Translations under genes and position numbers: made by a program
Part shown: positions 1 to 34,950 of the stretch, piece after piece
Layout of the letters: each line of letters opens with the position of its first letter
Numbering within the stretch: position 1 is the stretch's first letter
Origin: Acidobacteriota bacterium
Lineage (GTDB): Bacteria; Acidobacteriota; Aminicenantia; UBA2199
Direction of reading: 5' to 3'
Assembly (NCBI GenBank): GCA_025456175.1
Contig: JALOLC010000004.1
Span: 1-34,950 of the forward strand
Length of the DNA stretch: 34,950 bases
The notes under the pieces: generated by a model
Database searches by the model: none
What the model was told of the DNA's origin: nothing
The model's input: only the letters and a program-made list of their open reading frames with translations

Positions 1-65
1 TCCAGCTCACGGACGATCTGCCTGGGCGTCAGCTCGTCGCCCTTGCTGGTGACGGCGTCGGCCAT
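1..65 (-). CDS. hslU: ATP-dependent protease ATPase subunit HslU (N-terminal fragment, continues off the window)
   Basis: Reverse complement translates MADAVTSKGDELTPRQIVREL, matching the HslU N-terminal TPRxIVxEL motif; start overlaps the stop of hslV. Confidence 0.85.
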   Translation of the reverse strand, partial: MADAVTSKGDELTPRQIVREL

Positions 66-604
66 CAGCCGATCTCCTCGATGGTGAAATGGGCGTTGGT
101 ATAGATGCAGATGGCCGAGGCGATGGCCAGGGCCTTCTCGACAATGCTGCGGGCGTCCAGCTCAGTCTCGCGCACCAGGGCCAGGGCCGCGGCCTGGGCG
201 AAGGGGCCCCCGGAGCCGATGGCCAGCACGTTCTCGTCGGGCTCGATGATGTCGCCGGTGCCCGAGAGGATGTACATCTTCTCCTCATTGGCCACGATGA
301 GCATGGCTTCAAGGTGGCGCAGGACCTTGTCGGTGCGCCAGTCCTTGGAGAGCTCGACGGCGGCGCGCGAGATGTTGCCGTTGTACTCCTCCAGCTTGGC
401 CTCGAAGCGCTGGAAGAGCGAGAAGGCGTCGGAGGTCGCGCCGGCGAATCCGGCCAGGACCTTGTCGTTGTAGAGGCGGCGGATCTTTCTGGCCGTGTGC
501 TTCAGCACGGTGTTCTGGAAGGTCACCTGGCCGTCGGCGCCCAGGACCAGTTTGCCTCCCTGGCGGACGCAGAGCACCGTGGTGCCGTGGATTTTCTCTT
601 TCAT
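65..604 (-). CDS. hslV: ATP-dependent protease peptidase subunit HslV
   Basis: MKEKIHGTTVLCVRQGGKLVLGADGQVTFQ...; N-terminal TT and GDGQVT-like motif; the 283-aa ORF in the track is over-extended, ATG at 604. Confidence 0.93.
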   Translation of the reverse strand: MKEKIHGTTVLCVRQGGKLVLGADGQVTFQNTVLKHTARKIRRLYNDKVLAGFAGATSDAFSLFQRFEAKLEEYNGNISRAAVELSKDWRTDKVLRHLEAMLIVANEEKMYILSGTGDIIEPDENVLAIGSGGPFAQAAALALVRETELDARSIVEKALAIASAICIYTNAHFTIEEIG

Positions 605-610
605 GGGCCG

Positions 611-639
611 ATTGTAATTCTTTTGCCCGGCCAAGTCAA
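611..639 (-). promoter_or_regulatory. predicted promoter of hslV: TTGACT-N17-TACAAT, -10 box ends 6 nt before ATG
   Basis: Reverse complement of 634-639 TTGACT, 611-616 TACAAT, 17-nt spacer. Confidence 0.65.
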
Positions 640-648
640 CGCGGGCCG

Positions 649-1623
649 CTAGCGCGTTGGCGGCGTAGCGGTCCACTCCCTGTAGAAGATCTGCCCGCCC
701 TCGATGACCGGCTGGATCCGCTTCTCCCGCTCCAGGATATCCAGGTAGCGGCGCAGTTCGTCCCGGCCCTTGGCGGTCAGGGCGACGAGGTCGTCCAGGG
801 TCAGCGGCCGCCGGCGGATGGTGTTCAACAGGCTGTTCTCGAAATTGGCGCTGAAGGCGGCGATATCCTCGCGGTTCCTGGCGCGCTGGATGATCTCCAC
901 CGGCAGCCCCGGCCACTGTCCGCGGATCCTCTCCAGCAGGGCGAAATCGGCCGCCTCGACACCCGGGTAGGCCGGAGGGCGGTCCAGGGAGTTCAGCTGG
1001 ACCTTGTCGGGGCGGATGCGTGCCAGGGCGGCCTGCAGGGCCGCCAGGTCGGCATCGCCGTCGTTGACCCCCTTGACGATGAACACCTCCAGCCAGATCT
1101 TCCCGGCATACTCCTTGCGGAAGGCTTCCAGGCCGGCGATGATGTCCTCCAGGTCCAAACCCGGGCAGGGTTGGTTGATGCGGGCGAAGCTTCCGGCCAA
1201 GGCCGCATCCAGAGAGGGCAGGACCACGTCGGCCCCCAGCAGATCGCGGCGGACATCCTGGCGAAAGAGCAGGGTGCCGTTGGTCAGCACCGCCAGCGGC
1301 GAAAGGGAAACCTTCTTAATCTCTGCGATGAACCAGCCCAGGTCGGAATTCAGCGTCGGCTCCCCGGAGCCGGAGAACGTGATGAAATCAAGGCGGGGGA
1401 TGGCCGGCAGCGCCGCCCTGAGCTCTTCGAGCAGCTCGAGCGGCGGGAAGAAGCGCCGGCGCTCCCGGGTCAGGTCGGTGGTGCGCCCGCACTCGCAGTA
1501 CAGGCAGTCCAGGCTGCAGGTCTTGTAGGGGATGATGTCCAGTCCCAGGGAGATGCCCAGGCGCCGCGAGGGCACGGGGCCGAAAACATGGCGGTTTTGA
1601 TGATGCGGAATGCTTGTTGTCAT
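649..1623 (-). CDS. radical SAM protein (COG0731-like Fe-S oxidoreductase)
   Basis: FGPVPSRRLGISLGLDIIPYKTCSLDCLYCECG with CX3CX2C motif. Confidence 0.88.
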   Translation of the reverse strand: MTTSIPHHQNRHVFGPVPSRRLGISLGLDIIPYKTCSLDCLYCECGRTTDLTRERRRFFPPLELLEELRAALPAIPRLDFITFSGSGEPTLNSDLGWFIAEIKKVSLSPLAVLTNGTLLFRQDVRRDLLGADVVLPSLDAALAGSFARINQPCPGLDLEDIIAGLEAFRKEYAGKIWLEVFIVKGVNDGDADLAALQAALARIRPDKVQLNSLDRPPAYPGVEAADFALLERIRGQWPGLPVEIIQRARNREDIAAFSANFENSLLNTIRRRPLTLDDLVALTAKGRDELRRYLDILEREKRIQPVIEGGQIFYREWTATPPTR

Positions 1624-1639
1624 GGCCTTCTATTTGAAG

Positions 1640-1727
1640 GGGCGGGCTTTAAACCCGCCCGTACATGAAGACACGAAGAATTTAAACCCGCCCGTACATG
1701 AAGACACGAAGAATTGATACCCGCCCC
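1640..1727. repeat. 33-bp perfect tandem duplication (1648-1680 and 1681-1713) with GGGCGGG/CCCGCCC inverted repeat
   Basis: tttaaacccgcccgtacatgaagacacgaagaa present twice head-to-tail, then a partial copy ttgatacccgcccc; GGGCGGG 1640-1646 pairs with CCCGCCC 1654-1660. Confidence 0.9.
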
Positions 1728-1754
1728 TGCAAAAAAATAAAATTTATTCATTTT

Positions 1755-2945
1755 CTAATAAACATAAAACAGCGCGCATTTTAGGTACTCCGATTGATAG
1801 AGGGGCAGCAATACGGCGTGGTCGTAGGGCTGGCCGCGCATTTCAATGAGCTTGATGCGGCGGCCGGCGTCGCGGGCGGCATCGTCGATGACGGCGACAA
1901 ACTCATCCCGGGGCAGGAAATGCGAGCACGAACAGCTGATCAGGTACCCGCCCGGGCGGATCAGCTTGAGCGCCCGCAGGTTGATCTCCTTGTAGCCGCG
2001 CCGGGCCTCCTTCAGCTTGGCGCGCGACTTGACGAACGCCGGCGGGTCGAGGATGACGATGTCCTTGCCCATGCCCGACTTGCTCATCTCCTTGAGCTTC
2101 TGGATGGCGTCGCCCTGGACAAAGGAGAGGCGGTCGGCGGCAAAGCCGTTCAAGGCGGCGTTCGCGCGGGCCTGGTTCAGGTAGTCGCCCGAGATCTCGA
2201 GGAACTCGACCTGGCGGGCCCCGAAGCGGCAGGCATGCAGCCCCCAGGCCCCGGCGTAGGCAAAGGCGTCCAGGACCTCCTTGCCATCGGAGATTGCCGA
2301 CAATAAAAGATAATTGTCGCGCTGGTCGAGGAAGAACCCGGTCTTCTGGCTCTTGAGAAAATCGACCTTGAATTTCAAGGCGTTGATCTCGATGTCCTTC
2401 TCCGCGGAACGTCCGGGCGTTATCACGCGGTTGATGAGCGGCAGCCCCTCCTTTTCGCGCGCCAGGGCCAGCGATTTTTCGATGCAGACGGCGCCGGGGT
2501 GAACCTCCGCCACCAAGGCGAAGATGTCCTCCTTGAAATTCTCCATGCCCGCGGTGGTGATTTGCACGATGAAATAGTCATCGAAGCGGTCGATGACCAG
2601 CCCGGGCAGGAAGTCGGCCTCGCCGTAGACCATGCGGTAATAGGAGTTCTGCGGCCGCATTGCCCGGCGCTGGCCGTCGGCCTCGCGAATGCGGCGGCGC
2701 AGGAATTCGCGGTCGATCACAACGTCGGGGTCGTAGCTCAGCACGCGGAAGGCGATGGTTGAGAGGGGATTGACATAGCCCGTGGCCACAACCATCCCGC
2801 CGGAGGAGCAGAGCCTGCAGACTTCGCCGGGCGCAAAATCCTCAAACGGGCCGCGAATCTCGTTGTCATAAGCCCAGAATTCACCCTGCAGAATGCGCTT
2901 CTCCTCGTGGGGCTTCAGGAACAGCTGTTTGTACTCCACGGCCAT
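1755..2945 (-). CDS. rlmI: class I SAM-dependent rRNA methyltransferase, RlmI-like (PUA + methyltransferase)
   Basis: KSQKTGFFLDQRDNY, DILDPPAFVKS-like motif (IVILDPPAFVKSRAKLKEARRGYKEIN), N-terminal PUA-like region. Confidence 0.88.
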   Translation of the reverse strand: MAVEYKQLFLKPHEEKRILQGEFWAYDNEIRGPFEDFAPGEVCRLCSSGGMVVATGYVNPLSTIAFRVLSYDPDVVIDREFLRRRIREADGQRRAMRPQNSYYRMVYGEADFLPGLVIDRFDDYFIVQITTAGMENFKEDIFALVAEVHPGAVCIEKSLALAREKEGLPLINRVITPGRSAEKDIEINALKFKVDFLKSQKTGFFLDQRDNYLLLSAISDGKEVLDAFAYAGAWGLHACRFGARQVEFLEISGDYLNQARANAALNGFAADRLSFVQGDAIQKLKEMSKSGMGKDIVILDPPAFVKSRAKLKEARRGYKEINLRALKLIRPGGYLISCSCSHFLPRDEFVAVIDDAARDAGRRIKLIEMRGQPYDHAVLLPLYQSEYLKCALFYVY

Positions 2946-2951
2946 GCGCCC

Positions 2952-2980
2952 ATTATATGCGATTTTGCCGCATTTGCCAA
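2952..2980 (-). promoter_or_regulatory. predicted rlmI promoter TTGGCA-N17-TATAAT, 6 nt before ATG
   Basis: Reverse complement of 2975-2980 and 2952-2957. Confidence 0.65.
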
Positions 2981-2993
2981 AACGGCTCGCGAA

Positions 2994-3022
2994 TTGACAA
3001 CAAGGCGCGTTTACGCTAAAAT
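2994..3022 (+). promoter_or_regulatory. predicted promoter TTGACA-N17-TAAAAT for the secreted protein
   Basis: TTGACA 2994-2999, TAAAAT 3017-3022. Confidence 0.6.
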
Positions 3023-3116
3023 TCCCGTGGAGACATATCCAGGCCGCGGTTTTAAAGAAGTTTCCTTATCAAAAAACTAGGTTTCGCCTCGCGATATGAG
3101 GCACGGAGGAAACCGC

Positions 3117-4721
3117 ATGAAATTGAACAACAGAATCATGGCTGCGTCGTTCGCTTTGATCGTGCTGACTTCAGCAGGCCTTTTCGGCCAACTTGATCTC
3201 TACAAAGTCCCCAAGCTGACCCCGGTCAGCGGCGACCGCAACGCCTCCATCGCCGCCAACAACCTCGGCGACATCATGGTCGTCTACACCACCACCACGG
3301 CCGGCGCCACGTTTACCTTCCGCGCCCATGGCGGTACGACCTGGACCGCGCCCAAGGCCATTCCCTCCCAGAATTACAGCGATTACATCAGGTCGGTGCT
3401 GTATTGGACCGACGTGACCCCCACCGCCGACAACTCGTTCCACGCCATCTGGGCGGTCGACTCCCACCTCAGCGAGGGCTATGGCCTGTACTATGCCGCC
3501 TTCAACCCGACCAGCAGCCAGTGGACGGCTCCGGTGCAGCTGCTCACCGGCCGCATCGGCGAGCCCAAGCTCATCACCAACCAGCTCACCGACGAACTGA
3601 TCCTGATCTGGGACTGGTACCTGGAGAGCGGCGCCACCAAGAACAAGGACGTCTTCATCAAGGTGCGCAAAAGCGGCGGCTGGCAGCCCGAGGTCAACAT
3701 CAGCCAGCTGGTGACCGATTCATCGGACGTCTTCGACGCCCCCCACGGCCAGCTGGCCGAGACCAACACCGCGGTCGCCGTCGACGAGAGCGACGGCTAC
3801 ATCTACCTGGCCTACAAGGAAGACCAGTACGTCCAGGAGCTCGACGACGCGGGCAAGGAGCCGTGGGAGCTGCGCATCCACGTCGTCCTGCTCGATCCCA
3901 GCTACAAAATGGTCTGGAACGAGCAGGTGACCGCGAACTATACCGGCTTCCATTTCCTGCCCTCCATCGCCGCCCTCAACGGCAAGGCCATCGTCATGCT
4001 CGCCTGGCCGCAGGAGGTTTCCTATAACTACATCATTTTTACCCGCGAGGGGCAGAAGCTGACCTACGACTCCCACGTCCTCGAGGACAACGTTATGGCG
4101 CGGGTTCCCACCATCGTCAACCGCTGGTATGCCTGGCACAACAAGATCCACGCCCACGGCGACGAGATCGTCGCCACCTACACCGACGACGCCCTGTACA
4201 CGACCATGAGGCTCATGAAGAACTGGCTCTGGAAGAGTGGGCCCATCGACCTCAGCCGCGGCGAGCGCGAATTCTATTACCCCTTCGATTCCTATGCCGA
4301 CCCCAAGATCGGCATCCTGACCGCTTTCCACAATTTCCATGAGGCGAGCGACGATGATGCCAGGGAAGAGCTGGCCGAGATCTGCGTCACCATCTACCAC
4401 TATCCCAAGGCCGTCGTGCACGCGGCGACCAACATCACGATCGCGCCGCAGGTCGAGCGCAGCTTCTTCCAGAATATCCTGCTCAACAAGGTCGGCTGGC
4501 AGAACCATCAGCTGAACATCAACCGCGGCGTGACGGTGAGCACGTGGCGCGTCTACCGCAAGCTGAAGACCGAGGCGGTCTCGAGCTACGTGCGCATCGG
4601 CGAGACGGACGGCGCCACCTACTTCTTGGTCGACCCCAAGAGCGTTCCGGCGGTGAATCCCTATGACTATTTCGTCACCGGCGTCGACGCCAGCGGCAAC
4701 GAGAGCCCGCTGCCGAAATAG
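3117..4721 (+). CDS. secreted protein with beta-propeller/sialidase-like repeats and C-terminal Fn3-like segment
   Basis: ATG after ggagga SD; signal peptide MKLNNRIMAASFALIVLTSAGLFG; C-terminal YFVTGVDASGNESP typical of Fn3-like ends. Confidence 0.75.
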   Translation: MKLNNRIMAASFALIVLTSAGLFGQLDLYKVPKLTPVSGDRNASIAANNLGDIMVVYTTTTAGATFTFRAHGGTTWTAPKAIPSQNYSDYIRSVLYWTDVTPTADNSFHAIWAVDSHLSEGYGLYYAAFNPTSSQWTAPVQLLTGRIGEPKLITNQLTDELILIWDWYLESGATKNKDVFIKVRKSGGWQPEVNISQLVTDSSDVFDAPHGQLAETNTAVAVDESDGYIYLAYKEDQYVQELDDAGKEPWELRIHVVLLDPSYKMVWNEQVTANYTGFHFLPSIAALNGKAIVMLAWPQEVSYNYIIFTREGQKLTYDSHVLEDNVMARVPTIVNRWYAWHNKIHAHGDEIVATYTDDALYTTMRLMKNWLWKSGPIDLSRGEREFYYPFDSYADPKIGILTAFHNFHEASDDDAREELAEICVTIYHYPKAVVHAATNITIAPQVERSFFQNILLNKVGWQNHQLNINRGVTVSTWRVYRKLKTEAVSSYVRIGETDGATYFLVDPKSVPAVNPYDYFVTGVDASGNESPLPK

Positions 4722-4734
4722 CCGCTTTCCCCGT

Positions 4735-4763
4735 TTGACACCTCCGGGGTTGGATGCTATAAT
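4735..4763 (+). promoter_or_regulatory. consensus promoter TTGACA-N17-TATAAT of tRNA-Asn
   Basis: Exact consensus hexamers with 17-nt spacer, 11 nt upstream of the tRNA. Confidence 0.85.
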
Positions 4764-4774
4764 TAGACTTGGGT

Positions 4775-4850
4775 TCCTCAGTAGCTCAATCGGCAGAGCG
4801 GATGGCTGTTAACCATTAGGTTGGGGGTTCAAGTCCCTCCTGAGGAGCCA
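4775..4850 (+). tRNA. tRNA-Asn (GTT), CCA encoded
   Basis: Acceptor TCCTCAG/CTGAGGA, anticodon stem GATGG/CCATT with loop CTGTTAA, T-loop TTCAAGT, 3' GCCA then T6. Confidence 0.95.
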
Positions 4851-4975
4851 TTTTTTCATCGATAATCCTTCGCAATCCAAAAGAAGTAATCACGGTATAG
4901 TAATCTCTCCGCATCCATGAATGAACACGCGTATATCTTACCTAGTATTGACTGTCAGACCGCTCGTTGTCGTTC

Positions 4976-5368
4976 TTAGCCGGCTTTTTTATGATCATGT
5001 CTTAAAAAAAACTTGTAGGTCTCCACGAAAGCTTCTGCCTGGATAATCAAGGGCCTCGTTTCGGCCAGGTAGTTCCCTTCCCCTATGACCTCCCGCCATT
5101 TCATTATATCCAGGAGTTTTTTGCTCAGTTTTTCGCATAACCTGGCAGCGGCGGCACTTTCGTTTATCAGGCTCGCATAGGACAGCTTTTCACGCCCATT
5201 TCTTTTATTCCGCTCCCGTTTTTTAAAGTATTCAAAAAACTTCTTAAGCTTGCAGGTCTGCTCCATGAGCTCCCGCTCCTGGAGCTCGCCTTCAGTCAAC
5301 AGCGCCCGGCGCTCTGAATACTTTGCATTTATCGGCGTTCTGTCTGCCTTGCTTTTTTTGTTTTTCAT
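4976..5368 (-). CDS. hypothetical lysine/glutamate-rich basic protein
   Basis: ORF with SD (ctggagtgaac ATG) at MKNKKSKADRT; visibly less GC-rich than neighbours; no family recognised. Confidence 0.55.
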   Translation of the reverse strand: MKNKKSKADRTPINAKYSERRALLTEGELQERELMEQTCKLKKFFEYFKKRERNKRNGREKLSYASLINESAAAARLCEKLSKKLLDIMKWREVIGEGNYLAETRPLIIQAEAFVETYKFFLRHDHKKAG

Positions 5369-5574
5369 GTTCACTCCAGGTGCACACGACCAGGGAATCA
5401 GTTCATTCTCTACCATTTAGACGGTTAGCCCATGCCTTTAGTTCCATGTGAAGTTGCTTTTTATGTATGCACATCGGGATCGGATGACAGACCCTTGCCA
5501 GGGCCGGAATCGGCGGTGGAAACGAACGTGAGCCGTTCTGCTGACCAAGGCAATTCGGCTGGCCTCGCGAGCGA

Positions 5575-6435
5575 TTATCTCACAGGCCGCTGCGCTTTCT
5601 TTTCCTTGCTGCAGGCGGGATGCCGGGCAAACCGCTGGCGCAGCGCGACGCCGATGAAGATCAGGGAGAACAGGGCGCTGCCGGTGAGGACGATCACGGC
5701 GCCGGTGGGCAGGTCCAGGAAATAGGAGAGCAGCACGCCCGCCAGCATGGTGAACTCGGCCAGCAGCACCGTCCACCAGGCCAGCGCCCTGAAGGAGCGG
5801 CTGAACAGGCGGGCGGTCGAGACGGGCGTGATCAGGAGGGCGCTGACCAGGATGACGCCCAGGATGCGGATGCCCAGCACCAGCGCGCAGGCCAGGACGA
5901 TGTACAGGAGAAGCTCGTAAAAATCGGGATTGATGCCGGCCATGCAGGCCATCTCGCGGTCCAGGGCCAGCAGCGTCAGCTTGCGCTTGTTCACCGCGAT
6001 GAAGGCCAGGATGGCGGCGGCCAGGGCCGTGATCAGGGCCAGGTCCTGGAGACGGATGGCCAGGATGTTGCCGAACAGGTAGCCGATCAGCTCGGGCTGG
6101 TAGCCCGGGCGCAGGCTGATCAGCACCACCCCCAGCGCCATGCCGCTGGTGAACAGGATGCCGATGATGGCGTCGCTGGACAGGGGACTCTTTTTCTCGA
6201 GCCAGTAGACCATGGCCGCCAGCACCATGCTGAAGGCCAGGGCCGACAGGAGCGGGCTGAAGCGTGTCAGCAGCCCGATGGCGGCGCCGGCCAGGGCGGC
6301 GTGGGCGATGCCGTCGCTGAAAAAGGCCATGCGGCGCAGGGTGACGAAGATGCCCAGGTAGGAAAGGAGGACGCCCAGGACCAGGCCGGCCAGCAGAGCC
6401 CGCTGCATGAAGGGCAGCTGCAGCAGCTCAGCCAT
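5575..6435 (-). CDS. znuB: zinc/manganese ABC transporter permease, ZnuB-like
   Basis: MAELLQLPFMQRALLAGLVLGVLLSYLGIFVTLRRMAFFSDGIAHAALAG; ABC-3 family. Confidence 0.9.
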   Translation of the reverse strand: MAELLQLPFMQRALLAGLVLGVLLSYLGIFVTLRRMAFFSDGIAHAALAGAAIGLLTRFSPLLSALAFSMVLAAMVYWLEKKSPLSSDAIIGILFTSGMALGVVLISLRPGYQPELIGYLFGNILAIRLQDLALITALAAAILAFIAVNKRKLTLLALDREMACMAGINPDFYELLLYIVLACALVLGIRILGVILVSALLITPVSTARLFSRSFRALAWWTVLLAEFTMLAGVLLSYFLDLPTGAVIVLTGSALFSLIFIGVALRQRFARHPACSKEKKAQRPVR

Positions 6436-7180
6436 GGCGTTCCCCGTGCCCGGCGCCGGGGCGCTGCGGGACGGCTTCATGGCCGTGGGCCTTGAAGTCG
6501 GCATTCTCGCCGTAGAGCTTGCGCAGGACCTCGGCGGTCAGGGCGCTGCGCGTCTCGCCGTGGGAGACCAGGTCGCGGTTCAGGCAGATGATGCGGTCGG
6601 TGAACTTGTAGACCATGCTGATCTCGTGGGAGACCATCAAGACGGTCACGCCGTGCTCGCGGTTCAAGCGCTGGATGGTGGAATAGAAATCGCCCTGCCC
6701 CTCGATGTCGATGCCGCTGGTGGCCTCGTCGAGAAAGAGGATGCGCGGGCGGTGCAGCAGGGCATGGGCCAGCAGGACGCGCTGCAATTGGCCTCCGGAC
6801 AGCTCGCCGATCAGCTTGCCCTTGAATTCGCCCATGCCGACCTCGTCGAGGGCGCCGTGCACCGGAAGCTTTTCCGGGGTGCGGCAGGTCAGGTTGATGA
6901 ACTCCTCGACGGTCAGCGGGAACGAGGGGTCGAAGGCGAAGCGCTGCGGCACGTAGCCGACCTGCGGCAGAACCTGGCGCACCGGCCTGGCGAAGAGGCG
7001 GATCTCGCCCTCGTAGGGGACGAGGCCGAGGATCGCCTTCAGCAGGGTGGTCTTGCCCGAGCCGTTCGGGCCGATCACGGCGATGATCGCTTCCTTCTCG
7101 ATCGTGAAGCTGACGTTCTCCAGCGCCGGGATGCCGGCGAAACGCACGCTCAGGCCCTTCACCTCAAGCAGCGGATCCAT
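6428..7180 (-). CDS. znuC: zinc ABC transporter ATP-binding protein, ZnuC-like
   Basis: Walker A GPNGSGKTT, signature LSGGQLQRV, Walker B ILFLDEATSGID. Confidence 0.93.
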   Translation of the reverse strand: MDPLLEVKGLSVRFAGIPALENVSFTIEKEAIIAVIGPNGSGKTTLLKAILGLVPYEGEIRLFARPVRQVLPQVGYVPQRFAFDPSFPLTVEEFINLTCRTPEKLPVHGALDEVGMGEFKGKLIGELSGGQLQRVLLAHALLHRPRILFLDEATSGIDIEGQGDFYSTIQRLNREHGVTVLMVSHEISMVYKFTDRIICLNRDLVSHGETRSALTAEVLRKLYGENADFKAHGHEAVPQRPGAGHGERHG

Positions 7181-7182
7181 GG

Positions 7183-8091
7183 TCAGCGTCCCAGGGCCCT
7201 GAGAACGGCGCGGGCATTGCGCCGCAGCAGGGCGGCGTAGGAATCGCCCGGCTGCGCGCCGCCCAGCGGGTCGAGGACGACAAGCGTCAATCCCAGGTCG
7301 CGCAGCAGCGGTTCAAGGCTCGCGGCGGGCAGCTGCGGTTCCGAGAAAATGGCCCGGACTCCGCTGTGCCTGGCCGCGGCGTAGAGTTGCTGCAGTTCAC
7401 GCGGGGTCGGCTCCTGGCCCGGGGAGGGCTGGAAGACGGCGGCGATCTCCAGGCCATAGGCGGCGGCGAAATAGCGCCAGCCGTCATGGAGAACGATCAT
7501 GCGCTTGTTCTTGAGCACCGCCAGCGTCTGCTTCAGCTTTCCATGCAGGCCGGCGAGCTCTTCTGCGTAGTTGCGGCAGTTCTCCGCGAAAGCCGGGGCA
7601 TGGGCGGGGTCGATGGTTGACAGGGTGTCGGCGATGGTCCGGGCCATGATCGCGCCGTTGGCGGCGCTCAACCAGTAATGGGGATCGAATTCCTCCTCCC
7701 CCTGCGCGGCGCCATGGCCGTGGCCGTGCCCGTCGTCGTGGAAGGGGCGCCTGGCGATGCGCTTGTGCATGGGCACGATAACCGCCCGCGGCAGGCTCTC
7801 GACGACGCCGTCGATCCAGTCGTCCAGGCCGCCGATCTTGAAAATGAGGCGCGCCGGCTGCAGCTCCCGGACCTGGACCGGGGTCAGGTCGAAGGTGTGG
7901 GGCGAGGCGCCGGCGGGCAGGACCTGGATGACGCGCGCATGGGGCCCGGCGACGCGGCGGGCGATGTCGGCCACGGGAAAGATGGTGGCTCCCACGACCA
8001 GCGTCCCGGCCGCGGCCGGTATGGAAGCAACCGGGGACGGCAGCAGCAGGGCCAGGGCGATGAGCGAGGGAAAAACGCGGCAGGATCTCAT
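7183..8091 (-). CDS. znuA: zinc ABC transporter substrate-binding protein, ZnuA-like
   Basis: Signal peptide; His-rich loop HDDGHGHGHG followed by DPHYWLS; 796-aa ORF in the track is over-extended antisense to the MFS gene, ATG at 8091. Confidence 0.92.
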   Translation of the reverse strand: MRSCRVFPSLIALALLLPSPVASIPAAAGTLVVGATIFPVADIARRVAGPHARVIQVLPAGASPHTFDLTPVQVRELQPARLIFKIGGLDDWIDGVVESLPRAVIVPMHKRIARRPFHDDGHGHGHGAAQGEEEFDPHYWLSAANGAIMARTIADTLSTIDPAHAPAFAENCRNYAEELAGLHGKLKQTLAVLKNKRMIVLHDGWRYFAAAYGLEIAAVFQPSPGQEPTPRELQQLYAAARHSGVRAIFSEPQLPAASLEPLLRDLGLTLVVLDPLGGAQPGDSYAALLRRNARAVLRALGR

Positions 8092-8100
8092 GTCGGGGCC

Positions 8101-8129
8101 ATTGTAGCAGAATCGCTGCGGCGAGTAAA
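8101..8129 (-). promoter_or_regulatory. predicted znuA promoter TTTACT-N17-TACAAT
   Basis: Reverse complement of 8124-8129 and 8101-8106; -10 ends 9 nt before ATG. Confidence 0.55.
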
Positions 8130-8214
8130 TTATCCGATCCGCAGCCGCTTGCTTGTTGACGCTGCCGCGGTTGATGTATAATCGCCCTCTCACCATTCGG
8201 GGCCAGGAGGCCTT

Positions 8215-9444
8215 GTGAACGAAAGGGACACAGGCAAGAAACTGCCGCGCAACGTCAAGGTCGTCGGCCTCACCAGCTTCCTGACCGACGTGTCCAGCGA
8301 GATGGTGATCAACACCCTGCCGCTCTTCCTGAAGAATGTCCTGGGCGTGAAAACCAGTCTCATCGGCCTGATCGAGGGGGTGGCCGAATCCAGCGGCAGC
8401 ATGCTGAGGCTTTTCTCGGGATGGTTCTCCGATCGCCTGGGCAAGCGCAAGGCCCTGGCGGTGCTCGGCTACGGCATCTCGGCGCTGTTCAAGCCGCTGT
8501 TCTATTTCGCCAATTCCTGGGGCATGGTGGCCGCCGCCCGCTGGGGCGACCGCGTGGGCAAGGGGGTGCGCACCGCTCCCCGCGACGCCCTGGTGGCCGA
8601 TTCCACGCCGGAAGCGCAAAGGGGCTATGCCTTCGGCTTCCACCGAGCCGCCGACACGGCGGGCGCCTTGCTGGGCCTGCTCATCGCCCTGGCCATTGTC
8701 TGGCTCCTTCAGAAGGGGAGGGGCGAGCTGCTGGCCGGCACGTTCCGCATGATCGTTCTGGCCAGCCTGCTCCCGGCTTTCCTGGCGGTCATGGTCCTGG
8801 CCTTCGGCGTGAAGGAGGCCGCGCCCGCCGGCACCCTGGGACGCCCCAGGTTCGGCTTCAAGTCCCTGGGAAGGGATTTCCGCTGGTTCATCGTCATCGT
8901 CGGCGTGTTCGAGCTGGGAAACTCCTCGGATGCCTTCATCATCCTGCGCGCCCAGGAGCGCGGCCTGCCGGTCACCGGCATCCTGGCCATGCTGATCGCC
9001 TTCAACCTCGTCTACACCGTGCTCTCCTATCTGGCCGGGAAGCGCTCGGACCGGATCGGGCGGCGCCGGGTGGTCATGGCCGGCTGGGCGCTTTACGCCT
9101 TGACCTATCTGGGACTGGGCTTGGCGCGCACGTCCGGGCACATCGTGGCCCTGTTCGTCCTGTACGGCGCTTACTACGGCCTGACCTACGGGACGGCCAA
9201 GGCGCTGGTGGCCGACCTGGTGCCGGCCGCGTCGCGGGGCATGGCCTACGGCACCTACAGCGCCGTGCTCGGGCTCACCGACCTGCCCGCCTCGTTCATC
9301 GCCGGCATCCTGTGGAGCGGGGCGGGCGGCTGGGCCGGCTTCGGCCCCAGCGCTCCCTTCTACTTCGGTGCAGCCATGGCCCTGCTGGCGCTGCTGCTTT
9401 TCGCCGTCTGGCGCCCCGCCGCGGCCGTGACTTCCCGGGGCTGA
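8215..9444 (+). CDS. MFS transporter
   Basis: GTG start after AGGAGG; multiple TM segments, FSGWFSDRLGKRK motif and internal repeat LAGKRSDRIGRRRVV. Confidence 0.9.
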   Translation: MNERDTGKKLPRNVKVVGLTSFLTDVSSEMVINTLPLFLKNVLGVKTSLIGLIEGVAESSGSMLRLFSGWFSDRLGKRKALAVLGYGISALFKPLFYFANSWGMVAAARWGDRVGKGVRTAPRDALVADSTPEAQRGYAFGFHRAADTAGALLGLLIALAIVWLLQKGRGELLAGTFRMIVLASLLPAFLAVMVLAFGVKEAAPAGTLGRPRFGFKSLGRDFRWFIVIVGVFELGNSSDAFIILRAQERGLPVTGILAMLIAFNLVYTVLSYLAGKRSDRIGRRRVVMAGWALYALTYLGLGLARTSGHIVALFVLYGAYYGLTYGTAKALVADLVPAASRGMAYGTYSAVLGLTDLPASFIAGILWSGAGGWAGFGPSAPFYFGAAMALLALLLFAVWRPAAAVTSRG

Positions 9445-9534
9445 AGGATTGCCCGCCGCGTTTCTTTTTCTCCCCGAGTATGCTATCGTGAAGGCGCGAG
9501 ACCGCAAGCGCACGTGACGCAAGGAGGCTGTTGC

Positions 9535-10059
9535 ATGGAGGAAAAGAAGGTCTGGTCGGGATGTTCTTCGCAACTCATCAACCTAGGCGTTTATGTCATC
9601 TGTATCCTGCTGTTCGCCGCCGCCCTGGCGGCGCTGCTGCTGCTGTGGTCCAAGCTGGAGCCACTGGGGACCGCGGCGCTGGCGGCGGGCATCATCGTCG
9701 CTCTCGTTCCGCTGGCCTATGCCCTCTATCGCTGGATCGAAGTCCGCTGCTTTCGCTACGAGGTCTCCAGCGAGAGGATCCGGATCACCTCCGGCATTTT
9801 GTCCAAAAAGAGCAACGCCCTCGAACTGTACCGGGTGAAGGACTACACGCTGGATGCGCCGTTCTTCTACCGCCTGTTCGGCCTCGGCCATATCCGCCTG
9901 CAGACATCCGACCGCTCCAATCCCGAGCTGCTGCTGCGGGCCGTGCCCCGCGCCCGCAAGCTGATGGACGACATCCGCATCCACGTGGAAGCGCGCCGCG
10001 ACCTGAAGCGGGTGCGCGAGGTCGACTTCGACGAGGCGAACGGAATTGATGAGAGCTGA
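9535..10059 (+). CDS. PH-domain (YdbS/bPH2-like) membrane protein
   Basis: Two TM helices then YEVSSERIRITSGILSKKSNALELYRVKDYTLDAPFFYRLFGLGHIRLQTSD; SD aaggagg. Confidence 0.8.
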   Translation: MEEKKVWSGCSSQLINLGVYVICILLFAAALAALLLLWSKLEPLGTAALAAGIIVALVPLAYALYRWIEVRCFRYEVSSERIRITSGILSKKSNALELYRVKDYTLDAPFFYRLFGLGHIRLQTSDRSNPELLLRAVPRARKLMDDIRIHVEARRDLKRVREVDFDEANGIDES

Positions 10060-13000
10060 CCGGCGGCGGGTCCTGTCCCTGGCGCCCGCCGAGTTGGGAC
10101 AGGAGGGGCGGCCCGTTGGGCTGAAGCTGAGGCTTGCCGCGCTGGAAGGCGACGCGCGCCCGCGGGCGTCCGGAAACGGGCGGCGGGAATTCCACATAAG
10201 CCGCGAATGCCGCAGCCGCTACCAGTTCAACCATGCCCTTTTCGCCATCACCGGGAACGTCGTGCTGGCCGACTACACGGCCGTGCGCATCTTCGCCCAG
10301 AAGCTGAACGAACGACGCGGCCAGGAAACCCAGCAGCCCATGGTCCGGGCGGGGTCGCTGAACGCCATGGGGCTGATCGACGAGATCCTCCACTACGTGG
10401 TGGGACTCTACGCCGCCCAGGTCCGTCCCAGCGTCCTCATGGAGCTGGTCGCCGATCTTGAGAAGACAGCCGGCGCCGTGGACGTCCGCCGGGCGTTGGC
10501 GCGCTTCTGCCGGGATTTCCCACCCGAGGCCGTCTACCGCGGCCAGCTCCCGGTCGAGGAGTTCCTGCTGGGCACGACCCAGGGCGTGTCCAACCGCGAG
10601 GCGGCGCTGGAAGAGATGCTGCTGCTCTGGCTGGCCAACGCCAACCCGGCCTTCGCGCCGTTCCGCGAGCTGTTCGATGATTCGGGCCTGGCCGCCGAAA
10701 CGGCCTATGCGCGGCTGCCCGACACGGCCCATACCCTGTTCTCGCGTCTGCCGCCGTTCGGCCCCGACGGCCAGAACCTGGTTGACATGCTGCGCAGCCC
10801 GGCCCTGGCCTTTCCCGACTCGCTGGCGGGTCAGCTGCAGTTCATCCGGGAGAAATGGGGGCTCCTTTTGGGCAAGTTCCTGGAGCGCATTCTCACCGGC
10901 ACGGACCTGATCCGCGAGGACGAGAAAAAGTATCTCCCGGGACCCGGCCCGGCAACGGTCTTCGAGGCCGGTTTGAGCGTGGGCGCGGGGCCCGGCGCCA
11001 TGGAGGAGGGGGAGCGCTTCTCGCCCGACCGCGACTGGATGCCCCGTCTGGTGTTGATGGCCAAGACGGTCTACGTTTGGCTCGACCAGCTCAGCCGGAA
11101 GTACGGCCGGACCATCGCCACCCTGGATGCCGTCCCCGACGAGGAGCTGGACACGCTGGCGCGCTGGGGCTTCAGCGGCCTGTGGCTGATCGGGGTATGG
11201 GAGCGCAGCCCGGCTTCGCGGCGCATCAAGCAGGCGTGTGGCAATCCCGAGGCCATGGCCTCGGCCTATTCCCTGTACCGCTATGAGATTGCCGGCGATC
11301 TGGGCGGCGAAGCGGCGCTGGAGAACCTGAAAAGCCGCGCCTGGGCCCGGGGCATCCGCCTGGCTTCGGACATGGTCCCCAACCACATGGGCATCGATTC
11401 TCCCTGGGTGGCGGAGCACCCGGAATGGTTCGTCGGCCTCGACCAGAGTCCCTTCCCCGCCTATCGCTTCACGGGCGAGGACCTGTCGTCGGACCCGCGG
11501 GTGGCCATCTACCTGGAGGACCATTACTACGACCGCAGCGACGCCGCCGTGGTTTTCAAGTGGGTCGACCGCCGCAGCGGCAAGGAGCGCTACATCTACC
11601 ACGGCAACGACGGCACGCGCATGCCCTGGAACGACACCGCCCAGCTGAACTACCTGCGGCCCGATGTCCGCGAGGCCGTCATGCAGACCATCCTGGACGT
11701 GTCGCGCAAGTTCCCCATCATCCGCTTCGACGCGGCCATGACCCTGGCCCGCAAGCACTACCAGCGCCTATGGTTCCCTCTCCCCGGCAGTGGGGGTGAC
11801 ATCCCTTCGCGCGCCGGCCAGGGCCTGCCCCAGGAGCATTTCAACCGCATGATGCCCTGGGAATTCTGGCGCGAGGTCGTCGACCGCATGGCCGGCAAGA
11901 GCCCCGACACGCTGCTGCTGGCCGAGGCCTTCTGGCTGATGGAGTCCTACTTCGTGCGCACCCTGGGCATGCACCGCGTCTACAACAGCGCCTTCATGAA
12001 TTTCCTGAAGATGGAGGAGAACGCCAAGTTCCGCCAGTCGCTGAAGAATGCGCTGGAATTCAACCCCGAGATCCTCAAGCGTTTCGTCAACTTCATGAAC
12101 AATCCCGACGAGGAGACGGCCTTGGCGCAGTTCGGTGGCGGCGACAAGTACTTCGGCGCCTGCACGCTGATGGCCACGCTGCCCGGCCTGCCGATGTTCG
12201 GCCATGGGCAGGTCGAGGGCTTCAGCGAGAAATACGGCATGGAGTACCGCCGCGCCTACCTGGACGAACGCCCGGACGAGGAGTTGGTCCGGCGCCACGA
12301 GCGCCAGGTGTTCCCCCTGCTGCGCCACAGGGCGCTGTTCGCCGGCGTGGACGATTTCCGGCTGTATGACTTTTTCACCTCCGGCGGGAGCGTTGACGAG
12401 AACGTGATCGCCTTCTCCAATTGCCTCGACGACGAGCGCTGCCTGGTGGTGGTGCACAACCGCTTCGCGGCCACTGCCGGCTGGATCCGCGTCTCCGCTG
12501 CCTTCGCCGCCGAGAACCCCTTCGGTGGCGCGCGCACGCAACGCCGGGAGGACCTCGTCCGGGGGCTGGGGCTGCGCGACGAGCCCGGCTGGTTCGTTGC
12601 TTTCCGCGACCGGATCTCGGGGCTCGTGTACATCCGTTCCTGCCGCGACCTCTCCACCTCGGGGCTGCATCTCGAGCTGGGCGCCTACCAAGCCCATGTG
12701 TTTCTCGATTTCCGCGAAATGGCCGACGACGCCAGCGGCCGCCTCGCCGCCCTGGCGGGCTACCTGCAGGGAAGGGGGGTGGCCAGCCTGGAAGAAGCCG
12801 GCAGGGAAATGGCCCTGCGGCCGCTCCACGAGGCCTTGCGCGAGCTGTGTCTGGGCGGGTTCGCCGCGAGGCTGGCCGCGATGCTTGATGGCTCGCTCGG
12901 CGGCAGGGAGGAGAACGCCCTGTGGCTTGAGCTGGAAGAGAAGGCCGGGCGGCTGGTCCGGCAGGCCGCCGATCTCTCCGGCGTCCCCCTGGACGGCATG

Positions 13001-13753
13001 GCCGCGACCGAGGCGATCGTCGCCGACCTGCTGGAGCGGCGGGCCCTGGCTCTGTCCAGGCAAAGGGATCCAGGCTCCGGGACAGGGGAGAGCGGCAGCG
13101 CCGCAACTCGCCTGCGCTGGCATTTCCAGGAAGACCCGGAAACCGGGCGCCAATTCGTCCTATGGGCCTGCCTGCGCCGCCTGGTCGCGGCCGTTGAGAC
13201 GAGGAAAGTCAGCGACCTGCCGCTCTGGGATGGCTGGCAGCTGGACGCGGCAACGGCCGCTATTCTACGCGGGTGGGGGTGCCAGGAGAGCGGCATCGGC
13301 TCGGAGCTCCAGCTGCTGCGGGCATCCTGTGAGGCAGCGGCGAACGTCGCGCTCTGCGCCCGCGAAATCACCGGCGCCGGCGGTCCCGCCGCCGCCGAGG
13401 CTGTTTGCCTGCCGGGCCAGCGGCCGGCTGACGACCCCAGGGCGGTTGCCGAGGCGGTCACGCGGCTGGTCAACGATTTGCTTGAGAAAAGCCCGGTGCA
13501 GGCCTCCGTGCAGGTAAACCGCTTCCAGGGCGATCTTTTCGTCAACAAGGAACTCTTTGGCCGTTTCTGCGAGCGGTTGACCGTCATGCTCCTCTGGGAA
13601 CTCCAGCTGATCGCCAGAAAGACCGGCCGAGAGGACAGGGAGCGCACCCGAGAAGCCATGGAGCTGATGTGTTTCCTGCCTGCCCTGGCCGGACAGGTGA
13701 AATACAAGTTGACGGCATTCCGGGAAAAGCTCTCCCTGTTGGCGAAAGGATAG
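10049..13753 (+). CDS. very long GH13 (alpha-amylase superfamily) protein with extended N- and C-terminal regions
   Basis: GLWLIGVWERSP, DMVPNHMG, IIRFDAAM, LLLAEAFW, FMNNPDEE motifs; overlaps upstream CDS by 11 nt. Confidence 0.85.
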   Translation: MRADRRRVLSLAPAELGQEGRPVGLKLRLAALEGDARPRASGNGRREFHISRECRSRYQFNHALFAITGNVVLADYTAVRIFAQKLNERRGQETQQPMVRAGSLNAMGLIDEILHYVVGLYAAQVRPSVLMELVADLEKTAGAVDVRRALARFCRDFPPEAVYRGQLPVEEFLLGTTQGVSNREAALEEMLLLWLANANPAFAPFRELFDDSGLAAETAYARLPDTAHTLFSRLPPFGPDGQNLVDMLRSPALAFPDSLAGQLQFIREKWGLLLGKFLERILTGTDLIREDEKKYLPGPGPATVFEAGLSVGAGPGAMEEGERFSPDRDWMPRLVLMAKTVYVWLDQLSRKYGRTIATLDAVPDEELDTLARWGFSGLWLIGVWERSPASRRIKQACGNPEAMASAYSLYRYEIAGDLGGEAALENLKSRAWARGIRLASDMVPNHMGIDSPWVAEHPEWFVGLDQSPFPAYRFTGEDLSSDPRVAIYLEDHYYDRSDAAVVFKWVDRRSGKERYIYHGNDGTRMPWNDTAQLNYLRPDVREAVMQTILDVSRKFPIIRFDAAMTLARKHYQRLWFPLPGSGGDIPSRAGQGLPQEHFNRMMPWEFWREVVDRMAGKSPDTLLLAEAFWLMESYFVRTLGMHRVYNSAFMNFLKMEENAKFRQSLKNALEFNPEILKRFVNFMNNPDEETALAQFGGGDKYFGACTLMATLPGLPMFGHGQVEGFSEKYGMEYRRAYLDERPDEELVRRHERQVFPLLRHRALFAGVDDFRLYDFFTSGGSVDENVIAFSNCLDDERCLVVVHNRFAATAGWIRVSAAFAAENPFGGARTQRREDLVRGLGLRDEPGWFVAFRDRISGLVYIRSCRDLSTSGLHLELGAYQAHVFLDFREMADDASGRLAALAGYLQGRGVASLEEAGREMALRPLHEALRELCLGGFAARLAAMLDGSLGGREENALWLELEEKAGRLVRQAADLSGVPLDGMAATEAIVADLLERRALALSRQRDPGSGTGESGSAATRLRWHFQEDPETGRQFVLWACLRRLVAAVETRKVSDLPLWDGWQLDAATAAILRGWGCQESGIGSELQLLRASCEAAANVALCAREITGAGGPAAAEAVCLPGQRPADDPRAVAEAVTRLVNDLLEKSPVQASVQVNRFQGDLFVNKELFGRFCERLTVMLLWELQLIARKTGREDRERTREAMELMCFLPALAGQVKYKLTAFREKLSLLAKG

Positions 13754-13801
13754 CGGAATTTCCCAGCGTCCGGCGCGCCACACGAAAGTTCCATTGCGCT
13801 C

Positions 13802-13830
13802 TTGCTTTCCGGGCGGTATCATTATACAAT
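13802..13830 (+). promoter_or_regulatory. promoter TTGCTT-N17-TACAAT of tRNA-Ser/SRP RNA
   Basis: Hexamers and spacing; 12 nt upstream of tRNA. Confidence 0.65.
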
Positions 13831-13842
13831 GTCCCTGCGCCT

Positions 13843-13929
<87 letters not shown>

Positions 13930-13979
13930 TTGGAGCCTGTTGCGCGGGGCCTGAAAGCCCCGATCCATTGGGGAAACAA

Positions 13980-14077
13980 GGCCCAGGAACCCGGCGGTGC
14001 GGGCCCGCGAACCTTGCCAGGACCGGAAGGTAGCAGCAATAAGCGGGACCCCGCAGGTGACCGGGAGCTCCTGGGCC
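13980..14077 (+). ncRNA. ffs: bacterial signal recognition particle RNA (4.5S type)
   Basis: GCCAGGACCGGAAGGTAGCAGC apical motif with closing GGCCCAGGA/TCCTGGGCC stem; between tRNA-Ser and dnaX as in other bacteria. Confidence 0.93.
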
Positions 14078-14095
14078 TTTAAAACGAGATAAACC

Positions 14096-15727
14096 ATGTA
14101 CCTTGCCTTAGCCAGGAAATACCGGCCGCAGAAGTTCGCCGACCTGATCGGCCAGGCCAGCATCTGCAAGACCCTGCAGAACGCCATCGCCATGAACAAG
14201 GTCTACCCGGCCATGATCTTTTCCGGCATGAAAGGGGTGGGCAAGACCTCCTCGGCGCGAATTCTGGCCAAGGCGCTCAACTGCGAGAAAGGGCCGGCCA
14301 GCGAGCCTTGCAACGTCTGCCCGACCTGCCTGGAGATCACCGAGGACAAGTCGGCCGATTACATGGAGATCGACGGCGCCTCCAACAACGGCGTCAACGA
14401 GGTGCGCAGCCTGCGTGAGACGGTCAAGTACAAGCCGCTGAAGAACCGCTTGCGCATCGTGGTCATCGACGAAGTGCACATGCTGTCCAACGCCGCCTGG
14501 AACGCCCTGCTCAAGACCATCGAGGAGCCGCCCGAGCACACCATCTTCATCATGGCCACCACCGACTTCCACAAGATCCCGGCTACCATTGTCTCGCGCT
14601 GCCAGCACTTCGAGTTCAAGCGCATCCCCTACGAGGTGATCAAGCAGGTGCTGAAGGATATCTGCCGCAAGGAGGCGATCCAGGTCTCCGACTATGCCCT
14701 CTACCTGATTTCGCGCTCCGCCGAGGGCAGCCTGCGCGATGCCAAGAAGATCCTCGACCAGGCCATCGCCATCGCCAGCGGCGACGTCAAGGACGATGAC
14801 GTGGTGGCCATCCTGGGCATCATCGCCGAGGAGACGTTCATCGCCCTCACCCGCCATGTCTTGAGCCAGGACCGCAAGGGGATCATCGAGCAGGTCAACG
14901 GGCTGATCGAGAGCGGCACCGACCTGCGCTTCTTTTACACCGAGTACCTGCGCTTCCTCCGCGACGTGATCGTCATCAAGTCCATCCCCGATTCGGAACG
15001 CCTGCACAACCTGAACCCGGAGAACGTCGCGCTGATCCGCGACATCGTCAAGGACGTCAGCGAGGTGGAGCTGCTGCGATTTTTCAACGCCGTGAAGGAG
15101 CTCGAGCAGACCATGCGCAACACCGAGCACCCGTCCATCATCCTGGAATACATGTTCCTGAAGCTGAGCTATTTCTCGGCCCTGGTCAGCATCGAGGAAT
15201 TCCTGAAGAGGATCAAGGACGCGCCGGCCGCGGCAACCGGCGCGCCGGCCGCGGCAACCGGCGTGCCGACGGTGGCAACCGGCGCGCCGGCAGCGGCAAC
15301 CGCCGCGCCGCCGCCCCCGGTTGCGCCCCCCCCCGCCAAGGGAGCCGAAGGCGAGTGGATCGCCGAGTTCAAGAGCCGCGTTGAGAGGGAGAAGCCGCGC
15401 ATGGCTTCGGTCCTGGCCGCCTCCAACCTGGCGCTGCGCGGCGGCATGCTGGTCGTCGAGGTGGCCTCCCATTTCGAGAACGCCTGGAAGATGATGAAGG
15501 AGAACAAGCCCTACCTGTGCGAGCTGGCCCAGTCCCTGGCCGGCCGCGAGGTCGGGCTGGAGATCGTCCTGCAGGACGCCGCGGGCGTCGACGCCGCCGC
15601 GGGCCGCGTCGACGGGGAGCGCATCGTGCGCGAACTGAAGAACGACAAGAAGATCAAGAGCCTCAAGGACAAAATAAAGGGGAGCGTGATCGCCGTGGAG
15701 AGCGTGAAGGGAGGAAAGGATGCCTAA
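14096..15727 (+). CDS. dnaX: DNA polymerase III subunit gamma/tau
   Basis: MYLALARKYRPQKFADLIGQ, P-loop GMKGVGKTSSA, Cys4 zinc motif, IDEVHMLS. Confidence 0.96.
   Translation: MYLALARKYRPQKFADLIGQASICKTLQNAIAMNKVYPAMIFSGMKGVGKTSSARILAKALNCEKGPASEPCNVCPTCLEITEDKSADYMEIDGASNNGVNEVRSLRETVKYKPLKNRLRIVVIDEVHMLSNAAWNALLKTIEEPPEHTIFIMATTDFHKIPATIVSRCQHFEFKRIPYEVIKQVLKDICRKEAIQVSDYALYLISRSAEGSLRDAKKILDQAIAIASGDVKDDDVVAILGIIAEETFIALTRHVLSQDRKGIIEQVNGLIESGTDLRFFYTEYLRFLRDVIVIKSIPDSERLHNLNPENVALIRDIVKDVSEVELLRFFNAVKELEQTMRNTEHPSIILEYMFLKLSYFSALVSIEEFLKRIKDAPAAATGAPAAATGVPTVATGAPAAATAAPPPPVAPPPAKGAEGEWIAEFKSRVEREKPRMASVLAASNLALRGGMLVVEVASHFENAWKMMKENKPYLCELAQSLAGREVGLEIVLQDAAGVDAAAGRVDGERIVRELKNDKKIKSLKDKIKGSVIAVESVKGGKDA
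15221..15304 (+). repeat. 21-nt in-frame tandem repeat x4 in the dnaX linker (APAAATG)
   Basis: GCGCCGGCCGCGGCAACCGGC repeated, two copies exact and two diverged. Confidence 0.92.
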
Positions 15728-16049
15728 GATTCCCAATCTGAACCAGATGATGGGCATGGCCCAGAACATGGCCAAGCGCATGGAGGAGGAGATGGACGCG
15801 CTGCGGGTCGAGGGCAACGCCGGCGGCGGCATGGTCACGGTGAGCATGGACGGCCACAAGCGCCTGAAGGGGCTGCGCATCGCCCCCGAGGCGGTAGACG
15901 CCACGGATGTCGAAATGCTGCAGGACCTGGTTCTGGCTGCCGTCAATGATGCCCACGCCCAGGTCGAGGAAAAGCTGAAAAACAGCCTGGGGGGGATCGG
16001 CGGCGGCATCCCGGGCCTGCCCGGCGGCTTTCCCTTCGGGGCCTTGTAA
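15720..16049 (+). CDS. ybaB: YbaB/EbfC nucleoid-associated protein
   Basis: MPKIPNLNQMMGMAQNMAKRMEEEMDAL...; between dnaX and recR. Confidence 0.95.
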   Translation: MPKIPNLNQMMGMAQNMAKRMEEEMDALRVEGNAGGGMVTVSMDGHKRLKGLRIAPEAVDATDVEMLQDLVLAAVNDAHAQVEEKLKNSLGGIGGGIPGLPGGFPFGAL

Positions 16050-16065
16050 GCGCCCCGGCGCCACC

Positions 16066-16668
16066 ATGGCCAGCTATACGCCGCCGCTGGAACGGCTGAT
16101 CGAGGAGTTGAAAAAGCTCCCCGGCATCGGCCGCAAATCGGCCCAGCGCATCGCCTTTTTCCTGCTGCGCAGCGACAGCAAGAACGCCCTGGCCCTGGCC
16201 GCGGCGATCACCCAGGCCCGGGAGAAGATCATCACCTGTTCGCTGTGCAACAGCATCACGGTCGTCGACCCGTGCGAGATCTGCTCCGATCCCGAGCGCG
16301 ACCGCGAAAGAATCTGCGTGGTCGAGGAGCCGTTCAACATCCATTCCATCGAGCGCACCGGCCTGTACCGCGGCCTGTACCACGTCCTGATGGGCAACTT
16401 GTCGCCGATCCGTGGCATCGGCCCCGACGAGCTGCGCATCTCCGGGCTGATCGCGCGCGTCAGCTCCGGCGGGCTGCGGGAGATCATCCTGGCCACCAGC
16501 CCGACCACGGAGGGCAGCGCCACGGCCCACTATTTGACAGAAATCCTGCGCCAGTATAAAATCACCATTTCGCGGATCGCCCTCGGCCTGCCGGTCGGAG
16601 CCGACCTGGATTACGCCGATGAGGTGACGATCGCCAAGGCCATCGAGGGCCGCCTGGAAGTGAAGTAG
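16066..16668 (+). CDS. recR: recombination mediator RecR
   Basis: LIEELKKLPGIGRKSAQRIAFFLL, Cys4 finger, Toprim region. Confidence 0.96.
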   Translation: MASYTPPLERLIEELKKLPGIGRKSAQRIAFFLLRSDSKNALALAAAITQAREKIITCSLCNSITVVDPCEICSDPERDRERICVVEEPFNIHSIERTGLYRGLYHVLMGNLSPIRGIGPDELRISGLIARVSSGGLREIILATSPTTEGSATAHYLTEILRQYKITISRIALGLPVGADLDYADEVTIAKAIEGRLEVK

Positions 16669-16691
16669 GAGGTGATCGTGCGAGAGTGGAG

Positions 16692-16721
16692 TTGCTCTTT
16701 TTGTTCCGGTGATGCTATAAT
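16692..16721 (+). promoter_or_regulatory. predicted promoter TTGCTC-N18-TATAAT of mglB
   Basis: gatgcTATAATcc, same GATGCTATAAT extended -10 as the tRNA-Asn promoter. Confidence 0.6.
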
Positions 16722-16740
16722 CCGCAGGGAAGTATAAACC

Positions 16741-17229
16741 ATGCAAGAAAACTTCATCATTTACAATGAAGAATACGTGCTGATCAAGGAGATCCTGCGC
16801 AAGCTGAAGGGCAATACCAACGCCAAGGCCGTGTTCATCACCGACTCGGAAGGGCACTGCATTGCCTCATCGGGCGAGATGGACGACGTCAACCTGAATT
16901 CCATCTCCTCCCTCATCGCCGGCAGCGTTGCCGCCATCAACAGCATTGCCCAGATGCTGAAGATTGAGAACTTCACCGCCGTACTCAACGAGTCGGCCAA
17001 GGAGAGCCTGCACATCGCACTGATCAACGACCGCACCATGCTGGTGGTCATCTTCGACAACACCTCCAACCTGGGGTTGGTGCGCTTCCGCGTGCGCAGC
17101 GCCCTGGAGGAGCTGGTCAAGGTGTTCCAGACCATCAACAAGAAGCTCAAGGCCACGGACAAGATTCCCGGCGGTTCCCCCTTTGAAGGTGTTTCCGACG
17201 AGGACATCGACCGCATATTTGGAGACTGA
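16741..17229 (+). CDS. mglB: roadblock/LC7-domain protein, MglB-like
   Basis: Sequence character of roadblock domain (AVFITDSEGHCIASSGEMDDVNLNSISSLIAGSVAAINSIAQM) and adjacency to mglA. Confidence 0.85.
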   Translation: MQENFIIYNEEYVLIKEILRKLKGNTNAKAVFITDSEGHCIASSGEMDDVNLNSISSLIAGSVAAINSIAQMLKIENFTAVLNESAKESLHIALINDRTMLVVIFDNTSNLGLVRFRVRSALEELVKVFQTINKKLKATDKIPGGSPFEGVSDEDIDRIFGD

Positions 17230-17231
17230 AC

Positions 17232-17822
17232 TTGTCCTTCCTAAACTACTCCACCCGCGAGATCAATTTCAAGATCGTGTACTATGGCCCCGGCCTCAGC
17301 GGCAAGACCACCAACATCAAATACATCTATGAAAAGATCAAGAAGGACAACAAGGGCAAGCTGGTCAGCCTGGCCACCGAGACCGAGCGCACGCTGTTCT
17401 TTGATTTCTTTCCCCTGGACCTGGGCACCATCAAGGACTACAAGGTCCGCTTCCACCTCTACACGGTGCCGGGGCAGATCTATTACAGTGCATCGCGCAA
17501 GCTGATCCTGAAGGGCGTAGACGGGCTCGTCTTTGTAGCCGACTCCCAGAACGAGCGCTTCGAGGCCAACCTGGAGAGCATCCAGGACATGCTGGAGAAC
17601 CTGCGCGACTACAAGATCGAGTTTCCCAGCATTCCCTATGTCCTGCAGCTGAACAAACGCGACCTGCCCAACGTCACGCCGGCCAACGAGCTGATCAGCG
17701 CCCTGAGGAAAAAGGAAGAGCCGGTCCTGGAGGCGGTGGCCTACAAGGGCGACGGCGTGGTCGAAACGCTGAAGGCCATCTCCAAGCTGATCATGTCCGA
17801 AGTCAAGAACAAGATCGGCTGA
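17232..17822 (+). CDS. mglA: MglA-like small Ras-family GTPase
   Basis: GPGLSGKTTN P-loop, TVPGQIYYSASRKLIL switch II, LNKRD. Confidence 0.93.
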   Translation: MSFLNYSTREINFKIVYYGPGLSGKTTNIKYIYEKIKKDNKGKLVSLATETERTLFFDFFPLDLGTIKDYKVRFHLYTVPGQIYYSASRKLILKGVDGLVFVADSQNERFEANLESIQDMLENLRDYKIEFPSIPYVLQLNKRDLPNVTPANELISALRKKEEPVLEAVAYKGDGVVETLKAISKLIMSEVKNKIG

Positions 17823-19154
17823 GTGTCCCGCTTCACCTGCGACTGGATCTTCAATATCCTGGTCGTCCTCTGCGACGGCAAGGTGGTCTGCGGCTGCGCC
17901 GACCCGCGCGGGGAGCGGCCGCTCGGTCACCTGCGCGAGTTGCCCCTGGGCGAGATCTGGCGCAGCGAAGCGGTCCGGCGCATCCGCCGGGAGTTGAACG
18001 CCGGCTTCTCCCCCTTCTGTGCCCCCTGCGGCCTGAAGCGGGCCTTGGCCGACCATGAGCCGGCGCCGCAGCGGCCGGTCGACCTTCAGGTCCTGCCGCG
18101 GATATTCTTCGAGCCGACGGTGGTCTGCAACCTCGACTGCCTCCAGGCGGTCTGCGCTCCCGGGGCCAACCTGTCTGCCAGCCGCGCAAGGAAGGCGTTT
18201 CCCCTGGACGAATTCAAGGTGCTGCTGCAGGAAGTCGGCCCGCAGCTGATCCGCATCGATTTCTTCAACTATGGCGAACCCTTCCTCCATCCCCAGGCCC
18301 TGGACATGATCGAGCATGTCAAGCAGCGATATCCCGGAATTTATCTTTATACCAGTACCAACGGCCTGCTGCTGGACGAGAGGAAAATCGCGCGCCTGGC
18401 CAACGCGGGGATCGACGAGGTCACCTTCTCGGTCGACGGCCCCGACCAGCGCTCCTACGAGCGCTATCGCCGTGGCGGTGATTTCGCCAAGGTCCTGGGA
18501 AATATGGCGGCCCTGGTCCGGGCCAAGCGGCAGCTGGGCCGGGAGGTGCCGTTCATCAACTGGCGCTACATCCTGTTCAGGTGGAACGACTCGTTCCTGC
18601 AAATGGCCCGAGCCAAGCGCCTGGCCGCCAGGATCGGCGTGGACCGTCTGACCTGGGAGATCACCGACCATCCGGCCGCGGCGGCGTCAGTGAAATTTCA
18701 GATTGGCACTCCCGCCTGGAAGCGGATCGTTCATCAGATCTGGGACACGAGCCAGATTGGCTCGGCGCTGCGCCGCCGGCGCTACATCGCCCGCATCCGT
18801 CCCGGCCCGGCACGCCTGGCTACCCGGGTCGGCGAGAAGGCGGAACTGGAGGTTCTGGTCAAGAATCGCGGCGGCGCCGCCTGGATCACCCGGGCCTATT
18901 CCGGGAGGCGCTGGGTGCGGCTGGGCGCCCAATTGCATGACGCGGACAAGGGGCTGTTGGACCTGAACTACTCCCGGGCTTTTCTGCCGCGACCCCTGGC
19001 CGCCGGGGAGAGAGCCCGGATAACGATCGAGCTTCCCGCCGTTGGCCAGGCGGGAGACTACTGGTTGAAACTGGATATGGTCAGCGAGGGGGTGGACTGG
19101 TTTGAAAACGGAGGCTCCCCCGTAGCCTGGCTCCCGTTCACGGTCAGCGAATAA
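17823..19154 (+). CDS. radical SAM protein with N-terminal SPASM-like Cys segment and C-terminal Ig-like domain
   Basis: CDGKVVCGCADPRGERPLGHLRE...IW...CAPC precedes EPTVVCNLDCLQAVC; C-term YWLKLDMVSEGVDWFENGG. Confidence 0.75.
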   Translation: MSRFTCDWIFNILVVLCDGKVVCGCADPRGERPLGHLRELPLGEIWRSEAVRRIRRELNAGFSPFCAPCGLKRALADHEPAPQRPVDLQVLPRIFFEPTVVCNLDCLQAVCAPGANLSASRARKAFPLDEFKVLLQEVGPQLIRIDFFNYGEPFLHPQALDMIEHVKQRYPGIYLYTSTNGLLLDERKIARLANAGIDEVTFSVDGPDQRSYERYRRGGDFAKVLGNMAALVRAKRQLGREVPFINWRYILFRWNDSFLQMARAKRLAARIGVDRLTWEITDHPAAAASVKFQIGTPAWKRIVHQIWDTSQIGSALRRRRYIARIRPGPARLATRVGEKAELEVLVKNRGGAAWITRAYSGRRWVRLGAQLHDADKGLLDLNYSRAFLPRPLAAGERARITIELPAVGQAGDYWLKLDMVSEGVDWFENGGSPVAWLPFTVSE

Positions 19155-19156
19155 AG

Positions 19157-19260
19157 GTCGAACTCTGGTTAAAAGTGAAGCAAACCTCTTCTATTTCCAC
19201 CACTCTTGACATTTTCCCTTGCTCTAAGCCTAACACCCTCAACCCTGGACCCTATACCCT
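19157..19260. repeat. heptamer element E: right array of four 7-nt units (19232-19259), weak left array (GTCGAAC, GTTAAAA, GTGAAGC at 19157-19181)
   Basis: AACACCC TCAACCC TGGACCC TATACCC; reverse complement GGGTATA GGGTCCA GGGTTGA GGGTGTT. Confidence 0.7.
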
Positions 19261-19265
19261 CTTTT

Positions 19266-20501
19266 TCACGGCGTGATGATGGCCGACTCCGGATCGCCTT
19301 TCCAGGCGCCGATGACCTGGCCCAGGCGCTTGACCCCCTCCTCGATCTCGGCCATGCTGGAATAGGAGAAGTTCATGCGGAACGAGTTGCGGCCGCCGCC
19401 GTCGGGATAGAACGCCGTGCCCACCACGTAGGCCACCTGCTTCTCGATGGCGCTGTGGAACATCTCGCCGGCGTCCATGTCCTCTGGCAGGGTGACCCAC
19501 AGGAACAGGCCGCCGTGCGGCTGGGTCCACCTCAGGCCGGGAAGCTTGGGCAGATACTTGGCGAGCATGGCCAGCATGAAGTCGCGTTTTTCCCGGTAGG
19601 CCTTGATGATGATGCCGATCTGCTTGTCCAGCAGGCCGCGCTTCAGGAACTCATACAGGATGGACTGGTTGAAAGGGGGCGAGCACAGGTCGACCGACTG
19701 CTTGGCCGTGACCGCCTTCTGGATGAGCTCGCTGGGGCCGGCCATCCAGCCCAGGCGGAAGCCGGGCAGGAGGATCTTGCTGAAGGTGTAGAGGCCGAGG
19801 ACGCGCTCCGGGCATAGGCCCAGCAGCGAGGGCTCGGTCGTGCCCTCGAAGCGCAACTGGCGGTAGGGGGAGTCCTCGATGACGATCAGGTCGTGCTTCT
19901 CGGCGATGCGCAGGAGTTCCTTCCGCCGCCTGAGGGTCATGGTGATGCCCGAGGGATTCTGGAAATCGGGGACTTCGTAGATGAATTTCGGCTTGATGCC
20001 CTTGGCGGCCTGTTTCTCGATCTCCGCCTCGAGCAGGGCCGTCTGCGTGCCCTCCTCGTCCTGCTCGACGCCGATCATCCTGGCTCCGTAGGAGTTGAAG
20101 GCCTGGATGGCGCCGACATAGGTGGGGCGGCTGGTCATGACCACGTCGCCCGGGTCGACGAATACCTTGCCCACCAGGTCCAGCCCCTGCTGCGACGAGG
20201 TGACAATCAGCAGGTTGTTGCTGGTGATGGCCACTCCGTCCTTCTGCATCAGCTTGGCCAGCTCCTCGCGCAGGCGGTTGTCGCCCTCGGTGGGGCCGTA
20301 CTGCAGGGCGGTCTTGCCCTCGCGCTCCAGGACGATCCGTGTGATCTCCTTGATGTCGTCGATGGGGAACAGGTCGGGGGCGGGCAGACCGCCGGCGAAC
20401 GAGATGATCCCCGGCCTGGCGGTGAGCTTCAGCAGCTCGCGAATCTCCGAGCGCTTCATGCCCTTGGCGCTATGCGAAAAGAAATTGTCATAATTGATCA
20501 C
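19266..20501 (-). CDS. PLP-dependent aminotransferase (class I/II, LysN/MocR-type aminotransferase-like)
   Basis: GIISFAGGLPAPDLFP, LQYGPTEGDNRLREELA, YTFSKILLPGFRLGW; SD aaggagg. Confidence 0.9.
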   Translation of the reverse strand: MINYDNFFSHSAKGMKRSEIRELLKLTARPGIISFAGGLPAPDLFPIDDIKEITRIVLEREGKTALQYGPTEGDNRLREELAKLMQKDGVAITSNNLLIVTSSQQGLDLVGKVFVDPGDVVMTSRPTYVGAIQAFNSYGARMIGVEQDEEGTQTALLEAEIEKQAAKGIKPKFIYEVPDFQNPSGITMTLRRRKELLRIAEKHDLIVIEDSPYRQLRFEGTTEPSLLGLCPERVLGLYTFSKILLPGFRLGWMAGPSELIQKAVTAKQSVDLCSPPFNQSILYEFLKRGLLDKQIGIIIKAYREKRDFMLAMLAKYLPKLPGLRWTQPHGGLFLWVTLPEDMDAGEMFHSAIEKQVAYVVGTAFYPDGGGRNSFRMNFSYSSMAEIEEGVKRLGQVIGAWKGDPESAIITP

Positions 20502-20546
20502 AACACCCTCCTTGTAGGTGGCTGTTATTGTTAAAGGTCAAACCCA

Positions 20547-20575
20547 TTTATAATACAATCGCACCTGTTTTGCAA
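20547..20575 (-). promoter_or_regulatory. predicted promoter TTGCAA-N17-TATAAA of the aminotransferase
   Basis: Reverse complement of 20570-20575 and 20547-20552. Confidence 0.55.
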
Positions 20576-20598
20576 GGTCCCGGGGATTCTGATGCGCT

Positions 20599-20719
20599 CG
20601 GTGTACGGTTGACGGTATAGGGTGGACGGTAAACGGTGGAGGAAAGCGGCAATTTTTCGTTATTGTGTCGTTTGTTCCAGATTTCTTACCATATACCGTA
20701 CACCGTACGCCGTGAACCG
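20599..20719. repeat. heptamer element B: inverted arrays, six CGGTNNA units left, five TNNACCG units right
   Basis: Left 20599-20640 CGGTGTA CGGTTGA CGGTATA GGGTGGA CGGTAAA CGGTGGA; right 20685-20719 CTTACCA TATACCG TACACCG TACGCCG TGAACCG. Confidence 0.9.
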
Positions 20720-20750
20720 AGATCTTCCTGAATGATGAACCGCGAATCTT

Positions 20751-20778
20751 TTGCAAAACGCCCATATTCTGATATATT
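20751..20778 (+). promoter_or_regulatory. predicted promoter TTGCAA-N16-TATATT, -10 ends 6 nt before ATG
   Basis: Hexamers 20751-20756 and 20773-20778. Confidence 0.5.
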
Positions 20779-20784
20779 CAAACT

Positions 20785-21651
20785 ATGCCGCTTCTGCTGC
20801 TCACCTCATTCATCTGGGCTTTTTCGTTCGGGCTGGTCAAGAAATTCCTGGGCGGGGTGGACGCCAGCTTCGTCGCCTTTGTCCGGCTGTTCCTGGCCCT
20901 GCTCCTGTTCCTCCCCCTGTGGCGGCCGGGCAAGGTGAAGCGCGTTCTGGCGCTGCGGTTGCTCGGCATTGGCATGGTCCAGTTCGGCCTGATGTATGTT
21001 TGCTACATCCAATCCTTCCGCTTCCTGGCCGCCCACCAGGTCGCCCTGTTCACGGTCTTCACCCCCCTGTTCGTGGCCGCAGGCGACGACCTGCTGGAGC
21101 GGCGCTGGCGGCCGCTCCATTTCTGGACGGCGCTGCTGGCCGTGGCCGGCACGGCGCTGATCGTGTATTCGGGATGGGGGAGAGCCGACTTGCTGAAGGG
21201 CTTTGTCCTGGTTCAGGCTTCCAACGCCTGCTTCGCCGGCGGGCAGGTGCTGTACCGCCGGCTGCCGGCGGCCGGCAGAAAATGGCGGGACCGCGATGTG
21301 TTCGCCTGGCTTTTTCTCGGCGGCGCCGCGGCCGCGGCGCTGGCCATGCTGTTCTTCTCGGTCACGCCCAACCCGCCGTTGAGCGGCAGCCAGGCGCTAA
21401 CCTTGCTCTACCTGGGGCTGCTGGCATCAGGAATCGGGTTTTTCCTTTGGAATATCGGCTCTTCACGCGTTAGCGCCGGCACCTTGGCCGTGATGAACAA
21501 TCTCAAGATCCCCCTGGCTGTCGGGGTCTCCCTGCTGGTTTTTCACGAGCGGGCCGACCTGGCGCGCCTGGCGGTCGGGGGCAGTGCCATTCTCTTGGCC
21601 CTTTGGCTGAATTCCCGGCGCAAAGCAAACGAAATAGTCAGTGGGCGATGA
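20785..21651 (+). CDS. EamA/DMT-family permease
   Basis: About ten TM segments, duplicated EamA halves; no SD. Confidence 0.88.
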   Translation: MPLLLLTSFIWAFSFGLVKKFLGGVDASFVAFVRLFLALLLFLPLWRPGKVKRVLALRLLGIGMVQFGLMYVCYIQSFRFLAAHQVALFTVFTPLFVAAGDDLLERRWRPLHFWTALLAVAGTALIVYSGWGRADLLKGFVLVQASNACFAGGQVLYRRLPAAGRKWRDRDVFAWLFLGGAAAAALAMLFFSVTPNPPLSGSQALTLLYLGLLASGIGFFLWNIGSSRVSAGTLAVMNNLKIPLAVGVSLLVFHERADLARLAVGGSAILLALWLNSRRKANEIVSGR

Positions 21652-21812
21652 TTTTATGGTTTGGAGCCGCGCAGTTTCCCAGATCGCTTTGAGTGTTTTT
21701 TCAATGAACACGACCACTTTTTAGCGGAAAAAGGCCAAATAACGAAACTTTCACCGCTTGAAAGCAGTATAATGCACTTGCAATTAGGGATTTCACGATA
21801 AGGAGACTCATC

Positions 21813-23501
21813 ATGAAGCGTGGCGCGCTGATCGCCCTGCTGGTGGTCATTGTCATCCTGCTGGGGCTGTTCATATTGGGCGGATTCATCTACATGCAGT
21901 TCACCCAGGAACCGTATGTCCCCGAGAGGGCTTACCTGAAGATCGACCTCGGTGGTGTCGTTGCCGAGACTGCGCCAAGCCGCTTCCCCGGCATGTCCGG
22001 CGCCGCGTTCTCCATTCATGATCTCTGGTACCAATTGGAGCGGGCCGCCAGGGACGAGCGCATCCAGGGCATTCTGCTGCGCGTCCAGTATCTGGACACC
22101 GGCTTCGCCAAGATCGAGGAGATCGGCCGCCTGCTCAAGAGATTTGCCGCCAGCAAGAAGCCGCTGGCGGCCATCGTTGTCGACGGCGGCCTCAAGGAGT
22201 ACTACCTGGCCTCCTTCGCCGACAAGGTCATTATGTTCCGGGGCGGCATGCTCTCGGTAAGCGGCATCGGCGCCGAGGCGCTCTTCATGAAGAACACCCT
22301 CTCCAAGCTGGGGGTGCAGGCCGACATCATCCATATCGGCGATTACAAGACCGCGCCCAATACGTTCACCGAGGAGCGCATGACCCCGGCCCACCGCGAA
22401 TCCACGCAGGCGCTGCTCGACGACCTTTACCAGGCGGTGATCGAGGGCATCGCCGCCAACCGCAAGCTGGACCCGCTCGCGGTCAGGAAGGTTCTCGACC
22501 GCTCGCCGCTGCCAGCAGAGGAATACCTCAAGGCCGGGATGCTCGATTCCATCGCTTGCGAGGACGACCTGTTCAAACTGATGCCCAAGACCCTCCCCGA
22601 GGTCGAGTTCCGCACCTATGCCAAAACGCGTGCGCCCCTGCCTTTCAGCGGCAGCAAGAAAATCGCCGTGATCTTCGCCTCAGGCGAGATCAACATGGGG
22701 CGCAGCGGCGGCGACTCCTTGTTCGGCGGCGATATCCTGGGCGCCGATACCCTGGCCGGGCAGCTGCGCAGCGCGCGCAACAACTCGGCGGTCAAGGCGG
22801 TCGTGCTGCGCGTCGACAGCCCCGGGGGCTCGGCCGTCGCCTCCGACGTCATCCTGCGCGAGGCCGAGCTGCTGGCCCAGAAGAAGCCCCTGGTCGTCTC
22901 CATGTCCGACGTGGCCGCCTCGGGAGGCTATTGGATCGCGCTGGCGGCCCACAAGATTTTCGCCGCGCCCCAGACCATCACCGGCTCGATCGGGGTCTTC
23001 TCGGGCAAGTTCGTGCTGAAAGGATTCTATGACAAAATCGGCGTCACCAAGGAGATCGTCACCACCTCCGAATACGCCGCCATGTATTCCGATTACAAGC
23101 CCTTCTCGGCGAACGAGCGCAGGAAGGTGCTGGCCGAGATGGAGCAGATCTATGCCGCTTTCCTGAAAAAGGTCGCGGCCAACCGCAAGCTGCGCGTAGC
23201 CGACGTCGAGCCGATCGCCCGCGGCCGGGTGTGGAGCGGACGCTCGGCGCTGAAGCTGCGCCTGGTCGATGGCCTGGGCGGCTTGAGCGCCGCGCTGGAC
23301 GAGGCCCGGAAGCTGGCGCGCATCCCGCAGAACGAAAGGTTCGGCGTGCGCGTCTACCCGCAGAAGAAGTCGTTCTTCGAGATGATCTTCGACCTGACCG
23401 GCGCCAAGGTGCAAAACCCGCTCGACGTCAAGGCGCGGCTGCAGGCCTACCGTCGCTTCTTCCCGGCCATGGCCATGCCCTTCACGCTGCGCTGCTTTTA
23501 A
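21813..23501 (+). CDS. sppA: signal peptide peptidase SppA, 67K type
   Basis: Two S49 domains; LRVDSPGGSAVASDVI, SMSDVAASGGYWIA; SD aaggag. Confidence 0.93.
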   Translation: MKRGALIALLVVIVILLGLFILGGFIYMQFTQEPYVPERAYLKIDLGGVVAETAPSRFPGMSGAAFSIHDLWYQLERAARDERIQGILLRVQYLDTGFAKIEEIGRLLKRFAASKKPLAAIVVDGGLKEYYLASFADKVIMFRGGMLSVSGIGAEALFMKNTLSKLGVQADIIHIGDYKTAPNTFTEERMTPAHRESTQALLDDLYQAVIEGIAANRKLDPLAVRKVLDRSPLPAEEYLKAGMLDSIACEDDLFKLMPKTLPEVEFRTYAKTRAPLPFSGSKKIAVIFASGEINMGRSGGDSLFGGDILGADTLAGQLRSARNNSAVKAVVLRVDSPGGSAVASDVILREAELLAQKKPLVVSMSDVAASGGYWIALAAHKIFAAPQTITGSIGVFSGKFVLKGFYDKIGVTKEIVTTSEYAAMYSDYKPFSANERRKVLAEMEQIYAAFLKKVAANRKLRVADVEPIARGRVWSGRSALKLRLVDGLGGLSAALDEARKLARIPQNERFGVRVYPQKKSFFEMIFDLTGAKVQNPLDVKARLQAYRRFFPAMAMPFTLRCF

Positions 23502-23522
23502 GAAATTAAGACAGAAATCGTT

Positions 23523-23671
23523 ATACGTGACGCGTGACGCGAAACGCGTAAAAAAAACTGCTTTATTGAAATTATCGGAAGGCTGAAAAATAATGCAATC
23601 ATGTTGCGTGCTGAAAGATATAGAGATTAATAATTGAGTTCATCTCTTCCGCGTCACGCGTTACGTGTTAT
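23523..23671. repeat. heptamer element C: inverted arrays of GTGACGC-type units around an AT-rich core
   Basis: Left acgtgacgcgtgacgcg (23525-23541) is complementary at 16/17 positions to cgcgtcacgcgttacgt (23650-23666); 108-nt core. Confidence 0.9.
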
Positions 23672-23730
23672 CCCCTGGCGGGGACCTACGGGCGCGTCAC
23701 GATTTGCAATGGTTTTTCGATCGGTCAGCC

Positions 23731-24294
23731 CTAATCCCACCTGATCTCGTACTCCGAGACCGGCTGGAAGTTGGTCAGCGACTTGGTGATCGCCACCTTG
23801 ACGTTCTTGCAGCCCGAGATCTCGAGCGCCCGCTCCATCCAGCCGCAGATGCGGAACTCGGTTGTCTTGTCCAGCTCCGGAAAATGGCTGATGCGCAACA
23901 GGCAGAACTTTTGGTCGCTCATCGGCACCGAGATGGCGCAAGGGCGGTAATAGGATGAGAGGAATTCGCCGGCCTTTTCGATCAACGAGGCGGTCTTGGG
24001 GATTTTGACCAGGAGCTTCAACACGCCATGAAAGCGGATGTCGGCGCTCATGCGCCCGAAATCCCAGGCGGCCTTCTTCAGATCCCAGTCATAGAAGAGC
24101 TGGGCGATATTGGCCATGGGCTCGATCAGCATCTCTTTCAGCGGAAACCAGGCTTCGGGGTTGATCTCGGATGAATAGACCCTGCGCGCCCCGGGCGAGA
24201 TCAGCTCCAGCCATTTTTTCAGCCCGTACTGGCCGAACTTGTCCAGGATCATCTTGGGGGTCGATGCGATGATCACGCCTTTGACTTCGGTCAT
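23731..24294 (-). CDS. conserved hypothetical protein (possibly DUF2378/V4R/HNOB-like fold)
   Basis: ORF with SD (aaaggaggagcgaa ATG); KGVIIASTPKMILDKFGQYGLKKWLELIS...; family assignment uncertain. Confidence 0.6.
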   Translation of the reverse strand: MTEVKGVIIASTPKMILDKFGQYGLKKWLELISPGARRVYSSEINPEAWFPLKEMLIEPMANIAQLFYDWDLKKAAWDFGRMSADIRFHGVLKLLVKIPKTASLIEKAGEFLSSYYRPCAISVPMSDQKFCLLRISHFPELDKTTEFRICGWMERALEISGCKNVKVAITKSLTNFQPVSEYEIRWD

Positions 24295-24330
24295 TTCGCT
24301 CCTCCTTTTTTACTCGCCATCCGGGCCAGT

Positions 24331-24924
24331 TCAGCGGCTCTCCGGGGTCATCAGCAGGGACATGGCCTCCTGGCGCGGGCCGAGGTTCTCGCGGAACACC
24401 CCGCGCACGGCCGAGGTGATGGTCAGCGCGCCCGGCTTCTTCACCCCGCGCATGGTCATGCACAGGTGCTCGGCCTTGATCACCACCATCACGCCCATGG
24501 GGTCCAGGGCCTGCACCAGGTAATCGGCGATCTGCTTGGTCAGCCGCTCCTGCAGCTGCAGGCGCCGGGCCAGGTAGTCGACCAGGTAGCCGAGGTTGTT
24601 CAGGCCGATGATGCGGCCTTTTTTGGGGATGTAGGCGATGCTGGCCCTGCCCGAGAAGGGGAGCAGGTGGTGCTCGCACAGCGAGTAGATGGGGATGTCC
24701 TTCAGGATGACCATCTCGTCGTGCTTTTCCTCGGTCAAACACTTGAGGAAGTCGGCGGGTTCCTTGCCCGTGCCGGAGAGGACCTCGGCGAACATGGCCG
24801 CCGCCCGCTGCGGGGTCTCCTGCAGACGCTCTGAGTCGATGTTCTCGCCGACACCCTCCAGGATCAGCCCGACGCCGCGCTTAATCTTTTCCAGGTCCAT
24901 GCCCTTCACCGGTTGCCTTATCAT
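24331..24924 (-). CDS. folE: GTP cyclohydrolase I
   Basis: YSLCEHHLLPFSGRASIAYIPKKGRIIGLNNLGYLVDYLARRLQLQERLTKQIAD; the 732-aa ORF runs antisense through pgi and is over-extended. Confidence 0.94.
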   Translation of the reverse strand: MIRQPVKGMDLEKIKRGVGLILEGVGENIDSERLQETPQRAAAMFAEVLSGTGKEPADFLKCLTEEKHDEMVILKDIPIYSLCEHHLLPFSGRASIAYIPKKGRIIGLNNLGYLVDYLARRLQLQERLTKQIADYLVQALDPMGVMVVIKAEHLCMTMRGVKKPGALTITSAVRGVFRENLGPRQEAMSLLMTPESR

Positions 24925-24937
24925 GCGCCATGGAGTC

Positions 24938-24966
24938 GTTATACCCGATTGCCCCGTTGACGTCAA
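24938..24966 (-). promoter_or_regulatory. predicted folE promoter TTGACG-N17-TATAAC
   Basis: Reverse complement of 24961-24966 and 24938-24943. Confidence 0.6.
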
Positions 24967-25034
24967 GCGCTGGGAGCCGGCGCCCGACCGCTTGGCCCGG
25001 CAGAAATGAGGTTGCTTCGCCCGGGCCGATTGGA

Positions 25035-25063
25035 TTGACTTCGGCCGGCGGACGGGGTATAAA
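25035..25063 (+). promoter_or_regulatory. predicted pgi promoter TTGACT-N17-TATAAA
   Basis: Hexamers at 25035-25040 and 25058-25063. Confidence 0.6.
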
Positions 25064-25080
25064 CCGCGGAGAGGAGGCCC

Positions 25081-26715
25081 ATGAACAGGGAGAAGCGGTC
25101 CGGCATGCCCGAATGGCAGGCGCTGAAGAATCACGCGCAAAAAATAAACGGTCTGCATCTCTGCGAGCTGTTTGCCGCCGATCCCATACGGGGAAGCCGC
25201 TTCGCGGCCGAGGGCGCGGGCATCTACCTCGATTATTCCCGCAATCAGATCACCAGCGAGACCATGGAGCTGCTCCAGGCGCTGGCCCGGGCCTGCCGGC
25301 TCGGGAAAGAGATCGCCAGGCTGTTCGCGGGCGAAAAGATCAACGAAACCGAGAACCGTCCCGTGCTGCACTGGGCGCTGCGCGACTTCTCCGGACTGCC
25401 GGTCATGGTGGACGGCCAGGATGTCATGCCCCGGGTGCGCCAGGTGCGCGAGCGCATGGCCGCGGCCGCCGGGAGGATTCGCGCCCGAGGCTGGCTGGGC
25501 TGCAGCGGCAAGCCCCTGAGCCATGTAGTCAACCTGGGTATCGGCGGCTCCGACCTGGGGCCGCGCATGGCGTACAAGGCTCTGCGCTTTTACGCCCAGC
25601 GCGACCTCCATTTTCATTTTGTCTCCAACCTTGACCCCGGGCACCTGGCGGAAACCCTGCGGCCGCTGCCCCCCGAAGAGACCCTTTTCATCATCGCCTC
25701 CAAGACCTTCACCACCCAGGAGACCATGGCCAACGCCGCCGCGGCCCGCTCCTGGCTCATGGAGCATTACCAGGACCCAATTGCCCTGCGCGCCCATTTC
25801 GCCGCCGTGACCGCCAACCCGGCGGCGGCACATGACTTCGGCATCGCCGCCGAGAACATTTTTGAATTCTGGGAGTGGGTGGGGGGGCGCTATTCCCTCC
25901 TCTCGGCGGTGGGGCTGCCGCTGATGATGGCTGTCGGGCCCGAACGCTTCGAGGAGCTGCGGCGCGGCTTCTGGGAAATGGACAGCCATTTCCGCGACGC
26001 GGCCTTCACCGCCAACCTGCCGGTTCTGCTCGCCCTGCTGGGGATCTGGCAAGCCGGCTTCATGGGACGGAGCACCCATGCCGTGCTGCCCTACGACCAG
26101 TACCTGGAGCGCTTCCCGGCCTACCTGCAGCAGCTGGAGATGGAGTCGAACGGCAAGGACGTCGACCGCAACGGCGAGGAAGTCGATTACCCGACCGGGC
26201 CGGTGCTTTGGGGCGAGCCCGGCACCAACGGCCAGCATGCGTTCTATCAGCTCCTGCACCAGGGCACGCCGGCCGTTTCCTGCGACTTCATCGGCCTGCG
26301 CCGGTCGCTGAACCCGTTCCGCGACCACCATGAACAGCTGCTGGCCAACATGATCGCCCAGGGGCAGGCGCTGGCCTTCGGCCGCGACCGCGAGGAGCTG
26401 GAGCGGGAAGGCGTGCCCGCGACGCAGCTGCCTTTCCGCGTGTTCTCCGGCAACCGCCCCAGCAACACCATCCTGGCCGACGAACTCAATCCCTCGACCT
26501 TGGGGCGGCTCATCGCCCTCTATGAGCACAAGGTCTTCGTCCAGGGGGTGATCTGGAACATCTTCTCCTTCGACCAGTGGGGGGTCGAACTCGGCAAGAA
26601 ACTGGCCAACCGCATCCTGCCGCGACTCAAGGGGCAGGCCGCGCCCGGGTCGGATGAGGACAGCTCGACCCGGGCCTTAATCGACTATGTGAGCGCAGTG
26701 AAACGTGAACAGTGA
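25081..26715 (+). CDS. pgi: glucose-6-phosphate isomerase
   Basis: VVNLGIGGSDLGPRMAYKAL, SKTFTTQETMANA, FDQWGVELGKKLA. Confidence 0.96.
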   Translation: MNREKRSGMPEWQALKNHAQKINGLHLCELFAADPIRGSRFAAEGAGIYLDYSRNQITSETMELLQALARACRLGKEIARLFAGEKINETENRPVLHWALRDFSGLPVMVDGQDVMPRVRQVRERMAAAAGRIRARGWLGCSGKPLSHVVNLGIGGSDLGPRMAYKALRFYAQRDLHFHFVSNLDPGHLAETLRPLPPEETLFIIASKTFTTQETMANAAAARSWLMEHYQDPIALRAHFAAVTANPAAAHDFGIAAENIFEFWEWVGGRYSLLSAVGLPLMMAVGPERFEELRRGFWEMDSHFRDAAFTANLPVLLALLGIWQAGFMGRSTHAVLPYDQYLERFPAYLQQLEMESNGKDVDRNGEEVDYPTGPVLWGEPGTNGQHAFYQLLHQGTPAVSCDFIGLRRSLNPFRDHHEQLLANMIAQGQALAFGRDREELEREGVPATQLPFRVFSGNRPSNTILADELNPSTLGRLIALYEHKVFVQGVIWNIFSFDQWGVELGKKLANRILPRLKGQAAPGSDEDSSTRALIDYVSAVKREQ

Positions 26716-26826
26716 AAAGTGAAAGGGGAAGGAAATCTCGGGATCGATTGTCGGTGAATTCCGCTTACCAAATCGCTTCATTCGCGGGGCGTATGGCTCC
26801 TTCACTTTTCACTTTTTACTTTTCAC
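26698..26826. repeat. heptamer element D: inverted arrays of GTGAAAN units
   Basis: Left 26698-26725 GTGAAAC GTGAACA GTGAAAA GTGAAAG; right 26799-26826 CCTTCAC TTTTCAC TTTTTAC TTTTCAC. Confidence 0.9.
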
Positions 26827-26844
26827 TTTATCTTTTGCTATAAT
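26815..26844 (+). promoter_or_regulatory. predicted promoter TTTACT-N18-TATAAT, -10 ends 6 nt before ATG
   Basis: -35 lies within the right heptamer array; TATAAT 26839-26844. Confidence 0.55.
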
Positions 26845-26850
26845 GTCCCA

Positions 26851-27729
26851 ATGGCGACGCTCACGTATTTCCTGATCTCCCTGCGTCCGAAGCAATGGGT
26901 GAAGAACGTCTTCATCTTCGCCCCCATGATCTTCTCCTTGCACATGTTCCAGGCGGCCTACATCTGGCGCAGCCTGCTGGCTTTTTTCCTTTTCAGCCTG
27001 GTCACCGGCGCGGTGTACGTAGGCAACGACATCCTGGACCGCGGCAAGGACCGGCTGCACCCGGTCAAGAAAAACCGTCCCATCGCCGCCGGCCGCCTGA
27101 GCGTGCGGGCGGCGCTGCCGGCGGCCGCCGCGCTGCTGGCTGCCGTGCTGCTGCTGATCGCCCGCTTCGACCGCGAGTTTTTCCTGATCGCCGCTTTCTA
27201 TATCGGCCTGAACATGTTCTATTCGCTTTTCCTCAAAAGCGTGGTCATCATCGACATCATGGTCATCGCCCTGGGCTTCGTGCTGCGGGTGATGATCGGC
27301 GGCGCGGTGAACGACATCCTCCTCTACCCCTGGATCTTGATCTCCACTTTCCTGCTCGCCGTTTTCCTGGCCCTGATCAAGCGCCGCCAGGAGCTGCTGA
27401 AGTCCCAGGAGCAGCCGGGCGGGCCCGCGCGCAGGACCCTGCAGAGCTACACCCTGAGCCTGCTGGACCAGATGATCAGCATCGCCACGGCCACGACCCT
27501 GATCTCGTACATCATGTACGTCCTTTCTCCCGACGTGCAGCAGAAGTTCCACACCGACAAGCTCTTTTATACGGTGCCCTTCGTCATCTTCGGCATCTTC
27601 CGCTACCTTTTCCTCGCCTATTCGAAGGGAGAGGGGGAGAGCCCTTCCGACATCATCTACAGCGACGTGCCCTTCACGCTGAACCTTCTCCTCTGGGTCG
27701 CCGCCTTCATCCTGCTGGTATCGCACTGA
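26851..27729 (+). CDS. UbiA-family prenyltransferase, decaprenyl-phosphate phosphoribosyltransferase-like
   Basis: RPKQWVKNVFIFAPMIFS, NDILDRGKDRLHPVKKNRPIAAG, multiple TM. Confidence 0.88.
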   Translation: MATLTYFLISLRPKQWVKNVFIFAPMIFSLHMFQAAYIWRSLLAFFLFSLVTGAVYVGNDILDRGKDRLHPVKKNRPIAAGRLSVRAALPAAAALLAAVLLLIARFDREFFLIAAFYIGLNMFYSLFLKSVVIIDIMVIALGFVLRVMIGGAVNDILLYPWILISTFLLAVFLALIKRRQELLKSQEQPGGPARRTLQSYTLSLLDQMISIATATTLISYIMYVLSPDVQQKFHTDKLFYTVPFVIFGIFRYLFLAYSKGEGESPSDIIYSDVPFTLNLLLWVAAFILLVSH

Positions 27730-27736
27730 AGCAGTC

Positions 27737-28399
27737 GTGGACGGCCTGAGCGTCATCAAGCGCCTTCAGTCCTCGGCCATCGGCCAGGAGGAGCTGGAGG
27801 AGATCTTCCGCAGCCACCGCAACGAGTACCGCGTGCTGCTGCACCTGGCATCGCACCCCAAGTTCCCGCAGGCGCTGGCGCTGGGCATCATCAGCAAGCT
27901 CTTCGCCCCCGATCTGGTTCGCCTTGTCAAGAACGTCAAGGCCAACCCGTTCGTGCGCAAGAAGGCCGAGCTCGAGTTCATGCAGCGCTACAAGCGCCTG
28001 GCGCTCGGGGAGAAGATCGCGCTGCTGAAGATGGCGCCCAACGTGCTGCTCCTGGCGCTGAGCGAGGAGAGCCATCCGCAGCTGCTGCAGGCCATCCTGC
28101 TGAGTCCCAGCTGCAGCGAGGAGGTTGTCCTGCGCTTTGTCAACCGCAACGGCGAGCGCGGCACCTTCTACCAGGCTCTCAGCGAAACCCCGTGGCCGCG
28201 CAATCCCGCCGTGGCCGAGGCCGTGGCCCACGACCCGGAGGCGCCCATCCGCATCCTGCTGCAGATTATCCCTTTCCTGGGGCTGAACGGGCTGCAAAAG
28301 ATGTTTGGCGACGAAAACACCCATCCAGCGGTCCGGGAGCGGATCCGGGCCTTCCTGGACGGCCGGGGTTCCCGAGGCGGAAGCCAGTCCTTGCCATAG
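27737..28399 (+). CDS. hypothetical alpha-helical-repeat protein (HEAT/LRV-like)
   Basis: GTG start; repeated LLHLASHPKFPQALALGIISKL / LLLALSEESHPQLLQAILLSPS / AVAEAVAHDPEAPIRILLQII helical units. Confidence 0.6.
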   Translation: MDGLSVIKRLQSSAIGQEELEEIFRSHRNEYRVLLHLASHPKFPQALALGIISKLFAPDLVRLVKNVKANPFVRKKAELEFMQRYKRLALGEKIALLKMAPNVLLLALSEESHPQLLQAILLSPSCSEEVVLRFVNRNGERGTFYQALSETPWPRNPAVAEAVAHDPEAPIRILLQIIPFLGLNGLQKMFGDENTHPAVRERIRAFLDGRGSRGGSQSLP

Positions 28400-28419
28400 C
28401 CGCCGCGCTGGGTTAGAAT
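28391..28419 (+). promoter_or_regulatory. predicted promoter TTGCCA-N17-TAGAAT, -10 ends 8 nt before ATG
   Basis: Hexamers 28391-28396 and 28414-28419, overlapping the end of the upstream CDS. Confidence 0.5.
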
Positions 28420-28427
28420 CGCACCTC

Positions 28428-30416
28428 ATGAGAACATTGGGCTCGCTTTTCATTTTTATCGCGGCGGCGGCCTGTTTGCTGCCGGCACAGGAGCCAACGA
28501 GGAAGTACGTCTGGCCGCTCTTCATCCGCGACGGCGTCAGCTCGGCCTTCCAGGATTTCCGCTCCAATCACTTCCACGCCGGCATCGACCTGCGCACGCT
28601 GCAGCGCACCGGCTTCCCGGTGCTGGCCATCGCGGACGGCTGGATCGAGCGCATCTCCGTTTCCAACCGCGGCTACGGCCGCCTGCTGCGCCTGAAGCAC
28701 GCGGACGGGAACCATTCTCTTTACGGGCACCTGGAGAGGTTCCGCGATGACATCGAGGCGGTCGTCACCCGCGTGCGGGCCGTTGGTGGGAAAAGGTATT
28801 TCAGCGACCATGTCCTGGCGGCGCCCGTGGCCGTGCGCCGCGGCGAGGTCATCGCCTTCAGCGGCGAAAGCGGTGCCGGCTTCGCCCATCTGCACCTGGA
28901 GGTCCGCGACGGCTTGGGCGGCGCCCTCAATCCCTTGCGACTCATCGCCGACCTGCCTGCGGACTTGAACGCGCCGCGCGCAAAGGGTGTCCTGCTGCGC
29001 AGCCGCGGCGAAACGCAGGTGAACGGAGACTGCGGGGAGTTCTATTTCAAGCTGCGCCGGGAAGGGGAGGCCTTTTCCCTGGATAGGCCGCTGGCGATCA
29101 GCGGTGCCTGCGACCTGGCGCTGGAGGCCGTCGACCTGTCCGACGTAGGCCACGCCATCGCTCCCTACAGCCTGGAGGCCAGCCTCGACGGCAAGCCGGT
29201 CTTCGCCGTATCCTTCACGCGCCTGACGCGTGACGACAACAACCAGCTGGGGATGCTGTACGACATGGCCTATTCCACCACCAAGAATTTATTTTTCAAC
29301 CTCTGCTCCCAGAAGGGCTTCGCCCTGGAGAAAAGCGGGGGGAGCCTGGCCGATGAGCTGGGCCGCCTTACCCCCGGACGGCACGAGATCCGCGTCGTTG
29401 TCTGCGACCAGGAGGGCAACCAAACGCTTGTCCTGCTGCCGGTGATCCGGGCGGAGCCGCTGGTTGCCCGTGGCGCCGGAAGCGGAGCCCTGCCGGCCCA
29501 AGGCGGGGAAGGAGTGATGCAGCGTACGGAATTCGTCACCTTCGTCAACCGCGATGACATCGCGGTCACGCTCAAGGGCTTTCCCCTTCCCGCCGAGCGG
29601 GTGCAACTCAGGGTCAGCCAGGGCGGGCAGGAAAAAGTGGTGCCGGCCCGTCCGTGCGCCTCGGGGGTCTATTTTTCCTTCAAGCCGCTGAACCATGAGC
29701 TGCGCATGTTTCTGCGCTTCGAGCTCATGGAGAACGGACTGGTGGTGGAAATCCGGCAGATGACGCTGCAGTCGGTCTTGCTGAAGCACAACCTGGCCCA
29801 GACCGTGCGCGCCAATGACTTCGCCGCCGAATTCGGAGCCACTTCGGTCCTGGACCCCACCGTTCTTCTGCTCGAGCGGGTGGCGCTGAACCCCAATTTT
29901 CCGATGCTCGCCGGTCCGATTCGCTCGGGACCGGTCCATTTCGCCTTTCTGGACGCGGTCTTCTTCAAGTTCCGCCTGCCCCCGGGCACGGCCCGGAGGG
30001 AGCAGCTGGGAGTCTTCAAGTACCAGTCGGCGACCCGCAGCTGGACCTATCTGCCCACCCAGGTCGACAAGGACCCGGGATACCTGTCGGCCCGGGTCCT
30101 GACCGCCGGCACCTTCGCTTTGTTGCGCGATGTCTTTCCCCCGCAGGCTTCGCTGCGGCGCCTGGCAACGCGACGCTTGGCCCGGCTGAAGCGGCTCTTC
30201 GTTCGACTGAGCGATATGGGCAAGGGGATCGACGACGGCAGCATCCAGGTGTTCCTGAACGGCCGGAAGATCGAAGGCGACTTTGATCCCGATTGGAGCC
30301 ACGTTATCCTCGAGGACTTGCCGGGCCTGAGGAAAGGGGCGAATGTCCTGCAGGTCCGCGCCGCTGACTTGGCTGGAAATCGGGTCGACAATAGATTCCG
30401 CTTTTCATTGAAGTGA
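28428..30416 (+). CDS. secreted M23-family peptidase
   Basis: Signal peptide MRTLGSLFIFIAAAACLLPAQ; NHFHAGIDL and HLHLEVRDG metal-site motifs. Confidence 0.88.
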   Translation: MRTLGSLFIFIAAAACLLPAQEPTRKYVWPLFIRDGVSSAFQDFRSNHFHAGIDLRTLQRTGFPVLAIADGWIERISVSNRGYGRLLRLKHADGNHSLYGHLERFRDDIEAVVTRVRAVGGKRYFSDHVLAAPVAVRRGEVIAFSGESGAGFAHLHLEVRDGLGGALNPLRLIADLPADLNAPRAKGVLLRSRGETQVNGDCGEFYFKLRREGEAFSLDRPLAISGACDLALEAVDLSDVGHAIAPYSLEASLDGKPVFAVSFTRLTRDDNNQLGMLYDMAYSTTKNLFFNLCSQKGFALEKSGGSLADELGRLTPGRHEIRVVVCDQEGNQTLVLLPVIRAEPLVARGAGSGALPAQGGEGVMQRTEFVTFVNRDDIAVTLKGFPLPAERVQLRVSQGGQEKVVPARPCASGVYFSFKPLNHELRMFLRFELMENGLVVEIRQMTLQSVLLKHNLAQTVRANDFAAEFGATSVLDPTVLLLERVALNPNFPMLAGPIRSGPVHFAFLDAVFFKFRLPPGTARREQLGVFKYQSATRSWTYLPTQVDKDPGYLSARVLTAGTFALLRDVFPPQASLRRLATRRLARLKRLFVRLSDMGKGIDDGSIQVFLNGRKIEGDFDPDWSHVILEDLPGLRKGANVLQVRAADLAGNRVDNRFRFSLK

Positions 30417-30741
30417 TCCCAAGGGAGCCTTTCCAGAAATCTGCGCTTACCGATTTTGTCAATGGTTGTGGAAATCTGATGTTTAAGCCTTAAAGAATCC
30501 AATGGACAATGGCTTTCAACGAATTGCATACTTCTTGCCAAGGAAGACAGCCCATAATAAAGGATATTGCCTGAAAATAACTTGGGACAATGGTTCGAGA
30601 AATTCAACTGCGCCGCTCCGGGTTCCCTCGGCCGTTGACATGCCCGGATGTACATGAGAAAATGCAGGAGATTTTTGGGCTTCGTATAATTGTTACACGC
30701 ATGGGAACCCAGAAAGGCGCCATGCCTTACGGAGGGAAGAT

Positions 30742-31764
30742 ATGCCCAGCGGCCCGGGCGTTTTCTTTGCAGGAGACGCGCTCTTCATCCGTCTGCGCCT
30801 GCTGGGTGACATTGTTTTCACCATTCCCGCAGTGCAGTTGTTCCGCGAACGTTACCCAGGCACCCGCCTGCACTACGTGGTGGAGGAACGCTTCCAGGAA
30901 ATGGCCGAGCTCATTCCCGGGGTCGACCGTGTGATTACCGTCCCCAGGCGCCGGGGCATTGCCGAGATACTGGATTTCCGCCGCCAGGTGCGGGCGCTGG
31001 GAATAGGCCTAGTCGTCGACCTTCATTCGGGTCCCGGCTCGGCGCTGCTGGCCTGGGCCAGCGGCGCCCCGTTGCGGGTGGGTTACCGCACACCCAACCG
31101 CAACTGGGCCTATCACCGGCTGGTCGAGCGCTTCGCTCACACGCGTCCGGCCCACTCCGTATACAACCAGGCCAGGCTGCTCGAGGCGGTCGGAGTCGAT
31201 GCCCGGTCGGTCCCCGCTTACCCGCCCATCGCTCCCCGCCTTTTACACTCATCGCCAAGGCTGGATTCCCTGCGCGAACTCCGGCCAAAGGTCGTGATCC
31301 ACCTGGGGGCCGGCAACCGCTTCCGTGACTGGGGCGAGGACCATTTTTCCGAGCTGGTGAAGCGCCTGGAAAGCGAGAAAATCCATGCGGTCCTGTTCGG
31401 CAGCAGCCCCGAGGAGGCGGCGCGGGCCGCGCGGTTGGGAGGGAGTCCGTTTGTCCACGACCTGTCGGGCCCCTTGTCCGTTTCCGAGCTTCTCTCCCTG
31501 ATTTCCATGGCCGATGCCTACGTCGGGGCCGATTCGGGTCCGCTGCACCTGGCTTCCCTGACCGCGACGCCGCTGGTGGCACTGTACGGCCCCAACCGTT
31601 CCGAGGTCAGCGGCCCCTGGCGCACGCAGGCAGTGGCGATCGTGGAGCTGGAGATGGAGTGCCGCCCCTGTTCGCAACGGAGCTGCAAGTATGGTACAAT
31701 CGCCTGCATGCGCAACATCAGCACGGACAGGGTCTATGAAGCGGTCATCCCGTTTATCCACTGA
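30742..31764 (+). CDS. glycosyltransferase family 9 (heptosyltransferase-like)
   Basis: IRLRLLGDIVFTIPAVQLFRERYPGTRLHYVVEE; HLGAGNRFRDWGEDHFSEL; GADSGPLHLASLTATPLVALYGP; SD ggaggg. Confidence 0.92.
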   Translation: MPSGPGVFFAGDALFIRLRLLGDIVFTIPAVQLFRERYPGTRLHYVVEERFQEMAELIPGVDRVITVPRRRGIAEILDFRRQVRALGIGLVVDLHSGPGSALLAWASGAPLRVGYRTPNRNWAYHRLVERFAHTRPAHSVYNQARLLEAVGVDARSVPAYPPIAPRLLHSSPRLDSLRELRPKVVIHLGAGNRFRDWGEDHFSELVKRLESEKIHAVLFGSSPEEAARAARLGGSPFVHDLSGPLSVSELLSLISMADAYVGADSGPLHLASLTATPLVALYGPNRSEVSGPWRTQAVAIVELEMECRPCSQRSCKYGTIACMRNISTDRVYEAVIPFIH

Positions 31765-32965
31765 CCCGGCTTTCATCCTGCTGCTGGCGTTTCTTTTTCT
31801 CATTGACGTCTCCATTGCCGCCTGCTATGTGCTGGCGACGGTCATCCTGCTCCTGTTCCTGCTGCACCTGCTGCGCGGCGGTCCGTTCCCCCCGCTGCCG
31901 CTTTTCTGCTGGTTTTTTCTGGCCTATGTTTTTTTCACCCTCCTGGCCACGGTTTTTTCGCTGGATCCCGGCGCCAGCTTCCGCGACAACAAGGAACTGC
32001 TGATCTTCCTGCTGCTCCCGATTTACATCTGGCTGCTGGACTCCTGGAAAAGGGTGCGGCTCTCCCTGGGAACGGTGCTGGCCGCCGGCGCCTTTTCCGC
32101 CCTGGCCGGGATTTTTTCCGTTGCCGGCAAGGGGATCGCCGCTGGCGTCGTCCTCTCCGACCGTTTAAAGGGATTCACCTCGCACTGGATGACTTACTCC
32201 GGGCTGCTGATGCTCCCCTTCATCTTTTTTGCTGTCCGGCTCATGCTGCGACGCGGAGAAAGGAAGCAAACGGCCATGACCGTGACGGCGCTCGGCCTCA
32301 TGCTGGCCGCCATCGCCTTTTCATTGACGCGCAATGTCTGGTTGGGCATCGCCCTTGCCCTGGGGCTGTTCTTCGTCTTTTTCAAACCGAAGTACTTCCT
32401 GGTCCTGGCGCCCCTGCTGCTGGTCCTGGTGCTGCTGGCGCCGCCCGCCGTGAGGAGCCGCGCTTTTTCCATCGTCGACCTGCAGGACAGCTCGAACCGC
32501 GACCGGATCTACATGGTCTATTCGGGGCTGAAGATCTTCCAGGACCGGCCCTGGACCGGCGTGGGCAGCCACAACATCCAGAAGGTGATCCTCGGCGATG
32601 AAAGGCGCTATCGCCACCCCCAGGCTGAGAGGGTGAACCTCCACCTGCACAACAATTTTCTGCAGATCCTGGCCGAAAGGGGGATCTTCGCCCTGGCCAG
32701 CTTCATTTTGGCCTGCCTGTCCATCCTCCTGCAGCTGGCGCGCAGGTTGAAGGCGCAGGCCGGAGAACAGCGGGCCGTGACAGCGGGGGTGCTGTTTGCC
32801 TTCATCGGTTTTCTTGCCGCCGGCATGTTTGAATACAATTTCGGGGACAGCGAGATCAAGTTCCTCCTGTTTTATTTCATCAGCCTGCCTTTTCTGACTC
32901 CAGTACAGGCGGGGCAAGACGGCGTGAGGGGAGAAGAGCATGTTCAAGCCCAAGAGAGTCTCTGA
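31736..32965 (+). CDS. O-antigen ligase-like (Wzy/WaaL family) membrane protein
   Basis: Polytopic; RDRIYMVYSGLKIFQDRPWTGVGSHNIQ...HLHNNFLQILAERGIFAL; overlaps upstream CDS. Confidence 0.88.
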   Translation: MKRSSRLSTDPAFILLLAFLFLIDVSIAACYVLATVILLLFLLHLLRGGPFPPLPLFCWFFLAYVFFTLLATVFSLDPGASFRDNKELLIFLLLPIYIWLLDSWKRVRLSLGTVLAAGAFSALAGIFSVAGKGIAAGVVLSDRLKGFTSHWMTYSGLLMLPFIFFAVRLMLRRGERKQTAMTVTALGLMLAAIAFSLTRNVWLGIALALGLFFVFFKPKYFLVLAPLLLVLVLLAPPAVRSRAFSIVDLQDSSNRDRIYMVYSGLKIFQDRPWTGVGSHNIQKVILGDERRYRHPQAERVNLHLHNNFLQILAERGIFALASFILACLSILLQLARRLKAQAGEQRAVTAGVLFAFIGFLAAGMFEYNFGDSEIKFLLFYFISLPFLTPVQAGQDGVRGEEHVQAQESL

Positions 32966-33917
32966 GATCTGCTCCCGCTTTGCCGGGAAAAGGATCCTGG
33001 TGTACGGCGACGTCATCCTCGACCGCTACATCTTTGGCGAGGTCGAGCGCATTTCACCGGAGGCGCCGGTGCCGGTCATCAAGGTCGAGAACGAGGAGTC
33101 GCGCCTCGGAGGCGCCGGCAACGTGGCGGCCAACATCGACCGGCTGGGCGCCTGCGGCCTGCTGCTCGGGGTCATTGGCCGCGACGCCTTCGCCGACGAG
33201 ATCTCTCGCCTCAAGCCGGAGGGTAACCTGGTGCTGCGCGACGGCGCAAGCCGCACCGTGGTCAAGACGCGCATTATCTCCCAGCGCCAGCAGATTGTCC
33301 GCGTCGACCGCGAGACGCAAATCGAGATGGGAGCGGAGGTTCTGCGGCGGATCGCGAAGGCGATCGCCGGGGCCGCCATCGGCGGCATCATCGTCTCCGA
33401 TTACGCCAAGGGAACGGTGAACGCCGCGGCCATGGCCCTGCTCAAGGCCCGGGCCGCCCAGAGCGGCATCCCCCTCGTTGTCGATCCCAAGCCCCCCCAT
33501 TTCTCCCTCTATCGCGGCGTTACCGGCCTCACCCCCAACCTGAAAGAGGCCGAAGCGCTGTCCGGCAGAACCATTCGCGGCGAAGCCGACGTCGCCTGGG
33601 CACTGACGCGCATCCGTCGCCGCTGCCGCTCGCGCTTCGCCCTGGTGACCCGGGGCAGCCAGGGAATATCGGCGGCCGAGGCCAACCGCAGGATCTTTCA
33701 CCTTCCGGCGTTCAGCCGCGAAGTGTACGACGTGACCGGCGCCGGGGACACCGTCGTCGCGGTGCTGACCCTGGCCCTGGCTGCCGGGGCCGAACTGCGC
33801 GAGGCCGTGGCCATGGCCAACGCCGCCGCTTCAATCGTGGTGGAGAAGGTCGGCACCTCCCAGGTCGGCCTCGAGGAACTCCAGGAAAGGATCGCGCTCA
33901 TCCAGAAGCGACAGTGA
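32940..33917 (+). CDS. rfaE1: D-glycero-beta-D-manno-heptose-7-phosphate kinase (RfaE1-like, PfkB family)
   Basis: GDVILDRYIFGEVERISPEAPVPVIKVENEESRLGGAGNVAANI; DVTGAGDTVVAVLTLALAAGA. Confidence 0.93.
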   Translation: MFKPKRVSEICSRFAGKRILVYGDVILDRYIFGEVERISPEAPVPVIKVENEESRLGGAGNVAANIDRLGACGLLLGVIGRDAFADEISRLKPEGNLVLRDGASRTVVKTRIISQRQQIVRVDRETQIEMGAEVLRRIAKAIAGAAIGGIIVSDYAKGTVNAAAMALLKARAAQSGIPLVVDPKPPHFSLYRGVTGLTPNLKEAEALSGRTIRGEADVAWALTRIRRRCRSRFALVTRGSQGISAAEANRRIFHLPAFSREVYDVTGAGDTVVAVLTLALAAGAELREAVAMANAAASIVVEKVGTSQVGLEELQERIALIQKRQ

Positions 33918-34560
33918 ACCGACTGCAGCTGTTGAAGGCCCTGGCTCCCGGGTTCCTGCCGCTGCTGGTCTTCATCGCCGCCGACGCGCTGTGGGGAACC
34001 CGGGTCGGCCTCTTCGTCGCCGTCGCCGCCGGCCTTGTCGAACTGGCCGTCTCCTTTGCTCGGGAAAAGACCCTGGACCATTTCGTCATCCTGGACACCC
34101 TGCTGATTGTGGCCATGGGCGGCATCTCGCTGCTGCTGGAGAACGACATCTTTTTCAGGCTGAAGCCGGCCATCGTCGAGCTGATCTTCTGCCTGATTTT
34201 GGGCGTGTCGGTCTATTCGCCCCTGAACATCATGCTGGCCATGTCGCGCCGCTATCTGAAGGGGATCGCCTTCAGCGCCGAGCAGGCGCAAGCTCTGACT
34301 CGCAGCATGAAAGCCTTGTTCTACCTCTTCCTGGGACACTCGGCCCTGATTGTCTACGCCGCATTCGCCATGTCGGCGGCGGCCTGGGGCTTCATCTCGG
34401 GCGGCCTGTTCTACATCCTGTTCGCCGTCTATTTCCTCGGCGAGTGGCTGCGCAACCGCCGCCGGGCCCGGCTCGACGACCCGGACCTGTCCCGCTATGC
34501 CGGTGACGAGTGGTTCGACCTGGTCGACGCGGAGGGCAAGGTGGTCTGTGCCACTCGCGC
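33914..34560 (+). CDS. polytopic membrane domain (septation protein IspZ-like) reading into the N-terminus of a NUDIX domain; apparent frameshift near 34556-34561
   Basis: MNRLQLLKALAPGFLPLLVFIAADALWG...; ends DEWFDLVDAEGKVVCATR, the usual first strand of NUDIX proteins, after which the frame degenerates. Confidence 0.65.
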
Positions 34561-34950
34561 CAGGGGCTGCTGCACCCGGTCGTCCACCTGCATGTCCTCG
34601 ACGCCAGGGACCGCCTCTTCCTGCAGAAGCGCTCGCTGGACAAGGCAATCCAGCCGGGAAAGTGGGACACCGCCGTCGGCGGCCACGTGCTCAGCGGCGA
34701 GACCGTCGAGGCGGCCCTGAAAAGGGAGGCGGAGGAGGAGCTGGGGTTGAAGGAGTTCAAGGCGTTGCCGGTGGCCCGATATGTCTGGGAGAGCGACGTC
34801 GAGTCGGAGCTGGTCTTCATGTTTGTCACCCGCCGTGACGCCATCCCGCACATCAATGCCGAGGAGATCAGCGAGGGAAAGTTCTGGAAGATCGCCAAGC
34901 TGCGCGAGGCCCTGGGCAAGGGCATCCTGACGCCGAATTTCGAGTTCGAG
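34558..34950 (+). CDS. NUDIX hydrolase domain (in a different frame, continues off the window)
   Basis: RQGLLHPVVHLHVLDARDRLFLQKRSLDKAIQPGKWDTAVGGHVLSGETVEAALKREAEEELG: NUDIX box GX5EX7REUXEEXGU. Confidence 0.85.

Follow-up and report, generated by a model that had tools for sequence, protein, structure and literature searches.

What kind of sequence sets two facing arrays of degenerate heptamers between the promoters of two divergent genes? The arrays in question, here called element B, were noticed in a 34,950-nt stretch of DNA (the window) on letters alone, and were taken for an interspersed element of a kind other than CRISPR, REP or a familiar IS end. We compared the locus with the rest of its genome, with its congeners and with published repeat systems. 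Element B belongs to a large family of short repeats that are dispersed through the genomes of a genus of uncultured Candidatus Aminicenantes (Acidobacteriota), the group in which named relatives place this genome. Genomes and loci are cited below by our own G and L numbers.

Two facing arms in a divergent gap

Element B lies, as first described, in an intergenic region from which the two neighbours diverge, a class I/II aminotransferase gene (minus strand) and an EamA transporter gene (plus strand). Its left arm consists of six units in perfect 7-nt register (CGGTGTA, CGGTTGA, CGGTATA, GGGTGGA, CGGTAAA and CGGTGGA), in agreement with the original prediction except that the fourth unit begins with G rather than C. 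The right arm had been read as five units. Four of these are clear (TATACCG, TACACCG, TACGCCG and TGAACCG, with G replacing A in one), but the fifth, CTTACCA at 20685-20691, fails at two fixed positions, which makes the count of five generous. The core, previously drawn as 44 nt (20641-20684), is better set at 51 nt with this worn unit included (Table 1). A search for three consecutive units with at most one mismatch gave six matches in the window, every one within the arms of element B, and no matches across 100 dinucleotide-preserving shuffles of the window.

Table 1. Positions of the heptamer arrays and adjoining features in the window
Feature	Position	Strand	Remarks
Element B, whole	20599-20719		121 bp; no ORF of at least 100 aa within
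Element B, left arm, six CGGTNNA heptamers	20599-20640	+	sequence reading; unit 4 is GGGTGGA
Element B, core	20641-20691	.	51 nt; 44 nt if the worn unit at 20685-20691 is assigned to the arm
Element B, right arm, four TNNACCG heptamers	20692-20719	-	one is TACGCCG
Outer flank motif, left arm (GCGCT)	20594-20598	+	family consensus G-M-A-M-T, abutting the first unit
Outer flank motif, right arm (AGATC; GATCT read outward-in)	20720-20724	-	abuts the outermost unit
Promoter-like site, aminotransferase gene (TTGCAA, 17 nt, TATAAA)	20547-20575	-	read from sequence
Promoter-like site, EamA gene (TTGCAA, 16 nt, TATATT)	20751-20778	+	conserved in L059
Facing CGTRACG element	23518-23670	.	left array 23526-23552, right array 23652-23665
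Facing AGTGAAA element	26695-26836	.	between PGI stop codon and UbiA gene/promoter
Single GGGTNNA-class arm	19239-19259	-	adjoins aminotransferase stop codon; conserved in several congeners

The element is situated between the two -35-like boxes, TTGCAA being present in both promoter-like sites, and the TTGCAA and TATTATAAAT blocks on the aminotransferase side are kept across orthologues. The orthologous core in L059 is homologous to that of element B yet diverged from it (31/51 identical). No terminator-like site (G+C-rich stem followed by a T run) was found between 20400 and 20900. An Rfam scan of the window returned only SRP RNA and two tRNAs and no family at element B; the SRP RNA is of the bacterial small type (13981-14079) and has a tRNA just upstream (13843-13929). 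The window also carries a direct repeat of a non-heptamer kind (33-bp unit, 2.4 copies, 95% match) at 1648-1726. The exclusions made at first sight hold. The 7-nt units are contiguous and lack spacers, whereas CRISPR repeats are at least 20 nt long and alternate with unique spacers; there is no palindromic 20-40-bp unit with a GTAG or CGTC tag, as in REP; and the ends match no IS that we recognise.

Heptamer classes and their distribution in the genus

The exact three-unit CGGTNNA pattern has 27 matches in this genome (G000, a 2.19-Mb draft) and is present in 15 of the 16 genus genomes, with a maximum of 171 matches in G001; the only member without one, G011, is a draft of 76% completeness. 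Outside the genus, 84 genomes from the family and class were searched, and none had the pattern. A reversed-pattern control gave zero matches in this genome and in every other genus member. Nearly all control hits came from a heptamer that belongs to a sister genus, TGGCANN (three units, 177 matches in the 10.4-Mb genome G033, e.g. L100-L109), which is missing from two of the three congeners searched. Further copies are thus plentiful, contrary to the refuting condition set at the outset, and shuffled sequence does not reproduce the arrays, which supports the original observation; with the small corrections given above, the facing arrays are confirmed. The accompanying interpretation, an interspersed element rather than simple slippage of a single repeat, is likewise supported by the genome-wide copies and by their orientation.

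That orientation is strict: the distinct CGGT pairs comprise 31 that face inward, and outward-facing pairs are absent. The distance between arms is bimodal (24-75 nt and 136-310 nt), and the long-spaced elements that we inspected contain a nested array of another class. Short-core copies share their arms, and their cores mostly fail to align. Each element has one layout, namely two inward terminal arrays of a single degenerate class, a short variable core and a conserved outer motif. The latter is seen in the five bases outside the first unit: in 77 distinct CGGT arrays these are G (79%), A/C, A (74%), A/C and T (84%); the conservation of G-M-A-M-T implies that the element has defined ends. 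The original description of the unit as fixed CGGT..A with a variable NN pair stands in part. NN does vary, but not freely, as only 4% of units have C at position 5 and 82% have G or T at position 6, and the unit is better written CGGTDKA. In two diverged orthologous pairs, fixed positions are 81/90 identical, NN positions 21/36 and core positions 55/84; this contrast comes from two elements, since two closer orthologous pairs are near-identical all along. The comparison suggests that CGGT..A may be what matters.

CGGT is one heptamer class among several. Lag-7 self-similarity in 400 kb of the congener G015 marked 27 regions, while lags 5, 8, 10, 11 and 13 marked 1-3 regions in the same stretch and a Markov simulation 3. 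This unbiased scan returned CGTRACG, AGTRACR, AGTGAAA, AGAYGTY, GTTCGAN, GTTCCAN and CCAAATY beside CGGTDKA; AAAGGCA, GGGTNNA and TTGAAGN were found elsewhere. These genomes hold at least nine further classes laid out in this way, most of them just downstream of stop codons, and the genus has about ten, counted with class boundaries that we set ourselves; certain classes are only one or two bases apart, so that they may be related. Same-class neighbours of the other classes face inward in 23 cases and outward in 2, both outward cases lying between tandem copies (CGTRACG was used for these counts, CGTNACG being its own reverse complement). Two further facing elements in the window represent such classes (Table 1), and the CGTRACG element, directly after an S49 peptidase gene, has a left arm conserved in the congener L062. 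The GGGTNNA arm beside the aminotransferase stop codon is one base off the CGGTNNA class. In the gap between the EamA and S49 peptidase genes, L059, L060 and L056 carry, in comparable positions, facing arrays of 6-nt units (e.g. CACTAT/CACTAC with GTGATAGTG), which suggests that seven is not the sole period.

Turnover and placement of the arrays

A composite form with CGGT arrays outside and CCAAATY arrays inside (about 280-300 bp) occurs as dozens of dispersed copies, about 68-93% identical, in G001, G008, G015 and this genome. Homology between copies generally stops around 14 nt beyond the first unit. These dispersed composites show that elements have spread. One of them (L160:9823-10093 and G015 C5:247710-247986) is an orthologous pair in which the cores share 98% identity and the flanks 87%, possibly as a result of gene conversion or recent transfer.

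The comparison of orthologous gaps that had been proposed for finding insertion boundaries revealed changed and replaced sites. At the element B gap, the CGGT element is common to this genome and L059; L056, L058, L061, L062 and L065 have CGTRACG arrays or their remnants, L057 and L060 mixtures of classes, and L089 no array. The gap that holds the AGTGAAA element in the window has AGAYGTY arrays in G015 (L198), and further orthologous gaps differ in class between G001 and G015. The clearest case is a convergent gap between permease and phosphofructokinase-like genes. Its flanks are 98% and 95% identical between G008 and G015, yet the stop-to-stop interval is entirely different: G015 has AGTGACR arms and G008 has worn CGGT arms enclosing newer CGTRACG, CCAAATT and CGGT arrays, while in G002 the gap contains a CGGT pair that is intact. 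Orthologous gaps thus change their array content more quickly than the genes beside them diverge, and elements are nested in one another. The flank comparisons yielded no perfectly clean empty site, and none was clean enough for a target-site duplication to be read.

We surveyed placement in 720 kb with gene calls from a simple script. None of the 89 class-assigned arrays lies well inside a called gene. Arms are found more often beside gene 3' ends than beside 5' ends (54 versus 28, P = 0.005) and more often in convergent than in divergent gaps (25 versus 5, P = 0.0003); many start less than 20 nt from a stop codon, often at 0-17 nt. Since 3' ends and convergent gaps are favoured, element B, in a divergent gap, is unusually placed for its kind.

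Such a bias could be expected of a selected 3'-end element, for instance a bidirectional terminator, an mRNA-stabilising hairpin or a protein-binding insulator, whose class could be exchanged without loss of function. Besides the two placement biases, occupation of one gap by some class in many species would fit this explanation. Occupancy is incomplete, however, as arrays are absent in L089 and in the 21-bp gap of L060, and insertions that avoid promoters would yield an equal 3' bias. Folding is strong for the composition (z of -3.9 to -7.8 for the elements, -3.0 for element B folded as DNA and compared with shuffled sequence), but facing arrays produce such a fold by themselves. We found no NN covariation that would favour pairing, in any register, after related copies had been removed. 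An apparent NN anti-complementarity between arms (z about -4 in the outer register) shrank to P = 0.05 after deduplication and to P = 0.2-0.3 against a within-element null; this mismatch is an artefact, the permutation null being inflated by related copies whose two ends are unlike, and we claim neither NN pairing nor its avoidance. Finally, element B lacks a terminator-like site and has a promoter on either side, a setting in which a function at gene 3' ends would be meaningless. We regard a selected 3'-end function as an unlikely account of the family.

What may spread the arrays, and their known relatives

We suggest, with about an even chance of being right, that element B and its family are non-autonomous, foldback-like mobile elements, in which the terminal inverted repeats are multimerised recognition sites. 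The strict inward orientation, the dispersed composites, the conserved outer motif at both ends and the nesting argue for this reading. So does class turnover, both at the gap with near-identical flanks and at the other orthologous gaps, and so may the conservation of fixed positions in diverged orthologues. Two classes vary in abundance independently between species (171 CGGT and 10 AGTRACR matches in G001, 59 and 224 in G003; CGGT is high in G001, G008 and G013, AGTRACR in G003, G014 and G015), as expected of separate expansions. Under the mobile-element reading, each heptamer would be one binding site for a recombinase or transposase acting in trans, which would recognise CGG T..A and leave NN unread. 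Several copies in 7-nt register might lend so short a site enough specificity, as has been proposed for Foldback and Galileo in flies. Copies hitting coding DNA or promoters would be purged, and survivors would accumulate after stop codons and also between divergent promoters, as with element B; new copies would nest in old ones or replace them.

Our search for a mobiliser did not support any of the six transposase or reverse transcriptase families considered. CGGT arm pairs 1-4 kb apart, inspected as possible autonomous copies, bracket ordinary or housekeeping genes (translations were judged by eye), and no array pair surrounds a transposase gene, as in a parent IS, in about 1.1 Mb. Searches for Y1_Tnp, RVT_1, DDE_Tnp_1, rve, Transposase_mut and Transposase_20 gave nothing in G003, which is array-rich and 93% complete, and a single match, to Y1_Tnp, in this genome. 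Reverse transcriptase, DDE_Tnp_1, rve, Transposase_mut and Transposase_20 were thus rejected as mobilisers on their absence from both genomes. These absences are weak evidence, because draft metagenome assemblies lose IS elements. Still, the missing autonomous copy and the failure of any of the six families to track the arrays count against mobility, as does the retention of period 7 over unrelated heptamers, a feature that one enzyme with a single sequence specificity would not account for.

Y1 tyrosine transposases of the RAYT type move REP/REPIN elements, which the arrays resemble in being intergenic, paired, oriented and biased to 3' ends, and Y1_Tnp genes are present in 15 of the 16 genus genomes. 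However, the unit of the arrays is a tandem heptamer, where REP elements have a palindrome and a GTAG/CGTC foot (PMC3733652); a tag tetranucleotide and a linked RAYT are likewise lacking. Y1_Tnp counts do not track array counts: G003 has 283 array hits over the two classes and no Y1_Tnp match. A facing array pair adjoins a Y1_Tnp gene at only 1 of 30 loci (L140, a CGGT pair upstream of the gene). Being unlinked to the arrays and absent from an array-rich genome, RAYT was discarded as the mobiliser, and we consider REP/REPIN-like elements moved by it highly improbable.

The lack of a tracking family among the six searched keeps an enzyme-free origin alive. Arrays might lengthen and shorten by polymerase slippage in steps of 7 nt; template switching at fold-backs might pair them, and their spread might be due to ectopic gene conversion or to microhomology-mediated repair, with the period set by the polymerase or repair machinery. 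For over-represented bacterial heptamers, such an origin is a proposal of Mrazek and co-workers, as cited in PMC4692102 and PMC4679880. A period that stays constant while the sequence is free, orthologues separated by whole-unit (7-nt) indels, and local tandem duplicates (C5:38128-38614; L163) are all in line with it. However, template switching predicts outward pairs as often as inward ones, against 0 of 31 observed, and arms are replaced jointly with the core. The NN series of the two arms do not match each other, hence the arms are not recent fold-back copies. Moreover, a small set of heptamer classes is common to the genus and not invented anew at each site. Overall, this origin appears rather unlikely to us.

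Known repeats offer partial precedents. Likeness to the STRR of filamentous cyanobacteria, noted at the outset, is restricted to unit length and to the intergenic, tandem heptamer form. STRR occur in several classes per genome. The TAACTGA repeats of Beggiatoaceae, also intergenic tandem heptamers, are nearly all in a single orientation just upstream of start codons, with one inverted pair among 170 sets (MacGregor 2015, PMC4679880), unlike the facing arms around a core described here. The nearest published case is that of Xanthomonas, in which each genome has 70-75 convergent pairs of (GGGANTN)n arrays close to stop codons (Rehm et al. 2015, PMC4692102). Those arrays are rarely found between divergent genes, and two species have them in corresponding gaps, the arrays themselves having changed; their function was left open by the authors, who favoured G-quadruplexes, and the related Nostoc repeats read GGGGA(C/T)T (PMC4692102). 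The Aminicenantes arrays share with both a degenerate heptamer in which some positions are fixed and others free, a usual length of about four units, and an intergenic location near stop codons, including convergent pairs. They differ from Xanthomonas in sequence, which is not of the G-tract type (the CGGT unit has GG only, and GGG appears solely in isolated GGGTNNA units, so that the CGGT class cannot make G-quadruplexes as proposed there), in the coexistence of about ten classes in one genus, in facing pairs as the rule in all classes examined, and in nested composites, class replacement at orthologous sites and a conserved outer motif.

In architecture, there is a parallel with Foldback and Galileo of Drosophila, whose repetitive ends contain several binding sites for the transposase, which are believed to give it specificity (Marzo et al. 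2013, PMC3688188). Here too, tandem direct repeats make up the terminal inverted repeats, and the middle is variable; in those elements, the middle may also be absent. The resemblance is one of architecture only: Foldback and Galileo are eukaryotic, much larger and have a known P-superfamily transposase, whereas neither a transposase nor a target-site duplication was found for the Aminicenantes elements. As small, non-coding, intergenic repeats with terminal inverted repeats, the latter also resemble prokaryotic MITEs, and the composite form occurs in many dispersed copies sharing ends and core. Unlike MITEs, they end in tandem arrays rather than unique sequence, and no parent IS was found in the roughly 1.1 Mb inspected. 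Our literature search, with most subscription journals and all preprints outside it, retrieved no paper that describes arrays in Aminicenantes, the co-residence of many classes or the replacement of one class by another.

Tentatively, the elements could form a radiating bacterial foldback-like superfamily, in which the 7-nt period and inward orientation are conserved and the "word" changes, with about ten co-resident classes competing for gene-end niches and spread by a possibly transposase-independent machinery that reads sevens; we hold this to be possible but doubtful. Over-represented heptamer repeats have been noted in bacteria for years. Here a single genus offers about ten heptamer classes with an identical paired, inward layout, 95-98%-identical flanks around a replaced element, and genomes almost free of known transposases. 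Whether such repeats are mobile elements, by-products of replication or gene-end signals is thus directly testable in this genus of Aminicenantes, in which the array content of intergenic regions can outpace synonymous change in the neighbouring genes.

Follow-up and report, generated by a model that had tools for sequence, protein, structure and literature searches.

Inward-facing pairs of heptamer arrays form a class of intergenic hairpins in an Acidobacteriota genome

Introduction

What kind of element occupies positions 23523-23671 of the window, the 34,950-nt stretch of DNA analysed here (assembly GCA_025456175.1, contig JALOLC010000004.1; GTDB lineage Acidobacteriota; Aminicenantia; UBA2199), where two short stacks of 7-nt units face each other across an AT-rich core? 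The original prediction for this locus, element C, held that it shares its architecture with two other elements of the window, B and D, that each locus has a unit (here, dialect) of its own, and that the two arms of a locus are generated or homogenised together. We find at least 54-60 short hairpins of this kind in the genome, element C among them, each built from two inward-facing heptamer stacks. We consider it probable that element C is a mosaic, mobile hairpin, akin to REPINs, MITEs and foldback elements, that belongs to a large population in the genus and is kept mainly at the 3' ends of transcripts.

Results

Element C is placed between two convergent genes (Table 1), and the heptamer units from which it was first recognised are present in the sequence where they had been reported. 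RNA folding of positions 23502-23690 gave an uninterrupted 19-bp stem, 23523-23541 with 23650-23668, closing a 108-nt loop; the fold has a z-score of -5.0 on the plus strand and -4.8 on the minus strand, and none of 200 dinucleotide shuffles was equally stable. The arm score of 16 is the best in this intergenic region, where 300 dinucleotide shuffles reached a mean of 8.5 and a maximum of 14. The core is as AT-rich as had been claimed: its GC content is 30.5%, whereas the genome stands at 63.7% and the rest of the intergenic DNA at 54.7%. No match to a known transposon was recognised. Elements B and D do have the same build, and hairpin z-scores across the folded elements range from -4.4 to -5.0. 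Rfam assigned no family to elements B-D, its only matches in the window being two tRNAs and the SRP RNA.

Table 1. Elements and flanking genes in the window
Feature	Position	Strand	Basis or remark
Element B, architecture of element C, GTNNACG dialect	20596..20719	.	Between divergent genes
Peptidase family S49 (SppA-like) gene, left flank, reads towards element C	21813..23501	+	Pfam PF01343, E=7.8e-74
Element C, left heptamer array (GTTATAC GTGACGC GTGACGC GAAACGC GTAA)	23519..23551	+	Period-7 scan; stem half 23523-23541
Element C, AT-rich core, 30.5% GC	23552..23646	.	With arm margins, loop 23542-23649; homologous core at the orthologous site of G015
Element C, right heptamer array (reverse complement GTAACGC GTGACGC GG)	23649..23671	-	Period-7 scan, RNA fold
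187-aa protein gene, right flank, reads towards element C	23731..24294	-	No Pfam match; conserved in Aminicenantes
Element D, architecture of element C, GTGAAAA dialect	26696..26832	.	Stop codon of upstream PGI gene inside left arm

Several smaller observations concern the window itself. The core of element C contains a promoter-like TTGAAA-17-AATAAT at 23566-23594, which may merely reflect its AT-richness. Among relatives that share the 187-aa gene, the label is mostly Candidatus Aminicenantes or Acidobacteria, and in one case Chrysiogenales. A convergent intergenic gap at 19155-19264 holds a degenerate heptamer array (ACCCTCA ACCCTGG ACCCTAT ACCCTCT) that is probably a decayed element, and at 1648-1713 a perfect 33-nt tandem duplication, TTTAAACCCGCCCGTACATGAAGACACGAAGAA, is flanked by inverted GGGCGGG blocks and represents a different kind of intergenic repeat.

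The source genome is a draft metagenome bin of 2.19 Mb in 188 contigs, 73.5% complete, of which about 1.46 Mb, roughly two thirds, was covered by the analysis. Within that portion there are 126 period-7 segments, whereas period 8 has 17, period 10 has 8 and period 13 has 2, and 60 non-overlapping inverted period-7 pairs lie outside predicted genes. The arrays hold about 4-5 units per arm and likewise sit outside predicted genes. Their polarity is nearly uniform: among 61 pairs of adjacent oriented arrays within 200 nt of each other, 58 face inward, 3 are parallel and none faces outward. The paired pattern GTRA-N3-GTRA facing TYAC-N3-TYAC was found inward 25 times with a spacer of 20-50 and 37 times with a spacer of 50-80, and outward 0 times; control patterns at period 5, 6, 8 or 9 had no matches. 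Inward polarity can also be read from the listed sites of three congeners (G001, G008 and G015). The dialects include GTGAAAA, GTRACGC and GTNNACG, and the main ones contain no run of three G.

Rarer arrays have units of 6, 8 or 11 nt. An 11-nt polypurine unit, AGGGAAGAGAG, forms paired inverted arrays at L029:3988-4100, L030:7996-8120, L010:2496-2620 and L032:7420-7532, a separate family of like architecture. Paired hexamer arrays (GTGATA, GTTWGT) occur at L109:5847-5999 and at site B2 in L166, L168 and L171; a 6-nt unit preserves the reading frame of a gene that it enters.

The arms of one locus do mostly match in dialect. When pairs were chosen by adjacency alone and not by similarity, both arms had the same dialect in 46 of the 58 adjacent inward pairs, against 17.8 expected by chance and a maximum of 28 in 10,000 permutations, which preserved dialect frequencies; the dialect patterns themselves were drawn up after viewing the array list. 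The claim that each locus has its own unit did not hold, since many loci use identical dialects and other species have them too. The agreement between arms could arise if the arms were copied from or converted by each other within a locus, by quasi-palindrome template switching, arm-to-arm conversion or templated synthesis. In L088, a GTRATGA copy, both arms differ from the related GTRATGC elements by the changed base; this would suit such copying, as does the dialect common to both arms. Full arm copying, however, predicts scores near arm length, about 30-38, and in GTRAAAA, the commonest dialect with 32 loci, left and right arms score 19.56 at their own locus and 19.43 across other loci (p=0.36), so that arms of one dialect are as similar between loci as within them. 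Mixed-dialect arms within a single element (L107:1028-1125, L077:6862-7067, L077:6956-7067) also count against copying. Moreover, comparison of element C with its orthologous site in G015, where the core is still homologous, shows that G015 has an extra GTGACGC unit in its left arm, whereas individual point changes distinguish the right arms, and the arms have thus changed independently. We therefore regard arm-to-arm copying or homogenisation, as originally proposed, as quite improbable. A common origin of both arms would fit the combination of dialect agreement and independent change better than ongoing copying.

Relative to gene calls from our own simple codon model (91% coding), gaps between convergent genes, 13% of intergenic length, hold 25 of 54 elements (binomial p=4e-9), and those between divergent genes, 35% of intergenic length, hold 5 of 54 (binomial p=2e-5). 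A gene stop codon falls within the outer arm of 29 of the 54, and for elements between tandem genes the upstream stop codon is a median of 3.5 nt away. Three successive units of the GTRA type suffice to place TGA or TAA in every frame, and such an array can therefore end any reading frame that enters it. This strong concentration of elements in convergent gaps and at stop codons is what would be expected if the elements were first of all selected transcript 3' ends, acting as bidirectional hairpin terminators or stabilisers of mRNA 3' ends and renewed locally from available repeats, with mobility secondary. We regard this main rival, which is compatible with a mobile hairpin, as a real though doubtful possibility. 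Canonical hairpin-plus-T-run terminators were found at 0 of 66 gene ends with an element and at 25 of 405 without (p=0.035), a weak post hoc test whose result is only suggestive of mutual exclusion between the two; the elements also appear to have kept their arms while their cores drifted to no similarity. On the other hand, some elements do lie between divergent genes, several dialects are without the T-runs that an intrinsic terminator has, and no excess of G-U-tolerant changes was seen on the transcribed strand in tandem contexts. Placement at gene 3' ends could also mirror just selection against insertion into promoters and genes.

Orthologous sites bear on the same question. Site C was read in 14 congeners, whose flanks are about 70-89% identical and too diverged for clean insertion sites to be recognised. 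Two congeners (G013 and G015) have GTRACGC, the dialect of the window, and the closest by flanks (G011) has a solo left arm only. Others carry different units, namely GTNNACG with a nested GGAATTT element (G001 and G008), GTWCCAY (G003 and G004) and GTTCGAN (G002 and G014), and five (G005, G006, G007, G009 and G010) have about 20-55 nt and no element. At site D, the dialect is GTGAAAA in the window, G001, G002 and G004, GTYAGAC in G013 and G015, and GTRATTA in G009. Site B has GTNNACG in the window and G013, GTRACGC with a GTGAAAA array nested inside in G004, a GTGATGC/GTGATGA arm with half a GGAATTT element in G011, and remnants in G001, G008 and G015. This variety of dialects at sites B, C and D points to repeated occupation of the same intergenic gaps by different units, and since the wording of the unit differs between species at one site, the elements have the look of fast-turning-over, mobile-type hairpins. 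That site D is occupied in every congener read there, in three dialects, favours selected transcript ends, whereas the empty site C of five congeners and the solo arm of a sixth speak against them. The turnover could instead reflect a templating activity that, at fixed sites, converts both hairpin arms to a new dialect, so that site and architecture are inherited and the unit is replaced independently in each species; we think this unlikely. As a separate observation, 76 bases of L016:4333-4426 (G000:C21:4335-4410) are identical to G013:C8:5513-5588 in genomes that otherwise differ by about 20%, which may reflect recent transfer or cross-binning.

For some dialects, movement of whole elements is suggested by dispersed copies that are 84-91% identical. 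A 110-bp GTKATGC element (L077:7554-7663) has four further copies in its own genome, which are 88-91% identical across almost one and the same interval (query 755/758-864), as well as more diverged and truncated ones, and the flanks differ between copies. In an alignment of seven relatives the core and the tail CGGAGCCCTGAAAGTTCGTTCACG are kept and the left arm varies: around the homologous core it is GTRATGC in some, GTRACGC in two (L077:6950-7068 and L091) and GTRATGA in L088, whose right arm also carries the changed base. Cores are likewise related between copies of the nested GGAATTT family, and elements are nested within one another at sites B and C. No core homology beyond that of shuffles was found between GTRAAAA loci. 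Because the GTRAAAA cores are unrelated, whole-unit copying of that dialect can be inferred only from other families; such copying is evident from sequence in few of them.

Ordinary replication slippage, producing microsatellites in AT-rich intergenic DNA in which pairing is incidental, could account for the difference in unit number between orthologues and would accord with the over-representation of heptamer repeats in bacteria (PMC4692102). It cannot, however, yield 58 inward and 0 outward neighbours, their agreement in dialect, or dispersed copies that are 88-91% identical with their cores. As a full account it is refuted, and we hold it to be highly improbable.

No target-site duplication was seen by eye at the GTKATGC copies, and no partner transposase with the same ends was found; the congeners are too diverged for clean empty sites. 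RAYT (PF01797) was considered as a driver and rejected. It is of low copy number, with one gene in the own genome, at a locus without arrays, and none above cut-off in the array-rich G003 (93% complete). RAYT genes of the genus generally have no arrays in their 1.5-kb flanks, and at most one congener locus (L187) has a pair nearby.

Beyond this genome, the paired pattern occurs in 66 of 396 Acidobacteriota genomes drawn. Nearly all congeners drawn are rich in it and the remainder of the class has almost none; the backward control is mostly zero. Distant pattern-rich genomes (forward matches 92 in G079, 99 in G282 and 53 in G098) use their own units, GTGACAG, GTRAATC and GTGAGCA among them. Across the 16 genomes of the genus the repertoires vary widely: nine genomes have 12-177 GTRACGC triplets, one has 4 and six have 0-1 (177 in G004, 109 in G015, 12 in the window's genome, 0 in G009, G010 and G012), and GTTCGAN triplets number 123 in G001, 117 in G014 and 7 in the window's genome; some of these pattern and triplet counts contain matches that overlap inside a single array. 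Two IMG/VR contigs (L208:7483-7539 and L209:9558-9606) also carry a paired array element of the GTGAAAA dialect.

Discussion

Each element comprises two inward arrays, with about 3-6 degenerate heptamers apiece, that enclose a variable AT-rich core. We favour the reading of element C as a mobile hairpin, and propose the following course. Families would spread as units through an activity supplied in trans, and each may have been founded with one dialect in both arms; arms would agree in dialect because the founder did. Later, each arm would acquire changed units independently of the other, through slippage and point mutation, and mosaics would result when elements recombine. Insertions would survive mostly at gene ends, sites at which transcripts arriving from either direction can fold into a long hairpin. 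In what is the least certain step, that hairpin may act as a bidirectional transcript end or as a block to exonucleases.

Different dialects, solo arms and empty orthologous sites stand side by side in this genus and offer a natural experiment by which mobility, mutation and function can be separated. Should the elements serve as transcript ends, the 3' hairpins of this uncultured lineage would be of a non-canonical and interchangeable kind; should they be mobile, some enzyme would have to move them.

A literature search on tandem repeats of Aminicenantes found nothing relevant, and the comparison is thus with other groups. The TAACTGA repeats of Beggiatoaceae (PMC4679880) are likewise intergenic heptamer arrays, abundant and containing stops in every frame, but they are direct, lie upstream of start codons and have one dialect, with one inverted case. 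REPINs and BIMEs, in which REP sequences form inverted doublets (Bertels and Rainey 2011, PMC3116915), resemble the elements described here in being extragenic, dispersed and mosaic inverted doublets with a variable spacer that form hairpins and occur alongside decayed singlets. A REP, however, is a single short palindrome and is tied to a RAYT, whereas each arm here is a tandem array of heptamers, not a palindrome, and no link to RAYT was found. REP units measure 20-40 nt and carry a GTAG/GGAG-type tetranucleotide; the GTRATGC family ends in CATCACGTAG, an end that element C does not have. The MITE trait of homologous copies in unrelated flanks is seen for GTKATGC, and related copies for nested GGAATTT, but not for GTRAAAA cores. 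Internally repetitive inverted ends around a variable middle recall Drosophila Foldback and Galileo (PMC3573991); those eukaryotic elements are much larger and belong to known transposase families, and the likeness is in architecture only.

The closest known system is that of the convergent GGGAATC array pairs of Xanthomonas (PMC4692102). Intergenic heptamer arrays, typically of about four units and scattered along the chromosome, are known there as GGGAATC/(GGGANTN)n and in Nostoc as GGGGA(C/T)T (Rehm et al. 2015, PMC4692102). The Xanthomonas arrays lie on average 28 nt from gene ends, are under-represented between divergent genes, have no known function, and form 70-75 convergent, inward-facing inverted pairs per genome (PMC4692102). 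The elements described here share with them intergenic tandem 7-nt units, inward-facing neighbours, placement at gene 3' ends and rarity between divergent genes. They differ in that their units are not GGGANTN: Xanthomonas has one G-rich dialect, read as a G-quadruplex, whereas about a dozen dialects, mostly without G-runs, occur in the single genome analysed here, with agreement between arms, species-specific repertoires and turnover of dialect at orthologous sites. Convergent pairs of heptamer arrays were thus an oddity of Xanthomonas, limited to one unit and left unexplained. Here the same architecture is seen in Acidobacteriota, with many units per genome, repertoires that are particular to each species, arms that agree, and sister species in which the unit at one and the same site has been replaced.
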